From: Cryptosporangium arvum DSM 44712
Lineage (GTDB): Bacteria > Actinomycetota > Actinomycetes > Mycobacteriales > Cryptosporangiaceae
Length of the DNA: 64,000 bases
Assembly: GCF_000585375.1 (NCBI RefSeq)
Contig: NZ_KK073874.1
Location: 6,602,894 to 6,666,893, forward strand
Reading direction: 5' to 3'
The notes under the pieces: generated by a model
Databases searched by the model: none
The model's input: only the letters and a program-made list of their open reading frames with translations
What the model was told of the DNA's origin: nothing
In this document: piece after piece, positions 1-64,000 of the stretch
Layout of the letters: each line of letters opens with the position of its first letter
Position numbering within the stretch: position 1 is the stretch's first letter
Translations under genes and position numbers: made by a program

Positions 1-139
1 TCGAAATCCCGAGAAACAGCAGCACCTCGTACCGCCACCGCCAGAGCACCGTGGTGGGCAGCGGACGCCGGACCCGGTCCGGCAGCGGACTGTACTGCGG
101 AGGCTCGCCGGGCGGCGGCACCTGGAACGACGTGCTCAC
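1..139 (-). CDS. Probable membrane protein, N-terminus only (cut by window edge)
   Basis: Reads leftwards off the window from a GTG at 137-139. The visible N-terminus is about 46 residues: a polar proline-rich start (MSTSFQVPPPGEPPQYSPL) followed by RRPLPTTVLWRWRYEVLLFLG, which looks like the beginning of a first membrane segment. The GTG overlaps the stop of the upstream small gene (GTGA), so the two are probably translationally coupled. Function cannot be told from this fragment. Confidence 0.6.
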   Translation of the reverse strand, partial: MSTSFQVPPPGEPPQYSPLPDRVRRPLPTTVLWRWRYEVLLFLGIS

Positions 140-414
140 CGTCCACCCCCGACGCCGGAACCGACCGGCCGCCGCACGTGCACTCGCACACGCAGGCGCT
201 CGGCCTCGTCGGGCGGCGGCACCAGCGCCCGAGCGCGCCGGGCGATCCGCGGGTCCCGATAGCGCCGGCCGAGCCCTCCGTGAGTGCGCCGGATTTCCCA
301 TCCCGCGGCCCGCGCGGCGAGATCCTGGCGACGGAACAACCAGTCACCGATGACGACCATTCTGTTGTGGAGTCGACCTAGTACTCGGCCGACTCCACGG
401 GTACCGTTGGACAC
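136..414 (-). CDS. Small conserved-looking basic protein, unknown function
   Basis: A 92-residue, arginine-rich protein with a recognisable core (MVVIGDWLFRRQDLAARAAG, then WEIRRTHGGLGRRYRDPR) and no signal peptide or membrane segment. I chose the GTG at 412-414 because an AAAGGGG Shine-Dalgarno lies about six bases upstream; the internal ATG at 358-360 has none. Its stop overlaps the start of the next gene by four bases (GTGA), so the two form an operon with the membrane protein leaving the window. Family not recognised. Confidence 0.55.
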   Translation of the reverse strand: MSNGTRGVGRVLGRLHNRMVVIGDWLFRRQDLAARAAGWEIRRTHGGLGRRYRDPRIARRARALVPPPDEAERLRVRVHVRRPVGSGVGGGR

Positions 415-791
415 GGCGAACCCCTTTCATTGGCTGGGAAGCCTGGAATGGACGAGCGCCGTGGGCTGGGCCGATGCTGCAACATCGGCTCAGTCACTTT
501 TCTGCGCTCGCCGGAGAAGCCAGAGGCACGGACCACGACGTCATTCCGCGCCGATCGAGGGTAGACGTACCTATCACCCCCCTGCCGCGAACCGGAGCGA
601 CGTCTCAGCTCCCCCGCCCGCTCGGGGAAGTGGACTACAGTCGGTCGATTCGCCCACCCTCATGGTGAACTCACGAGTAGCCATTGGCAAGTGCCGCGGC
701 AATTGACATGGCAATTGCAACTCCCGGGCGGCAAGAGCACGATAGGGTCGTGCAGCGTGCAACAACGGCTGACACAGTCCCGGAGAAGGCC
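415..791. other. Intergenic region between divergent genes, 377 bp
   Basis: No convincing gene. The left two thirds show nothing clear. The right part contains the phased GGCAA repeats described separately and a TTGACA at 703-708 without an obvious partner. A possible -10 (TAGGGT, 743-748) lies 43 bases before the regulator start. It probably contains divergent promoters for the genes at 414 and 792. Confidence 0.4.
686..734 (+). promoter_or_regulatory. Phased GGCAA repeats upstream of XRE regulator
   Basis: GGCAA occurs at 686, 698 and 710 (exactly 12 bp apart) and again at 730. The middle two are part of an 8-bp direct repeat (GGCAATTG), and the copy at 711-718 sits inside the palindrome GCAATTGC. 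Repeats on nearly one helical turn suggest a protein-binding array, possibly autoregulation by the adjacent XRE protein. Inference only. Confidence 0.35.
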
Positions 792-1664
792 ATGAGTGCC
801 GAGCCACCGGGCGGCGCGCCCGCGCTCCGGCGGCTGGAAGTAGCCGCCGCCTTGCGCCAGCACCGCAAGGCCGCCCGAATGACCACCGCCGAGGTCACCC
901 GACACCTGGGCTTCAGCTACTCGAAGCTCAGCCGCCTCGAGACCGGCGATCGGCGAATCCGCCCCGAAGATCTCGAGCGTCTCTGCGACCTCTACGGCAT
1001 CGACGTCGAGGAACGCCACCGCCTGGCCACGCTCGTCGACGAGAGTCACCAGACGAGTCAGTGGCAGAACTTCGACACGTTCCAGAGCGACGAAGCCGAT
1101 TTCATGGAGCTCGAGCAGGCGGCGTACCGCATCGACGACTACAAGTCCTCCGCGGTCACCACGCTGCTTCAGACCCGCGCGTACTCACGGGCGTACTACG
1201 GGCAGCTGAACCCGCATCTCCCAGCCGACATTCTCGATGCACGCGTCGCGACGCGCGACGTCCGGCGGAGCGCCATGTTCGCGCGGAGTCCACTCCCGAC
1301 ACTCAACTTCATTCTCGACGAGGCGGCCGTCCGCCGCCTCGTCGGAGGCCCGGCGACGATGGCGGAACAGGTCGACCACCTGGTGCGACTGGCCGGCCAC
1401 GAGCAGATCTCGATTCAGGTGTTGCCATTTGCTTACGGTGCGCACATCGGAATGGACAGCCTGTTCGCGATCCTGTCATTCCGTGAGGCGATTCGGGATC
1501 GTGTCTATGTGGACGGCCTCGCGCCGCAGCAGTACTTCACCGAGGCCAAAGAACTCGAACGGTATCGCGCCGCATTCGATCAGCTCAGCCGGCACGCACT
1601 CGACCGATTCGCGAGTCGCGAGTTCCTGAAGGCGATCCGGAACGACATCGACACCCCGGAGTGA
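792..1664 (+). CDS. XRE-family HTH regulator with DUF5753 domain (WhiJ-like)
   Basis: A 290-residue cytoplasmic DNA-binding protein. Residues about 10-70 form an XRE helix-turn-helix (TAEVTRHLGFSYSKLSRLE, then EDLERLCDLYGID). The rest matches the DUF5753 ligand/partner domain, with its typical LLQTRAYSRAYY stretch and the IQVLPFAYGAHIGMD segment. The ATG at 792 is preceded by GGAGAAGG; in-frame starts further upstream have no ribosome site. Such proteins in actinomycetes pair with a small DUF397 protein, as in the WhiJ/BldB-type developmental and antibiotic regulators, and a DUF397 gene follows 148 bp downstream. The regulated genes are unknown. Confidence 0.9.
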   Translation: MSAEPPGGAPALRRLEVAAALRQHRKAARMTTAEVTRHLGFSYSKLSRLETGDRRIRPEDLERLCDLYGIDVEERHRLATLVDESHQTSQWQNFDTFQSDEADFMELEQAAYRIDDYKSSAVTTLLQTRAYSRAYYGQLNPHLPADILDARVATRDVRRSAMFARSPLPTLNFILDEAAVRRLVGGPATMAEQVDHLVRLAGHEQISIQVLPFAYGAHIGMDSLFAILSFREAIRDRVYVDGLAPQQYFTEAKELERYRAAFDQLSRHALDRFASREFLKAIRNDIDTPE

Positions 1665-1743
1665 GACCCGCCCCTACCCACGCGCCCGGGTGCTGATGTG
1701 ACAGGATGCGCGGGGCGTGACCTACGAGACAGCTCTGCCAGAA

Positions 1744-1787
1744 GTTTTGGTGTGCGTAAACCGGGGTAAATGCCCCAAAGGTACGCA
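1744..1787 (+). promoter_or_regulatory. Stress-sigma-like promoter with nested dyad before DUF397
   Basis: GTTTTG (1744-1749) and GGGTAA (1764-1769) are separated by 14 bp, the spacing and sequence of SigB/SigF-type promoters (GTTT-N14-16-GGGTA). The same stretch carries a dyad: TGCGTA (1753-1758) with TACGCA (1782-1787), enclosing GGGG (1763-1766) and CCCC (1773-1776). The predicted transcription start is near 1776, 37 bp before the DUF397 GTG. This suggests that the DUF397 gene has its own alternative-sigma promoter, overlapped by an operator. Confidence 0.5.
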
Positions 1788-1812
1788 AACTAGGGCTGCG
1801 GAGACAGACACG

Positions 1813-2019
1813 GTGACAAGCGTCGACACGACCATGGCCGGATGGCGCGCTGCCGCAGGGTGCGCACAGGGAAATTGTGTCGAGGTAGCCCCGCTATCGG
1901 GCGTTGTCGGCCTTCGCGACGGCAAAAACCCCACCGGACCGGTTCTCGCCTATCCCCCGCTCGCCTGGAGCGCATTCATCACCGCCGCGAAGACCGGCGC
2001 TTTTGACATTCCGCGATAA
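1813..2019 (+). CDS. DUF397 domain protein
   Basis: A 68-residue protein with the DUF397 signature: GW near the N-terminus, GNCVEVAP, then VGLRDGKNPTGPVL and WSAFITAAKTGAFD. The GTG at 1813 is chosen because GCGGAGA lies about nine bases upstream and DUF397 proteins normally begin shortly before the conserved tryptophan; an in-frame GTG at 1717 would add a non-homologous tail and run through the promoter. DUF397 proteins are thought to act as partners or antagonists of the XRE/DUF5753 regulator encoded just upstream. Confidence 0.85.
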   Translation: MTSVDTTMAGWRAAAGCAQGNCVEVAPLSGVVGLRDGKNPTGPVLAYPPLAWSAFITAAKTGAFDIPR

Positions 2020-2031
2020 AACGCAGCCGAT

Positions 2032-2214
2032 TCAGGCTTCAGCGGCCTTGATCTCACGCACGAATGCCGCCCAGGCCTCCGGCGAGGCACTGAGTACCCG
2101 ACCATTGCTGTCGCGGACATGCACCACGTCGCGCGCGCTTCGAACTTCGACGCAGTTCCCCTGGGAACACCGGCGCGCGGTTCGCCACCCTGCACTCAAG
2201 TAGTTGGTCGGCAC
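2032..2214 (-). CDS. Second DUF397 domain protein, opposite strand
   Basis: A 60-residue DUF397 protein: GWRTARRCSQGNCVEV, a VVHVRDSNG strand and WAAFVREIKAAE. The GTG start at 2212-2214 is preceded by GGGGG about seven bases away. It lies tail to tail with the other DUF397 gene (12 bp between stops) but has no XRE gene of its own upstream. It may be a second partner for the nearby regulator, or an orphan serving a regulator elsewhere. The two DUF397 proteins share only the family core. Confidence 0.8.
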   Translation of the reverse strand: MPTNYLSAGWRTARRCSQGNCVEVRSARDVVHVRDSNGRVLSASPEAWAAFVREIKAAEA

Positions 2215-2408
2215 AAAGGCCCCCGATCGACGTCATGCGCCGCGTCTCCACGCGCCTCACTGAGCCCGGATCAGCGAACGGCTTGCCGACTCTGAACAAT
2301 CAGTGGAACAGGTACGCGCCGCACCACGCAAGTGGGTACGTGTCGGCTGTATCACCATGTTCTGCCGCCCCTACGGAATCCTGCTCGCAGCCGACGTCCC
2401 ACAAGTGC

Positions 2409-2437
2409 TTCCGTACGCTCAAGTGACCCGCTATAAC
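2409..2437 (+). promoter_or_regulatory. Possible promoter of the APC permease
   Basis: TATAAC (2432-2437) is a good -10 hexamer. The element 17 bp upstream, TTCCGT (2409-2414), is a poor -35. This would give a 5' leader of about 65 bases ending in the strong GAGGAGG ribosome site before the ATG at 2509. The rest of the 294-bp gap (2215-2508) shows no gene. Confidence 0.3.
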
Positions 2438-2508
2438 GCATTGAGCGGCGCGTCCGGTTCCGGCACGCCACTGAACCCTCGCAGTCCCCCGCTGTATGAG
2501 GAGGCGTT

Positions 2509-4059
2509 ATGGCCGTCGCTGACGAGCACTCCGACGAAGCGAGACTCGCGGAACTGGGCTACAAACAAGAACTTCGCCGGACCTGGTCCGGATTCTCCAA
2601 CTTCGCGATCAGCTTCTCGATCATCTCGATCCTGGCCGGCTGTTTCACCACCTTCGCCCAGGCGTGGAACAACGGTGGGCCGATCGCGATCTCGCTCGGA
2701 TGGCCGCTGATCAGCGTCTTCATTCTCATCATCGGGCTCTGTCTGGCCGAGATGGGCTCCGCGTACCCCACCGCGGGCGGGATCTACTGGTGGGCGGCGC
2801 GGCTCGGTGGGCCGGCGGCCGGCTTCTACACCGGCTGGTTGAACCTCGTCGGCCTGATCGCGGTGACGGCGAGCGTCGTCTACGCCTGCGCGGGGTTCTG
2901 GAACATCACGTTGACGCTGTTCTGGCCGGGCTGGGCGGACTCGTTCGGCGGGGACGCGCTGAACCAGCAGTTCTTCTGGTTCGCGATCCTCATGGTGCTG
3001 GTCTGCGTGCTGAACATCTTCAGCTCGCACCTGCTGGCGCTGATCAACAACGTCAGCGCCGGGTGGCACGTGGTCGGGGCCGCCGTGATCATCGTCGTGT
3101 TGCTCGTCGCGTCCAAGGGCCATCAGGACGCGAGCTTCATCTTCACCGAGCGCATCAACAACTCCGGCTTCGGCGACCAGTCCTTCTGGTTCTACGTGCT
3201 GCCGCTGGGCTTCCTGCTCACGCAGTACACGATCACCGGCTTCGACGCGTCCGCGCACATGTCGGAGGAGACCCAGGCGGCGTCACGCACCGTCGCCCGG
3301 GGCATCTGGACCAGCATTTTCTACTCCGCGATGGGCGGCTGGCTGCTGCTGCTCGCGTTCCTGTGGGCCGCGAAGGACGTCGGCTTCATCAACTCGCCCG
3401 ACAACGGCTACGGCGTCGGCAGCGTGATCGCGATCTTCTCCTCGGCGTTGTCGCCGGCTCTGTTCAAGCTGGTCATGGTCATCGCGACGATCGGGCAGGT
3501 GTTCTGCGGCATCGCGGCGATGACGAGCCTGTCACGGATGGGCTACGCGTTCAGCCGCGACGGCGCGGTGCCCGGTCGCACGATCTGGAGCAAGGTGTCG
3601 CCGAAGACCGGGGTGCCGGTCAACGCGGTGCTCGGCGGCGCGGCGGCCGGCGTGCTCATCACGCTTCCCGCGCTCTACAAGAGCCCGGCCGGCATCCCGG
3701 TCGCGTTCTACGCGGTGGTGAGCGTGGCGGTCATCGGGCTGTACCTGGCGTTCCTCATCCCGATCTACTACCGGCTGCGCGCGGGCCAGAAGTTCCAACC
3801 CGGACCGTGGAGCCTCGGCAACAAGTACCGCTGGATGAACGTCGTCGCCGCGGTGGAGATCGTCGTCATCAGCATCTACTTCTGCCTGCCGATCGTGCCC
3901 GGCGGAGTGCCGTTCAGCGACGGCTTCAGCTGGTTCGACGTCAACTACGCGCCGATCGTGACCGGTGCGGTGCTGCTGGCGATCACGGTCTGGTGGTTCA
4001 CGTCCGCGAAGACGTGGTTCACCGGTCCACGCCGGACGATCGACGAAACACCGATGTAG
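2509..4059 (+). CDS. APC-superfamily amino acid/amine permease
   Basis: A 516-residue integral membrane transporter with about 12 hydrophobic segments. The N-terminus (LGYKQELRRTWSGFSNFAIS then FSIISILAGCFTTF) and the EMGSAYPTAGGIYWWAARLG motif are typical of the amino acid/choline transporter branch of the APC family (GABA, choline and polyamine-type permeases). Proton-coupled uptake of an amino acid or amine is expected; the substrate cannot be read from sequence. A GAGGAGG ribosome site lies five bases before the ATG. It stands alone: the left neighbour is on the other strand and the convergent gene to the right is separated by a terminator. Confidence 0.88.
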   Translation: MAVADEHSDEARLAELGYKQELRRTWSGFSNFAISFSIISILAGCFTTFAQAWNNGGPIAISLGWPLISVFILIIGLCLAEMGSAYPTAGGIYWWAARLGGPAAGFYTGWLNLVGLIAVTASVVYACAGFWNITLTLFWPGWADSFGGDALNQQFFWFAILMVLVCVLNIFSSHLLALINNVSAGWHVVGAAVIIVVLLVASKGHQDASFIFTERINNSGFGDQSFWFYVLPLGFLLTQYTITGFDASAHMSEETQAASRTVARGIWTSIFYSAMGGWLLLLAFLWAAKDVGFINSPDNGYGVGSVIAIFSSALSPALFKLVMVIATIGQVFCGIAAMTSLSRMGYAFSRDGAVPGRTIWSKVSPKTGVPVNAVLGGAAAGVLITLPALYKSPAGIPVAFYAVVSVAVIGLYLAFLIPIYYRLRAGQKFQPGPWSLGNKYRWMNVVAAVEIVVISIYFCLPIVPGGVPFSDGFSWFDVNYAPIVTGAVLLAITVWWFTSAKTWFTGPRRTIDETPM

Positions 4060-4065
4060 CCGAAC

Positions 4066-4096
4066 GGGCCGGGGAGTCCCTTGACGTCCCCGGCCC
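4066..4096. terminator. Hairpin terminator between convergent genes
   Basis: A perfect 10-bp stem, GGGCCGGGGA (4066-4075) with TCCCCGGCCC (4087-4096), around an 11-base loop, seven bases after the permease stop. There is no U-tract, which is common in high-GC actinomycetes. It could serve both the permease and the convergent EF-hand gene. Confidence 0.6.
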
Positions 4097-4174
4097 ATGG
4101 CTTCCGTTGTCGCTCTGTATCGAGGATGCCTCGATCACTCGTTGTCCTCGATCAGCTACCGGACGCAGCCAATG

Positions 4175-4378
4175 TCATCGCGCCGACATGTACGCGGTGA
4201 ACTCCTCCAGCGAGATCTTGCCGTCGCCGTCGGCGTCGACCCGCGCCACCGCGGCCGCCGCGTCCTCCTCGGTGATCGGGTCGCCGAGAACTCCGGTCAC
4301 CTGGACCAGCTCGGCGGCGGAGATCAGACCGTCGTTGTCCAGGTCGATCAGGCTGAATGTCGTTGAATAGTCAGTCAC
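4175..4378 (-). CDS. EF-hand calcium-binding protein (calerythrin-like, small)
   Basis: A 67-residue protein made almost entirely of one EF-hand pair. Loop 1 is DLDNDGLISAAE (residues 12-23) and loop 2 DADGDGKISLEE (48-59); both have all calcium ligands at positions 1, 3, 5 and 12 with the glycine at 6. No signal peptide, so it acts in the cytoplasm. It begins at a GTG 14 bp downstream of the secreted glycoside hydrolase stop on the same strand, which suggests co-transcription. The ribosome site is weak (GGGTG). It is likely a calcium sensor or buffer; its target is unknown. Confidence 0.82.
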   Translation of the reverse strand: MTDYSTTFSLIDLDNDGLISAAELVQVTGVLGDPITEEDAAAAVARVDADGDGKISLEEFTAYMSAR

Positions 4379-4392
4379 GACGCACACCCTAA

Positions 4393-5598
4393 TCAACGCG
4401 AGGGCGTGGATTCCCGCATCGACTTGAGCATCTTCAGCTGCTCGTGCACGGTGCCGTCGGCCTCGAGCAGGCGGTAGCCGTACTGGTGGGCCGAGATGCC
4501 GCTGGCCGGCCGGTAGGCGGTGTAGACGGTACCGACCTGGACCTGCGGGTACTGCGCGGCGGCGAGCTTGAACGAGCGGACCATGTAGTCGCCGGCGATG
4601 TGGTCGTTGGCCACACCGAACAGCCAGGTCTGCTTGATTCCGGTGTTCGGGTGCACGGAGGTGCCGAACTCGGTCCACCAGATCGGCTTGGTGCCGTCGC
4701 CGTGGGCCTTCATCGCCGCGATCACCGCGGGCATGTTCGTGATGCGCGACTTGCCGGTGATGTCGGTCGACTCCGGAGCCTTGGTCTGGTTGCCCTGGTA
4801 GGGGTGCACGGCCATGATGTCGAAGGCGCCCTTGGCCCCGGCGGCGTACGCGGCCTTGATGAACACGTCGTCGGTCTGCGCGGTGCCGCCGAAGATCACC
4901 GGCACGGCCTTGTTACCGGCCTTGATGCCGGCGTACGACGCCTTGAGCACGGCGACGAACCGCTTGACGCGGGCGTCGGCGTCGGCGATACCGGTGAACT
5001 CGACCAGGTTGGGCTCGTTCCAGACCTCGATGCCGGCGATGCGCGCGCCGTACGTCTTGGCCATGAACGTCATCCAGGGCTTGATCGCGTTCGGGTCGGT
5101 CGGCAGCTGCATGAGGTTGCTGCCGGTGCCCGGACGCGCCCACTCCGGCGACTGGTGCAGGGTCAGGAAGACCTTCATGCCCTTCGCGCGGATGCGGTCG
5201 ATCGCGATGTTCAGACGCTTGTTGTGCCAGGAGCTCGCGGTCGGCGCGGCCTTGGTCGGCTGGCTCGCCGACCAACCCATGTCGACGCGGACGATCTGCA
5301 CCTTGTTGGCGGCCAGCGCGTTGAGGTGCTTGTCGAACATCGCGTTCGGGGTCTGCCCGTTCCAGTACATCTCCCACATCGCGTGCATCTGCACGCCCAG
5401 CTGCGGAACCTTGGTGGCCGTTGCGGCCGGCTTGGCCTCGGCGGCCACGACGGCCAGGGTCTTCTTCTTTTTCTTCGCCGAAGCGTCGGCGGTGGGCTTG
5501 GTGGTCATCGCCGTGGTGGCCGCCTGCGCGGTGCCGCCGATGGCGCCTCCCACCAGGCCACCCACGGCCATGACGGCGGCTACCAGCTTCAGCTTCAT
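4393..5598 (-). CDS. Secreted clan-A glycoside hydrolase (cellulase/GH5- or GH39-like)
   Basis: A 401-residue exported enzyme. Residues 1-26 are a signal peptide ending AQA, followed by a lysine/alanine/threonine linker with a KKKKK run. From about residue 65 a TIM-barrel glycosidase follows. The proposed acid/base is E195 in EVWNEPN and the nucleophile E310 in IWWTEFG, the two strand-4 and strand-7 glutamates of clan GH-A. TLHQSPEWARPG and MAVHPYQGN fit the barrel. Substrate is a beta-linked polysaccharide or glycoside, not determinable here. A GAGGGG ribosome site precedes the ATG. The EF-hand gene follows in the same direction. Confidence 0.82.
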   Translation of the reverse strand: MKLKLVAAVMAVGGLVGGAIGGTAQAATTAMTTKPTADASAKKKKKTLAVVAAEAKPAATATKVPQLGVQMHAMWEMYWNGQTPNAMFDKHLNALAANKVQIVRVDMGWSASQPTKAAPTASSWHNKRLNIAIDRIRAKGMKVFLTLHQSPEWARPGTGSNLMQLPTDPNAIKPWMTFMAKTYGARIAGIEVWNEPNLVEFTGIADADARVKRFVAVLKASYAGIKAGNKAVPVIFGGTAQTDDVFIKAAYAAGAKGAFDIMAVHPYQGNQTKAPESTDITGKSRITNMPAVIAAMKAHGDGTKPIWWTEFGTSVHPNTGIKQTWLFGVANDHIAGDYMVRSFKLAAAQYPQVQVGTVYTAYRPASGISAHQYGYRLLEADGTVHEQLKMLKSMRESTPSR

Positions 5599-5745
5599 CC
5601 TCGCCCCTCAATTCATCCTTGACTGCCTCTCGATAGACAAGTTCGGCAGGTTCGGTTGCGAAGAGAGAAGCTCGACGGGAGTAGGACGGTTGCCGGTCCG
5701 GTGGACAGGCCCGGCGGGAGCGAATCGGGTGCGGGAGCGGTGCGG

Positions 5746-6219
5746 CTACCGCGATTCGACGGTCAGCGTGACGTCATAGCTTTCGCCCTGCTGGACGGTG
5801 AGCGTCAACCGCATGCCGTCGCCGGACGCCTCGGCCGTGCACAGCGGGAACGCTCCGGTCCGGTCACCGGTCGGTCGGCAGTCCCCGTCGACGCCGGGGC
5901 TCTCCCAACCGGCGGACTCGATCGAGCGCCGTAGCTCGCCGGGGGTCGGCGGGCGCTCCGCCTGCCAGCGCCGGACCGAGATCGGGCAGCCCGTGTCGAG
6001 GCAGCCCGCCCCCGCGCGGTCCTCGATCTCGACCTGCCACCAGCCGGCCAGCGGCCGGAAACGGTTCGCCGCGCTGACGACGTCCGACTCGCCACCGCCG
6101 CCGAGCGTGAACACCGCGCCGCCGACCCCGACGGCCACCACGGCCATCGACGTCGCCGCGGCGAGCATCCACGAGCGGTAACGCGGTTCCACGTCGATCG
6201 CGTGCCGGGCCTGGCTCAT
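5746..6219 (-). CDS. Membrane-anchored extracytoplasmic protein, unknown function
   Basis: A 157-residue protein with a short cytoplasmic N-terminus, one transmembrane segment at about residues 17-40 (MLAAATSMAVVAVGVGGAVF) and an outside domain. The outside domain has four cysteines (CLDTGC, DGDCRP, LCTAEA) likely to form two disulfides, and a beta-rich C-terminus (MRLTLTVQQGESYDVTLTVE). GGAG lies five bases upstream of the ATG. It is 147 bp upstream of the glycoside hydrolase on the same strand and could share its transcription. No family recognised. Confidence 0.65.
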   Translation of the reverse strand: MSQARHAIDVEPRYRSWMLAAATSMAVVAVGVGGAVFTLGGGGESDVVSAANRFRPLAGWWQVEIEDRAGAGCLDTGCPISVRRWQAERPPTPGELRRSIESAGWESPGVDGDCRPTGDRTGAFPLCTAEASGDGMRLTLTVQQGESYDVTLTVESR

Positions 6220-6251
6220 GCTGTCTCCTGCTCCCCCGTACCCGCGTCACC

Positions 6252-6257
6252 TGTATA
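6252..6257 (-). promoter_or_regulatory. Possible -10 element for the 6219 gene
   Basis: On the minus strand this reads TATACA within GCTATACAGG, about 33 bases before the ATG of the downstream gene. No convincing -35 is seen 16-18 bp further upstream. Confidence 0.25.
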
Positions 6258-6311
6258 GCAACGCCTCTTCAATGAGTTACGTAGCGAACGCGCTGGGTGT
6301 TCATTCCGGTC

Positions 6312-8219
6312 TTAGAAACCGCGTGAGCGGCGGTGTCGGCCGCCCCGACGGGGCCGCACGCCGAGCGTCAGGAGCGTGCCCGCGGTGGCCAGCAGCAGCG
6401 CCGCGGCTGTCGCGACCAGGCCGGACTCGAGCTCCGGGTCCGCGTCGGCTGCCCGCGGAGCCGCTACCGCCCGGTTCGGGCGTCCCCCGGCCGCCCGCTG
6501 CCCCGTTGGTACCGCCGTGAACCGCGAGGACCCGGCTCCGCGCGGTACGGCCACCGCCGGTGCGCTGCCGCCGAACTCGTTCACCGCCTCGACGGTCAGC
6601 GCGGTGCTGCGATCGGGGAGACCGGGCAGGTCGGCCTGCCGCGCCGAGCCCGGGACGTGGGCGAGCAGCCGTCCGGTGGCGTCGTGGACCCGCCACGCGT
6701 CGACGCGGCCGGTGGTGGCGCCGGGCGTCCACCGCACGATCGCGCCGTCGGGCCCGTAGGCGGCGCGGACGGTCACGGCCGACGGCCCGGACGGGAGCCT
6801 GCGACCCAGCCCGACCCGGTCGACGTGCACCGCCGCGCTCGTGAGCAGCTGCGCCCCGTCGGCGGCCTCGACGCCGACCCGGACCCGCCCGGTGAACGGC
6901 TCCGGATAGCGGTGCTCCACGACCGGCCGGCGCGTGGCGCGGTCGACGGCCCCGTCGCCGTCGAAGTCCCAGCGGTACGTGGCGCCCGGCACGCCCGCGA
7001 CCGCGAACGTGACCGCGCTCCCGGGGCGCGTCCAGTACTCGTCGAGCAGCAGCGTGGAGGCCGTTGCGCCGCGGGGCGGCTTCGGCGTCGGCGTGGCCCG
7101 CGTCGGCGGTCCGGTTTCCGTCGGCGCCTCCGGCGCTATCGACGCCACGGAGCCGGACGCGGCGGGACGGTCGCCACCGGCCGCCGGCGTACCCGCACCG
7201 GACGCGGTGGGACCGTCGCCGTCGGCCGCCGGCGTACCCCCGCCGGACGCGGTGGGGGGTTGGGGCGTCGGGGGCGGCTCCGCCGACGGCGCTGGGTCGC
7301 CCGGCGCCGTCGGCGCGTCAGCGGCCCGGTCCACGGCCACGTCGATGCCCCGGCCGCGATCGCCGAGCAGGCCGCGCACCGCCTCCGCCGCCTCGCGCGC
7401 CGCCTGGTCCACCGCCCGCCCCGGCCCGGCGTACCGACCGTGCGTCGAGCGCAGGAAGTCGGCGAGGTTGCTGTTGCAGATCGGATCGTCCCGGTCGCAC
7501 CACGAACCGGTCCGGTTCGCCAGGTCCGCGGGAACGTACGGTGTGCGCGCGTCGAGGATGCCGTTGTCGGTGTAACAGCTGGCCGTGCCCCGGCGCCACG
7601 GCGAGAGCGACGTGCCGCGGCAGCCCACCGGGAAGATTCCCCGCCCCTCCGGGAGCGACAGCTTCGGGTCGCCGAAGAGGCCGACGAACGCCACCCGGTC
7701 GCGCAGCTCGCGGCCCATTCCGGCCACCGTGTCGCCGACGACCTGGGCACCCTGCGAGTAACCACCGAGCACCAGCCGCTCGGTGGGGCAGGTCCGCACC
7801 CGCTGGGCCAGGTAGGCCCGCAGCTCGGTCACGCCCGCGGCCACGCTCGCCCGGTAGCGGTGGCCCTCGTTCCCGGTCCAGAACGCGCCGGCGTCCAGCA
7901 GGTTCGCGAACGCGTCGCTACTGTCCACGCCGACGCCGACCGCCGGATACCGCGCCCCGCCGTAGGCCGCGGAGCCCAGCTCGTAGGCGGTGGCCCGGAC
8001 GGCGTCACCGAGGCGCTCGGAGAGCGCACGAAGGAACACCGCGCTCTCCCGCTGCGCGAGGTGCTGGCCCGAGCCCCGGGCGAACACGACCGCGACCTCG
8101 CCGCAGCCGGGGTTACCGGCGATCGCCGGCGCGGGGCCGCCGGTCAGCACGACCGCGGCGAGCAGGGCGACGACCGCGAGCGCCCGGAGGCGCCACGTGT
8201 GAGGGGAGAGCGCAGACAC
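6312..8219 (-). CDS. Surface-anchored cutinase-family esterase with PKD/Fn3-like repeats
   Basis: A 635-residue exported protein. Order: signal peptide (1-35), cutinase-like serine esterase (about 37-265), low-complexity Pro/Ala/Gly/Thr linker with 15-residue repeats (about 300-375), PKD-like domain (TYRWDFDGDGAVD region), Fn3-like domain, then a C-terminal membrane segment followed by an Arg-rich tail. The catalytic triad is visible as S155 in GGYSQG, D244 or D245 in CDRDDPIC, and H260 in STHGRYAG. The domain order suggests an enzyme displayed on the cell surface and held by its C-terminus. The GTG start has AGGTAGG upstream. Cutinase homologues hydrolyse esters such as lipids, cutin or polyesters. 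Confidence 0.85.
   Translation of the reverse strand: MSALSPHTWRLRALAVVALLAAVVLTGGPAPAIAGNPGCGEVAVVFARGSGQHLAQRESAVFLRALSERLGDAVRATAYELGSAAYGGARYPAVGVGVDSSDAFANLLDAGAFWTGNEGHRYRASVAAGVTELRAYLAQRVRTCPTERLVLGGYSQGAQVVGDTVAGMGRELRDRVAFVGLFGDPKLSLPEGRGIFPVGCRGTSLSPWRRGTASCYTDNGILDARTPYVPADLANRTGSWCDRDDPICNSNLADFLRSTHGRYAGPGRAVDQAAREAAEAVRGLLGDRGRGIDVAVDRAADAPTAPGDPAPSAEPPPTPQPPTASGGGTPAADGDGPTASGAGTPAAGGDRPAASGSVASIAPEAPTETGPPTRATPTPKPPRGATASTLLLDEYWTRPGSAVTFAVAGVPGATYRWDFDGDGAVDRATRRPVVEHRYPEPFTGRVRVGVEAADGAQLLTSAAVHVDRVGLGRRLPSGPSAVTVRAAYGPDGAIVRWTPGATTGRVDAWRVHDATGRLLAHVPGSARQADLPGLPDRSTALTVEAVNEFGGSAPAVAVPRGAGSSRFTAVPTGQRAAGGRPNRAVAAPRAADADPELESGLVATAAALLLATAGTLLTLGVRPRRGGRHRRSRGF
7153..7250 (-). 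repeat. Two 45-bp tandem repeat units in the cutinase linker
   Basis: Units begin at 7153 and 7198, and a partial unit at 7243, each starting CCGGACGC. They encode a 15-residue repeat of the type PTASGxGTPAAxGDx. Such in-frame tandem repeats vary in copy number by slippage or recombination, so linker length may differ between strains. Confidence 0.75.
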
Positions 8220-8713
8220 GACCTACCTGGTTCGCCGAGGGGTGGCTAACGGAACAGGTGGGCCGGCTGGCCAGGGAATTACCCAGCCGACCCGCGGCAG
8301 CTTATGGCGCCTCGAGCGGCCAATACCCCCGCATCCCTTCCCCTGTTCGGCGCGGAAAATCGCGTCGCACGATCGATTCGTACCGGCCCGGACGGAGGAT
8401 GGGCGGACGCCAGCAGGCCCGTTAGCTGGGGATATATCCGGCCGGACAGCGACGAACGTCGCTTGTGTCCATCAGCTATCCGTAACTCAGCGCAATTTCC
8501 GGCACATCATTCCCGGGCCCCCGCCAGTCCCAGAAGAATCACTGATCTCACGTATTTGAATTGCCGGGAATTGCAAATACACCCGCGCTCTCCGCCTCCC
8601 CGGGTGGGGCTCCGGCCGGACCACCCGGCGACCGCGCCGGGAGAAACGTTCAAGCCTCCCGCCCCGCTGCCGATCTGGTCGAAGATAGGAACTGGCGTTC
8701 CCGAGGGGCTCTC
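8220..8713. other. 494-bp divergent intergenic region
   Basis: Lies between the cutinase gene (leftwards) and the phosphoesterase gene (rightwards). It is less G+C-rich in its centre. It contains a 10-bp palindrome GGATATATCC (8430-8439) and the larger dyad at 8552-8580 described separately. A TAGGAA near 8688 could be a -10 for the rightward gene. I see no coding potential and no recognisable RNA. Confidence 0.4.
8552..8580. promoter_or_regulatory. Inverted repeat GTATTTG-N15-CAAATAC
   Basis: Arms GTATTTG (8552-8558) and CAAATAC (8574-8580) are perfect. Inside, AATTG occurs twice, so the dyad nearly extends to 11-12 bp per arm with one indel. It is AT-rich in a GC-rich genome and lies 134 bp before the phosphoesterase ATG. 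A candidate repressor operator. Confidence 0.45.
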
Positions 8714-9652
8714 ATGTCGTACCGCCTGGTGACCCGTAGCGACTTCGACGGCCTGGTGTGCGCGGTGCTGCTGCGCCAGCTCGACCTCGTCGACGAGATC
8801 ACGTTCGTGCACCCGAAAGACGTCCAGGACGGGACGTTCGAGGTCAGTGACCGCGACATCCTCACCAACCTGCCGTACGCACCGGGCGCCCACCTGGTCT
8901 TCGACCACCACCACTCGGAGACGCTCCGCAACAGCGGTGACGCCGAGAACCACATCATCGACCCCGACGCGCCGTCGGCGGCGCGGGTCGTCTACGACCA
9001 CTACGGCGCCAGTGAGCGGTTCCCGATGGTCTCGGCCGAGATCATGGACGCGGTCGACCGCGCCGACTCCGCGCAGTACGACATCAAGGAGGTGCTCGAC
9101 CCGACCGGCTGGACGCTGCTCAACTTCCTGATGGACAGCCGCACCGGGCTGGGCCGGTTCCGCCAGTTCCGGATCTCGAACTACCAGCTGATGATGAAGC
9201 TCATCGACGCCTGCATCGAGCACCAGGACGTCGAGGACATCCTCGACCTGCCCGACGTCGCCGAGCGCGCCGATCTCTTCAACGCCCACCACAAGTTCTT
9301 CGTCGATCAGCTCAACCGCGTCGGCACGATGCACGGCGACGTCGTCGTGCTCGACCTGCGCGACGAGGAGACGATCTACGCCGGCAACCGGTTCCTGGTG
9401 TACGCCCTCTACCCGCAGGCCCGGGTCTCGATCCACGTCATGTGGGGACGCCAGAAGCAGAACACCGTGCTCGCGGCGGGCAAGTCGATCCTCGACCGCA
9501 CGTCGCCGGTGGACATCGGTTCGGTGATGCTCAAGTACGGCGGCGGCGGGCACGTCGCCGCCGGTACCTGCCAGGTGCCGCACGAGGACGCCGAGCGGGT
9601 GCTCGCCGAGGTGATCGACGCGATCAGCGCGCCGCGCACGGTGTCGGTCTAG
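8714..9652 (+). CDS. DHH/DHHA1 phosphoesterase (exopolyphosphatase-like)
   Basis: A 312-residue cytoplasmic protein of the DHH phosphoesterase superfamily. The N-terminal domain has the metal-binding SDFDG (residues 9-13) and the VFDHHHSE motif (DHH, about residue 70). The C-terminal DHHA1 domain carries LKYGGGGHVAAGTC. These enzymes use two manganese ions to cleave polyphosphate, nanoRNA or cyclic dinucleotides; the closest family to my eye is usually labelled exopolyphosphatase, but the substrate is not proven by motif. The ATG at 714 bp into the divergent region is preceded by GAGGGG. Its stop shares CTAG with the convergent gene. Confidence 0.85.
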   Translation: MSYRLVTRSDFDGLVCAVLLRQLDLVDEITFVHPKDVQDGTFEVSDRDILTNLPYAPGAHLVFDHHHSETLRNSGDAENHIIDPDAPSAARVVYDHYGASERFPMVSAEIMDAVDRADSAQYDIKEVLDPTGWTLLNFLMDSRTGLGRFRQFRISNYQLMMKLIDACIEHQDVEDILDLPDVAERADLFNAHHKFFVDQLNRVGTMHGDVVVLDLRDEETIYAGNRFLVYALYPQARVSIHVMWGRQKQNTVLAAGKSILDRTSPVDIGSVMLKYGGGGHVAAGTCQVPHEDAERVLAEVIDAISAPRTVSV

Positions 9653-10761
9653 GGCGCCGCACCCACGACGTACTCCCGGCGGGACGCATCGGCCGCCGCG
9701 AACGCCGTCAACTCACGGCCCTCGGCCTCGATCGCCTCCGCATCCGACGCCGACCAGGGCGCCAGCGGCCGCACGGTCAGCGTGATGCCGCCGCGCTCGC
9801 GGGTGAGCACCCAGACGCCGCGGACCTCACCGTCGATCAGGATCGTGCCCGGCAGCTGACCGTTCTTCGTGAACGTGCGCTCCCGGGCCGCCGCCGTCTC
9901 CGGCGTCTGGAAGCGGGTGCGCCGCGCGTAGGACAGGTGCAGGTTGTCGAAGTCGTAGAGGAACCGCACCGGCGCCGGGGTGTCCTCGCCGGGCCGGGGC
10001 GCGTCCGGCACGTCGAACATTTCCACCCCCTCGTCGTCGGTGTGGACGACGAGACCGGGCCGGAGCCGCTCGAAGACCTCACGCAGCCGGGTGAGCCCCG
10101 ACCAGACCTGCGCGTCCTTCACCCCGGCCGGGCCGAACGCCGCGAGGTACCGCAGCACCAGTGCGTCGGGGCTCGCGGCCGGCACCGGCGTCTCGAGCCA
10201 CGCCTCGGCGGTGGTGTGCGCGATCGGGCCGCTGATGGGCCCCGACCCGCCCCAGCTCCCGCGCGGCGGCACCTGGATCAGCGTGAGGTAGCCGCGCACC
10301 GCGTACGACAGCGCGTGCGGGTCGTGGTCCGGCCAGCGTTCGGCGAGGTGCTTCTCCAGCGCCGCGAACGTCAGCGGCTGCTCCTCGAGCAGCGTGCGGC
10401 CGAGCGCGGTGAGCTCGTCCAGGTCGACGCCCTCAAGTTTCCGCCGGTACTGGGTGAGCGACGCCCGGACGATCATCGGTTGCAGCAGCGGACGCCAGGC
10501 CAGGCAGTCCCGCGCCGACACCAGGTGAATGGTGGAGCGCTGCAGCGCCAGCCGGACGACGCGCCGCTCGGTGAGCGCGGCCGAGACCTCGAGGGCCGAG
10601 AGCCCGGCGACGCGGGCCCAGAGCCCGTAGTACCAGGAGTGCGGTGTCTGCGCCTGCAGCCCCGCGACGCGTTCGACGGCGGCGTCGACCGGGAGTTCGG
10701 CCCGTTCGAGCAGGAGCTGCCGGGCGAGCGTGGCCCGGTTGAGCGCGCGCCGCGAGATCAC
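9649..10761 (-). CDS. Winged-helix DNA-binding domain protein (AlkZ/HTH_42-like)
   Basis: A 370-residue protein of the winged helix family with crosslink-repair DNA glycosylase fold (HTH_42, formerly DUF1006). It shows the N-terminal VERVAGLQAQTPHSWYYGLW and ALQRSTIHLVSARDC motifs and the central LRYLAAFGPAGVKDAQVWSG motif. Members such as Streptomyces AlkZ excise DNA interstrand crosslinks; most homologues are uncharacterised. The GTG start overlaps the upstream VWA gene stop (GTGA), so they form a coupled operon. Its stop overlaps that of the convergent phosphoesterase gene. Confidence 0.82.
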   Translation of the reverse strand: MISRRALNRATLARQLLLERAELPVDAAVERVAGLQAQTPHSWYYGLWARVAGLSALEVSAALTERRVVRLALQRSTIHLVSARDCLAWRPLLQPMIVRASLTQYRRKLEGVDLDELTALGRTLLEEQPLTFAALEKHLAERWPDHDPHALSYAVRGYLTLIQVPPRGSWGGSGPISGPIAHTTAEAWLETPVPAASPDALVLRYLAAFGPAGVKDAQVWSGLTRLREVFERLRPGLVVHTDDEGVEMFDVPDAPRPGEDTPAPVRFLYDFDNLHLSYARRTRFQTPETAAARERTFTKNGQLPGTILIDGEVRGVWVLTRERGGITLTVRPLAPWSASDAEAIEAEGRELTAFAAADASRREYVVGAAP

Positions 10762-12572
10762 TGCGGCGCCAGCGTCGACAGGAAGATGCGGTCGATGTCG
10801 CTCCCGCTGTCGGCCCGATAGGCCTTGCCGCCGACCGCGGCGGTGATGACGCGCAACTCGTTGAGGTCGGCGTCGCTGCCGAAACCGATCGCGATGACCT
10901 GCACCGGACGGTCGGGCTTCATGACCTGGCGCAGCCGCTGCACGAGCTGCGGGCGGGTCAGGCCGCCGTTCTTCTCGTTCCGGCCGTCGGTGAGGATCAC
11001 CAGCAGGTTGAGCCGGCCGGGCTGCCAGTTCTTCTGCACGTACTGGTAGGCGGCGAGCGTCGTGTCGAACAGACCGGTGGCGCCCTTCGGGGTCAGGTCG
11101 CGGCGGATCGCGGTCTCCAGCGCCGCGCGGCGGGGCGTCTTGTCCGGCAGCGCGCCGTTGATCGGCCCGATCGGCACCAGCTGCCGGTAGTCCTTGGCCC
11201 CGTCCTGCTTGGTCGAGAACCGCCACAGGCCCACGCCCGACTCCGGGCTGAACAGCGCGATGGCCCGCAGACAGGCTTCCTGCACGACCCGGATCCGGGT
11301 CGTCCTGCCGTCCGGAGCCGGGTCGGTCATCGAACCGGACGTGTCGACCGCGGCCAGCACGTTCGACTTGCGCTGCAGCGCCGACCAGAACACGACGGTC
11401 TTGGTCATCGCCTCGTCGCTGGGCAGGCCGCGTGCGTCGTCGGAGACCGGGCCGCCCATCCCCAGCACCGGCTGCAGATCCCGGGAGTAACGGGTGGTCC
11501 GCTCCGGGTCGCGGAAGCCGGCCCGCCCGTAGGCCCGGCGCCCGGCGTCGCTCCGGAGCACCTCCAGGAAGCTGGCCGCGATCTTCTGGCGGACCGGGTC
11601 GACCCACGACGCGGCGAGCGTCACGTACGGGTAGTCGGCGAAGACCGTTCCCTCGGTCGGCTGGACCGCGGCCAGCGGCACCGCCGGGTCGGCCCGGTCG
11701 TACGCGGCGACCTGCTGCTCGGTGGCCGGGAAGAGGCCGGCCTCGGCGAGCAGCGTTCCCGGGTCGGTCGTCGCGCGCAGCCGGGCCAGGAACGCCGCCG
11801 ACGTCGGCTGGTCGAGGGTGTTGGCCCGCGAGAGCATCAGCGCGTTGTGCAGCTCCTCTTCGCTGACCTGCCCGTTCATGTCGGCGTCGACGACCGAGAG
11901 CAGGGTGCCGAGCGCGGCCGTCGACTGGCGCGGGTCACCGACGCCGAGGCGCAGCGCCCCCCACTCCGGACGGCCGAAGTCGCTCCAGGTCGCCCCGTTG
12001 ATGCGCTGCAACCCCAGTTTCGTCCAGGAGATCGGCTGCCTCGGCCAGCCGAGCGCGCTGGCCATCGGCCGCGGAGCGGCGAGAACGACCGGCGAGGACG
12101 CCACGCTCGGACGGTTGTAGGCGAACAGGCGGCTCATCCCGGGCCGGGCGGCGGCGCTGGTGATCCACGTCGAGGAGTCGGGCATCCAGACGTCGACCCG
12201 GTTCCCCACGGCCACGCCGTTCTGGCTGGGTGTCAGCGCCTGGCCGACCGCCGCGGACTCCTGGCCGCGAACCAGGATCTCCCCGCAGTGCCCGTCGAAG
12301 TTGTGGTCCTCGCGCTGCCAGGCGGAGGCCAGCCCACGTACGACGTCCTGCTGATCGGGCGAGGTCACGACCGAGAGCACCACCGGATCGCCGGTGCACT
12401 CGCCGGAGCGGCGCACGTAGGCGAACGTGAGCGCGCCGAAGACGAGGACGAGCACGATCGCCGCGGCCAGCCACGGACGTGCCCACCAGCGGCGGCCGCC
12501 CGGACGGGACGCCGCCGTGACGGACGCCTGTTGGCGGAGAACCACCGCGCTGCGGTGCCGACCACGCGCCAT
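10758..12572 (-). CDS. Membrane-anchored solute-binding/VWA protein with embedded EF-hand loop
   Basis: A 604-residue protein. Residues 1-32 are cytoplasmic and basic, 33-53 form a signal anchor, and about 60-380 resemble an extracellular solute-binding domain (VVTSPDQQDVVRGLASAW, VDVWMPDSSTWI). A von Willebrand A domain runs from about 402 to the end with an intact MIDAS: D410-T-S-G-S in AAVDTSGSM and the later VILTDGRNEKNGG. Residues 229-240 (DADMNGQVSEEE) match a canonical EF-hand calcium loop. The VWA domain probably binds a partner outside the cell in a metal-dependent way. Coupled by GTGA to the winged-helix gene. Confidence 0.82.
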   Translation of the reverse strand: MARGRHRSAVVLRQQASVTAASRPGGRRWWARPWLAAAIVLVLVFGALTFAYVRRSGECTGDPVVLSVVTSPDQQDVVRGLASAWQREDHNFDGHCGEILVRGQESAAVGQALTPSQNGVAVGNRVDVWMPDSSTWITSAAARPGMSRLFAYNRPSVASSPVVLAAPRPMASALGWPRQPISWTKLGLQRINGATWSDFGRPEWGALRLGVGDPRQSTAALGTLLSVVDADMNGQVSEEELHNALMLSRANTLDQPTSAAFLARLRATTDPGTLLAEAGLFPATEQQVAAYDRADPAVPLAAVQPTEGTVFADYPYVTLAASWVDPVRQKIAASFLEVLRSDAGRRAYGRAGFRDPERTTRYSRDLQPVLGMGGPVSDDARGLPSDEAMTKTVVFWSALQRKSNVLAAVDTSGSMTDPAPDGRTTRIRVVQEACLRAIALFSPESGVGLWRFSTKQDGAKDYRQLVPIGPINGALPDKTPRRAALETAIRRDLTPKGATGLFDTTLAAYQYVQKNWQPGRLNLLVILTDGRNEKNGGLTRPQLVQRLRQVMKPDRPVQVIAIGFGSDADLNELRVITAAVGGKAYRADSGSDIDRIFLSTLAPQ

Positions 12573-12726
12573 GAGCGGGAAGGTACCCGATCCGCTCGCA
12601 TCCGGACCAGAGGCGGACAGCTACCGAATCCCAATAGAAACAGGGGCAACTTCCTCGTCTGTAACTCCACGATCGCGACCGAGTCGGTACGCTCCGAGCG
12701 CCAACAGCGAGCTATCGGGAGCGCGG

Positions 12727-15700
12727 GTGTCGCTCGACCGCCACGACGACGCGGGCGTCCTTCTGGGGTTGGACCGCCTGCGTGCGATCGCTGCGACGCC
12801 GGACGAGGCGGACGCACCGACCCTCACCGTGCCCCGGGAACCGGTGCCGGCGCCCCGGCCCTCGCTCGAGGCGCCCACCGGTGGCGTCCCGATCGTGGAG
12901 ATCCGCGAACCCGACACGCGCGCGGCCGCCGCCGCGAAGGCCACCCAGGCCTCGGCCGGCTACGAGATCCTCGGGGAACTCGGCCGTGGGAGCCGCACGG
13001 TCGCCTACCGGGTCCGCCGGGGAGACGGCGTCTACGCGATGAAGATCGCCCGCGAGCGCCCACCCGCGGCCGCCGACCCGGACGCGGACGCGAACGACGC
13101 GGGCGAGCGGGCGTTCCGGCGCGAGGCCGCGCTGCTCGCCTGCATCGCGCATCCCGGTCTCGCACGGGTGCACGAGGTCGGCACCGCCGACGGGCGTCCC
13201 TACCTGGTCATGGACCTGGTCGAGGGCGACCGGCTGCCGCAGGTGCTCGCCGACGGCCCGCTCGACGTCGGCACGCTGCTGGCGATCGGTGTCGACGTCG
13301 CCGACGCGCTGGCCGCCGCCCACCGCGCCGGGCTGGTGCACCGTGACATCAAGCCGGAGAACATCCTGGTCCGCAACGGCGTCGGGCACGTCGCGCCGCA
13401 GGCCCGCCTGATCGACTTCGGCATGGCCTCGCGGCTGGGCGCGCCACCGGACGGCACGGTCGCGGGCACGATGCTCTACTGCGCTCCCGAGCAGTCCGGC
13501 ATGCTGCACCGGCCGGTCGACGGCCGAGCCGACCTCTACGCGCTGGGCGCCGTCCTGTTCGAGTGCGCCACCGGCGCCCCGCCGTTCGCGTCCGACGACG
13601 TCGGCGCGCTGCTGCGGATGCACGCGACGGTGCCGCCGCCGGATCCGCTGGTGACGCGCCGCGACCTGCCGTCGGCGCTCGGCGCGGTGATCCTCCGGCT
13701 GCTGGCCAAGGACCCCGACGACCGGTACCAGAGCGGCGCGGGCCTGGTCGCCGACCTGCGGCGGATCGCGTCCGGGGCGGACCGGTTCACGCTCGGCACC
13801 GACGACCAGCCGGTCGTGGTGAAGTCGGAGAGCCCGCTGGTCGGCCGCGACGCCGAGCTCGGCGCGCTGGCCGCCCGCTGGCAACGCGTCCGCGACGCCG
13901 CGACCGGCGGCAGCCGCACCCCGAACCACGACCTCCGCAGCCCCACCGCGGACCACGATTTCCGGCTCCACGCCGCGGACCAGCGGCAACGACTCCGGGA
14001 CACCGCGGCGGGCAGCCCGCAGGCGGGCGGGGCCGTGCTGGTCACCGGCCCGCCGGGCAGCGGCAAGAGCCGGATCACGGCCGAGCTCACCGGCGCGGTC
14101 ACCGCGAACCGCGGGCTGGTGCTCTCCGGCAAGTGCGACCCGGACGCCTCGCTCCCGCTCGCCCCGTTACGGGCCGCGCTCGACGACTACGTCGCCACCG
14201 TGCGCGCGCTGCCCCCGGCCCGTCGGGTCGCCGCCGCCGTCGACCTCACCGCGGCCGCGGGCCCGGCCGCCGCGCTGCTGCACGGCCTGTCCCCCGCGCT
14301 CGGGACGCTCCTCGACGCCGCTCCCCCGCTCGCCGACGAACGGGACCAGCCGCTCTCCGGAGCGGTGGCCGGGTTCCTGGCCGCGCTGGCGCGCTCGGCC
14401 GGCGGTCTGGTCCTGCACCTGGACGACCTGCACTGGATGGACGACGCGACCGGCCGGGTGCTGCGCCGGCTGGCCGACGAACTGCCGGACGCCCCCGTCC
14501 TCGTGCTGGCCACCTGCCGCGACGACCCCGGCCACGCCGCCGAGCTGGCCACCGTGCGCAACGCGCTCGGGCCCGCGCTGGACCTCACGGTCCGGCTCGA
14601 ACCGCTGGCCCCGGCGGCCATCGCCGAGCTCGTCTTCGGCATGACCAGCGGCATCCGGATCGACTCCCCCACCGCGACCGCGCTGGCCGCACGGAGCGAC
14701 GGCAACCCGTTCACGCTGCTGCAGTTCCTCACCGCGATCGTCGACGCCGGGCTGGCCCGCCCGTCCTGGGGAACCTGGCAGATCGACCCCGACCTGCTGC
14801 ACGACGTCGAGCTGCCGCTGGACGCCGTCGAGCTCGTCCTCGACCGGCTGCGCGGGCTGGACGAGGAGAGCCGGCAGCTGCTGGGCATCGCGGCGGCGCT
14901 CGGCCCGCACTTCGATCCGGGTCTGGTCGCCGAGGTCGGGCGCATCGCCCGCCGTCGCGCGATCGAGGTCGCCAGCGCGGCGGCCTGGCGGCACCTGCTG
15001 GAACGCCGCGACGGCGACAACTTCCAGTTCCTGCACGACCGCATCCGCGAGGCCCTGCTGGCCCAGTTCGACCCGGCGGCGCTGCGCGGCGTCCACGCCC
15101 GGATCGCCGATGTGCTCGCCGGTCAGGACCAGTCCGTGCCGGCCACCGTCTACGCCCGGGCGCGGCACCGTCAGCTCGCCGACGACGGCTCGCCCGACGT
15201 CGACCTCTTCGAAGCCTGTGCCGTGGCGGGCCGGCTGGCCCTCACCGAACACGCACCGGACGAGGCGGTGGGTTTTCTCGAAGCGGCCGCGTCGGCCGCG
15301 GCGCGCGCCGGTCTCATCCCCGACGCCGCGTTCCTCCTGACGCTCGGCCGCGCCCAGCACCGCACCGGTCGCTTCCGGGAGGCGCTGGGGACGCTCGAGA
15401 TCGCGCAGCGACGTGCCGCCGACCCGCTCGAGCGGGCCCGGGTGCTCGCGCTGGCCGCGCAGGTCCACGACAGCACGTGGGCCACCGATCGGCAGGTGAG
15501 CGCGGTCGACGAGGCGCTCGCGGTACTCGACCACCCGCTGCCGGAGAACCCGTTCGTGCTGGTGGCGTCGGCCGTCGGTACGGCGCTGCTGGGTTGCCTG
15601 ATGAGCGTGGTGCGGATCGGGTACGGCGGCGCGCGCGGCCGGCAACGCGAGCTGTACGGGTTGCTGACCGAGCTCTACGACATCGGGGCGCTGGCGTACG

Positions 15701-18465
15701 CCCGGCAGCTGCGTCCGACGGTCGCGCTCGCGTTCACGCTGCGCGGAGTGTTCCTCACCGCGCGGATCGGCCGGGGCCAGGAGAGCGCCCGGATGAGCGT
15801 CGCCGCCGCGCACCTGGCGTTCGTGGCCGGGCTGCGCCCGGTCGGGCGGTGGCTGACCCGGCGCGCGCACCGCACCGCCGCGTGGGTCGGTGACCCGCAG
15901 CTGATCGCGTTCGTCGATTGGCTGGAGGCGCTCGACCGCCACTTCTTCGGCCTCGACCAGGGCGAGCGGATCCGCGAGGTGCTGGCCGGGCGGGCCCGGT
16001 GGCTCGACGCCGGTCGCCGCATCGACCTGCTGTCGGTGCTGTGCTGGGACACGCTGCTGCGCGGCGACGTCACCGGCGCCGAGGACGTGTTCGCCCGGCG
16101 GCAGGCGCTCGTCGAGGCCAGCGACGGGGCCGGTGCGCTGAGCACCACCGTGCACGCGTGTCACGTCGGGTTGCTGGCGTTGCAGGGGCGCCCCGCCGAG
16201 GCCGCGGCCCAGCTCGAACGGGTCCGCGCCGGCGGTACCGGCACCCGGTGGGAACGCGTCGACGTCAGCTACGCGGCGATGCTCGCCGAGGTGGAGCAGG
16301 GCGACTGCGGTCCCGCGTTCGACCGGGCCGCCGCCGACCTCGCCGACACCGGGGTGCCGTGGTGGTGCCTGATCCCGATCCAGCGCGGGCTGTTCGTCTA
16401 CCAGGCCTACGGGCGGGTCGAGCAGCTGCGGGCGGCGCCCGACCCGGAGCGCCTCGCGCGCGCCCGGGCCGCCGTCCGGGTGCTCCGGCTGGTGGCCAAC
16501 ACCGCGCTGCTGCGCGCGCACTACCGGGTCGTGCGGGCGGCGCTGCTGCTCGCCGAGGGACGCGCCGACGGGGCGCTGCGCGCGCTCAACGCGGCCGAGC
16601 CGGCGATCCGCGCGGTCGACGCGCCGCTGGTGGCGTTCGAGGCGGCCCGGCTGCGGGCCCGGGCGTTGCGGTGGCAGGGCGTCGACGGGGAGAGCGAGCG
16701 GCAGGCCCGCTACGCGCTCACGCTCGCCGCGGGGCAGCGCTGGCCGCACCGGGCCCGGCAGGTCGCGGCCGAGTTCGACCTCGAGGACACCGGCCGGCTG
16801 AGCCTCACCCAGGCGCGGTCGAGCGAGGGCGTCGCGGTCAGCCTGTACCGGCAGCGGCTCGACGCGATCCAGCAGGTCGGGCTGGCCGCGTCGCGGGTGC
16901 TGCACCCGTCGCAGGTGGCGGCGATCGCGCTGGACGAGACGATCCGCATCCTCGGTGCCGAACGCGCGTTCCTGTTCCTGGTCGACGACGCCGGGCAGCT
17001 GCGCCCGCACGGTGGACGCGACGCCGCCGGAACCGACCTCGGCACGCTCACCGGCTACAGCGCGACGCTCGTCGAGCGGGCCTGGCAGACGCGGACCGCG
17101 CTCGTGGTCACCGGAACCGAGGAGGGCGCCGCGCTGGGCGCGGAGAGCGTCGTCCTGCACGGGCTGCGCAGCATCATGGTCGCGCCGATCCTGCTCGAAC
17201 CCCGGCTGCTCGGCGTCGTGTACCTCGACAGCCGGGTCGCGAAAGGCATCTTCACCGCCGACGACGTCGGGGTGCTGAGCGCGATCACCACCCACGTCGC
17301 GGTCGCGCTGGAGACCGCGCGGGCCGCGCAGCTGGAGGTCGCGGTCTCGGCCGCGCACCGCCAGCGCGATCTGGCCGAGACGCTGCGCGACGCGCTCGCC
17401 GCGATCACCGGCATCCTGGAGCCGACGCCGGAGCAGGTGCTGCGCCGGTTGCTGACCGTCGTGTTCGGAGTCGTCGGCGGCGACAGCGCCTGGCTGGTGC
17501 AGCCCACCGCCGCGCCGCCACTGATCTGGGTGCGCGCCGCGACGCGGACCGGACGCCACCACCGCACCGACGACCTGGCCGCGGTGTTCGCCGCCGTGGC
17601 CGACGCCGACGAGCCGGGCGCCGACGACTCGGGGCTCGGGGTGCCGACCGGTTCGCACCCGGTGGCGATGGACGCCGACGGGCGGCTCGCCCGGCTGCTC
17701 GCGGCCGACGAGCCGGTGATCAGCCGGGTGGACGCGCCCCGCCTGGTCACCGACGCGCTGCCGGACGCACGCTGCTGGCTGGCGCTGCCGTTGGTCGCCC
17801 GGGGTGAACACCTGGGCGTGCTGCTGTTCGCGACCGGCGCGGAGAACGACTACGACGACGGCGTGGCCGAGATCGCCGGTGCGCTGGTGGGCCAGGGCAT
17901 GGTGGCCTACGAGAACGCGCGGCTGTTCGCCGAGGTACGGCGGCTCGCGACGATCGACGGACTGACCGGGGTGGCCAACCGGCGGCACTTCTTCGAGCTG
18001 GCCGTGCAGGACGTCGAGGTCAGCCGCCGGGACGGTGCGGCGAGCTGGCCGGTCGCGGCGATGATGATCGACATCGACCACTTCAAGCGGGTCAACGACG
18101 AGCACGGACACCAGGTCGGCGACGAGGTGATCCAGGTCGTGGCGGCCCGGCTACGCAAGAACGGCCGTGGGCTCGGGCTGCTCGGGCGGTACGGCGGCGA
18201 GGAGTTCGTGCTGACGCTGCGCGCCGGAGCGGTGGAGGCCGCGCGGGTGGCCGACGAACTGCGTGCCGCGGTGGCCGACGAGCCGGTGCCCACCAGCGCC
18301 GGGCCGGTTCCGGTGACGATCAGCCTCGGGGTCACCTATCTGCGCGACGGCGACCTGGAGGGCGATCCCAGCGCGGACGCGCTGGTCAGCACACTGCTCC
18401 GGCGGGCGGACCGGTGCCTCTACCTGGCCAAGCACGCGGGCCGCAACCGCGTTCACGTGGGGTAG
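12727..18465 (+). CDS. Giant Ser/Thr kinase - AAA ATPase - GAF - GGDEF signalling protein
   Basis: A 1,912-residue cytoplasmic protein. Domains: Ser/Thr kinase (about 79-350; GRGSRT glycine loop, K106, VHRDIKPEN at 204-212, DFG 230-232, APEQS); AAA_16-type ATPase with Walker A GPPGSGKS (441-448) and Walker B LVLHLDDLHWMDD (near 565); a long alpha-helical TPR-like region (about 860-1350); GAF (about 1380-1540); a second GAF-like region (about 1550-1735); GGDEF (1740-1912) with DIDHFKRVNDEHG and RYGGEEF at 1821-1827. All catalytic kinase and diguanylate cyclase residues are present. The inhibitory I-site RxxD is changed to RGLG. The GTG at 12727 has GGGAG six bases upstream. It ends overlapping the convergent oxidoreductase gene by 13 bp. 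Confidence 0.9.
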   Translation: MSLDRHDDAGVLLGLDRLRAIAATPDEADAPTLTVPREPVPAPRPSLEAPTGGVPIVEIREPDTRAAAAAKATQASAGYEILGELGRGSRTVAYRVRRGDGVYAMKIARERPPAAADPDADANDAGERAFRREAALLACIAHPGLARVHEVGTADGRPYLVMDLVEGDRLPQVLADGPLDVGTLLAIGVDVADALAAAHRAGLVHRDIKPENILVRNGVGHVAPQARLIDFGMASRLGAPPDGTVAGTMLYCAPEQSGMLHRPVDGRADLYALGAVLFECATGAPPFASDDVGALLRMHATVPPPDPLVTRRDLPSALGAVILRLLAKDPDDRYQSGAGLVADLRRIASGADRFTLGTDDQPVVVKSESPLVGRDAELGALAARWQRVRDAATGGSRTPNHDLRSPTADHDFRLHAADQRQRLRDTAAGSPQAGGAVLVTGPPGSGKSRITAELTGAVTANRGLVLSGKCDPDASLPLAPLRAALDDYVATVRALPPARRVAAAVDLTAAAGPAAALLHGLSPALGTLLDAAPPLADERDQPLSGAVAGFLAALARSAGGLVLHLDDLHWMDDATGRVLRRLADELPDAPVLVLATCRDDPGHAAELATVRNALGPALDLTVRLEPLAPAAIAELVFGMTSGIRIDSPTATALAARSDGNPFTLLQFLTAIVDAGLARPSWGTWQIDPDLLHDVELPLDAVELVLDRLRGLDEESRQLLGIAAALGPHFDPGLVAEVGRIARRRAIEVASAAAWRHLLERRDGDNFQFLHDRIREALLAQFDPAALRGVHARIADVLAGQDQSVPATVYARARHRQLADDGSPDVDLFEACAVAGRLALTEHAPDEAVGFLEAAASAAARAGLIPDAAFLLTLGRAQHRTGRFREALGTLEIAQRRAADPLERARVLALAAQVHDSTWATDRQVSAVDEALAVLDHPLPENPFVLVASAVGTALLGCLMSVVRIGYGGARGRQRELYGLLTELYDIGALAYARQLRPTVALAFTLRGVFLTARIGRGQESARMSVAAAHLAFVAGLRPVGRWLTRRAHRTAAWVGDPQLIAFVDWLEALDRHFFGLDQGERIREVLAGRARWLDAGRRIDLLSVLCWDTLLRGDVTGAEDVFARRQALVEASDGAGALSTTVHACHVGLLALQGRPAEAAAQLERVRAGGTGTRWERVDVSYAAMLAEVEQGDCGPAFDRAAADLADTGVPWWCLIPIQRGLFVYQAYGRVEQLRAAPDPERLARARAAVRVLRLVANTALLRAHYRVVRAALLLAEGRADGALRALNAAEPAIRAVDAPLVAFEAARLRARALRWQGVDGESERQARYALTLAAGQRWPHRARQVAAEFDLEDTGRLSLTQARSSEGVAVSLYRQRLDAIQQVGLAASRVLHPSQVAAIALDETIRILGAERAFLFLVDDAGQLRPHGGRDAAGTDLGTLTGYSATLVERAWQTRTALVVTGTEEGAALGAESVVLHGLRSIMVAPILLEPRLLGVVYLDSRVAKGIFTADDVGVLSAITTHVAVALETARAAQLEVAVSAAHRQRDLAETLRDALAAITGILEPTPEQVLRRLLTVVFGVVGGDSAWLVQPTAAPPLIWVRAATRTGRHHRTDDLAAVFAAVADADEPGADDSGLGVPTGSHPVAMDADGRLARLLAADEPVISRVDAPRLVTDALPDARCWLALPLVARGEHLGVLLFATGAENDYDDGVAEIAGALVGQGMVAYENARLFAEVRRLATIDGLTGVANRRHFFELAVQDVEVSRRDGAASWPVAAMMIDIDHFKRVNDEHGHQVGDEVIQVVAARLRKNGRGLGLLGRYGGEEFVLTLRAGAVEAARVADELRAAVADEPVPTSAGPVPVTISLGVTYLRDGDLEGDPSADALVSTLLRRADRCLYLAKHAGRNRVHVG

Positions 18466-20660
18466 CCCACCTCCACGGTGAAGCCGTTGAGCACGGCGGT
18501 TCCGCTCAGGGCGTCCAGGTGCGTCGGGTCGGTGAGCGCGTTCGCGTTGACCCCCTCGGTCTGCGCGGCGACCCGCAGCCTCGTGCCCGGCAGGCCGTGA
18601 CCGAAGCCGTGGGGCAGGCTGACCACACCGGGCATGATCGACGCGCTCGGCTCCAGCACCGTGGTCACCGCGCCGACCCGGGAGCTCACCCGCACCGGCT
18701 GACCGGGTTCGAGGCCGAGCCGGGCGGCGTCGTCGGGATTCATCTGCAGGGTGCACCGGTTGGACCCCCCGGCCAGCCCGCTGACGTTGTGCGACCAGCT
18801 GTTGTTCGTCCGCAGGTTGCGGCGGCCGACCAGCACGAACCCGTCGCGCCGGGCGTCGAGGCCGGACCGCAGCCGCGCCACGTCGGCGACGATCGGCGCC
18901 GGCGCGAGCTCCACCCGGCCCGACGCGGTGGCCAGCACGGCGTCCAGGGCCGGCTCCAGCGGGCCCAGGTCGAGGCCGTGCGGGGCGTCCAGCAGGGCCC
19001 GCAGTGACAACCCACCGGGGCGGGCGCCGAACGCGTCGCCGAACGAGCCGAGGCGCAGCATCAGGTCGAGACGACGTTCGGTGCCGTCGGCACCGGTGAG
19101 CTCGGCGGCCAGCGCGACCGGATCACGACCGTGCACCGGGGACGAGGGGTCCGCGACCGCGCGGGCCAGCGCTCCGCCGATCAGGCCCTCGTCGAGCTGG
19201 GCCGGGTCGGCGTCGGCACCCTGGCCGGCGGCGATCAGCGCGAGCCGGGCGAGGATCTCCGACTCGTTCGGACGGTCGGCGGCGCGCTCGAGGACGGGTG
19301 GGGAGTACCGGGCGACCCGCCGCACCGCGAAGCCGAGCAGCGCGACGTCGTAGTGGCCGGACTCGAGGATGCGCGCGGGCGGGAGGACGACGTCCGCGTG
19401 GCGCGTGGTCGCGTTCAGGTACGGGTCGACGCTGACCAGGAAGTCGAGCGTCGCGATCGCCCGGTCGAGCCCCGGACCGTCGGGGGTGGACAGCACCGGG
19501 TTGCCGGCCACCGTGACCAGCGCGCGGACCTGGCCCTCGCCGGGCGTGCGGATCTCGTCGGCCAGCGTGGCCACCGGGAGCTCGCCGATCACCTCCGGCA
19601 GGTGCCGGACCCGGCTGTGCCAGCGACCGGTGCGGAACGGCTTGCGCCACCGGGTGCGCCCGTGCGGCGGCATCCCGAACATGCCTCCGCCCGGCCGGTC
19701 GAGGTTGCCGGTCAACGCGGTGACGACGTCGACGAGCCAGCTCGTCAGGGTGCCGAACTCGGCCGTGGACGTGCCGACGCGGCCGTAGACGACCGCGGTG
19801 GACGCCGCGGCGAGCTCGCGGGCGAGCGTCGCGATCTCCTCGGCCCGGACGCCGCACACCCCGGCGACCGCGGCCGGCGGGAACTCCTTCGCGAGCGCGC
19901 GGAGCTCGTCGACGCCGGCGAACCGGTCGTCGGCAGTGGTCAGCTCCTCGTCGAAGAGCGTGTGCACGATGCCGAGCAGGAGGTAGGGATCGGTGCCGGG
20001 CCGGATGAACAGGTGCCGGTCGGCGAGGGCCGCGGTGCGGGTGCGGCGGGGGTCGACGACGACGAGCCGGCCGCCGCGTGCCTTCAGTGCCTTGAGCCGG
20101 CCGGGGAAATCAGGCGCGGTGCAGAGGCTGCCGTTGGATTCCAGCGGGTTCGCGCCGAGCATCAGCAGGTAGTCGGTACGGTCGAGATCGGGCACCGGGA
20201 TCGCGGTGGGGTCACCGAACATCAGCCCGGCCGAGACGTGCTTGGGCAGCTGGTCGACGCTGGCGGCGGTGTAGACGTTCGTCGTTCCCAGCGCCTTGCG
20301 CAGCGCCGGGAGGTAGAGCTGACCGCCGAGCGTGTGCGCGCTGGGGTTGCCGACGTAGAGCGCCACGGCGTCGCGCCCGTACGCGGACGCGACCCGGCCG
20401 AGCCCCTCCTCGACGGCCGCGAACGCCTCGGCCCAGGTGGCGGGCTCCAGCACGCCGCCGCGCCGGACGAGCGGCCCGGTGAGGCGATCGGGGTCCTGGT
20501 CGAGCTCGCCGAGCGTCGCGCCCTTCGGACAGAGGAAGCCGCGGCTGAACACGTCGTCCCGATCGCCCCGGACGCGGACGACGTCCCGGCCCTCGAGCGT
20601 GATCTCGAGGCCGCAGACGGCTTCGCAGAGCGGGCAGGTGCGGTACGCCGTGCGGGTCAA
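18453..20660 (-). CDS. Molybdopterin-dependent oxidoreductase with [4Fe-4S] site
   Basis: A 735-residue member of the DMSO-reductase/formate-dehydrogenase family. The N-terminus carries the cluster motif with C9, C12, C16 and C44 (TCPLCEAVCG ... GFLCPKG); the C-terminal third is the molybdopterin-dinucleotide-binding domain. No Tat signal, so cytoplasmic. Start: TTG at 20658-20660, eight bases after GGAGG; the longer frame from 20738 would run through a hairpin. The electron partner and substrate are unknown; no accessory subunit lies nearby. It is downstream of the F420-type LLM gene on the same strand but separated from it by a terminator-like hairpin. Confidence 0.82.
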   Translation of the reverse strand: MTRTAYRTCPLCEAVCGLEITLEGRDVVRVRGDRDDVFSRGFLCPKGATLGELDQDPDRLTGPLVRRGGVLEPATWAEAFAAVEEGLGRVASAYGRDAVALYVGNPSAHTLGGQLYLPALRKALGTTNVYTAASVDQLPKHVSAGLMFGDPTAIPVPDLDRTDYLLMLGANPLESNGSLCTAPDFPGRLKALKARGGRLVVVDPRRTRTAALADRHLFIRPGTDPYLLLGIVHTLFDEELTTADDRFAGVDELRALAKEFPPAAVAGVCGVRAEEIATLARELAAASTAVVYGRVGTSTAEFGTLTSWLVDVVTALTGNLDRPGGGMFGMPPHGRTRWRKPFRTGRWHSRVRHLPEVIGELPVATLADEIRTPGEGQVRALVTVAGNPVLSTPDGPGLDRAIATLDFLVSVDPYLNATTRHADVVLPPARILESGHYDVALLGFAVRRVARYSPPVLERAADRPNESEILARLALIAAGQGADADPAQLDEGLIGGALARAVADPSSPVHGRDPVALAAELTGADGTERRLDLMLRLGSFGDAFGARPGGLSLRALLDAPHGLDLGPLEPALDAVLATASGRVELAPAPIVADVARLRSGLDARRDGFVLVGRRNLRTNNSWSHNVSGLAGGSNRCTLQMNPDDAARLGLEPGQPVRVSSRVGAVTTVLEPSASIMPGVVSLPHGFGHGLPGTRLRVAAQTEGVNANALTDPTHLDALSGTAVLNGFTVEVGYPT

Positions 20661-20706
20661 GTCGACCACCTCCGGACCACAGTCTGGACCGACCCACCGA
20701 CAAAAT

Positions 20707-20731
20707 CGCCGGTGTTCGGCGAACACCGGCG
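20707..20731 (-). terminator. Intrinsic-terminator-like hairpin between two minus-strand genes
   Basis: A perfect dyad with 12-bp arms, CGCCGGTGTTCG and CGAACACCGGCG, one base apart. On the minus strand it is followed by ATTTTG, giving a short U-tract. It lies 20 bp after the LLM gene stop and 46 bp before the TTG start of the oxidoreductase. It could instead be an operator for the oxidoreductase. Confidence 0.6.
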
Positions 20732-20751
20732 ACTTCACCGATCCACCGGCG

Positions 20752-21612
20752 TCAGAGCAGCGCGGCCGCCAGGGTGCGGAACGCCTCCCGCGGGAACTCG
20801 GGGCGATCGACGCCGAGCACCTGGATCGTCACCTCGTCGGCACCGGCTTCGTAGTGCTTCTCCAGCCCGGCCACGACCTGCTCGGGTGTGCCCCACGGGA
20901 TCAGCGCGTCGACCAGCCGGTCGCTGCCCCCGTCGGCGAAGTCCGCCTCGGTCCAGCCGAAGCGCAGCAGGTTCTGGGTGTAGTTCGGCAGCGTCAGATA
21001 GCCCGCCGTGTACTCCCTCGCGACGGCGCGCGCTCGCTCGGCGTCGGCTTCGAGGACGACCGCCACCTCGGGCGCGAGCAGCGCTCCGGGCCCGAGCGCC
21101 GCACGGGCCTCCGCGGTGTGTTCGACCGGGATGAAGTACGGGTGCGCTCCGCGCGACCGGTCGCGGGAGAGCTCGAGCATGCGCGGCCCGAGCGCGGCGA
21201 GGACGCGCTGTTCGGGGGCGACTCCGGCGGCGTCCAGCGCGTCCAGGTACTCGACCATCTTGGAGTAGGGCTTCCGGTACTGCCGGTCGTCGTTGTCGAC
21301 GACCACCGCGTGGCTCGTCCCGAGCCCGAGCAGGAACCGGCCGGGGTGGTCCCGTTCGGCGTCGGCGACGAAGCCGGCGACGTCGGCCGGGTCCGAGTGC
21401 CAGATGCTGAGGATTCCGGGGGCGATGCCGATCCGCTTCGTCCCGTCGAGAAGCTCCCGGAAACGGGGCGGAACGCCGTCCCGGAAACCGGCCGAGAACC
21501 AGATCCGGGTGTATCCCAGCTCTTCGAGTTCGACGGCGGTCTCGAGAACGGCGTCCCGATCCTTGGAGGCGAGGAAGTAGGGCTGCCAGACACTCACGAG
21601 TCGTTCTGCCAT
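20752..21612 (-). CDS. LLM-class F420-dependent oxidoreductase
   Basis: A 286-residue luciferase-like TIM-barrel enzyme. The sequence follows the F420-dependent subfamily: ELEELGYTRIWFSAGF near the N-terminus, GIAPGILSIWHSDPADVAGF, HPGRFLLGLGTSHA, and a C-terminal IPWGTPEQVVAGLEKHYEAG segment. It is expected to move a hydride using F420 or a flavin; the substrate is unknown. The ATG at 21610-21612 has GGGGG directly upstream, a rather tight spacing. Next to a molybdenum oxidoreductase, but the hairpin between them argues against a simple operon. Confidence 0.83.
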   Translation of the reverse strand: MAERLVSVWQPYFLASKDRDAVLETAVELEELGYTRIWFSAGFRDGVPPRFRELLDGTKRIGIAPGILSIWHSDPADVAGFVADAERDHPGRFLLGLGTSHAVVVDNDDRQYRKPYSKMVEYLDALDAAGVAPEQRVLAALGPRMLELSRDRSRGAHPYFIPVEHTAEARAALGPGALLAPEVAVVLEADAERARAVAREYTAGYLTLPNYTQNLLRFGWTEADFADGGSDRLVDALIPWGTPEQVVAGLEKHYEAGADEVTIQVLGVDRPEFPREAFRTLAAALL

Positions 21613-21659
21613 ACCCCCGACAGTATTACCGGAGTCCGGTGAACGAAGGGCGACGGAAC

Positions 21660-23945
21660 TCAGAGCACGGACACCAGCGGGAACGTGGTCGCGGGAGGCC
21701 TCGGGCCGCCGGGCTGGGGTTTGCCGAACAACCACCCCTGCAGACGGTCGGCGCCCGCGGCCACCAGCGCCTGCGACTGTTCCTGGGTCTCCACGCCCTC
21801 GGCGACGACCTCCAGCCCCAGCGTGTGCGCGAGGTCGATGCAGGCGCGGGCGATCGCGGCCGCGGCCGGGTCGTCGAGCTTCGCGGTCAGCGACCGGTCG
21901 AGCTTGAGTTCGGTGGCCGGCAGCCGCTGCAGGTACGACAGCGCCGAATAGCCGGTGCCGAAGTCGTCGATCGCGACGCCGACGCCGGCCCGGCGCAGCG
22001 CCGCGAGGACGTCCCGGCCGGTGTCCAGGTCGCCGATCGCGACCTGCTCGGTGATCTCCACGGTCAGCGCGGAGGGTGGCAGGCCCCGCCTGGACAGTCC
22101 GTCCAGGATCTCCTCGACGAGGGCCGGGTGGAGCAGGTCGGAGGCGGCGAGGTTCACCGAGACCTGCACGGTCGAACCCGCCCGCCACCACCGGGCGGCC
22201 TGGTTCAGCGCCAGGTCTATGACCCGCCGGGTGAGGAACGGCGTCAGCCCGGTGCGCTCGGCGAGCCCGAGGAACTGGTCCGGCGCGATCGTCCCGTGCA
22301 GCGGGTGATGCCAGCGCACCAACGCCTCCACGCGGGGCGGCGCGGTCACGTCGGTGGCCACCAGCGCCTGGTAGTGCAGCTCGAGCGCTCCGTGCGGCGC
22401 CACCCCGGACGTCGTGCCGGTCAGCATCGCCCGCAGCTCGGACGCCCGCTCCAGCGAGTCGCGCTGCCGGTCGGGGCCGAGCGAGTCGTAGCGCACCCAG
22501 CCGCGCCGCTCGGTCTTCGCGCGGTACATCGCGGTGTCCGCGCAGCGCAGCAGCTCGAGCGTGCGCTCGCCGACGGTGCGGCCGACCGGCGCGTCCCCCT
22601 CGACCGCGATGCCGATGCTGACGTCGGTCGGCACCACGATGCCGCCGACCGGGAGCGGGCTGCGCACCGCGGCCAGCAGACTCTCGGCGAGCTGCTCGAC
22701 CGCACCGTGCGCGGTGAGCACGGCGAACTCGTCGCCCCCGAGGCGCGCCAGCAGGTCGTCCGACTCGAGCGCGCCGGCCAGCCGGGGGGCGAGCGCCGCC
22801 AGGAGCTGGTCGCCGACCTGGTGCCCGAGGCCGTCGTTGACCTCCTTGAACCGGTCGAGGTCCAGCAGCAGGATCGCGTGCGTGCGACGGGTGTCAGCGG
22901 CCAGCGCCTCCTCGACGCCGCGGAGGAACCCGCGCCGGTTGTAGAGACCGGTGAGCTCGTCGGTGATCGCCAGCCGGTGCTGTTCGCCCGCGTCGAGCAG
23001 CGCGCGGACGCCGAAACCGACGCGCGCCAGCGCCGCCAGCACGCAGAAGGCCGCCAGTATTTCGGCCACCGGCGGCTGCTCGGTGAGCGCGCCGACGACG
23101 AGCACGATCACCGCCGACCCGGCGCACAGCAGCGGAGCGAGCAGTGTCCGCAGGTCGATCGGGCGGTCGGCCATCCGCCGGGAGCGCTGCCAGGCCGACG
23201 CCGCGAGCAGCAGGCCGATCACGCCGGCGAGCTGGTCCACCCGCTCGACGTCCGCACCCCCGTCCGCGAGCACGCGGCTGACCAGGCCGTTGGCGACGGC
23301 GAACACGAGAACGGTCGCCGAGAGCAGCCGCCAGCGGTTGTCCAGGCGCCAGCCGGCCAGCGCCGCGATCGAACCGATCATCCCGACCAGCACCATGGTC
23401 AGCGCCGGGTACCCGAGCGTCACGATCGCGTCCAGCGGCGACACGCCGGTCCAGTTCAGCACCGAGCGGCCGAGCACCAGCGCCATCACGGCCGCACCCA
23501 GCGTCCCCGCGACGACGGCGTCCCAGACCCGGACCGCCCCGACGCCACCGACGAGCGGCCGGGACAGCAGCCAGACGGCGAGGCCCAGCAGCGGTAGCGG
23601 GGGCAGCCAGAACGCGTCGGCGAGCGAGAACGACGGGAGCGGGTCACCGGAGGAGAGAAGCCGGTCCCAGACGACGTACCCGGCCCCGTTGAAGGCCGCG
23701 ACCGCGGCGATCAGCGCCCAGGCCACGCGCTGGGACGGCATCAGGACGCAGCGCAGGCCGACCAGAACGGCGCTGGTCAGCAGGATGATCTCGATCAGGG
23801 CCCAGGACGACCAGAGGTGCAGGGGCGAGCGCTCGCCGTGCCCCGTCCAGACCCAGCCGAGGTGGACGACGAGCGCGGTGCCGAGCAGCGCGCAGACCCA
23901 GCGGACGGCCCGGGCGACGACTACCGCCCCGGGGCGCTCGGCCAT
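21660..23945 (-). CDS. Membrane-bound GGDEF-EAL c-di-GMP protein
   Basis: A 761-residue protein. The first 320 residues contain about nine hydrophobic segments, forming an integral-membrane sensor. Next is GGDEF (about 330-490) with LDLDRFKEVNDGLGHQ and an intact GGDEF near residue 402, then EAL (about 505-750) with VEALVRWHHP, VSVNLAASDL, VEITEQV, DDFGTGYS, ELKLDRSL, AEGVETQEQ and QGWLFGKP. Both cyclase and phosphodiesterase active sites look complete, so net activity must be set by the sensor. The I-site arginine is replaced (ESDD). GGAGGAG lies seven bases before the ATG. Similar actinomycete proteins (CdgB/RmdB-type) affect development. Confidence 0.9.
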   Translation of the reverse strand: MAERPGAVVVARAVRWVCALLGTALVVHLGWVWTGHGERSPLHLWSSWALIEIILLTSAVLVGLRCVLMPSQRVAWALIAAVAAFNGAGYVVWDRLLSSGDPLPSFSLADAFWLPPLPLLGLAVWLLSRPLVGGVGAVRVWDAVVAGTLGAAVMALVLGRSVLNWTGVSPLDAIVTLGYPALTMVLVGMIGSIAALAGWRLDNRWRLLSATVLVFAVANGLVSRVLADGGADVERVDQLAGVIGLLLAASAWQRSRRMADRPIDLRTLLAPLLCAGSAVIVLVVGALTEQPPVAEILAAFCVLAALARVGFGVRALLDAGEQHRLAITDELTGLYNRRGFLRGVEEALAADTRRTHAILLLDLDRFKEVNDGLGHQVGDQLLAALAPRLAGALESDDLLARLGGDEFAVLTAHGAVEQLAESLLAAVRSPLPVGGIVVPTDVSIGIAVEGDAPVGRTVGERTLELLRCADTAMYRAKTERRGWVRYDSLGPDRQRDSLERASELRAMLTGTTSGVAPHGALELHYQALVATDVTAPPRVEALVRWHHPLHGTIAPDQFLGLAERTGLTPFLTRRVIDLALNQAARWWRAGSTVQVSVNLAASDLLHPALVEEILDGLSRRGLPPSALTVEITEQVAIGDLDTGRDVLAALRRAGVGVAIDDFGTGYSALSYLQRLPATELKLDRSLTAKLDDPAAAAIARACIDLAHTLGLEVVAEGVETQEQSQALVAAGADRLQGWLFGKPQPGGPRPPATTFPLVSVL

Positions 23946-24103
23946 GGCTGATCTCCTCCGGCTCCGGGCGCCGGGGGCGGCCCCTCGTCATCTGGAGTCG
24001 TCCGAATCGGCCCCGACCTGAGACGTCCGGACAGGATACGACGGCTATCCCCAGCGAGGTGAACGGTGACTACCTGAAGGCGTTCGATTGGCGTAGCGTA
24101 ACT

Positions 24104-24119
24104 TCGAACACGCGTTCGA
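24104..24119. promoter_or_regulatory. Candidate LexA SOS box
   Basis: TCGAAC-ACGC-GTTCGA is an exact match to the actinobacterial/mycobacterial SOS box (TCGAAC-N4-GTTCGA). It lies 18 bp before the start of the dehydrogenase-like gene and 158 bp upstream of the divergent GGDEF-EAL gene. If LexA binds here, the rightward gene would be DNA-damage inducible. Because the site is also a generic dyad, another repressor could use it. Confidence 0.55.
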
Positions 24120-24137
24120 AAACAACGGGGAGCGCCC

Positions 24138-25157
24138 ATGTCTGCGGTACCGATCGCCGTGTACGGCGCCACCGGCCACACCGGCCGGGTGGTGGCCACC
24201 GAACTGCTGGCTCGCGGTCATCCGGTCGTCCTGGGCGGGCGGGACGCCGCCGGCCTGATCGAGTTCGCCACCGATCTGGGCGAAGGTGATCGGGTGACGG
24301 TCCGGCCGGCCGCGCTCGACGACCCGGAGGCGTTACGCGCGCTGGCCGCCAGCGCGCCGGTGCTCATCCACTGCGCCGGGCCGTACGCGCTCACCGGCCC
24401 GCCGGTCGTCGCCGCGGCCATCGACGTCGGCACCCACTACATCGACCACGCCGTCGAGGTGCACCACGTCCAGGACCTGTTCGGGTCCTACGCCGGGGCC
24501 GGGGTGCAGATCGTGCCCGGGATGAGCTTCTACGGCGGCCTCGGTGACCTGCTGGCCGCGCTCGCCGCGGACGGCCTGGAGAACGTCGAGAAGGTCACGG
24601 TCGGCTACGCGGTGAGCGGCTGGCGGATGACCACCGGCGCTCGCCGCACCGCCGATCTGCTGATCAACGAGGTCGAGCGGATCACGTTCACCGAGGGTGC
24701 CCAGCGGGTCGGCCCGCTGCCGATGTACACCACGACCTACGTCTTCCCCGCTCCGCTCGGTCCGCGGATGATGATCGGCCCGTTCCCCACCGGCGACGCC
24801 GTGACGATCCCGCGGCACGTCCCCACCGCCGAGGTCGAGGTGCTGCTGACCGCGACGACGTTCACCGAGCCGCAGGTCTTCACGTCCGAACACGTCGACG
24901 ACACCGAGCGCGCCGCGACCGCGTTCACGGTGGCGGCCGAGGTGGTCGCGGGCGGCGTTCACCGCACCGCCCACGTCACCGGTCACGACATCTGGTGGGC
25001 GGGCGCGGTGGCGTCGGTGGAGGCCGCGCTCGACCTCGCGTCGGACCACCACCGCGGGCCGAAGACCGGCGTCCACAGCCCGGCGGAGGCTTTCCCCGCC
25101 GGGCCGTTCCTGCGACGTCTGGAGGAGCTCGGTGCGTTCGTGCTCGCCGTCAGCTGA
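24138..25157 (+). CDS. Saccharopine dehydrogenase-like NAD(P)-binding protein
   Basis: A 339-residue Rossmann protein. The N-terminus IAVYGATGHTGRVVATELLA is a dinucleotide-binding fold of the saccharopine dehydrogenase/trans-enoyl reductase-like type; HCAGPYALTGPPVVAAAIDVG, GTHYIDHA and VPGMSFYGGLGDLLA are characteristic of that group. Reaction and substrate are unknown. GGGGAG lies five bases before the ATG. A perfect SOS-box-like site immediately upstream suggests regulation by LexA or another dyad-binding repressor. The stop shares the palindrome TCAGCTGA with the convergent nuclease gene (8-bp overlap). Confidence 0.8.
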   Translation: MSAVPIAVYGATGHTGRVVATELLARGHPVVLGGRDAAGLIEFATDLGEGDRVTVRPAALDDPEALRALAASAPVLIHCAGPYALTGPPVVAAAIDVGTHYIDHAVEVHHVQDLFGSYAGAGVQIVPGMSFYGGLGDLLAALAADGLENVEKVTVGYAVSGWRMTTGARRTADLLINEVERITFTEGAQRVGPLPMYTTTYVFPAPLGPRMMIGPFPTGDAVTIPRHVPTAEVEVLLTATTFTEPQVFTSEHVDDTERAATAFTVAAEVVAGGVHRTAHVTGHDIWWAGAVASVEAALDLASDHHRGPKTGVHSPAEAFPAGPFLRRLEELGAFVLAVS

Positions 25158-26931
25158 CCGTCAACCGCACCAGCTGCGGGTCGTGGTCGCTGGCCTGATC
25201 GGCGTACTCGGCGTTGACGTGCACGACGTCGTAGGAGTACGCCCGCGCCGCCGCGCGGCTGAGCAGGATGTGGTCGAGCACCTGCGAGTTGCCGTCGAAG
25301 ACGTAGGTGTACCGCTCGGCCACCGGCAGGGTCGCCGGCAGGTCCACCAGTTGCGAGCCGGCCAGCGTCTTCACCGTCGGGGAGAACTCGAAGTCGTTGA
25401 GGTCCCCGACGACCGCGATGCGGGCCTGCGGATCCTTCGCCAGCAACTGCTTCACGAACGTGTTCACCAGCGCCGCCTGCCGGCCGCGCTTGGCCGCCGA
25501 CGACTGCGCCGGGGGCTGGAACCGGCCGAACAGCGGCTGGTCGCCCCCCTTGGAGACGAAGTGGTTCGCGATCACGAAGACCGACCGGCCGCGGAACACG
25601 AACTCGCCGGCCAGCGGCTTGCGGCTGTCGGCCCAGGCGGTGTCGGCCGGGGCGATCCGGCCCGGGTTGAGCGACAGGTGCCCGGCGCTCGTCACCGCGA
25701 CCGGCGTGGCCGCGTCGCCGGCCGGTGCGCTCGCGAACGACACGCCCCGGCTCGCCGCGTACAGGAACCCCACCCGGATGTTGCCGCCCGGCTCACCACC
25801 GTCGGCGTTGTTCACCGGGTCGATCTGGCGGTACGCGTAGGCCGGGCCACCGGCGGCCGTGATCGCCGCGATCAGCGCCCCGTACGTGCGGTCGGCGGCC
25901 ACCGTTCCGTCGTTGGTGGCCCCGGTGTTGTCCTGTACCTCCTCCAGGGCCAGGATGTCGGGCGCGCGCAGGTTCCCGACGATGATCGACGCCAGCCGGG
26001 CGAACTTCGCCGGTGGGTCGTTCGGGTCCAGGTTCTCGACGTTGAACGTGGCCACCGAGACCTCGGCCGCGGAGTCGGCGCGGGTCGTCTCGGGGGCTTT
26101 CGTGCCGGTGAAGGACACGGCCGCGGTCAGGATCACCTTGAAGTTGCCGAAGCCGTAGCTCACCACGCCCTCCGCGGGCCGGGCCGCGGTGGCACCGACG
26201 TCGGCTTTCGGCGGCGCGAAGCCGAGCCCGTCGTCGAGGATGATCCGTTCCGGGTTCGCGTCGTCCGGCCGCACCACGATTCCGCCCCGGACGCTCCGCG
26301 GGCCGGCGCCGCGGCCCCGGTCGCCCAGCACCGGCAGTTCGTTGAACGAGTTCGTGGGGCCCACCGCCACCGCGCCGCCGACCCGAACCCGCATCGACTC
26401 CAGCGACTCGTAGAAGTCGATGCCGTCGGTGGCCGGGTCGAATTTCCCGCCGGCCTCGACGTCGCCCTTCGCGTCGTCGTCGATCACGGTCGTCGGGGGG
26501 CGCCGGCCACCGGCACCGAGCACGGTCGGCGCGGGCAGCGGGTTGCCGGCGGAGGTGACGGTGACGGTCGGCGTCGTCAGCTCGGTGGTCGTCAGGTTGG
26601 CGGTGCCGTCGGCACCGCCCGGCCGGAACTCGGTGACGGTGCCCTCGACGGTGACCGCGTCGCCGACCGCGACGGTCGGCGCCGTGCCGGTGAACACCAG
26701 GATCGCCTCGGACGTGCGCTGATCCCGGTCCGGCCGCGGGTCCTGCAGGTAGAAGCCGTTGGACGCCTTCGCGGTGACGACGCCCGGAACACTCACCACG
26801 GTGCCGCGCAGCGGCGAGACGTGGGCGGTTCCCTGCACGTCGTGGATCCGTGTTGCGGTCGCGGCCTGCGCGGGTGCGCTCACGAGCACACCGCCCACGA
26901 GCACCAGGCCCAGAGCAGTTCGTCTCAACAT
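25150..26931 (-). CDS. Secreted extracellular nuclease (endonuclease/exonuclease/phosphatase family)
   Basis: A 593-residue exported protein. The signal peptide ends near residue 22 (SAPAQA). Residues about 28-110 form an OB-like lamin-tail-associated nuclease N-domain (GTAHVSPLRGTVVSVPGVVT). The EEP nuclease core follows, with SVATFNVENLD, ILALEEVQDN, IVNHF-equivalent VFVIANHFVS, VVGDLNDFE and the C-terminal ASDHDPQLVRL, which supplies the catalytic histidine. This is the ExeM/NucH-like architecture that degrades extracellular DNA. No clear Shine-Dalgarno precedes the ATG at 26929-26931; TAATAC lies close by, so it may be leaderless. Confidence 0.87.
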   Translation of the reverse strand: MLRRTALGLVLVGGVLVSAPAQAATATRIHDVQGTAHVSPLRGTVVSVPGVVTAKASNGFYLQDPRPDRDQRTSEAILVFTGTAPTVAVGDAVTVEGTVTEFRPGGADGTANLTTTELTTPTVTVTSAGNPLPAPTVLGAGGRRPPTTVIDDDAKGDVEAGGKFDPATDGIDFYESLESMRVRVGGAVAVGPTNSFNELPVLGDRGRGAGPRSVRGGIVVRPDDANPERIILDDGLGFAPPKADVGATAARPAEGVVSYGFGNFKVILTAAVSFTGTKAPETTRADSAAEVSVATFNVENLDPNDPPAKFARLASIIVGNLRAPDILALEEVQDNTGATNDGTVAADRTYGALIAAITAAGGPAYAYRQIDPVNNADGGEPGGNIRVGFLYAASRGVSFASAPAGDAATPVAVTSAGHLSLNPGRIAPADTAWADSRKPLAGEFVFRGRSVFVIANHFVSKGGDQPLFGRFQPPAQSSAAKRGRQAALVNTFVKQLLAKDPQARIAVVGDLNDFEFSPTVKTLAGSQLVDLPATLPVAERYTYVFDGNSQVLDHILLSRAAARAYSYDVVHVNAEYADQASDHDPQLVRLTVS

Positions 26932-26998
26932 GCGGGTATTACGCCATACCAGTTCCGGACAAGCCCGCACATCCGCGAACTGTTGGCCTAATGGACTA

Positions 26999-27199
26999 TC
27001 AGCTCTGGGAATCCGGACACGGGAACGACTGGCCGCACCAGTCACACACTCCGCCGGCCGGAACGTGCAGCCGGCGGAGGGTTTCCCGGGCCGCGGCCCG
27101 CTCCGCGGCCAACTCCTCGAGCGTCAGCCCCGCATCCAGCTCGTCACCGGGACGGGTCCCCCACCCGTCCGTCCGGCGCCGATCGTCACCACCGCTCAT
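26999..27199 (-). CDS. Small cysteine-motif protein, unknown function
   Basis: A 66-residue soluble protein with an acidic helical middle (LTLEELAAERAAARETLRRL) and a C-terminal HVPAGGVCDWCGQSFPCPDS, where one His and three Cys could bind zinc or iron. I chose the ATG at 27197-27199; a GTG precedes it directly. It begins 20 bp after the stop of another small gene on the same strand, so both probably come from one transcript. Not recognised. Confidence 0.6.
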   Translation of the reverse strand: MSGGDDRRRTDGWGTRPGDELDAGLTLEELAAERAAARETLRRLHVPAGGVCDWCGQSFPCPDSQS

Positions 27200-27219
27200 C
27201 ACGCCACCGCTCTGGACCG

Positions 27220-27444
27220 TCAACGGCCCGGCGCCATCGCGACGAGCAGGGCGGGCACCAGCCGCACCAGCCATCGGAGGTCACCCCCCGGCACACCGAC
27301 CGCGGTCGCGGCGTCCAGTTCGGCGGCGTCCACGACCGCCTGGCGCCCCGGCACCGGGCGACGGCGTGTCACTCGCGCGCGGTCGTCCTTTCCGGAGGCT
27401 GATCTGACCAATTCCACCAACACCGTGGTTTCGCGGTTCTCCAT
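27220..27444 (-). CDS. Small protein, unknown function
   Basis: A 74-residue protein with a charged N-terminal half (MENRETTVLVELVRSASGKD, RARVTRRRPVPGR) and a hydrophobic C-terminus (LRWLVRLVPALLVAMAPGR) that could sit at the membrane. A good ribosome site, AGGGGG, lies eight bases before the ATG. It is the first gene of a two-gene unit with the cysteine-motif protein. No family recognised. Confidence 0.5.
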   Translation of the reverse strand: MENRETTVLVELVRSASGKDDRARVTRRRPVPGRQAVVDAAELDAATAVGVPGGDLRWLVRLVPALLVAMAPGR

Positions 27445-27528
27445 GGCGTTTTCCCCCTGGATCTCGACCCTCTCTCCTGGCTTAACGAGACCCTCGGCTC
27501 AGAGCGACGATCAACTCGGTCGTTTGAC

Positions 27529-27565
27529 CCAGAAATCTGGTCGAGGTGTCCGTTGAGTGATCAAC
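27529..27565. promoter_or_regulatory. Two small dyads in divergent promoter region
   Basis: CCAGAAATCTGG (27529-27540) is a 5-bp-arm palindrome, and GTTGA-GTGA-TCAAC (27552-27565) a second. They lie between the small-protein unit and the phosphatase gene. TTGACC (27524-27529) could be a -35, but no matching -10 is evident. Confidence 0.3.
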
Positions 27566-27648
27566 ATTGCTCTGAACGGAGGAACGGCACCACCGTGCAC
27601 ACCCCCAGTCGTACGGTTGACCCGGTCGTGCGGGCGAGAGGGGCACCG

Positions 27649-28404
27649 ATGGCGGAGCGCGTCGTCACGTTGGAGGGCGCGAGCAACGTCCGCGACCTCG
27701 GTGGTCTGCGTACCGCCGACGGGCGCCGCACCCGGTTCGGCCGGCTGTACCGCTCGGACTCACCGTCCGAACTCACCCCCGACGACGTGCGCGCGCTGGT
27801 CGACGACCGGGGGCTGCGGCACGTGGTGGATCTGCGCTCGCGCGAAGAGGTGGAGCGCGACGGTCCCGGCCCGCTCGAGCGCGCCGGTCTCGCCTACGCC
27901 AACCACTGGATGAGCAGCGACCCCGGGGTCGGCCAGGTCGTGCCGGAGATCATGCGCGGCAACCTGTCCGGCCACTACCTGGGCTACCTGGGTTCGGGCG
28001 CCGAGCGGGTGGTCGCCGCCGCGCGGTTGCTCGCCGACCCCGGCAACCACCCCGCGCTCGTGCACTGCGCGGCCGGCAAGGACCGCACCGGCACCCTCGT
28101 CGCGCTCCTCCTCGACGCGGTGGGCGTGCGCCCCGAGGAGATCGCGGCCGATTACGCGCTGACCGACGCGAACATGGGCGCGGTCTTCGAGCGTGTCGTG
28201 CGCCGGCTCGAAGCGTCCGGCGGACCCCTGCCGACGGTGAGCCGTGATCTGCCCGACGAATCCCGGCGTGCCCGCGCGGAGACGATGGCCGAGTTCCTCG
28301 ACCAGCTGACGACGGTGTTCGGGGGTGGGGCGGGGTGGCTTCTCGCTCACGGCTTCCCCGACGAGGAGCTGACGCGGTTCCGCACGGCGTTTCTCGGTGA
28401 TTGA
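27649..28404 (+). CDS. Protein-tyrosine/lipid phosphatase (PtpB-like)
   Basis: A 251-residue cytoplasmic phosphatase. It has the N-terminal NVRDLGGLRT motif and the P-loop HCAAGKDRTG with nucleophile C140 and R146, which together define the Y_phosphatase3 (MptpB-like) family. The lysine in AGKDRTG is typical of members active on phosphoinositides as well as phosphotyrosine. The ATG at 27649 follows GAGAGGGG by five bases; an upstream in-frame ATG at 27553 would add a non-homologous extension through the dyad. It is monocistronic, convergent with the Eis gene across 178 bp that show no other feature. Confidence 0.88.
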   Translation: MAERVVTLEGASNVRDLGGLRTADGRRTRFGRLYRSDSPSELTPDDVRALVDDRGLRHVVDLRSREEVERDGPGPLERAGLAYANHWMSSDPGVGQVVPEIMRGNLSGHYLGYLGSGAERVVAAARLLADPGNHPALVHCAAGKDRTGTLVALLLDAVGVRPEEIAADYALTDANMGAVFERVVRRLEASGGPLPTVSRDLPDESRRARAETMAEFLDQLTTVFGGGAGWLLAHGFPDEELTRFRTAFLGD

Positions 28405-28582
28405 CGGTGGTCGGGCGTCGTCCGGCCGGGCGCGCCGCCAGGCTCGGTGCGTGTGCGTCGGGCGGGGGCCGCGGCTATGTCACGAAGGCGCCCGGGGTGG
28501 CGCTCGGCGTGCCCGGGGGCTTGGCGCGGGTGGCTCTCCCGACCACGAGCTGGCCCCGTTCCGTGGCCGCGCTGGACCCGAT

Positions 28583-29779
28583 TCAGAAGAACGTGCCGCA
28601 GAACGGGGCGGTCGCCGTCGCGAAGAGATCGTCGGCGGTCGGTACCAGCGACAGATCGCCGGTCACACGGCCCGCCGCGGCGAGTTGACGCCAGCTCGTC
28701 CCCCCGAGATACACCGCTCCGAGCGCGGCGACATCCACCGTGAGCTGGGGCTCCGCGGTCGTGGGCTTCGCGCCGGGCGCGCCGATCCAGTACGACCCCG
28801 CGTTCGGCGCCACGACCTCGTCCACGACGCCCACCACGACCTCGCCGGAGCCCCGATACGTCCGCGCGGCCAGTGCCGCACCCACGTCGACGAGGCGGAG
28901 CCAGATCTCGTCCTCGATCGACTCGCTCCGTACCGGCCGTTCGTCGACGAGCATGACGCGTAGCGGGTCGTCCAGCGCGAGCCCGTCGAACTTCACGGTC
29001 TCGACCAGGTCGATCGAGAACAGGTAACGCAGCAGCGAGGCCCGCGCGGTCCCGTCGGCCGTGACGAGGTCGTCGACGACTACCGACTCCTCGTCGCCGG
29101 CCGGGTGGTACCTGACGTATCCGGTCTCGGCGCCGGGCGGCCCGCACACGGCCACCATGGACGGCTGCTTCGCGTCGAGCACCCGTAGCCGCCGGACCGT
29201 CCACCACTCGCCGGTCCGGGAGATCGCGCCCGTCCAGGACGGGTCGATCCGCTCGTAGATCTCCCGTTGCAGCGTCCAGGCGTCGGCGGGGCGGGCGAGC
29301 CGCACGACCTCACCCCCGGCCACGCCGGGGCGCAGCACCGCCCGGCGGGACGCCACCGCGGCGACCTCGAGGCGCCCGGCCACCCCGTAGCCGTACCGCT
29401 CGTAGATGCCACCTTCGGCGGCTCGGAGCGTCGCGATCGCCACGCCCCGCTGCCGGGCGTCGGACAGCTGGGCGTTCATCAGGGCGCGCGCCACCCCGCG
29501 GCGGGTGTGGGTCGGCAGGACGCCGACCCGGGTCACCGCGGCGTGCGGCAGCCGCGCGCCGCCCGGCACGACGACGTGGGTGGTGTAGGACGCGGCCGTG
29601 CCCACCAGCTCGCCGTCGAGGTAACCGCCGAACGTGCGGCCCGGTTCGCTGATCTCGGTGGCCCGGCCCGGGAGCGGCGGCAGCCCCACGAGCGCGATCC
29701 GGAACACCTCGAACGCGGCTTCGACCTCCTCCGGCGTCTCCAGGATCCGGACGGTCGGAGTGGCGGCATCAGAACGCAC
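28583..29779 (-). CDS. eis: Eis-family GNAT N-acetyltransferase
   Basis: A 398-residue enzyme of the Eis family: two tandem GNAT domains plus a sterol-carrier-like C-terminal domain. The acetyl-CoA loop is VTRVGVLPTHTRRGVARALM (about residues 85-105), and GGIYERYGYG follows. The chain ends CGTFF: Eis enzymes use the C-terminal carboxylate of the last phenylalanine as general base, so the intact terminus matters. Such enzymes acetylate aminoglycosides at several positions, and lysines. GTG start with GGAG seven bases upstream. Confidence 0.87.
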   Translation of the reverse strand: MRSDAATPTVRILETPEEVEAAFEVFRIALVGLPPLPGRATEISEPGRTFGGYLDGELVGTAASYTTHVVVPGGARLPHAAVTRVGVLPTHTRRGVARALMNAQLSDARQRGVAIATLRAAEGGIYERYGYGVAGRLEVAAVASRRAVLRPGVAGGEVVRLARPADAWTLQREIYERIDPSWTGAISRTGEWWTVRRLRVLDAKQPSMVAVCGPPGAETGYVRYHPAGDEESVVVDDLVTADGTARASLLRYLFSIDLVETVKFDGLALDDPLRVMLVDERPVRSESIEDEIWLRLVDVGAALAARTYRGSGEVVVGVVDEVVAPNAGSYWIGAPGAKPTTAEPQLTVDVAALGAVYLGGTSWRQLAAAGRVTGDLSLVPTADDLFATATAPFCGTFF

Positions 29780-29811
29780 ACCGCCACTCCATCATCTGCC
29801 CGGCGGAAGTG

Positions 29812-30651
29812 TCACGCCGATTTCAGCGCGGCCGCGACGGCCTCGGAGAGGGTGGTCGGGGCGCGGCCGATGAGGCGGTGCAGGTCACCGCTGTCGACGA
29901 ACAGGTCGCCGATCGACAGGCCGTGGTCGGCGTTGGCGAGCACCGCGGCGAACGGCGCGGGGACGCCGAACCCGGTGAGCGTCTCCGCGTACTCGGCCTC
30001 CGCCAGGTTCTTGTAGACGACCGTCCGGCCGCTCTGGCGGCTGATCTCGGCCGCGAGCTCCGCGAGCGTGAACGCCTCGTCGCCACCCAGCTCGTAGGTC
30101 GAGCCCGGGGTCGGGTCGACGAGCACCGCGGCCGCGGCGGCGGCCAGGTCGGCCCGGGTGGCGCTGGACACCCGGCCGTCGCCGGCGGCGCCGAGGATCG
30201 CGCCGGTCGCGAGGAACTGCTCGATCTGACCGGTGTGGTTCTCCAGGTACCAGCCGTTACGCAGGAACACGGACGGGATGCCCGACGCGGCGATCGCCTG
30301 CTCGGTCGGCGCGTGCTTGCCCGACATCAGCGTGAGGCTGCTGGTGTCGGCGCGCAGGCCGCTGGTGTACACGATCAGCCCGACGCCGGCCGCGCGGGCG
30401 GCGTCGACCACGTTCGTGTGCTGTTCGAGCGTGTCACCGGAGATGAACAGCAGTTTGTCGGTGCCGGCGAAGGCCGGGGCCAGGGTCTCGGGGCGGTCGT
30501 AGTCGGCCTCGACCACGCGGACGCCGAGGTCGGCGGCTTTCGAGGGGGTCCGTACGGCGGCGGTGATCTCACTCGCCGGGACGCCCCGGTCGAGCAGCTC
30601 GGCGATGACCAGACGGCCGAGGTGGCCGGTTGCGGCGGTGACGGTGATCAC
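29812..30651 (-). CDS. qorB: NAD(P)H:quinone oxidoreductase, QorB/NmrA-like SDR
   Basis: A 279-residue atypical short-chain dehydrogenase. N-terminal TAATGHLGRLVIAELLDRG binds NAD(P)H; DKLLFISGDTLEQHTNVVDA, VYTSGLRAD and FLRNGWYLENHT match the QorB/YtfG (NAD(P)H:quinone oxidoreductase 2) family. It would reduce quinones by two electrons and protect against redox cycling. GTG start with AGGAG upstream. It is divergent from an HxlR-type regulator across a short promoter region with two dyads, the arrangement known for qor2/qorR in Corynebacterium. Confidence 0.85.
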   Translation of the reverse strand: MITVTAATGHLGRLVIAELLDRGVPASEITAAVRTPSKAADLGVRVVEADYDRPETLAPAFAGTDKLLFISGDTLEQHTNVVDAARAAGVGLIVYTSGLRADTSSLTLMSGKHAPTEQAIAASGIPSVFLRNGWYLENHTGQIEQFLATGAILGAAGDGRVSSATRADLAAAAAAVLVDPTPGSTYELGGDEAFTLAELAAEISRQSGRTVVYKNLAEAEYAETLTGFGVPAPFAAVLANADHGLSIGDLFVDSGDLHRLIGRAPTTLSEAVAAALKSA

Positions 30652-30697
30652 GACGTTCTCCTCTGACGAACCAATCGATCACCCCTAGCTTGTACTA

Positions 30698-30735
30698 ACT
30701 TTTCGAAAGTGCAAACTGCGAGTGAGTACACTCGC
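30698..30735. promoter_or_regulatory. Two dyads between qorB and its HxlR regulator
   Basis: ACTTT-TCG-AAAGT (30698-30710) and GCGAGTG-AGTA-CACTCGC (30718-30735) are both perfect inverted repeats. The first overlaps the likely qorB promoter (TTGCAC on the minus strand near 30711-30716). The second ends three bases before the regulator GTG. They are likely operators for the HxlR protein, giving both autorepression and qorB control. Confidence 0.55.
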
Positions 30736-30738
30736 GGT

Positions 30739-31119
30739 GTGGACGACGACATGCACGAGCTGGTCGCGGACGTGTTCGCGCGTGGCTGCACGTCGCGGAA
30801 GACGCTGGAGAGCATCACCGGCAAGTGGGGTGTGCTCGCGCTGGTCGCGCTGCGCGAGGGCGCCTACCGCTTCAACGCGCTGCGCCGCCGGGTCGACGGG
30901 GTGAGCGAGAAGATGCTCGCCCAGACCCTGCAGACGCTCGAGCGCGACGGGCTCGTGCACCGCGAGGTGCTGGCGACGATCCCGGCGCGGGTCGAGTACA
31001 CGCTGACGCCGCTCGGCACCGAGATCTCCGAGCAGCTGTTCGCGCTCGTCCAACTGCTCGAAGCCCGGGTCCCCCAGGTCGCCGAGGCCCAGGCCACCTA
31101 CGACGCCCGGCCCAAGTAG
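30739..31119 (+). CDS. HxlR-family redox-type transcriptional regulator
   Basis: A 126-residue winged-helix protein: TGKWGVLALVALREGAYRFN, RFNALRRRVDGVSEKMLAQT, and a wing VHREVLATIPARVEYTLTP. With the GTG at 30739 its only cysteine falls at residue 17 (FARGC), the position of the redox-sensing Cys of Corynebacterium QorR. No ribosome site is visible, so translation may be leaderless from that GTG; an alternative GTG at 30709 would put the start inside the first dyad. Predicted to repress qorB until the cysteine is oxidised or modified. Confidence 0.85.
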   Translation: MDDDMHELVADVFARGCTSRKTLESITGKWGVLALVALREGAYRFNALRRRVDGVSEKMLAQTLQTLERDGLVHREVLATIPARVEYTLTPLGTEISEQLFALVQLLEARVPQVAEAQATYDARPK

Positions 31120-31183
31120 GCCCCGGGCACCAGCAGACACCCGGCCCACCAGGCCCCGGGCGACCGCGGACGCCCGGCCCGGA
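31118..31183. repeat. Imperfect 33-bp tandem duplication
   Basis: Two adjacent 33-bp copies (31118-31150 and 31151-31183) share AGGCCCCGGGC at the start and CCCGGCCC near the end, with point differences between. The second copy contributes the left arm of the hairpin terminator. It lies directly after the regulator stop. Confidence 0.5.
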
Positions 31184-31196
31184 TCGGGCCGGGCGT
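31170..31196. terminator. Hairpin terminator between convergent genes
   Basis: A perfect 12-bp stem, ACGCCCGGCCCG (31170-31181) with CGGGCCGGGCGT (31185-31196), around GAT. It lies between the HxlR gene and the convergent binding-protein gene. No U-tract on either side, so it is an L-shaped terminator that could work in both directions. Confidence 0.65.
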
Positions 31197-31210
31197 CAAG
31201 AAAACACCGC

Positions 31211-32488
31211 TCAGGCGGACGGGATACCGCTCGCCGGCGGAGCCGCCGGCGTGCCGGTGTAGGGCTCGACCGGCCCACTCCCCGTGTCGGTGACGTACGG
31301 GGTGTCGACGAGCGCCTGCTTACCACCCTTGATCACCGAGATCTGGGTGCCGCTGAACCCGGAGTGGTCGTCCTTCGAGTACCGCATCGGCACCAGCGAC
31401 GGACCCTCGAACCCACCCTTCTCGATCGCCGAGAGCAGGCCCTCGCGCGTGAGGTCCTTGCCCGCCGCCTGCAGTGCCTGCACGAACGTGTAGCCGACCG
31501 CCATGCCGAAGAGCGTGTTGACCTCGAACGCGGTGTTGCCGTTGTACTTGGCGTTGACGTCCTTGAACAGCTTCGTCCAGGGGTTCGCCTCGTCCAGCGG
31601 GCTGGGCAGGTACCCCGAGGTCACGTAACCCTCGAGCAGGAGCGGCGCCGGCTTGCCGAGCAGCGCGGACAGCCCGACGAAGTCGCCGCCGACGCTGCTG
31701 CCGACCCACTGGGCCCGGTAGCCGAGCTTCGCGGCGGTCCCCAGCGTGAGCGCGGTGAACGGGGTGATCGTCGCGAGCACGTTGACCTGGCACCCGGCCG
31801 CCTTCAACGCCCCCACCTGCGGTGCGACGTTGGTGTTCGTCGGGACGTAGTTCTGCTTCGCGGCCACCGGCCCGAGCACGGTCTCCACGCCCTTCAGAGC
31901 GTCGGCACCGAAGTCGTCGTTCTGGCCGAAGAAGCAGACCTTCCGCCCGGGGAACGTCTTCTTGACGTAGTTCGCCAGCACCTTCGACTCGGTCACGTAG
32001 TCCACGTTGAACCCGAACGTCGACGGGTACTTCGACGGCTGGTTGAACAGCGCGCTGCCGGACGAGACGAACAGGTCGGGCACCTTGTTGGTCTTCAGGA
32101 AGTCGAGCACCCCGCCGTGCGTGGGGGTGCCGAGCCCGTTGAGGATCGCGAAGACCTTGTCCTGCAGGACGAGCTGACGCACGACCTCCTGCGTCTTCGC
32201 CGGGTTGTAGGCGTCGTCGACGACCTTGTACTCGATCTTGCGGCCGTTCACGCCGCCCTTCTCGTTGACGTAGTCGAAGTACGCCTTGGTGGCGGCGGAG
32301 ATCTTCGAGTAGCCCGCGGCGGCCCGTCCGGTGAGCGGCTGGTGCGTGCCGACGAGGATCGTGGAGTCGGTGACGCCGGGCACGGCGGCGCCGTTCCCGC
32401 CCGGCGAGTTCTCGGCACAGGCCGCGCCGGTCAGTACGAGCGCCAGCGCGGCGGTGACGGCGACACCGCGCCGTAGTCGTCGAGGCAT
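31211..32488 (-). CDS. Lipoprotein substrate-binding protein of branched-chain-type ABC importer
   Basis: A 425-residue periplasmic-binding-protein-like lipoprotein. Signal peptide with lipobox LTGAAC, acylated Cys at residue 24. The mature part is a type I solute-binding fold: TILVGTHQPLTGRAAAGYSK, FDYVNEKGGVNGRKIEYKVV, LGTPTHGGVLDFL and CFFGQNDDFGADALKG are LivK-family features. Such proteins bind branched-chain amino acids, but also amides, urea or aromatic compounds. GAGAGG lies seven bases before the ATG. It is the last gene of a five-gene operon, 38 bp after the LivM-type permease. Confidence 0.88.
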   Translation of the reverse strand: MPRRLRRGVAVTAALALVLTGAACAENSPGGNGAAVPGVTDSTILVGTHQPLTGRAAAGYSKISAATKAYFDYVNEKGGVNGRKIEYKVVDDAYNPAKTQEVVRQLVLQDKVFAILNGLGTPTHGGVLDFLKTNKVPDLFVSSGSALFNQPSKYPSTFGFNVDYVTESKVLANYVKKTFPGRKVCFFGQNDDFGADALKGVETVLGPVAAKQNYVPTNTNVAPQVGALKAAGCQVNVLATITPFTALTLGTAAKLGYRAQWVGSSVGGDFVGLSALLGKPAPLLLEGYVTSGYLPSPLDEANPWTKLFKDVNAKYNGNTAFEVNTLFGMAVGYTFVQALQAAGKDLTREGLLSAIEKGGFEGPSLVPMRYSKDDHSGFSGTQISVIKGGKQALVDTPYVTDTGSGPVEPYTGTPAAPPASGIPSA

Positions 32489-32526
32489 TGTCGACCTCTC
32501 TCTGGGATGGGGGTGGGACAGCGGCG

Positions 32527-33597
32527 TCACGCGCCGCCACGCAGGCGGCGGAGGGCGCGGCTGACGAGCGCGTCGAGACCGCCCGGCGCCGTCGTCATCA
32601 CGACGATCAGGGCCAGGCCGAAGATCGCGAGCGGAAGCGTGCCCTCCAGGCGTTGCTGCAACGCCGGGTCGGCGTCGAGACCGCGGGTGGCCCAGTCGGC
32701 AAGCGGCTGCAGCGCGACCAGCACGATCGCGCCCCACACCGCACCCCGGAGGCCGCCCAGCCCGCCGAGCACGATCGCGAGCATCAGGTTGAGCGAGAGC
32801 GTCAGCCCGTACGCGCCCGGCGAGACGCTCTGCGCGAGCAGCGCGAACATCCCGCCGCCCAGGCCGGCGCCCGCGGCCGAGAGCACGAAGGCCAGCACGC
32901 GCACCCGTCCGACGTGGATCCCGGCGAGCGACGCGGCCACCTCGTCGTCGCGGACGGCACGCAGGGTCCGGCCGAACCGGCTCCGGACGAGGTTCGCCAG
33001 CAGCAGGAGCACCACCGCGGCCCCGAGCAGCGTGATCCACGCCTGCCAGCGTTCGAACGGGAAGTACGCGCCCAGCGACGCCGGAGCCGGCGAGACCGCG
33101 AACGTGAGCCCGGCGTCGCCGCCGAACAGGCCGTCGAACGTGGTGGTCACGGCGGGGACGGCGACCGCGACCGCGAGCGTCGCCCCGGCCAGGTAGGGGC
33201 CGTGCAGGCGGGCGGCGGCGACGCCGATCACGGCGCCGAGCACGGTGGCCACCAGCACCCCGGCGAGCAGCGAGAGCAGGAACGGGAGGCCCGGCGTCAA
33301 CGCCACCGTGTACGCGCCGGCGGCCATCAGCGCGCCGTGCCCGAGCGAGATCTGGCCGGTGAATCCGGTCAGCAGGATCAGGCCCGGCAGCACGCACAGG
33401 TACGCGCCGATCGTCGCCAACTGGTAGTTGCGGAACGGCTCGATCTGGTAGGTCGCGATCACCACGACCACCCCGACCACGGTCGCGATCAGCACGTGAC
33501 GTAGCAGCGTGTTGCCGCGCCGCACGGTCGCGGCCCGGGTACGCGGAGGCACCGAGGTGACCCTGGCCGTGTCCGTGGAGTTCGCCATCCCGCTCAC
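32527..33597 (-). CDS. livM: Branched-chain-type ABC permease, LivM family
   Basis: A 356-residue membrane protein with about nine to ten transmembrane segments. The LivM signatures are GLILLTGFTGQISLGHGALM near residue 75 and the cytoplasmic coupling loop FGRTLRAVRDDEVAASLAGI near residue 225. It forms the channel with LivH. The GTG at 33595-33597 overlaps the LivH stop (GTGA); an ATG nine bases further in (33588) is an alternative. Substrate depends on the binding protein. Confidence 0.88.
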   Translation of the reverse strand: MSGMANSTDTARVTSVPPRTRAATVRRGNTLLRHVLIATVVGVVVVIATYQIEPFRNYQLATIGAYLCVLPGLILLTGFTGQISLGHGALMAAGAYTVALTPGLPFLLSLLAGVLVATVLGAVIGVAAARLHGPYLAGATLAVAVAVPAVTTTFDGLFGGDAGLTFAVSPAPASLGAYFPFERWQAWITLLGAAVVLLLLANLVRSRFGRTLRAVRDDEVAASLAGIHVGRVRVLAFVLSAAGAGLGGGMFALLAQSVSPGAYGLTLSLNLMLAIVLGGLGGLRGAVWGAIVLVALQPLADWATRGLDADPALQQRLEGTLPLAIFGLALIVVMTTAPGGLDALVSRALRRLRGGA

Positions 33598-34460
33598 ACC
33601 CGCCTCGCCGAAGGAACCGCGAACAAGCCGCCCGGCCGGACCAGCAGCACCACCACCAACAGCCCCAGCACGGCCAGTGGGGTGGCGTCGCTGCGGACGT
33701 AACCGCCGACGTAGGACAGCAGCACGCCGACGATCAGCCCGCCCAGCACCGCACCGGCCGGGCTGTCCAGCCCACCCACCACCGCGGCCGTGAACGCGGC
33801 CACGAACACGTCGTCCATCGCGGTCGGGTGCAGCCCCAGTTCGGTGGGGACGACGAGCAGCGCGGCCAGCGACCCGACGACCGCGGCCAGCACCCAGCCG
33901 AGCGTCCGCATCAGCGCGACGTCGACGCCGAGCAGGCGGGACACCTCGGGCGCGAACGCCGACGCCCGCATCCGCAATCCCAGCGGGGTCCGGGTGAACA
34001 GCCAGGTCAGGACGGCCAAAAGAACACCGACGACGCCGAAGACGAAGACGTCGTACGGGGAGACCCCGGCGAACACCGCGTTCTGGCTGAACGGCGCCGG
34101 GAACGCCAGGTACTCGTTCGTGTAGATCATTCCCAGCACCGCCTGCATCAGCAGCACCAGACCGATCGCCACCACGATCGCGTTCAGCGGTGGCGCGTCG
34201 TGCACCCGCCGGGCCACGACCAGCTCGATCACCGCACCGAGCAGCGCGGCACCGACGAGCGCCGCGGCGAACCCCAGCCAGTAGGAGCCGGTCGCGCCGG
34301 AGACCGAGTACGCGATGTAGACGGTGGCGACCGCCATCGCCCCCTGTGCGAAGTTCACCACCCGGGTCCCGCGCCAGATCAGCACCAGCGCGAGCGCGAA
34401 CGCCGCGTAGATGGCTCCGCGGGTGACCCCGTCCATCGTCAGAAAGAGGAAACGATCCAT
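33594..34460 (-). CDS. livH: Branched-chain-type ABC permease, LivH family
   Basis: A 288-residue permease with about eight hydrophobic segments. It begins MDRFLFLTMDGVTRGAIYAA and has WRGTRVVNFAQGAMAVATVY plus the coupling helix LRMRASAFAPEVSRLLGVDV, all LivH features. Its ATG overlaps the stop of the LivF ATPase gene (ATGA), so translation is coupled. Partner of the LivM-type permease immediately downstream. Confidence 0.88.
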   Translation of the reverse strand: MDRFLFLTMDGVTRGAIYAAFALALVLIWRGTRVVNFAQGAMAVATVYIAYSVSGATGSYWLGFAAALVGAALLGAVIELVVARRVHDAPPLNAIVVAIGLVLLMQAVLGMIYTNEYLAFPAPFSQNAVFAGVSPYDVFVFGVVGVLLAVLTWLFTRTPLGLRMRASAFAPEVSRLLGVDVALMRTLGWVLAAVVGSLAALLVVPTELGLHPTAMDDVFVAAFTAAVVGGLDSPAGAVLGGLIVGVLLSYVGGYVRSDATPLAVLGLLVVVLLVRPGGLFAVPSARRV

Positions 34461-35176
34461 CAGAACCCCAGGTAGGCGTGGCGGAGATCGTCGTCGTCCT
34501 GCAGCCGGGCGGCGGGCGCGGACATCACGACCTCGCCGACCGACAGCACGACGCCGTGGTCGGCGATCGACAGCGCGCTCCGCACGTTCTGCTCGACCAG
34601 CAGCACGCTCAGACCGGTGTCCGCGCACCGCCGCGCCAGCAGCGCGAGGATCTGCGCGGTCACCCGCGGCGCCAGGCCGAGCGACGGCTCGTCGAGCAGC
34701 AGCAGGGACGGCCGTGCCACCAGCGCCCGGCCGACGCTGAGCATCTGCCGCTCTCCGCCGGACAGCTGGTGTCCCACGCTGCGCCGGCGCCGCGCCAGCG
34801 GCTCGAACAGCTCGTACACCTCGGCCAGCGCGGCCCGCGCGTCCGGCCGGTCGCGGCGCCAGAGTCCACCGAGGCGGAGGTTCTCGTCGACGGTCAGCTC
34901 GGCGACCACCCCGCGCCCTTCCGGCACGTGCGCGATCCCCCGCCGGACGAGCTTCTCCACCGCGACGCCACGCACGTCGGCGCCGTCGAAGACGATCCGT
35001 CCGCCGGTGGGGCGGATCAGGCCGGAGAGCGTGCGCAGCAGCGTGGTCTTACCCGCGCCGTTCGCGCCCAGCACCGCCAGGATCGCCCCGCGCTCGACGC
35101 TCAGCGAGACGTCACGCAGCACCTGGACCGGGCCGTAGCCGCAGCTCAGGTCCTCCACCTCGAGCAGCGGCGCCAT
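34460..35176 (-). CDS. livF: Branched-chain-type ABC ATPase, LivF family
   Basis: A 238-residue ATP-binding subunit. Walker A GANGAGKTT (about 37-45), signature LSGGERQ, Walker B LLLLDEPSLGL, and VPEGRGVVAELTVDENL, typical of LivF. Start ATG and upstream stop overlap as ATGA on both sides. Forms the nucleotide-binding dimer with the LivG-type subunit encoded upstream. Confidence 0.9.
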   Translation of the reverse strand: MAPLLEVEDLSCGYGPVQVLRDVSLSVERGAILAVLGANGAGKTTLLRTLSGLIRPTGGRIVFDGADVRGVAVEKLVRRGIAHVPEGRGVVAELTVDENLRLGGLWRRDRPDARAALAEVYELFEPLARRRRSVGHQLSGGERQMLSVGRALVARPSLLLLDEPSLGLAPRVTAQILALLARRCADTGLSVLLVEQNVRSALSIADHGVVLSVGEVVMSAPAARLQDDDDLRHAYLGF

Positions 35177-35928
35177 CAGGACGCCACCCCCAGGTAGGCC
35201 TCGGTGACCCGGTCGTCGGCCTGGATCTCGGCCGGTGTCCCGTCGGCGATCCGCTTGCCGAAGTCGAGGACGACGATCCGGTCGCAGACCGACATGACGA
35301 GGTCCATGTGGTGCTCGACCAGCAGGACCGCGCAGGACAGCGAGCGGATCAGCTCGGCGAGCTCGTCGACCTCGTCGGATCCGAGGCCACCGGCGGGTTC
35401 GTCGAGCAGCAGCAGCCGGGGCCGGGTGACGAGCGCGCGGGCCAGCGCCACCTTCTTCTGCACCGCGTACGGGAGCGCACCCGGGAGACTGGCCGCGGCC
35501 GCGCCGATGCCCAGCGATTCGAGCGCTTCGCCGGCGAGACCACGCAGGTGACGTTCGTCGCGGTCGGAGCGCGGAAGGCCGAACAGCGCGGCGGCGAACC
35601 CGGCCCGCGACCGGCGGTGCGCGCCGATCATCACGTTCTCCAGCACGGTGAGGCCGGCGAACAGGCCGAGGCCCTGCAGCGTACGTGAGATTCCGGCGGC
35701 GGCCAGGCGGTCCGGGCGGGGACGGAACGGCTCACCGTCCCAGCGCACCGTGCCCGCGGTGGGGCGGACGAAGCCGCACACGACGTTGAAGAGCGTGGTC
35801 TTGCCGGCGCCGTTCGGGCCGATCACCCCGACGACCGAGCCCGGGGAGACCTCGACCGAGACGTCGTCGAGCGCGACCAGCCCGCCGAACCGCACGCCGA
35901 CGCCCTGCACGGACAGTCCACTGTTCAC
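35176..35928 (-). CDS. livG: Branched-chain-type ABC ATPase, LivG family
   Basis: A 250-residue ATP-binding subunit, first gene of the importer operon. Walker A GPNGAGKTT, ISRTLQGLGLFAGLTVLENV, Walker B LLLLDEPAGGL and the H-loop VEHHMD are as expected for LivG. The ABC signature is degenerate: LPYAVQKK instead of LSGGQ; LivG proteins often deviate here. The GTG at 35926-35928 follows AAGGGG by six bases. A 9-bp-arm dyad overlaps that ribosome site. Confidence 0.88.
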   Translation of the reverse strand: MNSGLSVQGVGVRFGGLVALDDVSVEVSPGSVVGVIGPNGAGKTTLFNVVCGFVRPTAGTVRWDGEPFRPRPDRLAAAGISRTLQGLGLFAGLTVLENVMIGAHRRSRAGFAAALFGLPRSDRDERHLRGLAGEALESLGIGAAAASLPGALPYAVQKKVALARALVTRPRLLLLDEPAGGLGSDEVDELAELIRSLSCAVLLVEHHMDLVMSVCDRIVVLDFGKRIADGTPAEIQADDRVTEAYLGVAS

Positions 35929-35938
35929 CGGCGTCCCC

Positions 35939-35959
35939 TTCGTCGTCGTCGACGACGAA
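35939..35959. promoter_or_regulatory. Inverted repeat over the livG ribosome site
   Basis: TTCGTCGTC (35939-35947) and GACGACGAA (35951-35959) pair perfectly across GTC. The left arm touches the AAGGGG ribosome site of livG (minus strand), so the hairpin could limit translation, or the DNA dyad could be an operator for the whole importer operon. Confidence 0.4.
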
Positions 35960-35989
35960 ATACTCGGTGACCAGCGCACTTACCCGCAT

Positions 35990-36003
35990 CGGCGATATCG
36001 CCG
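35990..36003. promoter_or_regulatory. 14-bp perfect palindrome in livG leader
   Basis: CGGCGATATCGCCG is fully self-complementary and lies 62 bp upstream of livG and just after the stop of the large LuxR gene on the same strand. Could be an operator or a weak terminator; it has no U-tract. Confidence 0.35.
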
Positions 36004-36021
36004 GTGTAGGTATCGCCCGAA

Positions 36022-38727
36022 TTATCCGGTGAGTAGCCGCACCAGCTCGACCCGGGAGCGCACGCCGAGCTTCACGAAGATGTTGCGCATGTGGTGGTCG
36101 ACGGTCCGCGGGCTCAGATAGAGCTGCGCGGCCACCTCGCGGTTGGTGGCGCCCTCGGCGACGATCCGGGCGATCGTGAGCTGCTGCGCGGTGAGCGCAC
36201 CCTCCAGCCGGGTCTCGACCGGGCGGACCGGCTCACCGGTCGCCCGCAGCTCGGCCCGGCTCTGCTCGACCCAGGCCGTGGCTCCGAGCCGGTCGAACGT
36301 GTCGTGGGCGGAGCGCAGCGGGGTCCTGGCCGCCGACGGACCCCGGCGCCGGCGCAGCTCGCGTCCGTAGAGCAGCTCGGTACGCGCGTGCTCGAAGTCC
36401 GAGTCGCCGAGCTGGTGCAGCCGGATCGCCTCCCGGTAGGCGTCCTCGGCGTCGTCCGGGTCGGTGGCGGTGAGCGCCTGGCAGCGGGCGAGCAGCGCCC
36501 GGGCCGCGGTGCTGCCGGTGCTCGTGGCCCAGCGGCCGAACAGCTCGGTGGCCTCGACCGCGCCGGCCCGGTCGCCGCACCGCACCGCGGCCTCGACGAA
36601 GTGCGGGGCGGTGAGCACGCGCCCGGTGACGTACCCCGGCCCGCCGCCGGCGGTGGCGACCGCGCGCAGCCGCCCGGCGGCGTCGGCGGCCCGGCCGGCG
36701 GACAGGTCGCGGTGCGCCAGCGCCCAGGACGACATCGAGTGCGGCATCGCCAGGCCCCGCTCGGCCGCGATCGCGGTGGCGGCCTGGGCGTGACGCAGGC
36801 CGGCGTCGTCGTCGCCCTGGAACATCGAGAACAGCGCGAGCAACGAGCGGTGGAACGCGACCGAGTTGTCCAGGCCGGCCTCCTGGGCGAGCCGCAGGCC
36901 CTCCTGGGCCGACGCCAGCGCGCCGTTGTACCGCCCGAGCCAGAGCTGCGCGAACGTGGCCAGCTCCAGCGTGCGCGGCACCAGGGCGAGCTGGCCGCGG
37001 GCCCGGGCCACGGCGCCGGACCGTTCGGTGAGCCCGAGCGCCAGCGACTCCTCGCCGAGCATCAGCGCCGCGAGCGTCCCCCAGTTCATCGCGGTCGGGT
37101 CGTCGGTGCGCGGCACCAGGTCGACGACGTTGCGCAGGCGTCGGACGGCCTCGCCGTGGCGTCCGCGGAACAGCGCCATCATCCCGGCGGCGTACTCGAA
37201 CATCAGCTCGCGCTCGGGGGGGTCGCCGCCTTCGCGCAGCGCGAGGACACGCAGCGAGATGTCGACGTACCGCCGCAGGTTGCCGGTGAGGAAGCTCGCT
37301 TCACCGGCGTGCAGGAGCGCGACGACCGCGGCGGTGCGGTCGCCTGCCGCGAGGCGGTCGGACGCGCCGAGCAACGTCTCGTGGGCGGCCGCCGGCGACC
37401 CGGCACGCAGCTCGATCTGGCCGCGGAGCAGGTCGCGTCGCCCGCCGGTGGTGACCGCGGCCGGCGCCGGGCGCAACCGCGTGAGCAGCACCCCGGCGCG
37501 GTGCGGACGCCCGGCGAGCCAGGCGTCGCGGGCCGCGGCGAGCAGCAGCTCGGCGCCGTTCGGGCTGAGCTCGGCGGCCCGCTCGGAGGCGAGGGACGCG
37601 GCGGCGTGGTCGCCGCGGTCGCGGACCTCCTCGGCGACGTCGGCCAGTTCCCGCGCGAGCGGCTCGGAGGGTTCGGCCGCGGCCAGGTGCCAGAGGCGGC
37701 GCAGCCGGTGCTCGGGCACGGACCCACCCAGCGCGCCGGCGATCCGCCGGTGCACGGCCCGCCGCCGCTCCGGCGACACCCCGCGGTAGACCGAGCCCGC
37801 GACCAGCGGGGTCCGGAACCGCATCCGCCCGTCCACCACGTGGACGATTCCCGAGGCCTCCGCCGCGTCGACCGCCTCGGCCGAGAGCTCGGACACGGTG
37901 TCCAGGTCGAGGCCCTCCGGGTCGGCGGCGAGGAGGAGCAGCAGCTCGCGGGTGGCGTCGGGCAACGCGCGCAGCCGGGTGTCGTAGGCGCGGCGGATGC
38001 GGCTGCCGCGCGGGAACTCGACCGGGAGCGGCGCCCGCCCCCGGGCCTGCTCGACCGAGAGCGCCCCGGCCACCTCACGCAGCGCGAGCGGCGCGCCCGC
38101 GCACAGCTGCACCAGTTCGATCGCCACGTCGGGGCTCAGCCCGGCCGACGCGATCAGCTCCGCACCGGCCGCGACGTCCAGGCCCACCAGCGGCAGCCGC
38201 TCGACCCCCGGCAGCACCGGCCCGGTCGCCGCTCCACCGGCCGGGTCGGTCGCGGCCGCCAGCACCACCACGTTCGCCGACGCCACCCGCCGCGCCGCGA
38301 ACGCGAGCACGTCGCGCGACGCCGTGTCGATCACGTCGACGTCGTCGACACGCACCAGCACCGGCTGCCTGCGCCCGGCGAGCACCAGCAGGTTCAGCAC
38401 CGCGACGCAGAGCGCGAACCGCGGCACGTCCTCGCCGGTCTCCAGCGCGCGGCGCAGCACCGCGGCCTGCGCGGGCGGCAGCTGGTCGAGGTCGGCCGCG
38501 AGCGGCATCAGCACCTGCTGCACGGCGGCGAACGGCAGATCGGTCTCGGCCTCGACCCCGGCCGCCTCGAGCACCAGGAACCCCGGTGCGGGCGTCCGCA
38601 GCAGCGCGGTCTTGCCCGACCCCGGCGCACCATGGATCAGCAGCGCACCGCCTCCGGAGAGGGCTCGCGCCCGCTCCAGGAGCGCGGCGATCCGACGCAG
38701 TTCCCCGCCTCGCCCGACCAGACTCAT
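36022..38727 (-). CDS. Large ATP-binding LuxR-family regulator (LAL)
   Basis: A 901-residue regulator. N-terminal AAA ATPase with SLVGRGGELRRIAALL and Walker A IHGAPGSGKTALL (about 32-44), Walker B-like VLVRVDDVDVID, a long helical TPR-like middle, and a C-terminal LuxR helix-turn-helix (GATNREVAAQLYLSPRTVDH, then VKLGVRSRVELVRLL). LAL proteins such as MalT activate genes on binding an inducer and ATP. The ATG at 38725-38727 has no ribosome site, but TAACAAT lies seven bases upstream, fitting a leaderless transcript. An in-frame extension upstream to 39771 overlaps the divergent membrane gene and is not homologous. Divergent from that membrane protein, its likely target. Confidence 0.87.
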   Translation of the reverse strand: MSLVGRGGELRRIAALLERARALSGGGALLIHGAPGSGKTALLRTPAPGFLVLEAAGVEAETDLPFAAVQQVLMPLAADLDQLPPAQAAVLRRALETGEDVPRFALCVAVLNLLVLAGRRQPVLVRVDDVDVIDTASRDVLAFAARRVASANVVVLAAATDPAGGAATGPVLPGVERLPLVGLDVAAGAELIASAGLSPDVAIELVQLCAGAPLALREVAGALSVEQARGRAPLPVEFPRGSRIRRAYDTRLRALPDATRELLLLLAADPEGLDLDTVSELSAEAVDAAEASGIVHVVDGRMRFRTPLVAGSVYRGVSPERRRAVHRRIAGALGGSVPEHRLRRLWHLAAAEPSEPLARELADVAEEVRDRGDHAAASLASERAAELSPNGAELLLAAARDAWLAGRPHRAGVLLTRLRPAPAAVTTGGRRDLLRGQIELRAGSPAAAHETLLGASDRLAAGDRTAAVVALLHAGEASFLTGNLRRYVDISLRVLALREGGDPPERELMFEYAAGMMALFRGRHGEAVRRLRNVVDLVPRTDDPTAMNWGTLAALMLGEESLALGLTERSGAVARARGQLALVPRTLELATFAQLWLGRYNGALASAQEGLRLAQEAGLDNSVAFHRSLLALFSMFQGDDDAGLRHAQAATAIAAERGLAMPHSMSSWALAHRDLSAGRAADAAGRLRAVATAGGGPGYVTGRVLTAPHFVEAAVRCGDRAGAVEATELFGRWATSTGSTAARALLARCQALTATDPDDAEDAYREAIRLHQLGDSDFEHARTELLYGRELRRRRGPSAARTPLRSAHDTFDRLGATAWVEQSRAELRATGEPVRPVETRLEGALTAQQLTIARIVAEGATNREVAAQLYLSPRTVDHHMRNIFVKLGVRSRVELVRLLTG

Positions 38728-38811
38728 AGCGAGGATTGTTACCTGCCGGTAATGGCGCCGTCCCCCACTCCGGGAAAGCCTCACTGTCACAAAAATGGGT
38801 AAAAGTGATTT
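38728..38811. promoter_or_regulatory. Divergent promoter region with TTACC-N4-GGTAA dyad
   Basis: TTACC (38739-38743) and GGTAA (38748-38752) form an inverted repeat that overlaps the likely -10 (TAACAAT on the minus strand) of the LuxR-family gene. GGGTAA at 38797-38802 lies just before the divergent membrane gene. The dyad may be the LAL protein's own operator. Confidence 0.4.
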
Positions 38812-39909
38812 ATGAGCACACCGATCACCTCGGCCCGGCAATTCCGCCGCATCGCGGCGACGGTGGCCACCATCGGGGTGCTCGTGCAGCTCCTGCTCAC
38901 CAGCTACTACCTCGGCATGGCACACGCGCCGAAGCCGCACCACCTCCCGGTCGGCCTGATCGCCTCCGACGCCCAGGCGCGTGAACTGCACACCGAGCTC
39001 AACGCCACCGGCAGCTACCGGGTGACCCGGTTCGACACCGCCGCCGAACTCGAACGGGCGACGAGACGCCGCGAGGTCTACGGCGGCCTCGACGTCTCCG
39101 GAGCCACCCCTCACCTCTACCTCGCCACCGCGGCCGGACCGTCCGCGGCGAACGTCCTGAAGACCACGTTCACCGCCGTCCTGCAGAAGCGGACCGCCGC
39201 CGTCGTCGCGACGCTCGGGACGCCGGTGCCGCTCCAGACCGTGCGGGTCCTCACCACCCCGGGCACCGTCACCGACGTCGTGCCGCTGCCCGCCGACGAC
39301 CGCAACGGCGGGTCGCTCGGCATGCTCGTGCAGGCGCTCGCGCTCGGCGGCACGGTGGCCTCGCTCGGGCTCGGGCGCCTGATCCCGCGGGCCCGGCGGT
39401 CCTGGCGGCGCGGCGTGGGGCACGTGACGACGCTCGTCGTCTACGCGCTGGCGTCGGCGGCGATCGTGCTCTGGTCGATGAGCTGGTTCGGCGTCGGCGC
39501 GGACGCCGACCACGCCACCCTCTACTGGGGCTTCGGCCTGGTGTCGCTGGCGATCACCGGCTCGACGGCCGGGCTGGTCGCGCTGATCGGCCCGGCCGGC
39601 GCCGCCGCCGGGTTCCTCTACTTCACGATCGGCACCGTGATCTCGGGTGCGAGCATCCCGCCGGAGTTCCTGCCGACCTGGGGCCAGCACCTCGGGCAGG
39701 CGCTGCCGACCGGCGCCGGCACCCAGTACGTCCGGGACAGCCTGTACTTCCCGGACGCGCCGCTGGGGCACCCGCTGCTCGTGCTCGCGCTCTACGCCGG
39801 GCTCGGCACGCTCGCCGTACTGATCACGAACGCGCTCCCGAACCGCTCGGACCGCACCGCCGAACTCCCGATGCCGGGGACGCTAGAGCCAGTCGTTGCG
39901 TCGAAATAG
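38812..39909 (+). CDS. ABC-2/Pip-like membrane protein (YhgE-type)
   Basis: A 365-residue membrane protein with the layout of the YhgE/Pip or DUF3533 group: one N-terminal transmembrane segment, an extracytoplasmic domain of about 150 residues (LPVGLIASDAQARELHTELN), then five or six C-terminal membrane segments. Proteins of this kind export or sense lipids, drugs or peptides with ABC-2 partners; no ATPase is nearby. The ATG has only a weak ribosome site. Its 3' end overlaps the convergent CorA gene by 27 bp. Divergent from the LAL regulator. Confidence 0.75.
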   Translation: MSTPITSARQFRRIAATVATIGVLVQLLLTSYYLGMAHAPKPHHLPVGLIASDAQARELHTELNATGSYRVTRFDTAAELERATRRREVYGGLDVSGATPHLYLATAAGPSAANVLKTTFTAVLQKRTAAVVATLGTPVPLQTVRVLTTPGTVTDVVPLPADDRNGGSLGMLVQALALGGTVASLGLGRLIPRARRSWRRGVGHVTTLVVYALASAAIVLWSMSWFGVGADADHATLYWGFGLVSLAITGSTAGLVALIGPAGAAAGFLYFTIGTVISGASIPPEFLPTWGQHLGQALPTGAGTQYVRDSLYFPDAPLGHPLLVLALYAGLGTLAVLITNALPNRSDRTAELPMPGTLEPVVASK

Positions 39910-40965
39910 GGCCCAGAGCACGACGCACAGCGCGGCCAGCACGCCCAGCACCATCCAGAACCCGTACGGCGAGCTCGCACCGGGGATCCGCTCGAAGTTC
40001 ATGCCGTAGAGCCCGGCCACCGCGGTCGGCAGCAGCGCGATCGCCGCCCAGGCCGAGATCCGGCGCATGTCCTCGTTCTGACGCATCGCGGTGCGGTTCT
40101 GCCGGACGCTGACCTGCGCCAGGTCGGCCTGCAGGACGTCGGTGAGCAGGCTGTCGTAGTTGTCGATCGCGTCGGCGACCCGCATGAGGTGGTCGTGCAC
40201 GTCGCGGAAGTAGGGCCGCAGCGGGGCGTCGGAGGTGTCTGACAGTTTCACCACCGCACCGGCCAGCGGCTTCACCGCGCGGCGGAACTCCAGCACCTCA
40301 CGCTTGAGCTTGTAGATGCGCTCGGCGTGGTCGTGCTCGTCGCCGCCGAACACCTGCGACTCGATGTCGTCGATGTTCTCGTCGATGCCGTCGATCGCGT
40401 CGGTGTAGCCGTCGACGGCCAGGTCCATGATCCGGTGCAGCACGCCGATCGGGCCGTGCCGGCTGACCTCCGGATCGCCGTCGGCCAGCGCCCGGGCGCG
40501 CGCCGGCACGTCGGTCTCGCCGTGCCGGACGATCACCACGAACCGCGGCCCGACGAACAGCGCGAGCTCGGCGACGTCCACGACCTCGTCGGCGTCGACG
40601 TAGCGGACGGGTTTGACGATCGCGAACAGGATCTCGCCGTACTGCTCCAGCTTCGGCCGCTGGTGCGCGCGGACGGCGTCGGCGACCGCGAGCGGCGGCA
40701 GCGCGAACCGCTCCGCGACCTCCTCGAACTGCTCCGCGGTGGGGTCGCGGAGCCCGATCCAGACGAAGCCGTGCCGCTCACGCAGTGCCCGCGGGGTGTC
40801 GCGCAGCGGGATCCGCCCCGGCTTGCGGACGCCGTCGACGTACCGGCCGCAGTCGACGACCGCGTGCTCGGCCGGCCGGCCGGGCTCCGGTGTTACCGGG
40901 GCGACCGCCGCGGACGGCGTCGGATCGAGGAACCGCGCCAACCGGCGGAACGCTGACGCACGCAT
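39883..40965 (-). CDS. corA: CorA-family magnesium/cobalt transporter
   Basis: A 360-residue protein. The large N-terminal cytoplasmic domain includes FVWIGLRDPTAEQFEEVAER and the long stalk helix (IYKLKREVLEFRRAVKPLAG). Two C-terminal membrane helices follow, with the diagnostic GMN in GLYGMNFERIPG near residue 320. Works as a pentameric ion channel for Mg2+ or Co2+. Its ATG lies four bases after the LysR gene stop on the same strand, with no ribosome site of its own, so it is probably translated by coupling. Confidence 0.92.
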   Translation of the reverse strand: MRASAFRRLARFLDPTPSAAVAPVTPEPGRPAEHAVVDCGRYVDGVRKPGRIPLRDTPRALRERHGFVWIGLRDPTAEQFEEVAERFALPPLAVADAVRAHQRPKLEQYGEILFAIVKPVRYVDADEVVDVAELALFVGPRFVVIVRHGETDVPARARALADGDPEVSRHGPIGVLHRIMDLAVDGYTDAIDGIDENIDDIESQVFGGDEHDHAERIYKLKREVLEFRRAVKPLAGAVVKLSDTSDAPLRPYFRDVHDHLMRVADAIDNYDSLLTDVLQADLAQVSVRQNRTAMRQNEDMRRISAWAAIALLPTAVAGLYGMNFERIPGASSPYGFWMVLGVLAALCVVLWALFRRNDWL

Positions 40966-40969
40966 CGGC

Positions 40970-41866
40970 TCAGAATAGGACCCCGTGTCCGGCGCGGTTC
41001 AGGTGCTCGCGGGCCGACTCGGTGAAGGCGTCGACGAGCGGCTCGCGGTCCCCGACGCGCGCGGCGACGACGACCTGGAACGGGTCGAGACCCTCGATCG
41101 GGATCGTGACCAGGTCTTCCCGCAGCGTGCTGCGCCGATCGCCGGCCGGGCGGATCGCCACCGCCTCCCCGTCCGCGACCCGCTCGAGTTTGGTCTCCCA
41201 GCCGTCGATCCGCGGCGGGGTGTCGGGGCCGGTACGCCCCGGCTCGAGGCGCCAGAACGTGTTCGCGGGCATCGAGGTGACCGGGCACGGGAGCAGCGGC
41301 TCGTCCGCGTAGTCGGCCGGGGTGACCGACGTCCGGCCGGCCAGCCGGTGGAACACCGGGACGACGAGCACGGACGGCTCCTCGTAGAGCACGGACACCC
41401 GCAGATCGCCGATGGGGAACGGGAACGGGATCCGCCCGACCAGGACGTCGACGCTCCCGTCGAGCAGAGCGGGATGCGCGTCGCACCAGTTCAGGTGACG
41501 GATCGCGACCCGGGCCTCCGGATGGCGGCCACGCAGGTCACGCACCGCGGGCGTCACGACGATGCTCTCGATCGTGCCGACGGTGAGCGTGCGCACCGAG
41601 GCCCGCGCCGCGCGCGCCGCCCTGGCCGCCGAGCGCAGCAGCGCGTCCGCCTGCGGGAGGAACGCCCGCCCCGCGTCGGTCAGGCGTGAACCGTGCGGCG
41701 TGCGGTCGAACAGCCGGGCCCCGAGGCGCTGCTCCAGACGCTGGATCTGGCGGCTCAGCGCCGGCTGCGCGACGTGCAGCTCGGCCGCCGCCCTCGCGAA
41801 GTTCTGATGCCGTGCGACGACCGTGAAATACCGCACGAGTCGCAGATCGAGATCGATGTCGGGCAC
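40970..41866 (-). CDS. LysR-family transcriptional regulator
   Basis: A 298-residue regulator. The N-terminal winged helix is classic (RLVRYFTVVARHQNFARAAA, QPALSRQIQRLEQRLGARLF), followed by the effector-binding domain (VGTIESIVVTPAVRDLRGRH; LPCPVTSMPANTF). The GTG at 41864-41866 overlaps GATGAG. Divergent from the SDR gene across 116 bp that contain a 24-bp interrupted palindrome, so it most likely controls that gene; it is also transcribed into corA. Confidence 0.88.
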   Translation of the reverse strand: MPDIDLDLRLVRYFTVVARHQNFARAAAELHVAQPALSRQIQRLEQRLGARLFDRTPHGSRLTDAGRAFLPQADALLRSAARAARAARASVRTLTVGTIESIVVTPAVRDLRGRHPEARVAIRHLNWCDAHPALLDGSVDVLVGRIPFPFPIGDLRVSVLYEEPSVLVVPVFHRLAGRTSVTPADYADEPLLPCPVTSMPANTFWRLEPGRTGPDTPPRIDGWETKLERVADGEAVAIRPAGDRRSTLREDLVTIPIEGLDPFQVVVAARVGDREPLVDAFTESAREHLNRAGHGVLF

Positions 41867-41897
41867 CTCATCGAATCTACCGCCATGCCCGGGCGGC

Positions 41898-41921
41898 AAG
41901 ACGGGTTGCGCAACGGGTCTT
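41898..41921. promoter_or_regulatory. LysR-type operator between lysR and SDR genes
   Basis: A symmetrical 24-bp element: outer arms AAGAC (41898-41902) and GTCTT (41917-41921) around the perfect 10-bp palindrome GTTGCGCAAC (41905-41914). It contains T-N11-A-type spacing and is centred in the divergent gap, as expected for a LysR recognition site. Confidence 0.6.
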
Positions 41922-41982
41922 GGACGGTCCCGGGCCGGCGGGCGTTGACTCGGCAGCACGTAGGCGAGGGAGGACGTCCGAC

Positions 41983-42726
41983 ATGGGCACGTACGAGGGA
42001 AAGAACGTCGTCGTCATCGGCGGCAGCAGCGGGTTCGGCCGCACGACGGCGGCGGCGCTCGTGGACGGCGGCGCGCGCGTCCTGATCACCGGGCGCACCG
42101 GGGCGACGCTCGACGCCGCGGTGGAACGACTGGGTGCCGGTGCGGTCGCCGTCCGGAGCGACGCGGCGTCGCTCACCGACATCGACGCGCTGGCCGACCG
42201 GGTCAAGACCGAGTTCGGCACGATCGACGCGCTGTTCGTGAACGCCGGCGTCACGCACTTCGCGCCGTTCGAGGCGACCACCGAGCGCGGCTACGACGAG
42301 GTGTTCGCGATCAACGCCAAGGGCCCGTACTTCACCGTGCAACGGTTGGCGCCGCTGCTGAACCCGGGAAGCGGGGTGGTGCTGACCACCTCGGTGGTCA
42401 ACGTCGTCGGCTACCCGATGGTCAGCGCGTACGCCGCGACGAAGGCGGCGCTGCGCTCGATGGCACGCAGCCTCGGGCGCGAGCTGCTGCCGCGCGGGAT
42501 CCGGGTCAACGCGGTGAGCCCGGGCCCGATCGACACCGGCATCCTGGACCGGCAGCTACCGCCGGACCTGGTCGCGCCGACGAAGGCGCAGATGGTCGCC
42601 GACAACCCGATGGGCCGGTTCGGCGAGGAGGACGAGATCACCAGGGCGGTGCTGTTCCTGGCGTTCGACGCGACGTTCACGACCGGCGCCGAGCTCGCCG
42701 TGGACGGCGGCGCCTCCCAGCTATGA
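41983..42726 (+). CDS. Short-chain dehydrogenase/reductase
   Basis: A 247-residue classical SDR. Cofactor motif VVVIGGSSGFGRTTAAALVD, NAG in FVNAGVTHF, catalytic Ser near TTSVVNVVG, and YAATK (YxxxK) with the following VNAVSPGPIDTGI. The substrate is unknown. GGGAGG lies nine bases before the ATG. Divergent from the LysR gene, its probable regulator. The stop overlaps that of the convergent plsC by six bases. Confidence 0.88.
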   Translation: MGTYEGKNVVVIGGSSGFGRTTAAALVDGGARVLITGRTGATLDAAVERLGAGAVAVRSDAASLTDIDALADRVKTEFGTIDALFVNAGVTHFAPFEATTERGYDEVFAINAKGPYFTVQRLAPLLNPGSGVVLTTSVVNVVGYPMVSAYAATKAALRSMARSLGRELLPRGIRVNAVSPGPIDTGILDRQLPPDLVAPTKAQMVADNPMGRFGEEDEITRAVLFLAFDATFTTGAELAVDGGASQL

Positions 42727-43443
42727 GTCCCGGCCGGGCAGCTGAGCGTCCACTCCGGTGTACTCCTGGCCGGAGAGCGACTGGATCACGGCCATCAGCT
42801 CGTCGGTGCGCCGGCGCAGCGTCTCCCGGTCGGGCTCCTCGGTGCCCCAGTCCATCGGCGGGGCGAACCTGATCGTCACCCGCCCCGGGCGGGGGAACTT
42901 CGCCCCGGGCGGGGCCAGCTCGAACACGCCGACCGTGCCGCACGGAACGACCGGCGCGCCGCTCGCGGCCGCGATCCGGGCCAGCCCGGTGCGGCCGCGG
43001 TAGAGACGACCGTCGCGGGTGCGGGTGCCCTCCGGGAAGATGCCGACGACCCGGTCCTCGCGCAGCAGCCGCACCGCGGTGTTCAACGCGGCGTCACCGG
43101 CGGAGGCCCCGCCCCGGATGACGGGCACCTGTCCGGTCGCGGTGAAGAAGTACCGCTTCCAGCGGCCGCGGACCCCGGGCTCGGTGAAGTACTCGTGCTT
43201 GGCCAGGAAGCTGATCCGGCGCCAGCGCACGACCAGCGGCAGGAACAGCCAGTCCAGGTACGACACGTGATTGCAGGCCAGGATCACCGGACCCCGGGTG
43301 GGCACGTGCTCGATGCCCTCGACGCGCGGCCGGAAGTAGAGCGTCATCGGGAGCGTGAGCAGGGCTTTGAAGACCCAGTACAGGTAACCGCTGCGGTCGA
43401 CCGGGGCCTGGGCGACCGGGGCGGGCGGCGAGTCGGCCGACAT
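42721..43443 (-). CDS. plsC: 1-acyl-sn-glycerol-3-phosphate acyltransferase (PlsC family)
   Basis: A 240-residue membrane-associated acyltransferase. The HX4D motif is NHVSYLD (H59, D64) and the substrate motif IFPEGTRTRDG lies near residue 135; an N-terminal hydrophobic stretch (YWVFKALLTLPMTLYF) anchors it. It transfers an acyl chain to lysophosphatidate in phospholipid synthesis; paralogues may use other acceptors. No Shine-Dalgarno near the ATG at 43441-43443 (AAAGG is 16 bases away). Downstream of the STAS gene on the same strand by 38 bp. Confidence 0.87.
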   Translation of the reverse strand: MSADSPPAPVAQAPVDRSGYLYWVFKALLTLPMTLYFRPRVEGIEHVPTRGPVILACNHVSYLDWLFLPLVVRWRRISFLAKHEYFTEPGVRGRWKRYFFTATGQVPVIRGGASAGDAALNTAVRLLREDRVVGIFPEGTRTRDGRLYRGRTGLARIAAASGAPVVPCGTVGVFELAPPGAKFPRPGRVTIRFAPPMDWGTEEPDRETLRRRTDELMAVIQSLSGQEYTGVDAQLPGRDS

Positions 43444-43481
43444 GGGGGTGCGGTTCAACCTTTCACGGGGGCAACGCCACC

Positions 43482-43892
43482 TTACAGGTAGTGCTCCAGG
43501 CCGGCGACGCGTAGCGCGATCCGCGCGGGACGCGAGGCCGCGTCGATCGCCGCGGCCCGGCCGGCCGCCCGCACCGCGTGCTGGACCCGGACCAGGAACG
43601 CCATGCCGTGCGAACCGAGGAAGTCGACGTCGGCCAGGTCGAGCCGGACGTCGGCCGGTTGAGCGGCGACGACGTCGGCCACCACACCGTCCAGGCGCGG
43701 CGCCAGCACGGCGTCGACCGCGCCGGACAGCCGGATCGACACCCGCCCCGGATCGGCCTCGACCGCGACCGCGCCGGGGCGTTCCTCCGGCAGCGTGAAC
43801 CGAGGGCTGCCGTTCACGCCGGATGCATCCTCCGACCACGCGGCTGAACCCACTGCCGGCCTCCGCTCGGTGTCATCCGTTATCCGGTACAT
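43482..43892 (-). CDS. STAS-domain anti-sigma factor antagonist
   Basis: A 136-residue protein. After a disordered N-terminus of about 40 residues comes a STAS domain: GRVSIRLSGAVDAVLAPRLD, DVRLDLADVDFLGSHGMAFL. S94 occupies the position phosphorylated by anti-sigma kinases in SpoIIAA/RsbV-type proteins. It presumably takes part in a partner-switching module, although no anti-sigma kinase or sigma gene is adjacent. The start region (MYRIT) is duplicated 67 bp upstream. A TATCCT seven bases before the ATG suggests a leaderless transcript. Confidence 0.8.
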   Translation of the reverse strand: MYRITDDTERRPAVGSAAWSEDASGVNGSPRFTLPEERPGAVAVEADPGRVSIRLSGAVDAVLAPRLDGVVADVVAAQPADVRLDLADVDFLGSHGMAFLVRVQHAVRAAGRAAAIDAASRPARIALRVAGLEHYL

Positions 43893-43961
43893 CTCGCGTA
43901 GGATACTCGCTGTGGCCTCGAAATCGCGGGGTTCACACCCAACACGTTATCCGGTACATCT
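43878..43961. repeat. 17-bp direct repeat covering the STAS start codon
   Basis: The 17-bp sequence at 43878-43894 is repeated exactly at 43945-43961 (67-bp period). The first copy includes the ATG and first five codons of the STAS gene on the minus strand. The second copy gives an identical start that encodes an eight-residue ORF, MYRITCWV, ending TGA. It lies between the STAS gene and the truncated recombinase. Confidence 0.7.
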
Positions 43962-43980
43962 GAGACGGCGGTGATCGGTG

Positions 43981-44742
43981 ATGACCGATGGCGTCACCGT
44001 CGATTCGGCCGTCGAGTCATATCTGTCGTCACCGCAGCTCGCGAACGAGAACACCAACCGCGCGTACCGCAGCGTGCTCGACCGGCTGGCCGGCTTCCTC
44101 GGTGGCCACCGCCCGCTCACCGAGATCGGCGAGGAAGAGCTCACGGTCGCGATCCGCGGTCTCTGGGGCAGCGCGGCCGCCGCGACCTGGAACCGCAACC
44201 GGTCGGCCGTCTCGGGGTGGCTGGCCTGGTGCCGCGCGCTCGGCCAGGACGCGCCCACGCTCTCCGACGAGGTCGAACGACGGCCGGACGAGAGCGAGCC
44301 GGCCGCCGTCCTGGCCCGGGAGGTCATCGAGGAACTCCTCGCCCGCCCCGAGCTCCCGGTGCGCGAGCGGGCGCTGTGGCGCCTGCTCTACGAGTCGGGC
44401 GGGCGGGTGTCCGATGTGCTGGCCCTCAACATCGAGCACCTCGACCTGCGCCGGCGCCGCGCCGGCAGCCTGCACTGGGGTGAGGGCACCGCGTTCCTGC
44501 TCCCCCGGCTGATCGAGGGGCGCTCGCGCGGCCCGCTGTTCCTCTCCGAGCGGCGCCCGCCACCGGCCCGGCGCCCGGCCCGGTCGGAGCTCTGCCCCTA
44601 CACCGGCCGGGCCCGGCTCGGGTACGACCGGGCCCGCATCCTGCTCGACCAGTACACCCGCACGGCGGACGGCCGGCCGGGCTGGGACCTGCTCCAGCTG
44701 CGCCGCTCAGCCCTCGCGCACCGGTCCGGCGATAGCGGTTGA
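43981..44742 (+). CDS. Truncated tyrosine recombinase, probably inactive
   Basis: A 253-residue protein. Residues about 8-90 are an N-terminal SAM-like core-binding domain (ANENTNRAYRSVLDRLAGFL); residues 110-253 are a phage-integrase catalytic domain. The first catalytic arginine is present (R142 in YESGGRVSDVLAL), but the LRH box is LQLRRSALAH (His replaced by Arg), and the reading frame stops there, so the final box with the tyrosine nucleophile (about 45 residues) is missing. The tail overlaps the end of the convergent lacI-type gene by 36 bp. No second-frame continuation is visible. It may be a decaying gene or a DNA-binding relic. Confidence 0.7.
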   Translation: MTDGVTVDSAVESYLSSPQLANENTNRAYRSVLDRLAGFLGGHRPLTEIGEEELTVAIRGLWGSAAAATWNRNRSAVSGWLAWCRALGQDAPTLSDEVERRPDESEPAAVLAREVIEELLARPELPVRERALWRLLYESGGRVSDVLALNIEHLDLRRRRAGSLHWGEGTAFLLPRLIEGRSRGPLFLSERRPPPARRPARSELCPYTGRARLGYDRARILLDQYTRTADGRPGWDLLQLRRSALAHRSGDSG

Positions 44743-45714
44743 TTCACGCAGCACCAGCCGGCACGGCCGCACGTGCCGGCCCGGCGCCGGCTCCCCGTTG
44801 ATCGCGGCCAGCAGCAGGTTCGCCGCCGCGCGCCCCAACCCGTCCAGATCCATGTCGACGCTGCTCAGCGGCGGTTGGCTCGCGGTCACCATGGTGTCCC
44901 AGTTGTCGAAGCCGATCACCGCGACGTCCTCGGGCACCCGCCGCCCGGCGGTCCGCAGCGTGTCGACGACCCCGCGGGCGATCTGGTCGCTCCCGGCGAA
45001 CACGGCGTCGAACGCCGTGCCCTCCGCGAGCAGCATCGCGCCGGCCTGACGTCCCCACGCCTCGCTCCACTCGCCGAAGAGCGGCGGCCGGACCAGCGCC
45101 GTCTCCGCCGCGGACGCCCGGACCCGCGCTGACGAGTGGTGCTCCGGCCCGGTGACGTGCACGATCCGGCGCCGCCCGATCGCACGCAGGTGCTCGATCG
45201 CTCTGCCCGCCCCGCCGGCCTCGTCCGGCACCACCGAGCAGTCCGCCGGGTCGGTCGAGCTCACGAACGCGTACACCACGGGCACCGGCAGGTCCGGGGC
45301 GAGCGGCGGCCGGGCCTGGGCCCGCCGACCGGTGACCACGATCCCGTCGACGCGCCGGGTCAGCAACGTCCGCAGGTAGTACTGCTCGCGGATCGGGTCG
45401 TCGCGCGCGTCGCACAGCAGCACGGACATCTGGCCGGCGCCGAGTGCGTCCTCGGCGCCGAGCATCAGCGGGATGCTGAACCGCCCGATGCTGTCGGTGG
45501 TGATCATCCCGACCGTGTAGGTGCGGCCGACCTTCAGCGTCCGGGCCACCGCGTTGGCCTCGAAGCCGAGCCGGTCGGCGGCGTCACGCACCCGCTGCCG
45601 GGTTTCCGCCCGGAGCGTGCCGCGGTCGTTGAGCGCTTTGGACGCCGTACCCACCGAGACCCCGGCCGCCGCCGCGACGTCCCGAATCGTCACGAGTCGA
45701 TCAATTTTCCGCAC
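44707..45714 (-). CDS. LacI-family transcriptional repressor
   Basis: A 335-residue repressor. The N-terminal helix-turn-helix VTIRDVAAAAGVSVGTASKA and hinge LGFEANAVARTLKVGRTYTV are canonical. The sugar-binding domain follows (VGMITTDSIGRFSIPLMLGA; DAVFAGSDQIARGVVDTLR; VIGFDNWD). GTG start with GGAGGAAACGC upstream. It is divergent from the sugar ABC importer and GH127 gene, and a LacI-type operator lies between them, so it very likely represses that operon until an arabinose-containing ligand binds. Confidence 0.9.
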   Translation of the reverse strand: MRKIDRLVTIRDVAAAAGVSVGTASKALNDRGTLRAETRQRVRDAADRLGFEANAVARTLKVGRTYTVGMITTDSIGRFSIPLMLGAEDALGAGQMSVLLCDARDDPIREQYYLRTLLTRRVDGIVVTGRRAQARPPLAPDLPVPVVYAFVSSTDPADCSVVPDEAGGAGRAIEHLRAIGRRRIVHVTGPEHHSSARVRASAAETALVRPPLFGEWSEAWGRQAGAMLLAEGTAFDAVFAGSDQIARGVVDTLRTAGRRVPEDVAVIGFDNWDTMVTASQPPLSSVDMDLDGLGRAAANLLLAAINGEPAPGRHVRPCRLVLRESTAIAGPVREG

Positions 45715-45766
45715 GCGTTTCCTCCGCCGGGCTCGGGCGATCCCGCCAAGAGGCTACTTCATGCCG

Positions 45767-45838
45767 TTGACACGCCGAGAGGACCGTCCCTATGGTTTCG
45801 GCAATCGGTTTCCGAGTTTCCGAATGTTAACGCTCACA
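45767..45838 (+). promoter_or_regulatory. Promoter and LacI operator of the arabinoside operon
   Basis: -35 TTGACA (45767-45772) and -10 TATGGT (45791-45796) with an 18-bp spacer predict a start near 45803. Downstream, TGTTAACGCTCACA (45825-45838) fits the actinobacterial LacI-type palindrome TGTTANCGNTNACA in 10 of 14 symmetric positions. GTTTCCGA also occurs twice between. An operator downstream of the start site would give a roadblock-type repression. Confidence 0.7.
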
Positions 45839-45866
45839 CGCCCGGCCCCACGTCCAAGGAGGCACG

Positions 45867-47162
45867 ATGGGCCAGCCCCGCCGATTACTGCTCACCAGCG
45901 TCGCCGCACTCGCCCTGCTGTTCAGCGCCGCGTGTCAGAGCGCCGGTGACACCACCTCCTCGTCCGACACCAGCGCGAAGGACGACGGCGCCACGATCAC
46001 GATGTGGACCCGCTCACCGACGGCCGCGTTCACCCAGACGCTCATCGACGCGTACAACAAGTCGCACCGCAACCAGGTCGAGCTGACCGTGATCCCGGCC
46101 GACACCTACCAGCAGAAGGTCGGGTCGGCGAGCGGCGCCGAGCGGCTGCCCGACATCCTGGCCACCGACGTCGTCTACGCGCCGAACTACGCCTCGAAGG
46201 GCGTCTTCCAGGACCTCACGAAGCGCGTCGGGACGCTGTCGTTCCGGAACACGCTGGCCCCGGCACACATGAAGACCGCGACGTACGAGAACAAGATCTA
46301 CGGCGTTCCGCACGACATCGACCTGTCCGCGGTCTTCTACAACAAGGTGCTGTTCCGGAAAGCCGGCCTCGACCCCGAGAAGCCCCCGACGACACTCGAC
46401 GAGCTCTACCGGGACGCGAAGAAGATCGACGCGCTCGGCGGGGGCGTCGACGGCTACTTCTTCGGCGGCGCCTGCCCGGGCTGCACGCTGTTCACGACCT
46501 GGCCGATGATCTGGGCCTCCGGTGACACCGTCCTCAACGAGGAGGGCACCGCGTCCACCGTGGACAACCCGGCCGCGGCGAAGATCTACGCGCTCTACCG
46601 GAAGATGTACGCCGAGGGGCTGGTTCCCAAGGCGGTCAAGAACGAGGGCGGCCCGACCTGGGTGCAGGCGTTCGGCGAGGGCAAGATCGGCATCCAGCCG
46701 CTCGGCGCCACCGCGCTGCAGACGTTCACGGAGGGCCCCGGCCTCGAGATCGGCGTCGCGCCGATCCCCGGCCTCACCGGCGGCGAGAGCTCGTTCGTCG
46801 GCGGCGACGTGGTCGGCATCAGCTCCAACAGCACGAAGGCCGCGCAGGCCTGGGACTTCATCTCCTGGACGCTGTCGGAGCAGGCGCAGGTCGAGGTCAT
46901 CGCGAAGAACAAGAACATCACCGTGCGCAGCGACCTGGCCGACAACACGTACGCCCGGCAGGACCCGCGGCTGAAGGTGTTCAACGACCTCGCGGGCAAG
47001 GGCCGGACACCGATCTCGGTGAACTTCGGCAAGACCTACAACGACCCCAACGGCCCCTGGACCGCGACGATCATCGACGCGGTGTTCGGCACCGGGAGTT
47101 CGGCCGACGCGCTGAAGAAGCACAATCCGAGCATCACCGAGTCGCTGGCCTCGGGCGGCTGA
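45867..47162 (+). CDS. Sugar ABC importer lipoprotein binding protein
   Basis: A 431-residue lipoprotein. Lipobox FSAAC, acylated C23, then a serine-rich tether. The mature protein is a type I extracellular solute-binding protein of the carbohydrate class (ITMWTRSPTAAFTQTLIDAY, DILATDVVYAPNYASKG, DLSAVFYNKVLFRKAGLDPE). It is expected to deliver an oligosaccharide, probably arabinose-containing given the GH127 gene in the operon. AAGGAGG lies five bases before the ATG. Confidence 0.9.
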   Translation: MGQPRRLLLTSVAALALLFSAACQSAGDTTSSSDTSAKDDGATITMWTRSPTAAFTQTLIDAYNKSHRNQVELTVIPADTYQQKVGSASGAERLPDILATDVVYAPNYASKGVFQDLTKRVGTLSFRNTLAPAHMKTATYENKIYGVPHDIDLSAVFYNKVLFRKAGLDPEKPPTTLDELYRDAKKIDALGGGVDGYFFGGACPGCTLFTTWPMIWASGDTVLNEEGTASTVDNPAAAKIYALYRKMYAEGLVPKAVKNEGGPTWVQAFGEGKIGIQPLGATALQTFTEGPGLEIGVAPIPGLTGGESSFVGGDVVGISSNSTKAAQAWDFISWTLSEQAQVEVIAKNKNITVRSDLADNTYARQDPRLKVFNDLAGKGRTPISVNFGKTYNDPNGPWTATIIDAVFGTGSSADALKKHNPSITESLASGG

Positions 47163-47164
47163 CC

Positions 47165-48097
47165 GTGGTTTCCGTGCTCCCGTCCCGCCCGGCCACGGGC
47201 GGGACCCGGACCGCCGCGCCCGGGCGGCCGACCTCCGGGCTCGCCCGCCGCCGCCAGCGGCTGGGCTGGCTCTACTCGGCGCCGATGGCCGCGGTCGTCG
47301 TCCTGTTGTTCCTCCTGCCGCTCGGGCTCATGGTCTGGATGTCGTTCAACCACTGGCCGCTGCTCGGCGCGTCGGCGCCCAACGGCGTGGAGAACTACCG
47401 GGCGCTCTCCGACCCGCTGTTCGTGCGTGCGCTCCGGTTCACGGTGAAGTACACGGTGGTCACGACCGTCGTGCTGAGCCTGGTCGCGTTCGGGATGGCG
47501 TTGCTCGTGCAGGAGGCCCGGCCCGGCGTCGGGTTCTTCCGCACGATCTACTTCCTGCCGGCCGCGGTCGGCCTCGGGTCGGCGAGCCTGCTGTTCTACG
47601 GGCTCTACAACACCGGGGACTCGCCGCTGAACACCCTGCTCGACTCGATCGGCGTCGGCCCGGTCGACTGGCTCGGGACGAACGACAGCGCGCTGCTGTC
47701 CACGGTCGGAATGATCACCTGGCGCTTCGCCGGTTTCTACATGCTGATCCTGCTGACCGGCCTGCAGGGCATCAGCCCGACGCTGTACGAGGCCGCACGC
47801 ACCGACGGCGCCACCCGCTGGCAGACGATGCGCCACGTCACGCTGCCGCTGCTGCGCCCGACGCTCGCGCTGATGCTCGTCCTCTCGGTGACCGGCTCGC
47901 TGCTGGCGTTCGAGCAGTTCTTCATCCTGACCGGGGGTCGCCACGACACGACGACGCTGGCGGTCGACATCTACCGGGAGGCGTTCCTCTCCCAGGACCT
48001 CGGACGCGCGGCGGCGGTGTCGGTGGCGCTGCTGCTGGTGCTGATCCTGATCAACGGAGCGCAGCTGCGGCTGCTGCGGCGGAAGGACGCGTCATGA
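47165..48097 (+). CDS. Sugar ABC permease, MalF/UgpA type
   Basis: A 310-residue permease with an N-terminal cytoplasmic stretch (about 35 residues) and six membrane segments. The EAA coupling motif is EAARTDGATRWQTMRHVTLP (about residues 215-234). GTG start two bases after the binding-protein stop. No ATPase gene is in the operon: actinomycetes commonly use a shared MsiK-type ATPase encoded elsewhere. Confidence 0.9.
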   Translation: MVSVLPSRPATGGTRTAAPGRPTSGLARRRQRLGWLYSAPMAAVVVLLFLLPLGLMVWMSFNHWPLLGASAPNGVENYRALSDPLFVRALRFTVKYTVVTTVVLSLVAFGMALLVQEARPGVGFFRTIYFLPAAVGLGSASLLFYGLYNTGDSPLNTLLDSIGVGPVDWLGTNDSALLSTVGMITWRFAGFYMLILLTGLQGISPTLYEAARTDGATRWQTMRHVTLPLLRPTLALMLVLSVTGSLLAFEQFFILTGGRHDTTTLAVDIYREAFLSQDLGRAAAVSVALLLVLILINGAQLRLLRRKDAS

Positions 48098-48900
48098 GGC
48101 GGGCCGGCTACTACTCGACGTCCACGGCGCTCGGAATCCTGTTCCTGTTGCCGATGATCTGGACGGTCTACCAGTCGCTGCACGGCGTCCGGGCCGCGGA
48201 CGGGCAGGACGGCTGGGGCGTCGCGAACTACGAGCGGATGGTCGGCTACGGCGACGGGATCGGCTCGTACGTGCTGAACACCACGGTGGTCGCGCTGGTG
48301 ACGGTGACGCTGACCGTCGTGATCACCACGCTCGGCGGGTACGCGGTCGCGCGGCTGTCGTTCCGTGGCAAGAACCTGTTGTTCCTGCTGACGCTGGCGA
48401 TCCTGATGGTGCCCTACACCACGATCCTGATCCCGCTCTACATCGTGCTCGGCTGGTTCGGGCTGCAGAACTCGCTGATCGGGCTCGGCCTGGTGCTGGT
48501 GATGTTCCAGCTCCCGTTCGGCCTATTCATGATGCGCAACTCGTTCGAGGCCCTGCCGTCCGAACTGGAGGAGGCCGCGCTCATCGACGGGTGCTCGATC
48601 GGCGGCGCGCTGCGCCGGGTGCTGCTGCACGGGGTCGCGCCGGGCATGGTGACCGTCGCGCTGTTCTCGTTCCTCGCGTCCTGGAACGAGTTCGTGGCTC
48701 CGCTGATCTTCCTCACCGACGGCAGCAAGTTCACGTTGCCGGTCGCGCTGTACAACCTGCAGTCCGGGAACCTGGGCTCGATCGACTTCGGTGCGCTGCA
48801 GGCGGGGGTGGTGACCGCGGCGCTGCCGTGCGTCGCGGTCTTCCTGCTGCTCCAGCGCTACTACGTCAGCGGCTTCAGCGCCGGCGCACTCAAAGGCTGA
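48094..48900 (+). CDS. Sugar ABC permease, MalG/UgpE type
   Basis: A 268-residue permease with six membrane segments. The EAA motif is EEAALIDGCSIGGALRRVLL (about residue 158 on). The ATG overlaps the previous stop (ATGA). It pairs with the preceding permease to form the membrane channel. Confidence 0.9.
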   Translation: MRRAGYYSTSTALGILFLLPMIWTVYQSLHGVRAADGQDGWGVANYERMVGYGDGIGSYVLNTTVVALVTVTLTVVITTLGGYAVARLSFRGKNLLFLLTLAILMVPYTTILIPLYIVLGWFGLQNSLIGLGLVLVMFQLPFGLFMMRNSFEALPSELEEAALIDGCSIGGALRRVLLHGVAPGMVTVALFSFLASWNEFVAPLIFLTDGSKFTLPVALYNLQSGNLGSIDFGALQAGVVTAALPCVAVFLLLQRYYVSGFSAGALKG

Positions 48901-48911
48901 AGGGATCGCCA

Positions 48912-50762
48912 ATGAACGGACCCGCCGCACCGACCACCGGCTCGCTGCACCCGCTGGGCCTCGACGCCGTCACGCTGGACCCGGAGGGGCTGCTCGGCGC
49001 GTGGCAGGAACGCAATGCCGAACAGACGCTCCCCCACTGCGCCGAGCAGCTGGAGAGCGCGGGCAACCTCGCCAACCTGCGCCGCGTGGGCACGACCGAC
49101 GGGGCGTTCCAGGGCATGTGGTTCGCCGACTCCGACGTCTACAAGACGCTGGAGGGCGCGGCCTGGGAGCTGGGCCGCCGGCCGGACCCCCGGCTGCGGG
49201 CGTTCCTCGACGAGACGGTCGCGCTGCTCGAGAACGCCCAGGACGACGATGGGTACCTCAACTCGTACTTCCAGACCGACCACCGCGACGAGCAGTGGGC
49301 CGAGCTGGTGTGGAGCCACGAGCTGTACTGCGCCGGGCACCTGATCCAGGCCGCGGTGGCGGCCGCGCGGGCCGGGGTCGGTGAGCGGTTGCTGCCGCTG
49401 GCCCGGCGGTTCGCCGACCTGCTGGTGACCCGGTTCAGCGCGGTCGAGGGCGTCTGCGGGCACCCCGAGATCGAGACCGCGCTCGTCGAGCTCTACCGGG
49501 TCACCGGCCACCGGCCCTATCTGGACCTGGCGGCCCGCTTCGTCGATCTGCGTGGCCGCGGCCTGCTCGGCGACGAACCCAAGTTCGGCGCCCGGTACTA
49601 CCAGGACCACGAGCCGGTACGCGATGCCGACGAGGTCACCGGCCACGCCGTCCGGCAGCTGTACCTGCTGGCCGGCGTCGTCGACGTCGCCGTCGAGACC
49701 GGGGACGCCTCCCTGCTGAAGGCCGCGACCCGGCTGTGGGAGTCGGCGTTCGAGACGAAGACGTACCTGACCGGCGCGCACGGATCCCGGCACCGGGACG
49801 AGGCGTTCGGCGACCCGTACGAACTGCCGCCCGACCGCGCCTACGCCGAGACGTGCGCGGCGATCGCCAGCTTCTCCTGGAACTGGCGGATGCTGCTGGC
49901 CACCGGCGGTCACCGGTACGCCGACGAACTCGAGCGCGTGCTCTACAACGGCGTCGCGGGCTCGACCGCGCTCGACGGACGCCACTTCTTCTACTCCAAC
50001 CCGCTGCAGCTGCGCACCGGCCACGACGGCTCCCACGAGGACGCGCCGTCGCAGCGGCTGAGCTGGTACTCCTGCGCGTGCTGCCCGCCGAACCTGGCCC
50101 GGCTGGTCGCGTCGCTCCAGTGCCACGTGGCCACCACCACCGACGCGGGTGTGCAACTGCACCTGTACGCCCAGGGCCACCTCGGAACGACGCACGGAGA
50201 ACTCGTCGTGAGCACCGACTACCCCTGGGACGGCCGGGTGACGATCACCGTCAGCCCGTCGCAGCCCGGTGCGACCTGGACGCTCGCGCTGCGGATCCCG
50301 GGCTGGTGCTCGTCGGCGACGCTCGACGGCGAACCGGTCCCCGGGGGGTACGCCGAGGTCACCCGCGCCTGGCAGCCCGGCGACACCGTCCGGCTGGACC
50401 TGCCGATGCCGCCGCGTTTCGTCGCCGCCCATCCCCGCGTCGACGCGGTCCGCGGGTGCGCCGCGCTGCTGCGCGGTCCGCTCGTCTACTGCCTCGAACA
50501 GGCCGACCTGCCCACCGACGTCCTGATCGACGACGTCCGGGTGGACGCCGCGGCGCCGGTGGAGGTGGTGGCCGGGGCGGCGGACCAGATCGCGCCGGTC
50601 GTCCTCCGGGTGGGCGGGCACCACCGCCCGTCGGACGCGACACCGCTCTACGGCGCGGCGCCCGCGGCGGCGGAGGTGGACGTCGAGCTCACCGCGGTGC
50701 CGTACCACCTCTGGGCGAACCGGTCGCCGGGGCCGATGCGGGTGTGGATCCCGGTCACCTGA
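48912..50762 (+). CDS. GH127 beta-L-arabinofuranosidase
   Basis: A 616-residue glycosidase without a signal peptide, so cytoplasmic. The zinc-thiolate active site of family GH127 (HypBA1-type) is visible: E313 and C315 in YAETCAAI, and C390-C391 in CACCPPN, with C390 corresponding to the nucleophile Cys417 of HypBA1. VWSHELYCAGHLIQAAVA belongs to the (alpha/alpha)6 barrel. It should cleave beta-L-arabinofuranosyl groups from oligosaccharides imported by the upstream transporter. AGGGATCGCCA precedes the ATG. The stop overlaps the convergent lipoprotein gene by eight bases. Confidence 0.92.
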   Translation: MNGPAAPTTGSLHPLGLDAVTLDPEGLLGAWQERNAEQTLPHCAEQLESAGNLANLRRVGTTDGAFQGMWFADSDVYKTLEGAAWELGRRPDPRLRAFLDETVALLENAQDDDGYLNSYFQTDHRDEQWAELVWSHELYCAGHLIQAAVAAARAGVGERLLPLARRFADLLVTRFSAVEGVCGHPEIETALVELYRVTGHRPYLDLAARFVDLRGRGLLGDEPKFGARYYQDHEPVRDADEVTGHAVRQLYLLAGVVDVAVETGDASLLKAATRLWESAFETKTYLTGAHGSRHRDEAFGDPYELPPDRAYAETCAAIASFSWNWRMLLATGGHRYADELERVLYNGVAGSTALDGRHFFYSNPLQLRTGHDGSHEDAPSQRLSWYSCACCPPNLARLVASLQCHVATTTDAGVQLHLYAQGHLGTTHGELVVSTDYPWDGRVTITVSPSQPGATWTLALRIPGWCSSATLDGEPVPGGYAEVTRAWQPGDTVRLDLPMPPRFVAAHPRVDAVRGCAALLRGPLVYCLEQADLPTDVLIDDVRVDAAAPVEVVAGAADQIAPVVLRVGGHHRPSDATPLYGAAPAAAEVDVELTAVPYHLWANRSPGPMRVWIPVT

Positions 50763-52209
50763 GCTCGGCCGTGGGGCGGCCGGCGGTCTTGGTCATCAGC
50801 GCGTCGATCTCGGCGCCGAGCGTCGCGAGCTTCTGGGTGTAGCGGCAGGCACCGCCGTACGCGCCGACGAAGTCCACCCACGTGCAGCCGAGGTTGGAGA
50901 ACACCGACACGACGTACCGCCGGGGCGCACGACCCGGCAGCGCGGTGACGATCCCGGCGTCCGCGCCGGCGCTCGGCACCAGGCCGGTCTTGTGGGCGAA
51001 CTCCACCTCGGCGTCGGCGGCGCACCGCCGGACGTCCCCGCCGTACCTGCGGTCCTCGACCTCGACCTCGCCGGTCTCCGGATCGACCCAGCGGCTCGGC
51101 ACGGACTGCGGGATGCCCCGCGCCGGGTAGTCCCGCCCGCACCAGTTCGCGGTGGAGAGCGCCTGGTTGAGGCCCTGCTCGGTGAGGTCGCGGTGGATGA
51201 CCGCGCGGGACTCGCGGCTGAGCGTGCCGATCGTCACCGGCGCGCCTTTCGGGGTGGTCCACAGCGTCCCGGGCGCCTCGGTGAACAGCAGGAGCAGCCG
51301 GGCGGTGTCCAGCGCGGTCATCGTCAGACCGTCGAACGACCAGCCGCCGCCGTCGGCCGCGTCGGTGTCGACGACCCGGAGGGTCGTCAGCCCGAGCGAG
51401 CGCAGCGTCGCGTTCAGCGGATCGACGCCGTCGCGCTGGTGCATCATCATCAGCAGCGCACAAGTGGCGCTGTTGCTCGAGTACGTGAGCATCGCGTCGA
51501 GCCATTCGGACACCCGGTGCGTGCCGGGCTTGGCCCCCTCGGGGCAGCTGGCCTTACGCGGCTTGTAGTCGTACACCTCGTCGAACTCGACGCCGCCCCG
51601 GTCATGCAGCCGGCCGACGCCGAACGCGACCATCAGCTTGAACACCGATGCCGGGTACGGCGCCATGAACTCCAGCGGCGCGCCGCCGCGCCCGGACAGG
51701 ATCGGCTCGGCCGACCCCTTCGCGGCCCAGATGTCGTTGCTCCAGTGCGTCCAGCGCACGCCCGGCGCGGCCAGGTCGCGGGTGACCGGCACGGCGACGC
51801 CGTTCGGGTAGTCCTGGGAGAGCAGCGTGTTCGCGGCCGCGACCGGGCGGCCGGCGTCGTCGAGCTCGATGACGGCCACGTCGACGTTGGGCACCGCGGG
51901 CGGGCGCTGCCCGGTCTTCGTGTGCACGACACCGTCGAAATCCTGCGCGTCGACGATGTCGCGGAGCCGCCGTCCGAGCCACTTCGAGCGGGCGGCGTCG
52001 GGCCCGGCCGTGCCGGTGCCGGGGCTCGGCGGCCCGCTGGGCCGGGGGTTCGCCGCGCCGGGGCTCGCCGGCGCGAGCGGGGCGGCGGCGCTGCGCGCGG
52101 TGTCGTCGGGCGCGTCGCCGGACTCGCAGGCGGTGATCAGCCCGCTTCCCAGTACGGCACCGGCCAGCACCGAGGCGAGTACTGGGACCAGCCGTCGCGT
52201 CCGGCGCAT
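50755..52209 (-). CDS. Penicillin-recognising serine hydrolase lipoprotein (class A beta-lactamase-like)
   Basis: A 484-residue lipoprotein with lipobox LITAC (C28) and a Pro/Ser/Ala-rich tether. The catalytic domain has SxxK in PASVFKLMVAFG (about residue 188), SSNSATCALL in the SDN position (S-N-S), and HKTGLVPS as the KTG box (about 406). It may be a beta-lactamase or a cell-wall peptidase/transpeptidase-like hydrolase; the long insertions differ from standard class A beta-lactamases, which have about 260 mature residues. No clear ribosome site before the ATG at 52207-52209. Confidence 0.8.
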   Translation of the reverse strand: MRRTRRLVPVLASVLAGAVLGSGLITACESGDAPDDTARSAAAPLAPASPGAANPRPSGPPSPGTGTAGPDAARSKWLGRRLRDIVDAQDFDGVVHTKTGQRPPAVPNVDVAVIELDDAGRPVAAANTLLSQDYPNGVAVPVTRDLAAPGVRWTHWSNDIWAAKGSAEPILSGRGGAPLEFMAPYPASVFKLMVAFGVGRLHDRGGVEFDEVYDYKPRKASCPEGAKPGTHRVSEWLDAMLTYSSNSATCALLMMMHQRDGVDPLNATLRSLGLTTLRVVDTDAADGGGWSFDGLTMTALDTARLLLLFTEAPGTLWTTPKGAPVTIGTLSRESRAVIHRDLTEQGLNQALSTANWCGRDYPARGIPQSVPSRWVDPETGEVEVEDRRYGGDVRRCAADAEVEFAHKTGLVPSAGADAGIVTALPGRAPRRYVVSVFSNLGCTWVDFVGAYGGACRYTQKLATLGAEIDALMTKTAGRPTAELR

Positions 52210-52284
52210 GGAGCGTATTGAACCAACGGGAACGCGAGTTCGCGGCGGAACACACCGACACTTAACGCAGATGCGACAAAAGCC

Positions 52285-52321
52285 GAGCGGCCGGGGGTGA
52301 TGGATTCACCCCCGGCCGCTC
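52285..52321 (-). terminator. Strong intrinsic terminator
   Basis: A perfect 16-bp stem, GAGCGGCCGGGGGTGA (52285-52300) with TCACCCCCGGCCGCTC (52306-52321), and a five-base loop. On the minus strand it is followed by GGCTTTTG, giving a U-run. It ends the unit of two small coiled-coil genes and insulates the lipoprotein gene that starts at 52209. Confidence 0.85.
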
Positions 52322-52376
52322 CCGGCTGGTGCGGCGCTCTGCCCAGCGCTACCGGCCCGGGATGGGAACTGCGGTC

Positions 52377-52631
52377 TCAGGCGTAGACGTTCAACGTCGT
52401 ACCGGTCGTGGCCTGGACGAGCGCGGCGTGCTGGCGGGCGGCCTCGGCCTCCCGCGCTTCCTGTGCCGCGACCCGCTGCTGTGCGCCCGCCTCCGCGATG
52501 GCGCGCACCGCGTCACTTTTCTGCTTCTGCGCGATGGCGGCCTGGTCGCCCTGGCCCTCCATCGCACTGCGGACTAAGGCGTAGGCGGCGGGACGGGGGT
52601 CGGAGACGCTGCCGATGGCAAAGCTGGACAT
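52377..52631 (-). CDS. Small coiled-coil protein ending in a VY motif (A)
   Basis: An 84-residue Ala/Gln/Glu-rich helical protein. It starts MSSFAIGSVS, has a long amphipathic helix (about residues 28-72) and ends TLNVYA. GAGGAG lies seven bases before the ATG. The neighbouring upstream gene encodes a protein with the same plan: short MSxxx-IG/VG-VS start, charged helix, end in (N/D)VYx. No signal peptide, no membrane segment. Function unknown; the shared termini suggest binding to a common partner. Confidence 0.7.
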   Translation of the reverse strand: MSSFAIGSVSDPRPAAYALVRSAMEGQGDQAAIAQKQKSDAVRAIAEAGAQQRVAAQEAREAEAARQHAALVQATTGTTLNVYA

Positions 52632-52700
52632 TCGAGGCTCCTCGGAACAGGGTCGGGTGGTGGTCGGCGCCGGCGGGAGCGGACTCCCGCCGGCACCGCG

Positions 52701-52970
52701 TCAGGTGTAGACGTCGAACTGGACGCGGGACTTGGCCTGATTGAGTTCGGCCTGGTCCTTCGCCACGGCTGCTCTCGCCGCTTTCAGTTCGGACGTCGCC
52801 TGCTGCGCAGCCATAGCCTTCTTCTCGGCATCGGCCTTGCGCTCCTCGACCTGCTGCTGGTCAGCCTTGACGGCTCGGTTCGCCTCGTCAACGCGTGCGC
52901 TGTTGCCCGTCGACCGGGCCGGGGCGAACAGACTCGATAACGAAACCGCGCCTACGGTGCCTACGGACAT
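52701..52970 (-). CDS. Small coiled-coil protein ending in a VY motif (B)
   Basis: An 89-residue protein starting MSVGTVGAVS and ending VQFDVYT, with a strongly charged helix between (ADQQQVEERKADAEKKAMAA). GAGGAGG lies six bases before the ATG, a strong site that implies good expression. It is the first gene of a two-gene unit, 69 bp before its partner and closed by a strong terminator. Family not recognised. Confidence 0.7.
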   Translation of the reverse strand: MSVGTVGAVSLSSLFAPARSTGNSARVDEANRAVKADQQQVEERKADAEKKAMAAQQATSELKAARAAVAKDQAELNQAKSRVQFDVYT

Positions 52971-53097
52971 CAGAACCTCCTCGGGGCAAACCGGCCTTCG
53001 GCATCCGTGCCAGCGATCCGGTCGTTGCAACAGAGGTGTCGGCACCCCGAAGAGGTGGATGAGAAGTCGTTCCGGGAATTTTTCGTCGACCAGGTCA

Positions 53098-53114
53098 CGT
53101 CGGCCCGGCCGACG
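53098..53114 (-). terminator. Short hairpin after the aldo/keto reductase gene
   Basis: CGTCGGCC (53098-53105) and GGCCGACG (53107-53114) pair perfectly around one base, 30 bp after the reductase stop on the minus strand. No U-tract directly after it. Possibly a terminator separating the reductase from the small-protein unit. Confidence 0.4.
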
Positions 53115-53144
53115 AGGCGGGCTCCACCGATCGGCGGAGGCCTT

Positions 53145-54113
53145 CTACCCGGCAGTAACTTCGACGTCGTGCGGCGCTCCGATCGCCCGGAGCCGAGCCG
53201 CGGTGTCCTCGTCGAGGCTCTCCGCGAGCTCGAGCGCGGCGACGTCGGCCTGGATCTGGTCGGGCCGGGTCGCGCCGAACAGCACCGCGGCCACCGCCGG
53301 GTTGAGCAGCGGGAACGCCAGCGCCAACGCGGCTGGTGCGACCTCGAGCTCAGCGGCCAGCGCCGCGACCTCACGCCCGGCGGCCACCGCGTCGGCCCAG
53401 CGGGGATCCCCGGCCGCCTCCGGATGGCGCCCGGCCGGCGCCCCGGCCTCACCGTACTTACCGGTGAGCACGCCGCCGGCCAGCGCGTAGGAGGCGACGA
53501 CGGCGGTGTTCGCGGCGTTGAGCGCCCGGATGAGCTGGTCGTCCTCGACGACGTCCCGCTGCACGAGGCTGTACGGCAGCTGGGCGGCGGCCGGGGCGGG
53601 GCTCCGGGCCATGTCGGCGATCTGCGCCGCCTCCAGCACCTGGTCGGCGGTCCAGTTCAGGACGCCCCAGGCGCGGGCCTTGCCGACCTCGATCAGCCCG
53701 CCGATCTGCTCCATCGCCGCGTCGAGCGGCAGCCCGGCCGGGAGCGACTCGGCGTAGATCACGTCCACGTGATCGAGCCCCATCCGCCGCAGCGAGGCGT
53801 CGAGTTCGGCTGCGGCGTCCTGCTCGGGCCAGAACTCCCACCAGAGTTTGTTCGCGATGACCACGTCGTCCCGGTCCCACCCGGACGCGCGGAACACCTC
53901 ACCGAACACGATCTCGGAATACCCGGTCGGGAGCGGCGCGGACCCGGTCTCGTCGTCGTACCGGGCGTCGTCCAGGAACGTGATCCCCGCTTCGCGGGCG
54001 GCCTGGAGCACCGCGACTCCCGCGTCGCGCGGGATTCGCTCGAACGTTCGCCACGAACCGAGCGCGAGCCGGCTCACGGTCAGCCCGGAGGCCCCCAGCG
54101 ATCTGGTCGGCAT
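53145..54113 (-). CDS. Aldo/keto reductase
   Basis: A 322-residue TIM-barrel NADPH oxidoreductase. LGASGLTVSRLALGSW starts the barrel; the catalytic Asp-Tyr region is FLDDARYDDE and Lys is in VIANKLWWEF. The usual active-site His region reads VDVIYAES, so the His appears replaced, which may alter activity. The NADP end is LFGATRPDQIQADV. I prefer the second ATG (54111-54113) because AGGA lies five bases before it; the first ATG at 54119 is too close. Confidence 0.82.
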   Translation of the reverse strand: MPTRSLGASGLTVSRLALGSWRTFERIPRDAGVAVLQAAREAGITFLDDARYDDETGSAPLPTGYSEIVFGEVFRASGWDRDDVVIANKLWWEFWPEQDAAAELDASLRRMGLDHVDVIYAESLPAGLPLDAAMEQIGGLIEVGKARAWGVLNWTADQVLEAAQIADMARSPAPAAAQLPYSLVQRDVVEDDQLIRALNAANTAVVASYALAGGVLTGKYGEAGAPAGRHPEAAGDPRWADAVAAGREVAALAAELEVAPAALALAFPLLNPAVAAVLFGATRPDQIQADVAALELAESLDEDTAARLRAIGAPHDVEVTAG

Positions 54114-54180
54114 GTTCATCCTGCTCAGATTACCCTCGGTAAATTCTCAACCTCGGCGCACGGGGGTACGAAACGGGCTA

Positions 54181-54321
54181 TCAGGGCGTACCGGTCGATG
54201 CCGGGGCTTCGGCCGGCGCCGGTCCGAGGTCTTCGGCCAACCGGCCTTCCATGCGGGGCAGTGCGGTGAGCATGGCGCCGACCACGGCGGCGAGGGCCAC
54301 CAATAACAGGACGATGAACAT
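54181..54321 (-). CDS. 46-residue single-pass membrane protein
   Basis: A short gene with a strong GGGAGG site five bases before its ATG. The product is one hydrophobic helix (MFIVLLLVALAAVVGAMLTA) followed by a short acidic/proline tail ending ASTGTP. It lies between the aldo/keto reductase and the LLM genes, on the same strand as both. Likely a genuine small membrane protein; no family recognised. Confidence 0.6.
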   Translation of the reverse strand: MFIVLLLVALAAVVGAMLTALPRMEGRLAEDLGPAPAEAPASTGTP

Positions 54322-54480
54322 TCCGCCTCCCGGCAACGGCTGCGGCCCGGCGCCGCGTTCGGGACCTGGTTACCCCGTCCCCGGGAATCAATACCTATCC
54401 CTGGCGTGTCCACCCATCTCCGGCGCGTCGGCCGGAACCGTCCAATCCGGACATCCCACCGGTCGCTCCGGTCGCTCCGG

Positions 54481-55320
54481 TCACCCGGCCGCGACGAGCG
54501 CCCTGGCCCGTTCGAGTGCGCGCACCCGGGGAACGATCTCCTGGGCGAACACCGGCAACTCCACTTCCGGATCGGCCGGTTCGAGCACGATCAGCCCGGC
54601 CCCCGACCGCCCGTAGTCCGCCAGACGCTCCGCGACCTCGTCGAGATCCACCGCTCCTCGACCGGCGGCGCCGAGGTCGAGCGGGACCGTGACGCCGAAG
54701 CCGACCTCGCGGCCGACGGCGGCCGCCGCGCCTTCCAACGCGGCGACCTGGGCCGGGACCTCGGTCCGGGCCGATCCGGGGTGGAGGAACCAGTCGCCGA
54801 TGCGGGCGGCGAGCGGCTGGGCGGCACGCCAGCCGCCGGAGACCACAATCTCCGGCGCGACGCCGGGCCGCACGCTCGGCCGCAGCCCACGCGCGCGGAA
54901 GTGCCGACCGTCCACGTCGACCGACTCCCCGCGCCACAACCCGCGGACGATCCGCGCGAACTCCTCCGCGCGGCGGTCGTCGGGGTGCGGCCCGCTGCGC
55001 AGGTCGATCGCGAACCGCCCGCCGGAGACCCGCGCCGCGACCGCGCCGAAGCGGGCGAGCAGCGCCGGGTGCCAGGCCGCCACCGAGATCGGCGCGACGA
55101 CCGTGAGCCGCCGCGCGGCCCCGAGCAGGGCCAGCGTGGTCTCGCTGGACAACCCGGCGTCACCACCGCTGAACACGTAGTCGAGGCCGAGGATGTCGGC
55201 GAGAGCGGTGAGCCGGCGGGCCTGGGCCACGGCGGCGTCACGATCGACCGAGGGCGAGAGCTGCGGCCGACCGGTGCGACCGACGGACAAGCGGACACCG
55301 AAACTCAGGGAAACTGCCAT
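54481..55320 (-). CDS. LLM-class flavin-dependent monooxygenase
   Basis: A 279-residue luciferase-like enzyme. ILGLDYVFSGGDAG, LTVVAPISVAAWHPALLARF, VSGGRFAIDLRSGPHPDD and VDGRHFRARGLRPSVRPGVA resemble the flavin-dependent SsuD/alkanesulfonate-type branch, but it is shorter than SsuD (about 380). It is divergent from a FAD/GNAT fusion gene and an amino-acid ABC importer, sharing a 52-bp promoter region with a dyad. In that context it may oxygenate an imported sulfur or nitrogen compound. GAGG close to the ATG. Confidence 0.8.
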   Translation of the reverse strand: MAVSLSFGVRLSVGRTGRPQLSPSVDRDAAVAQARRLTALADILGLDYVFSGGDAGLSSETTLALLGAARRLTVVAPISVAAWHPALLARFGAVAARVSGGRFAIDLRSGPHPDDRRAEEFARIVRGLWRGESVDVDGRHFRARGLRPSVRPGVAPEIVVSGGWRAAQPLAARIGDWFLHPGSARTEVPAQVAALEGAAAAVGREVGFGVTVPLDLGAAGRGAVDLDEVAERLADYGRSGAGLIVLEPADPEVELPVFAQEIVPRVRALERARALVAAG

Positions 55321-55341
55321 GTCCTCACGGTAGCAACAATT

Positions 55342-55364
55342 CCTATCGATTCAATAGGGATAGG
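55342..55364. promoter_or_regulatory. Candidate operator 1 of the LLM/FAD-GNAT module
   Basis: A 23-bp element between the divergent genes, with CCTAT at 55342-55346 and ATAGG at both 55354-55358 and 55360-55364. Read on the minus strand it aligns with the element at 56963-56985 in 16 of 22 positions. TAGGGT (55361-55366) may also be the -10 of the rightward gene, whose ATG follows six bases later (leaderless). Confidence 0.5.
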
Positions 55365-55372
55365 GTGACGGC

Positions 55373-57028
55373 ATGTCCTTGACGCGAGTCGTCCTCGTCG
55401 GCGCCGGACCCCGGGGAACCGGTCTGCTCGAGCGCCTCACCGCTCTCGCCCCCGCCCGGTTACCCGGACGCGATCTGCAACTGGACGTCGTCGACCCGTT
55501 CCCGTTCGGCAGCGGGCGACTCTGGCGCGCCGACCAGCCCGAGGTGTGGAGCCTCGACGACACGTTCCCGCTCGTGGACGGTCCGGCCGTCCGGGCGTGG
55601 GCCGCCGCCAATCCCCGGGTACGGACCCCGCAGCCCGGGGAGCCACTGGCCCGCGCGCTCGTCGGCGACTACCTGACCTGGGCGTTCTGGCGCACGGTCC
55701 GGCTCGCTCCCCCGCGCGTGGCGGTGCGGACCTACCGGGCGTCCGCGGTGGACCTGGACGAGCGGGGGGTCGTGCTCGACACCGGCAGCGTGCTGCCCGC
55801 CGACGTCGTCCTGCTCACGCAGGGCCGGCCGGGCTCGCTCCCGACCCCCGACCAGCGCGCCCGGGCGCGCTTCGCCGACCGCTTCGGACTGCGGTACGAG
55901 CGGCCGCGCGCCGGCGACCCGGCCGCGCTCGACCAGGTGCCCGCCGGCACCGACGTCGCCGTACGGGACGCCGGGACGCTCACCGGCGACCTGGTCGCGC
56001 TGCTGACGCTCGGGCGCGGCGGCCGTTACGCCGACGGCGAGTACCACCCGACCGGCCTCGAACCACGCCTCCGGCTACTGCCGCCCGAGCATCCACCATG
56101 GACCGACGAGCCCCGCCCCGGCGACGCGTGGCCCCACCGCCGCGCCGCCCTGACCCGCGCCGGCGTGCTCACCTCCGGCCACACCGTGCGGCTCGACGTC
56201 GGCCGGAGGGCCTTCGTTCTCGACGACGGCACCGCCGTCCGCACGCTGGTCGAACCGGACATCGGAACCGGCGAGCCCCGCCGGAGCGACGACGCGCTGC
56301 TGCGCGCGCTGGCCGCCCGGGGCGAACTGGCCGGTTGGAGCGGCACCGGCGCGCTGCTCGACCGCACCGGCCGGGCCCATCCGCGGCGGTTCGCGTTCGG
56401 TCCGCTGCCGGGCCCGGCCGGGCCCCGGGGCGAGAACGACGCGGCCGCGCGACGGGTGCTCGATCTGCTCGCCGCGGTGCCGCCCCGCCGCACCGCGCGG
56501 GCCACCACCGCGATCGAAGTGCGGAGGGTACCGCTCACCGACCCCGACGTCGTCCCGATGTTCGCCGAGCTCACCGAGGAGTACGCGGCCCGGTACGGCC
56601 ATCGCCACGATCTCTACGCGCTGCCGGACGGCGAGTTCGACCCTCCCCACGGGACGCTGCTCGTCCTGCGCGAGCACGGCAAACCGATCGCCGGCGGCGC
56701 GTTCCGGCGCTACGACGAGGACACCGCCGAGCTCAAGCGCATCTGGACCCACACCGATCACCGGCGCCGCGGGCTGGCCCGGCGTGTCGTCGCGGAACTG
56801 GAGCGGGTGGCCGGGGAACTCGGCTACCGGCACGTCTACCTCACGACCGGCCCCCGGCAGCCCGAGGCGCGGGCGCTCTACCTGGCCGCGGGCTACACGC
56901 CGGGCTTCGACACGGCCGCAGATCCCGAGTCGGTGGGCCCGCTGGCGTTCCGCAAGAACCTCGCTATCCCCATCTATCCGGTAGGTATTGACGAGATTGG
57001 AGAAACTCCCGTACGGTCCCGCCCATGA
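55373..57028 (+). CDS. FAD/NAD(P)-binding protein fused to GNAT acetyltransferase
   Basis: A 551-residue two-domain protein. Residues 1 to about 370 are an FAD-NAD(P)-binding domain of the NAD_binding_9 type: VVLVGAGPRGTGLLERLTAL at the N-terminus, DVVDPFPFGSGRLWRADQPE, and VLLTQGRPGS. Residues about 380-535 are a GNAT N-acetyltransferase with acetyl-CoA loop HRRRGLARRVVAELE (R/Q-x-x-G-x-A near 464) and YLAAGYTPG. It could acetylate an amino group of the same substrate that the flavin part oxidises. The stop overlaps the start of the ABC permease (ATGA). The start may be leaderless. Confidence 0.82.
   Translation: MSLTRVVLVGAGPRGTGLLERLTALAPARLPGRDLQLDVVDPFPFGSGRLWRADQPEVWSLDDTFPLVDGPAVRAWAAANPRVRTPQPGEPLARALVGDYLTWAFWRTVRLAPPRVAVRTYRASAVDLDERGVVLDTGSVLPADVVLLTQGRPGSLPTPDQRARARFADRFGLRYERPRAGDPAALDQVPAGTDVAVRDAGTLTGDLVALLTLGRGGRYADGEYHPTGLEPRLRLLPPEHPPWTDEPRPGDAWPHRRAALTRAGVLTSGHTVRLDVGRRAFVLDDGTAVRTLVEPDIGTGEPRRSDDALLRALAARGELAGWSGTGALLDRTGRAHPRRFAFGPLPGPAGPRGENDAAARRVLDLLAAVPPRRTARATTAIEVRRVPLTDPDVVPMFAELTEEYAARYGHRHDLYALPDGEFDPPHGTLLVLREHGKPIAGGAFRRYDEDTAELKRIWTHTDHRRRGLARRVVAELERVAGELGYRHVYLTTGPRQPEARALYLAAGYTPGFDTAADPESVGPLAFRKNLAIPIYPVGIDEIGETPVRSRP
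56963..57017 (+). promoter_or_regulatory. Candidate operator 2 and promoter of the amino-acid ABC importer
   Basis: An operator-like element at 56963-56985 (GCTATCCC...GTAGG) resembles the one at 55342-55364. Directly after it come -35 TTGACG (56988-56993) and -10 TACGGT (57012-57017), 18 bp apart. The predicted start falls at or next to the permease ATG (57025), so the transcript would be leaderless. The whole site lies inside the 3' end of the upstream coding region. Confidence 0.5.
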
Positions 57029-58002
57029 GCGCGCCAGCACCGACAAAGCCCGCGCCGATCGACGAGATCAGCGCGCTCCGGGTCGTCCCGGCCCGGCATC
57101 CGTGGCGCTGGGTGGCCACGGCGATCGTCGCGGTCCTCCTCGCGATGGCGATCAACGCGCTGATCACCAACCCCGCCTGGGATTGGCCGACGGTCGGCGA
57201 GTTCGTCCTCAACGCCTCGATCCTCGAAGCCGTCCGGCTCACCGTCGTGCTGACGCTGCTCGGCGTCGGGATCGGGTTCCTCCTCGGCACCGTGCTCGCG
57301 CTGATGCGGATCTCACGCAGCCCCCTGCTGCAGGCGGTGAGCTGGACGTACATCTGGGTGTTCCGGTCGGTGCCGCTGATCCTGCAGCTGCTGTTCTGGT
57401 ACAACCTCGCGATCCTCTACAACGAGATCCGCTTCGGCGTCCCGTTCGGACCGTCGTTCTTCGGCGTCGGCACGATGGAGCTGATCCCGCCGGTGGCCGC
57501 GGCCGCACTGGGGCTCGCGCTGCACCAGGCCGCGTACTCGGCCGAGATCGTCCGTTCGGGGTTCCTGTCCGTCGACGCCGGGCAGCTCGAAGCCGCGGCC
57601 GCGCTGGGCATCCCACGCAGCCGCCAGGTGTGGCGGATCATCCTGCCCCAGGCGATGCGGACGATCATCCCGACCGCCGGCAACGAGATCGTCGGCATGG
57701 TCAAAGGCACGTCGGTGGTCTACATCATGGCGTTGCCCGAGCTCTTCTACCAGGTGCAGGTCGTCTACACACGCAACGGCCGGGTGATCCCGCTGCTGCT
57801 CGTCGCCACGGTCTGGTACCTGGTGCTCACCACGGTGCTCACGATCGTCCAGTACTACGTCGAGCGGTACTACGCCCGGGGCTCGGCCCGCGCGCTGCCC
57901 CCGACGCCGCTGCAGCGGGTCCGGCGTTCGGTCGCCGAGGTCCGGGCCCGGGCCCGCCGTCGCCGCGAACAGGGCGAGTTCCTCTCCGGCGGTGCCCGGT
58001 GA
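57025..58002 (+). CDS. Polar amino acid ABC importer permease
   Basis: A 325-residue permease of the His/Glu/cystine type. Cytoplasmic N-terminal extension (about 30 residues), then membrane segments and the coupling motif EAAAALGIPRSRQVWRIILP (residues about 191-210). SVPLILQLLFWYNL and PTAGNEIVGMVKGTSVVYIM are typical of HisM/TcyL-like subunits. It is the only permease in the operon, so it probably forms a homodimer. Coupled to the upstream FAD-GNAT gene by ATGA. Confidence 0.9.
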   Translation: MSAPAPTKPAPIDEISALRVVPARHPWRWVATAIVAVLLAMAINALITNPAWDWPTVGEFVLNASILEAVRLTVVLTLLGVGIGFLLGTVLALMRISRSPLLQAVSWTYIWVFRSVPLILQLLFWYNLAILYNEIRFGVPFGPSFFGVGTMELIPPVAAAALGLALHQAAYSAEIVRSGFLSVDAGQLEAAAALGIPRSRQVWRIILPQAMRTIIPTAGNEIVGMVKGTSVVYIMALPELFYQVQVVYTRNGRVIPLLLVATVWYLVLTTVLTIVQYYVERYYARGSARALPPTPLQRVRRSVAEVRARARRRREQGEFLSGGAR

Positions 58003-58766
58003 ACGACGAGGTGATGGTGCGCGTCCGCGGGGTCCACAAGAGCTACGGCGCGCTCGAGGTCCTGAAGGGTGTCGACCTCGACGTGCGTACCGGCGAGGTC
58101 GCCGTCGTGCTCGGGCCCTCCGGCTCCGGGAAGTCGACGCTGCTGCGCAGCATCAACCACCTGGAGAAGGTCGACCGCGGGTACGTCAGCGTCGGCGGCG
58201 AACTCGTCGGCTATCGGCGGGCCGGGCTGAAGCTGCACGAGCTCAAGGAGCGGGAGATCCTGAAGCAGCGCACCCAGATCGGGTTCGTGTTCCAGAGTTT
58301 CAACCTGTTCCCGCACCTCACCGCGTTGGAGAACGTCGCCTACGCGCCGGTCGCGTCCCAGGGGCGGCCCCGCCGGGACGTGCTGCCGCTGGCCCGGTCC
58401 CTGCTCGAGCGCGTCGGCGTCGGCGACAAGGCCGACGCCTACCCGCGCCAGCTCTCCGGCGGGCAGCAGCAGCGGGTCGCGATCGCCCGCGCGCTGGCCC
58501 TGCAGCCGCGGCTGGTGCTCTTCGACGAGCCGACCTCCGCGCTCGACCCCGAGCTGGTCGGCGAGGTGCTCGACGTGATGCGCGACCTGGCCCGCAGCGG
58601 CACCACGATGATCGTGGTCAGCCACGAGATCGGGTTCGCCCGCGAGGTCGCCGACACCGTCGTCTTCATGGACGACGGGCGGATCGTCGAGCAGGGGCCG
58701 CCGTCGGAGGTCCTCGGCGCGCCCCGCCACGAGCGCACGAAGGCCTTCCTCGCCAAGGTCCTCTGA
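57999..58766 (+). CDS. Polar amino acid ABC importer ATPase
   Basis: A 255-residue ATP-binding subunit of the GlnQ/TcyN type. Walker A GPSGSGKST, Q-loop VFQSFNLFPHLTALENV, signature LSGGQQQRVAIARAL, Walker B LVLFDEPTSALDPE and H-loop VVSHEIGFA are all intact. GTG start overlapping the permease stop (GTGA); an in-frame GTG at 58011 is an alternative. Confidence 0.93.
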   Translation: MNDEVMVRVRGVHKSYGALEVLKGVDLDVRTGEVAVVLGPSGSGKSTLLRSINHLEKVDRGYVSVGGELVGYRRAGLKLHELKEREILKQRTQIGFVFQSFNLFPHLTALENVAYAPVASQGRPRRDVLPLARSLLERVGVGDKADAYPRQLSGGQQQRVAIARALALQPRLVLFDEPTSALDPELVGEVLDVMRDLARSGTTMIVVSHEIGFAREVADTVVFMDDGRIVEQGPPSEVLGAPRHERTKAFLAKVL

Positions 58767-58800
58767 GTCCGTCCCCCACCCCCGTCGCAAGGAGACCTCC

Positions 58801-59757
58801 ATGTCCCGTGCCCGAATACTCGCCGTCGTGCTGGCGCTGCCGCTGCTCGCGCTCACCGCGTGCGGCGGGTCCGACGCCTCGGCCGGAGCCGGTGAACCGT
58901 CGGCGTCGGCGGCGGCCGTCAACATCGGCCCCGACCAGAAGCGGGTCCGGACCGAGAAGGTCGACACGATCGCGAAGCTGCTGCCGGCGGCGATCGTCGC
59001 CGAGGGCACCCTGACCGTGGGCACCACCGGCGACGGCACGCCGCCGCTGTCGTTCCGCGCCACCGACGACAAGACCGTGATCGGGGTCGAGCCCGACATC
59101 GCGCAGCTCGTCGCGGACGTGCTCGGTCTCGACCTCGACCTGCAGACCACGTCGTGGGAGAACCTGTTCCTGTCGATCAAGACCGGTCAGTACGACGCCG
59201 GGTTCTCGAACATCACGGTCACCGAGGAACGTAAGGAGATCTACGACTTCGCGACCTACCGCGTCGACACGCTCGCGTTCGAAGCGCTGAAGTCGAAGAA
59301 GCTGAAGATCTCCGGCCCCGCGGACGTCGCGGGCCTGACCATCGGCGTGAGCCCGGGCACCAACCAGGAAGAGGTGCTGCGCCGCTGGGACGAGCAGAAC
59401 ACGAAGGCCGGAAAGAAGCCGGTCAAGTTCCAGTACTACCAGAAGGCGGCGGACTTCTTCCTCGCGCTGCAGTCCGGCCGGCTGGACGCGTACCTCGGCC
59501 CGAACCCGACGCTGGCCTACCACGTGGTGACCAACCCGCTGTTCGAGATCGTCGGCAACGTCAACGGCGGCGGCACGATCCCGGCGCAGATCGCCGCGAT
59601 GACGAAGAAGGGCAGCGGGCTGGTCGAGGCCTACAGCGCGGCCCTCGACGAGGTGATCAGGAACGGCAAGTACGCCGAGGTCCTGAAGCGCTGGGGGCTG
59701 ACCAACGAGGCACTGCCGAAATCCGAGGTCAACCCGCAGGGCCTGCCGAAGAGCTGA
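58801..59757 (+). CDS. Amino acid ABC importer lipoprotein binding protein
   Basis: A 318-residue lipoprotein, lipobox ALTAC with acylated C21. Mature protein is a type II (family 3) solute-binding fold: LTVGTTGDGTPPLSFRATDD, VIGVEPDIAQLVADVLGLDL, SIKTGQYDAGFSNITVTEER, TIGVSPGTNQEEVLRRW. Together with the preceding permease and ATPase it makes a complete importer for a polar or sulfur-containing amino acid. AAGGAG lies six bases before the ATG. Confidence 0.9.
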   Translation: MSRARILAVVLALPLLALTACGGSDASAGAGEPSASAAAVNIGPDQKRVRTEKVDTIAKLLPAAIVAEGTLTVGTTGDGTPPLSFRATDDKTVIGVEPDIAQLVADVLGLDLDLQTTSWENLFLSIKTGQYDAGFSNITVTEERKEIYDFATYRVDTLAFEALKSKKLKISGPADVAGLTIGVSPGTNQEEVLRRWDEQNTKAGKKPVKFQYYQKAADFFLALQSGRLDAYLGPNPTLAYHVVTNPLFEIVGNVNGGGTIPAQIAAMTKKGSGLVEAYSAALDEVIRNGKYAEVLKRWGLTNEALPKSEVNPQGLPKS

Positions 59758-59800
59758 CGACACCGCGTAGTAGGTTCAGCCCGGAGATCAGGGAGGGCAC

Positions 59801-60157
59801 GTGGTCGACGGGCTGGCCACCGCGGTCACGGTCGTGGCGCTGCTGCTGGCGGCGTGGGCGTTGATCGAGGTCATCCGCGGTAGAGCGCCACACCGGCCGC
59901 TGCTGGCCGGGGTGGCCGCGTTGGAAGCGCTGCTGGTCGTGCAGGCCGTCGTCGGCTTCGTGAAGCTGGCCACCGACCGCACGCCGGACGAACTGGCGAC
60001 GTTCGTCGGGTACCTGATCGCGTCGCTGATCATCCTGCCGGTCGGGTACTTCTGGGCCTGGTCGGAGAAGAACCGCTCGGCGACCGCGGTCGTCGGGGTG
60101 GCGTGCCTGGTGATCCCGGTGCTCGTGGTGCGGATGAATCAGGTGTGGAGTGCCTGA
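59801..60157 (+). CDS. Small integral membrane protein, unknown function
   Basis: A 118-residue protein with four predicted membrane helices (LATAVTVVALLLAAWALIEV, LAGVAALEALLVVQAVVGFV, FVGYLIASLIILPVGYFWAW, AVVGVACLVIPVLVVRM). GTG start with GGGAGG five bases upstream. It overlaps the next gene by eight bases, so the two are made together and may form a complex. Pairs of this type recur in actinomycetes but have no assigned role that I know. Confidence 0.72.
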   Translation: MVDGLATAVTVVALLLAAWALIEVIRGRAPHRPLLAGVAALEALLVVQAVVGFVKLATDRTPDELATFVGYLIASLIILPVGYFWAWSEKNRSATAVVGVACLVIPVLVVRMNQVWSA

Positions 60158-60545
60158 ACCGCAGACCGCCCACGGGCCCGGACGCGTCCTCGTCGCCGTC
60201 TACGGGCTGTTCGCGCTCGCGGCCGGCGCGCGGGCCGGGGTCCAGCTCGCGACGAAGTTCTCCGAGGCCCCGATCGCGTACCTGCTCTCGGCGCTCGCCG
60301 CGCTGGTGTACGTCGCGGCCACCGTGGCGCTGGCCCGGCAGTGGTGGCGCGCCGCACTGGTGTGCTGCTCGATCGAGCTCGTCGGAGTGCTCGCGGTGGG
60401 CACCGCCAGCCTCCTCCTCACCGAGGATTTCCCGGACGCGACGGTCTGGTCGGATTACGGCAGCGGCTACGGGTTCGTCCCGCTCGTCCTTCCGATACTC
60501 GGACTGATCTGGCTATGGCGTACTCGGCCGGACCGGCGAGCGTAA
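60150..60545 (+). CDS. Small integral membrane protein, partner of the previous gene
   Basis: A 131-residue protein with four membrane helices (VLVAVYGLFALAAGARAG, LLSALAALVYVAATVALA, VCCSIELVGVLAVGTASLLL, FVPLVLPILGLIWLWR) and a conserved-looking outside/loop segment QLATKFSEAPIAYLLSAL. GTG start inside the end of the upstream gene. Function unknown. Confidence 0.72.
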   Translation: MPEPQTAHGPGRVLVAVYGLFALAAGARAGVQLATKFSEAPIAYLLSALAALVYVAATVALARQWWRAALVCCSIELVGVLAVGTASLLLTEDFPDATVWSDYGSGYGFVPLVLPILGLIWLWRTRPDRRA

Positions 60546-60634
60546 CCCTCGACGGTTTGGCCATCGTCCATACAGGTTCCTAAGCTGGCTGGGTTCGGCT
60601 CCACCTCCGTCGTTGTCGCGCCCCGGGGAGCACG

Positions 60635-63415
60635 ATGGACACCGCCAGACGCTCGTTCGTGGGACGCGCCCCGGAGCTGGCGCTCCTGGCCGAGGCGTGG
60701 GCTTCGACGCGCGCAGGCAGCCCGCGCGTCGTCAGCGTCACGGGGTTCCCGGGCACCGGCAAGTCGCGTCTGGTCGAGCACTTCGCCGGCGGCTGCCCCG
60801 GGGTCACCACGATCTCGGTGTCCGCCGACGAGAACGAGGTCGACCTGCAGTGGGAGGTCCTGCGTCAGGTCGTCTCCCGGCTGCCCGAGCCCGGCACCGC
60901 CGAGTCGATCCACACGCTCGACCCGCAGGCCAACCCGGTGTTCGTGGGCGAGGCACTCGCCGCCGACCTGCAGCGCGCCGCGCCGACCCTGCTCGTCGTC
61001 GACGACGCGCACTGGGCCGACCGGGCGTCGATCGAGGCCATCCGGTACGCCGCCCGCCGGCTCACCACCGCCGCGGTGATGGTGGTGGTGCTCCACCACC
61101 CGGCCGGGTCGGTGCGGCGCATCCCGGACGGGCGCCCCAACCCCGGCCTGCCCGACGGCTGGCGCCGGATGGTGGAGTCCGATCGCGGCGTGGAGCTGCC
61201 GCTGGCCGGGCTCGCCCCCGACGAGCTGATGCAGCTCGCCGCGCAGGCCGGCCGGTCCGGGCTCTCGCCGGCCGCCGCGTCCCGGCTCTGGCGTCTCACC
61301 GACGGCAACCCCTTACACGTCCGTCACCTGCTCCCGCAGCTCTCGATGCGCACGCTGGCCGCGGACAACAACCCGCTGCCGGCCCCGCACTCGATCTCCG
61401 CGACGATCGCCTCCCAGCTGGCGACCTGCCGGGCCCCCGCCCGCGAGCTCGTGTCGGCGGCGGCCGTGCTGGGCGAGCGGTTCCGGCTGAGCGACGCCGC
61501 CGCGGTGGCCGAGCTGTCCGGCACCGCGCTGAGCGGCGCGATCACCGAGGCGCTCGAGGTCGGGCTGGTGGCCGAGGTGCCGAACAGCGGCGGGCTGGAG
61601 TTCGTGTTCGCCGATCGGCTCACCCGCTCGTCGCTCTACCACGACCGGGCGCTGGCCCACCGCCAGGAGCTGCACCGGCGGGCCGCCCGGCTGGGCGGCC
61701 CGGCCGCACTGGACCACCGGCTGGCCGCGGCGGCCGGTGGTCCCGACGAGGCGCTCGCCGACGACACCGAGCGGGCCGCGCGGGAGCGGTGGCGCCGCGG
61801 CGACCTGACCGTGGCGGCCGCGCTGTACCGCCACGCGCTGGAGCTGACGCCCCGCGGGCCGGTGCGCTCCGGCCGGGTGCTCACCACCGTCGAGGCGCTG
61901 ATCGTCGCCGGTGACGCCGCCGGCGCCCAGGACTACGAGATCGACGTGCTGGCCGCGGCGCCCGGCCCCTGGCGCGACTACGTCGCCGGGTACCAGCTGT
62001 TGCTGGCCGGCCGCATCACCGGCGCGAAGGACCAGCTGGAATCGGCCCTCGCCGCGGTCCGGGCGGGCACCGAGCCGGAACCGGGGGCGCCCGCGCTCGG
62101 CGACCTGCACGCGCGGATCGCGGCGCAGCTCGCGATCATCGGGATCCTGACCCTCGACTACCGGGAGATGATCCGGTACGGCGAGGAGGCCGTCGGGGCT
62201 CCGGCCACCGAACCGTGGGTGGCCGCGTACACCCGCTTCTCCCTCGCGATCGGACTGACGCTCTCCGGCCGGGCCGAGGACGCGATCGAGACGCTCGTCG
62301 ACGCCGACGCCCCCGGCGCGGCCGGTGCGCTCGACGCGCTCTGCGCCCGCGGCATGATCGCGCTCTGGACCGACCGCCTCGCCGACGCCGACCGTGACCT
62401 CCGCCAGTCCGTCGCCCGCGCCACCGCCGGCGAGGCGCTCCGCATCGGGCAGGCGCTGGGCTTCCTCGCCGAGGTCGAGTACCGGCGCGGTGAACTGGCC
62501 GACGCCGCGCTGCACTCCGAACTCGCGCTCGGCGACGCCGAGGAGAACGTCCGGATCTGGGAGTTCGCGATCCTGCACGCGCTGGCCAGCTATCCGCGTG
62601 CGGCCCGCGCCGAGTGGGCCGCGGCCGAGACCCACGTGCGGTCGGCCGCGCACTGGGCCAACCTGGTCGGCGCCGGCAGCGGGCTGGCCTACGCGGCCGG
62701 CGGGTTCGCCGCGATCGCCCAGGCCAAGGACGACCCGGTCGCCCTGCTCGCGGCGGCCACCGACATCGAGAAGCACTACGACTCGCAGGAGCCGGGCACC
62801 CACCTGTTCGGACCGCTGCGCGCGGACGCGCTGGCCCAGCTCGGCCGGCCGGAGGACGCCGACGAGGCCCTGGACGCCTACCTGTCCCGGCTGGCGCGCC
62901 CCGACCGCCGCTCGGCTCTGCTCGGGGTCGCCCGAGTGCGGGCCCGCATCGCGCTGGCCCGCGGCCGGGCCGAGGAGGCGCTGGCCGAGTGCACCGAAGC
63001 GCTGGCGCTCGCCACCGAGGTCGGGCTGCCCCTGGAGGTGACCCGGGTCAACCTGCTGACCGCGCACTGCCTGGCCGCACTGGACCGGCCGGCACCGGCG
63101 GTGGCCGCGCTGCGTACCGCGTTGCTGCAGGCCCGCGCGCTCGGCGCCACCGCCTACGTCGACCAGGCCACCGGGGCCGCCCGCGGGCTCGGGCTGTCGA
63201 TCGAGACGCCGGAGGCGGTGTTCGCCGGGCTGACCGCGACCGAACGTGGCATCGCCGGGCTCATCGGCGCCAACCGCACCAACAAGCAGATCGCCGCCGA
63301 GCTGTCGCTGAGCGTCAAGACCGTCGAGGGTCACCTCACCGCGATCTACCGGAAGCTCGGCGTCGACGGACGGCTCGAGCTGCGTGAGCTCGCGACCCGG
63401 CCCGCGGCCGGATGA
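60635..63415 (+). CDS. Large ATP-binding LuxR-family regulator (LAL), second copy
   Basis: A 926-residue regulator. AAA ATPase at the N-terminus: SFVGRAPELALLAEAW, Walker A TGFPGTGKSRLV (about 36-47), Walker B LLVVDDAHWADRAS. A long TPR-like helical region follows. The C-terminal LuxR helix-turn-helix is GLTATERGIAGLIGANRTNK then QIAAELSLSVKTVEGHLTAI. GGGGAG lies five bases before the ATG. It shares architecture, not close sequence, with the LAL at 36022-38727. Target genes are unknown; the small membrane pair upstream and the small gene downstream are candidates. Confidence 0.88.
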   Translation: MDTARRSFVGRAPELALLAEAWASTRAGSPRVVSVTGFPGTGKSRLVEHFAGGCPGVTTISVSADENEVDLQWEVLRQVVSRLPEPGTAESIHTLDPQANPVFVGEALAADLQRAAPTLLVVDDAHWADRASIEAIRYAARRLTTAAVMVVVLHHPAGSVRRIPDGRPNPGLPDGWRRMVESDRGVELPLAGLAPDELMQLAAQAGRSGLSPAAASRLWRLTDGNPLHVRHLLPQLSMRTLAADNNPLPAPHSISATIASQLATCRAPARELVSAAAVLGERFRLSDAAAVAELSGTALSGAITEALEVGLVAEVPNSGGLEFVFADRLTRSSLYHDRALAHRQELHRRAARLGGPAALDHRLAAAAGGPDEALADDTERAARERWRRGDLTVAAALYRHALELTPRGPVRSGRVLTTVEALIVAGDAAGAQDYEIDVLAAAPGPWRDYVAGYQLLLAGRITGAKDQLESALAAVRAGTEPEPGAPALGDLHARIAAQLAIIGILTLDYREMIRYGEEAVGAPATEPWVAAYTRFSLAIGLTLSGRAEDAIETLVDADAPGAAGALDALCARGMIALWTDRLADADRDLRQSVARATAGEALRIGQALGFLAEVEYRRGELADAALHSELALGDAEENVRIWEFAILHALASYPRAARAEWAAAETHVRSAAHWANLVGAGSGLAYAAGGFAAIAQAKDDPVALLAAATDIEKHYDSQEPGTHLFGPLRADALAQLGRPEDADEALDAYLSRLARPDRRSALLGVARVRARIALARGRAEEALAECTEALALATEVGLPLEVTRVNLLTAHCLAALDRPAPAVAALRTALLQARALGATAYVDQATGAARGLGLSIETPEAVFAGLTATERGIAGLIGANRTNKQIAAELSLSVKTVEGHLTAIYRKLGVDGRLELRELATRPAAG

Positions 63416-63514
63416 CCAAGGGTTGGTGACCCCAAACCCCAGGGTCGTCCCCGGAAGACAACGCGGGGTCCGATTTTTTACGCTGTCTCGCCAGTAGCAG
63501 CTACGGGGGGCGGA

Positions 63515-63679
63515 ATGCGTCTCATCATTGAGCTAAGCCAAACCCCGCAGGGACGGCTCGAGGGCAGCGTCGCGCGCCCGGATTCGGTCGACGAGCTGCA
63601 ATTCGAGGGGATCGTCGAGTTGGTCGGGGTGCTGGAGCAGCATCTCCGCGCGCCGGGCACCGGCACCGAACCAGGGTGA
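63515..63679 (+). CDS. 54-residue conserved-looking small protein
   Basis: Short gene with a GGGGGGCGG site directly before its ATG. The product MRLIIELSQTPQGRLEGSVA ... LQFEGIVELVGVLEQHL looks like a single beta-beta-alpha fold typical of small actinomycete proteins. It starts about 100 bp after the LAL regulator stop on the same strand. A TTTTTTA run lies about 35 bp upstream. The following 160 bp show no gene. Confidence 0.6.
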   Translation: MRLIIELSQTPQGRLEGSVARPDSVDELQFEGIVELVGVLEQHLRAPGTGTEPG

Positions 63680-63839
63680 GCGGCCGGAAAGTCCGGGGTC
63701 GCCCCCGGTTACGCGCAGTCCCCTCGTCACCGTAGGTTTCCAAGCACACCACACCGGGTCCGGAGCAACAGCTGGGGCCGTTGGCGCTCCGGCTCGGTGG
63801 GTGGGGGGTGGTGTTCCGGCCCGGGGGGGCCGGCCTGTT

Positions 63840-63870
63840 CGGTGGACGCCGGCGTCATCGGCGTCCACCG
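63840..63870 (-). terminator. Hairpin terminator after the histidine kinase gene
   Basis: A perfect 11-bp stem, CGGTGGACGCC (63840-63850) with GGCGTCCACCG (63860-63870), nine bases of loop. It lies nine bases after the stop of the leftward kinase gene and has no U-tract. Confidence 0.6.
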
Positions 63871-63878
63871 TTCGGGCG

Positions 63879-64000
63879 TTACTGGGAGACCGCGGCGCCC
63901 CGCGTCGGCTCGGTCCGGGGCAGGCACACGATGAAGCGGGTGTCCCCCGGGACGCTCTCCACGCTCAAGTCACCGCCGTGCCGGTTCACGACGATCCGCC
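63879..64000 (-). CDS. Sensor histidine kinase, C-terminal end only
   Basis: The last 39 codons of a gene entering from the right edge. The readable end RIVVNRHGGDLSVESVPGDT, then RFIVCLPRTEPTRG, is the G2-box end of a HATPase_c domain (H-G-G-x-L ... G-x-T-F-x-x-x-L-P). It would be the catalytic C-terminus of a two-component kinase. Stop TAA at 63879-63881. Confidence 0.8.
   Translation of the reverse strand, partial: RIVVNRHGGDLSVESVPGDTRFIVCLPRTEPTRGAAVSQ

Follow-up and report, generated by a model that had tools for sequence, protein, structure and literature searches.

A single gene of Cryptosporangium arvum DSM 44712 encodes a protein in which a Ser/Thr protein kinase, an AAA_16 ATPase, a TPR superhelix, a GAF domain, a probable second GAF domain and a GGDEF domain follow one another in one chain. 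The gene lies on the forward strand at positions 12727-18465 of the window, the 64,000-nucleotide stretch of DNA analyzed here, and all features of the protein are given below in the coordinates of that stretch and strand. We read the product as a multidomain diguanylate cyclase whose output would be gated by the kinase and a STAND-type ATPase of the same chain, with a probability of roughly 0.55. The preliminary description of this DNA had reported one polypeptide joining a Ser/Thr kinase, an AAA ATPase, GAF and GGDEF; Pfam recovers all four, each above its curated cut-off. The TPR part and the second GAF domain were absent from its domain list. What it presented as a single unusual protein is in fact one member of a conserved family, and its own genome encodes a paralogue.

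The gene occupies one open frame in the ORF listing and comprises 1912 codons and a stop codon. The longest listed ORF of the same frame opens at 12427, with its stop codon ending at 18465. In the alignment with the three orthologues from the genus, the sequence SLDRHDDAGVLLGL, or a near match to it, begins at the level of GTG 12727 in all three, and the window sequence 5' of this codon has no counterpart in them. Because the orthologues agree from this point and the upstream sequence is not shared, translation of the kinase-cyclase gene likely begins at this GTG. A scan of positions 12400-12900 for promoters and terminators found none. Pfam places Pkinase at residues 79-334 (12961-13728; PF00069, E 1.3e-32), AAA_16 at residues 420-594 (13984-14508; PF13191, E 6.1e-22), GAF_2 at residues 1394-1529 (16906-17313; E 4.6e-15, with two stretches counted) and GGDEF at residues 1741-1908 (17947-18450; PF00990, E 1.2e-33). 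Among the 25 NCBIfam matches listed of a total of 35, the general GGDEF domain model scores above its cut-off and the equivalog models fall far below theirs.

The region between the ATPase and the first GAF domain (residues 621-1380, 14587-16866) was assigned from its predicted structure. An AlphaFold model of residues 395-1395 (mean pLDDT 86.6) displays the ATPase core, additional helices along with two short strand pairs, and an extended series of helix pairs; the element order in this model would fit a winged-helix-like part at the start of the middle region. Consensus TPR proteins are matched weakly by a profile of the middle part, with a best E of 1.4e-6. In a Foldseek search with the ATPase-TPR model the STAND-TPR protein 6mfv comes first (E 2.1e-10, with a TM-score by query length of 0.23), large helical-repeat proteins of unrelated kinds fill rows 2-6, and row 7 is a maltose-system regulator (8bob). 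The protein combines Walker A and B motifs in an AAA_16-type domain with a repeat superhelix behind it, as looked for in a STAND ATPase by sequence and model, and the STAND-like character proposed in the preliminary description fits the leading fold match, though at a low TM-score. Within the TPR part, residues 944-962 (15556-15612) form a 19-residue stretch with a mean Kyte-Doolittle hydropathy of 2.26, which passes the usual threshold for a membrane helix. It is modelled as a TPR helix, and the strongest hydrophobic stretch sits at a like place in some relatives but not all. A membrane or partner contact at this point is possible, so that the protein may be either soluble or membrane-attached.

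The C-terminal model (residues 1380-1912; mean pLDDT 81.3, pTM 0.51) consists of the GAF domain, a 51-residue helix, a second GAF-like domain, a 32-residue helix and the GGDEF domain. The second GAF-like domain, at approximately residues 1568-1703 (17428-17835), for which Pfam counts a second GAF stretch, has a middle of low confidence (pLDDT below 50 at approximately residues 1605-1643); it is a probable, divergent member of the fold. The helix that follows (approximately residues 1711-1742, 17857-17952) is unbroken in the model and is a candidate signalling helix between GAF 2 and GGDEF. In Foldseek, the first five rows for this model are structures of the Idiomarina bacteriophytochrome-activated diguanylate cyclase (5llw, 6et7, 5llx), with TM-scores of 0.42-0.48 by query length. 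Since the TM-scores are low and the full-length matches of both the C-terminal and the ATPase-TPR models have rmsd values near 19-22 Å, the structural likeness is one of domain order and local folds.

Alignment of the family shows the active-site motifs in place at both ends of the protein and in the ATPase between them, as the preliminary description had stated: K106 (13042-13044), E133, HRDIKPEN (residues 205-212, 13339-13362) and DFG (residues 230-232, 13414-13422) in the kinase, Walker A GPPGSGKS (residues 441-448, 14047-14070) with K447, Walker B LVLHLDD (residues 561-567, 14407-14427) with D566 and D567, and RYGGEEF (residues 1821-1827, 18187-18207) in the GGDEF domain. The window kinase has the sequence features of a Hanks-type kinase, namely the VAIK lysine, the HRD aspartate and DFG. 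K106, which had been singled out for mutation, is the right residue, being the ATP-binding lysine and a lysine in 28 of the 29 family rows that cover the position. The window GGDEF domain likewise has the signature, the metal-binding aspartate and the substrate residues that define a diguanylate cyclase in sequence, and a profile of the family GGDEF domains recovers PleD along with further GGDEF domains of solved structure.

Across the family, the two ends of the protein differ in how strictly they are kept. The GGDEF catalytic positions examined (signature, metal-binding Asp and substrate residues) are invariant in 30/30 rows; within the signature the arginine, both glycines, both glutamates and the phenylalanine never change and the tyrosine varies. 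The HRD aspartate, the asparagine and DFG are invariant in all 29 kinase rows. The ATP lysine is replaced by arginine in one of these 29 rows, the alpha-C glutamate by glutamine in three and the catalytic-loop lysine by threonine in two (leaving Lys in 27/29), with kinase variants in relatives L029-L032 and L067, and HRD reads HQD in 11/29. The Walker A lysine is kept in 27/29 rows and is arginine in two members of one genus (L054:4607-10042 and L055:4467-9902, both on the minus strand); these two keep their kinase and GGDEF motifs intact. In Walker B the first aspartate is found in 26/30 rows, with glutamate in the other four, and the second in 30/30. These kinase variants, the HQD form and the Walker A arginine indicate that kinase and ATPase chemistry need not be essential throughout the family, and the kinase and ATPase possibly act by binding alone in a few lineages. 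Because the GGDEF residues are complete in every row while kinase residues are sometimes lost, we infer that c-di-GMP synthesis would be the fixed output of the family, with the kinase as its input or regulator and the ATPase in a regulatory role as well.

Both enzyme domains are under purifying selection. In comparisons with the three orthologues, the kinase has a dN/dS of 0.16-0.26 and the GGDEF domain one of 0.18-0.21; the values are 0.17-0.32 for the ATPase, 0.29-0.36 for the TPR part, 0.12-0.27 for GAF 1, 0.18-0.45 for GAF 2 and 0.30-0.43 for the first 75 residues. As the linker reaches 0.68-0.73, the low values in both enzyme domains argue that the combination of kinase and GGDEF is not a product of chance.

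The family is uncommon within its class but recurs in several actinomycete families. The C. arvum genome (9.2 Mb, one contig) carries a paralogue of 1815 residues, L009, with the identical domain order. Orthologues are present in all three other genomes of the genus sampled, at 79-81% identity over the middle region, and each of these genomes carries the second paralogue too. In a sample of 61 genomes, one genome of another genus of the same family has a relative at ~40%, and 56 genomes of other families of the same order yielded no relative at E 1e-40. In a larger sample of the order the family was found in 5/298 genomes (own included) and 2/76 genera, all of one family; in the class it was found in 14/394 genomes (own included) and 5/138 genera, from three families. 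The genome searches centred on Actinomycetota, and these figures refer to this phylum. A scan of named genomes, carried out with two peptide patterns from the middle region of the family, returned 41 matched stretches and, out of these, eight loci, all actinomycete: Couchioplanes caeruleus, Pseudosporangium ferrugineum, Amorphoplanes nipponensis, Actinoplanes sp. TFC3, Spirilliplanes yamanashiensis (two copies) and two MAGs. The same domain order, had it arisen independently outside Actinomycetota, would escape patterns drawn from the middle region. Plasmids searched with the window protein gave no match at E 1e-40, and in a near DNA search of plasmids the sole likeness was a 42-base stretch of GGDEF with 93-95% identity in eight Rhizobium records. 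The preliminary description had named a widespread and already described domain order as the finding that would count against its claim; the order does recur in several actinomycete families, yet in only 14/394 genomes of the class, and no description of it was found among the open-licence papers returned by our queries.

In total, 31 distinct family sequences were read, and the 28 that are complete in one frame all have a kinase at the front and a GGDEF domain at the end. Of these 28, 18 were assigned by domain search, L025 through its duplicate L033, L009 by Pfam and the rest by alignment and motifs, with five relatives also checked by Pfam. L033 was left out as a duplicate of the L025 contig (same length, same ORF coordinates). 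L064, L066 and L068 run into contig ends and do not count among the complete members; the last two come from separate contigs of one genome and possibly represent one gene. All 30 members that reach far enough have the GGDEF domain, and the kinase is found in 29/29. A single-sequence search missed the ATPase of L065 and L067, in which the Walker motifs are visible in the alignment.

The history of the GGDEF domain and of its partners in the chain points to one event. In an unrooted tree of 73 GGDEF rows, a branch with SH-aLRT support of 90 (under the 95 mark) separates the 30 family domains from 42 other GGDEF rows of the C. arvum genome; these 42 are part of the genome's matches, and at least one domain was entered twice (overlapping L078 and L091). 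The 29 family kinase domains also group together (SH-aLRT 92) in a comparison with only six other kinases that carries a long-branch warning. Over 28 members, the pairwise distances of kinase, ATPase, TPR, GAF 1, GAF 2 and GGDEF correlate at 0.88-0.97. Shared descent yields values of this kind; had lineages often exchanged whole domains, lower correlations would be expected. Since the family GGDEF domains group apart and the domain distances are so closely correlated, the family probably derives from a single fusion passed on as one unit.

The genome encodes a third protein, L010 (6646-11340, minus strand; 1564 residues), with a kinase-like domain, AAA_16, GAF and GGDEF in the same order; it was counted separately from the family. 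Its kinase is eroded, with DFD for DFG and HKD for HRD, and its alignment lacks the ATP lysine and the alpha-C glutamate, though the front lobe aligns poorly. A search of 246 genomes of the phylum at E 1e-50 returned no match to it beyond its own genome. Because its kinase is eroded, its GGDEF domain falls outside the family group and the other genomes searched gave no match, L010 is probably a separate fusion that arrived independently at the same domain order. A plasmid search with L010 returned 1108 records, but in none of them did a single place cover 80% of the protein, and the best 30 of these 1108 matches end at about residue 1385-1420, short of GGDEF.

The kinase-cyclase gene is flanked upstream by a divergent gene (10758-12572, minus strand) whose predicted product joins a solute-binding domain to a VWA domain, and downstream by a convergent molybdopterin oxidoreductase gene (18453-20738, minus strand) whose end overlaps its own by 13 bases. 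Gene order is kept within the genus, upstream in 3/3 loci and downstream in both loci that are testable, as L024 ends at a contig end. The solute-binding/VWA gene is retained beside the kinase-cyclase gene in all three orthologous loci. Across the 18 loci compared, which do not extend to L056-L068, the setting is not kept outside the genus and no neighbor there supports a role. Some 3 kb farther downstream, a GGDEF-EAL gene (21660-23945, minus strand) was considered as a conserved partner. This candidate was rejected, as the GGDEF-EAL genes beside L054 and L055 are not orthologous to it; among the GGDEF loci of the C. arvum genome that were compared, the window's GGDEF-EAL gene is their 23rd (L054) and 18th (L055) match. 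The genome as a whole has a large c-di-GMP repertoire, which speaks for the cyclase reading: it contains 57 GGDEF matches (with the L009 domain counted twice), 31 EAL matches and two PilZ matches; with so few PilZ matches, most of its c-di-GMP receptors are probably of other kinds.

Taken together, these observations are compatible with a mechanism in which binding of a ligand or partner at the TPR superhelix, the GAF domains or both would switch the ATPase to an ATP-bound, oligomeric form. Oligomerization would bring the kinase domains together for trans-autophosphorylation, and would bring the GGDEF domains into the dimer in which two GTP could be condensed into c-di-GMP, with the signal travelling along the rod formed by GAF, helix, GAF and helix. 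The substrate of the kinase might lie within the same chain or in other proteins. More tentatively, at somewhat less than even odds, we propose that the proteins constitute an undescribed, vertically kept actinomycete family whose Ser/Thr kinase domain uses a STAND ATPase switch to control the synthesis of c-di-GMP in cis. Development in actinomycetes is steered both by Ser/Thr kinases and by c-di-GMP, two systems that have mostly been studied apart. The window protein may link the two networks and, if so, would couple Ser/Thr phosphorylation directly to c-di-GMP. With both systems in one chain, the question of cross-talk can be tested directly in one protein, and the natural variants in the kinase, the ATPase and the product-inhibition site provide ready-made comparisons among relatives.

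The same layout could serve two outputs from one sensor, the ATPase, TPR and GAF parts switching on both a kinase with outside substrates and the GGDEF domain, neither of which would control the other. The complete kinase motifs of the window protein and most relatives agree with such an arrangement, as do two kinase-AAA-GAF proteins from elsewhere that also have two catalytic ends, Pkinase and HisKA/HATPase_c. The persistence of an intact GGDEF domain in lineages with altered kinase residues fits a regulator better than an obligate second output, and we regard independent outputs as unlikely, at perhaps one chance in four. Rather less probable is an inverted scheme in which the GGDEF domain is a receptor for c-di-GMP or GTP and controls the kinase, the latter being the output. 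GGDEF domains can serve as receptors, and 18 of the 30 family rows carry the RxxD motif of the inhibitory site; every catalytic position examined is nevertheless kept in 30/30. The window protein and its three orthologues lack RxxD, and the RGLG found in its place (18166-18177) makes the window protein badly suited as an I-site receptor.

A role in anti-phage defence, in which a STAND-type protein would raise c-di-GMP or phosphorylation as an alarm, is suggested by the STAND-TPR layout and by matches to PADLOC kinase models. Among the 25 PADLOC families listed of 33, the best stretches lie in the kinase domain and a few continue into the linker or the ATPase, a pattern that any kinase of this type should give, and neither the synteny within the genus nor the congruent domain histories suggest a mobile defence gene. 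We consider this role very improbable. A diguanylate cyclase gated in cis by the kinase and ATPase is the reading that we retain.

Several known systems share part of this architecture. The TOMM system kinase/cyclase fusion TIGR03903, like the window protein, has a kinase and a nucleotide cyclase in one chain and is the best NCBIfam match by E-value (3.2e-56, with the kinase as best stretch). Membership was rejected at 190.9 bits against a cut-off of 705.75, and its cyclase is presumably of class III, not GGDEF. PknK-type kinases, which we take to have a kinase-ATPase-TPR layout and whose name is borne by one plasmid relative of L010, would resemble the front part of the window protein, with a kinase followed by an ATPase and a TPR-like region; we know of none with a GAF domain or a nucleotide cyclase. 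At the other end, the bacteriophytochrome cyclase 5llw has the tandem sensor domains, long helix and GGDEF of the C-terminal part, presumably without a kinase, ATPase or TPR part. The STAND proteins 6mfv and 8bob, the latter of which we take to be MalT, share the order of ATPase and TPR superhelix (TM-scores 0.23 and 0.17 by query length) and presumably have neither kinase nor GGDEF.

In the parts of the literature consulted, 'monster multidomain proteins' include a hybrid kinase of histidine and Ser/Thr type and a protein that joins a histidine kinase to GGDEF, and the passages concerned contain no Ser/Thr kinase-GGDEF protein (PMC1183210); in passages of a further source, GGDEF and kinase domains also occur among the effector parts of other systems (PMC7159879). 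Descriptions of the kinase-GGDEF order were not found in the open-licence text returned by our queries, several of which were probably too narrow. Close counterparts are the kinase-AAA_16-GAF-histidine kinase proteins of cyanobacteria and rhizobia, for which one listed plasmid match of L010 bears the name 'multi-sensor hybrid multi-kinase'. They have the same front of Ser/Thr kinase, AAA_16, long middle and GAF, but end in PAS, HisKA or HisKA_3 and HATPase_c where the window family has GAF-GAF-GGDEF. Pfam accordingly lists GGDEF at the end of the window protein and no HATPase_c, which sets it apart from the multi-kinases. The preliminary description had held a histidine-kinase ending to be usual for such proteins, and this is borne out by the two relatives examined, on plasmids of Rhizobium (L110) and Nostoc (L111). 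On the best reading of these sequences, the window protein would be built on a chassis that carries a histidine kinase at its end in other proteins and here bears a GGDEF domain.
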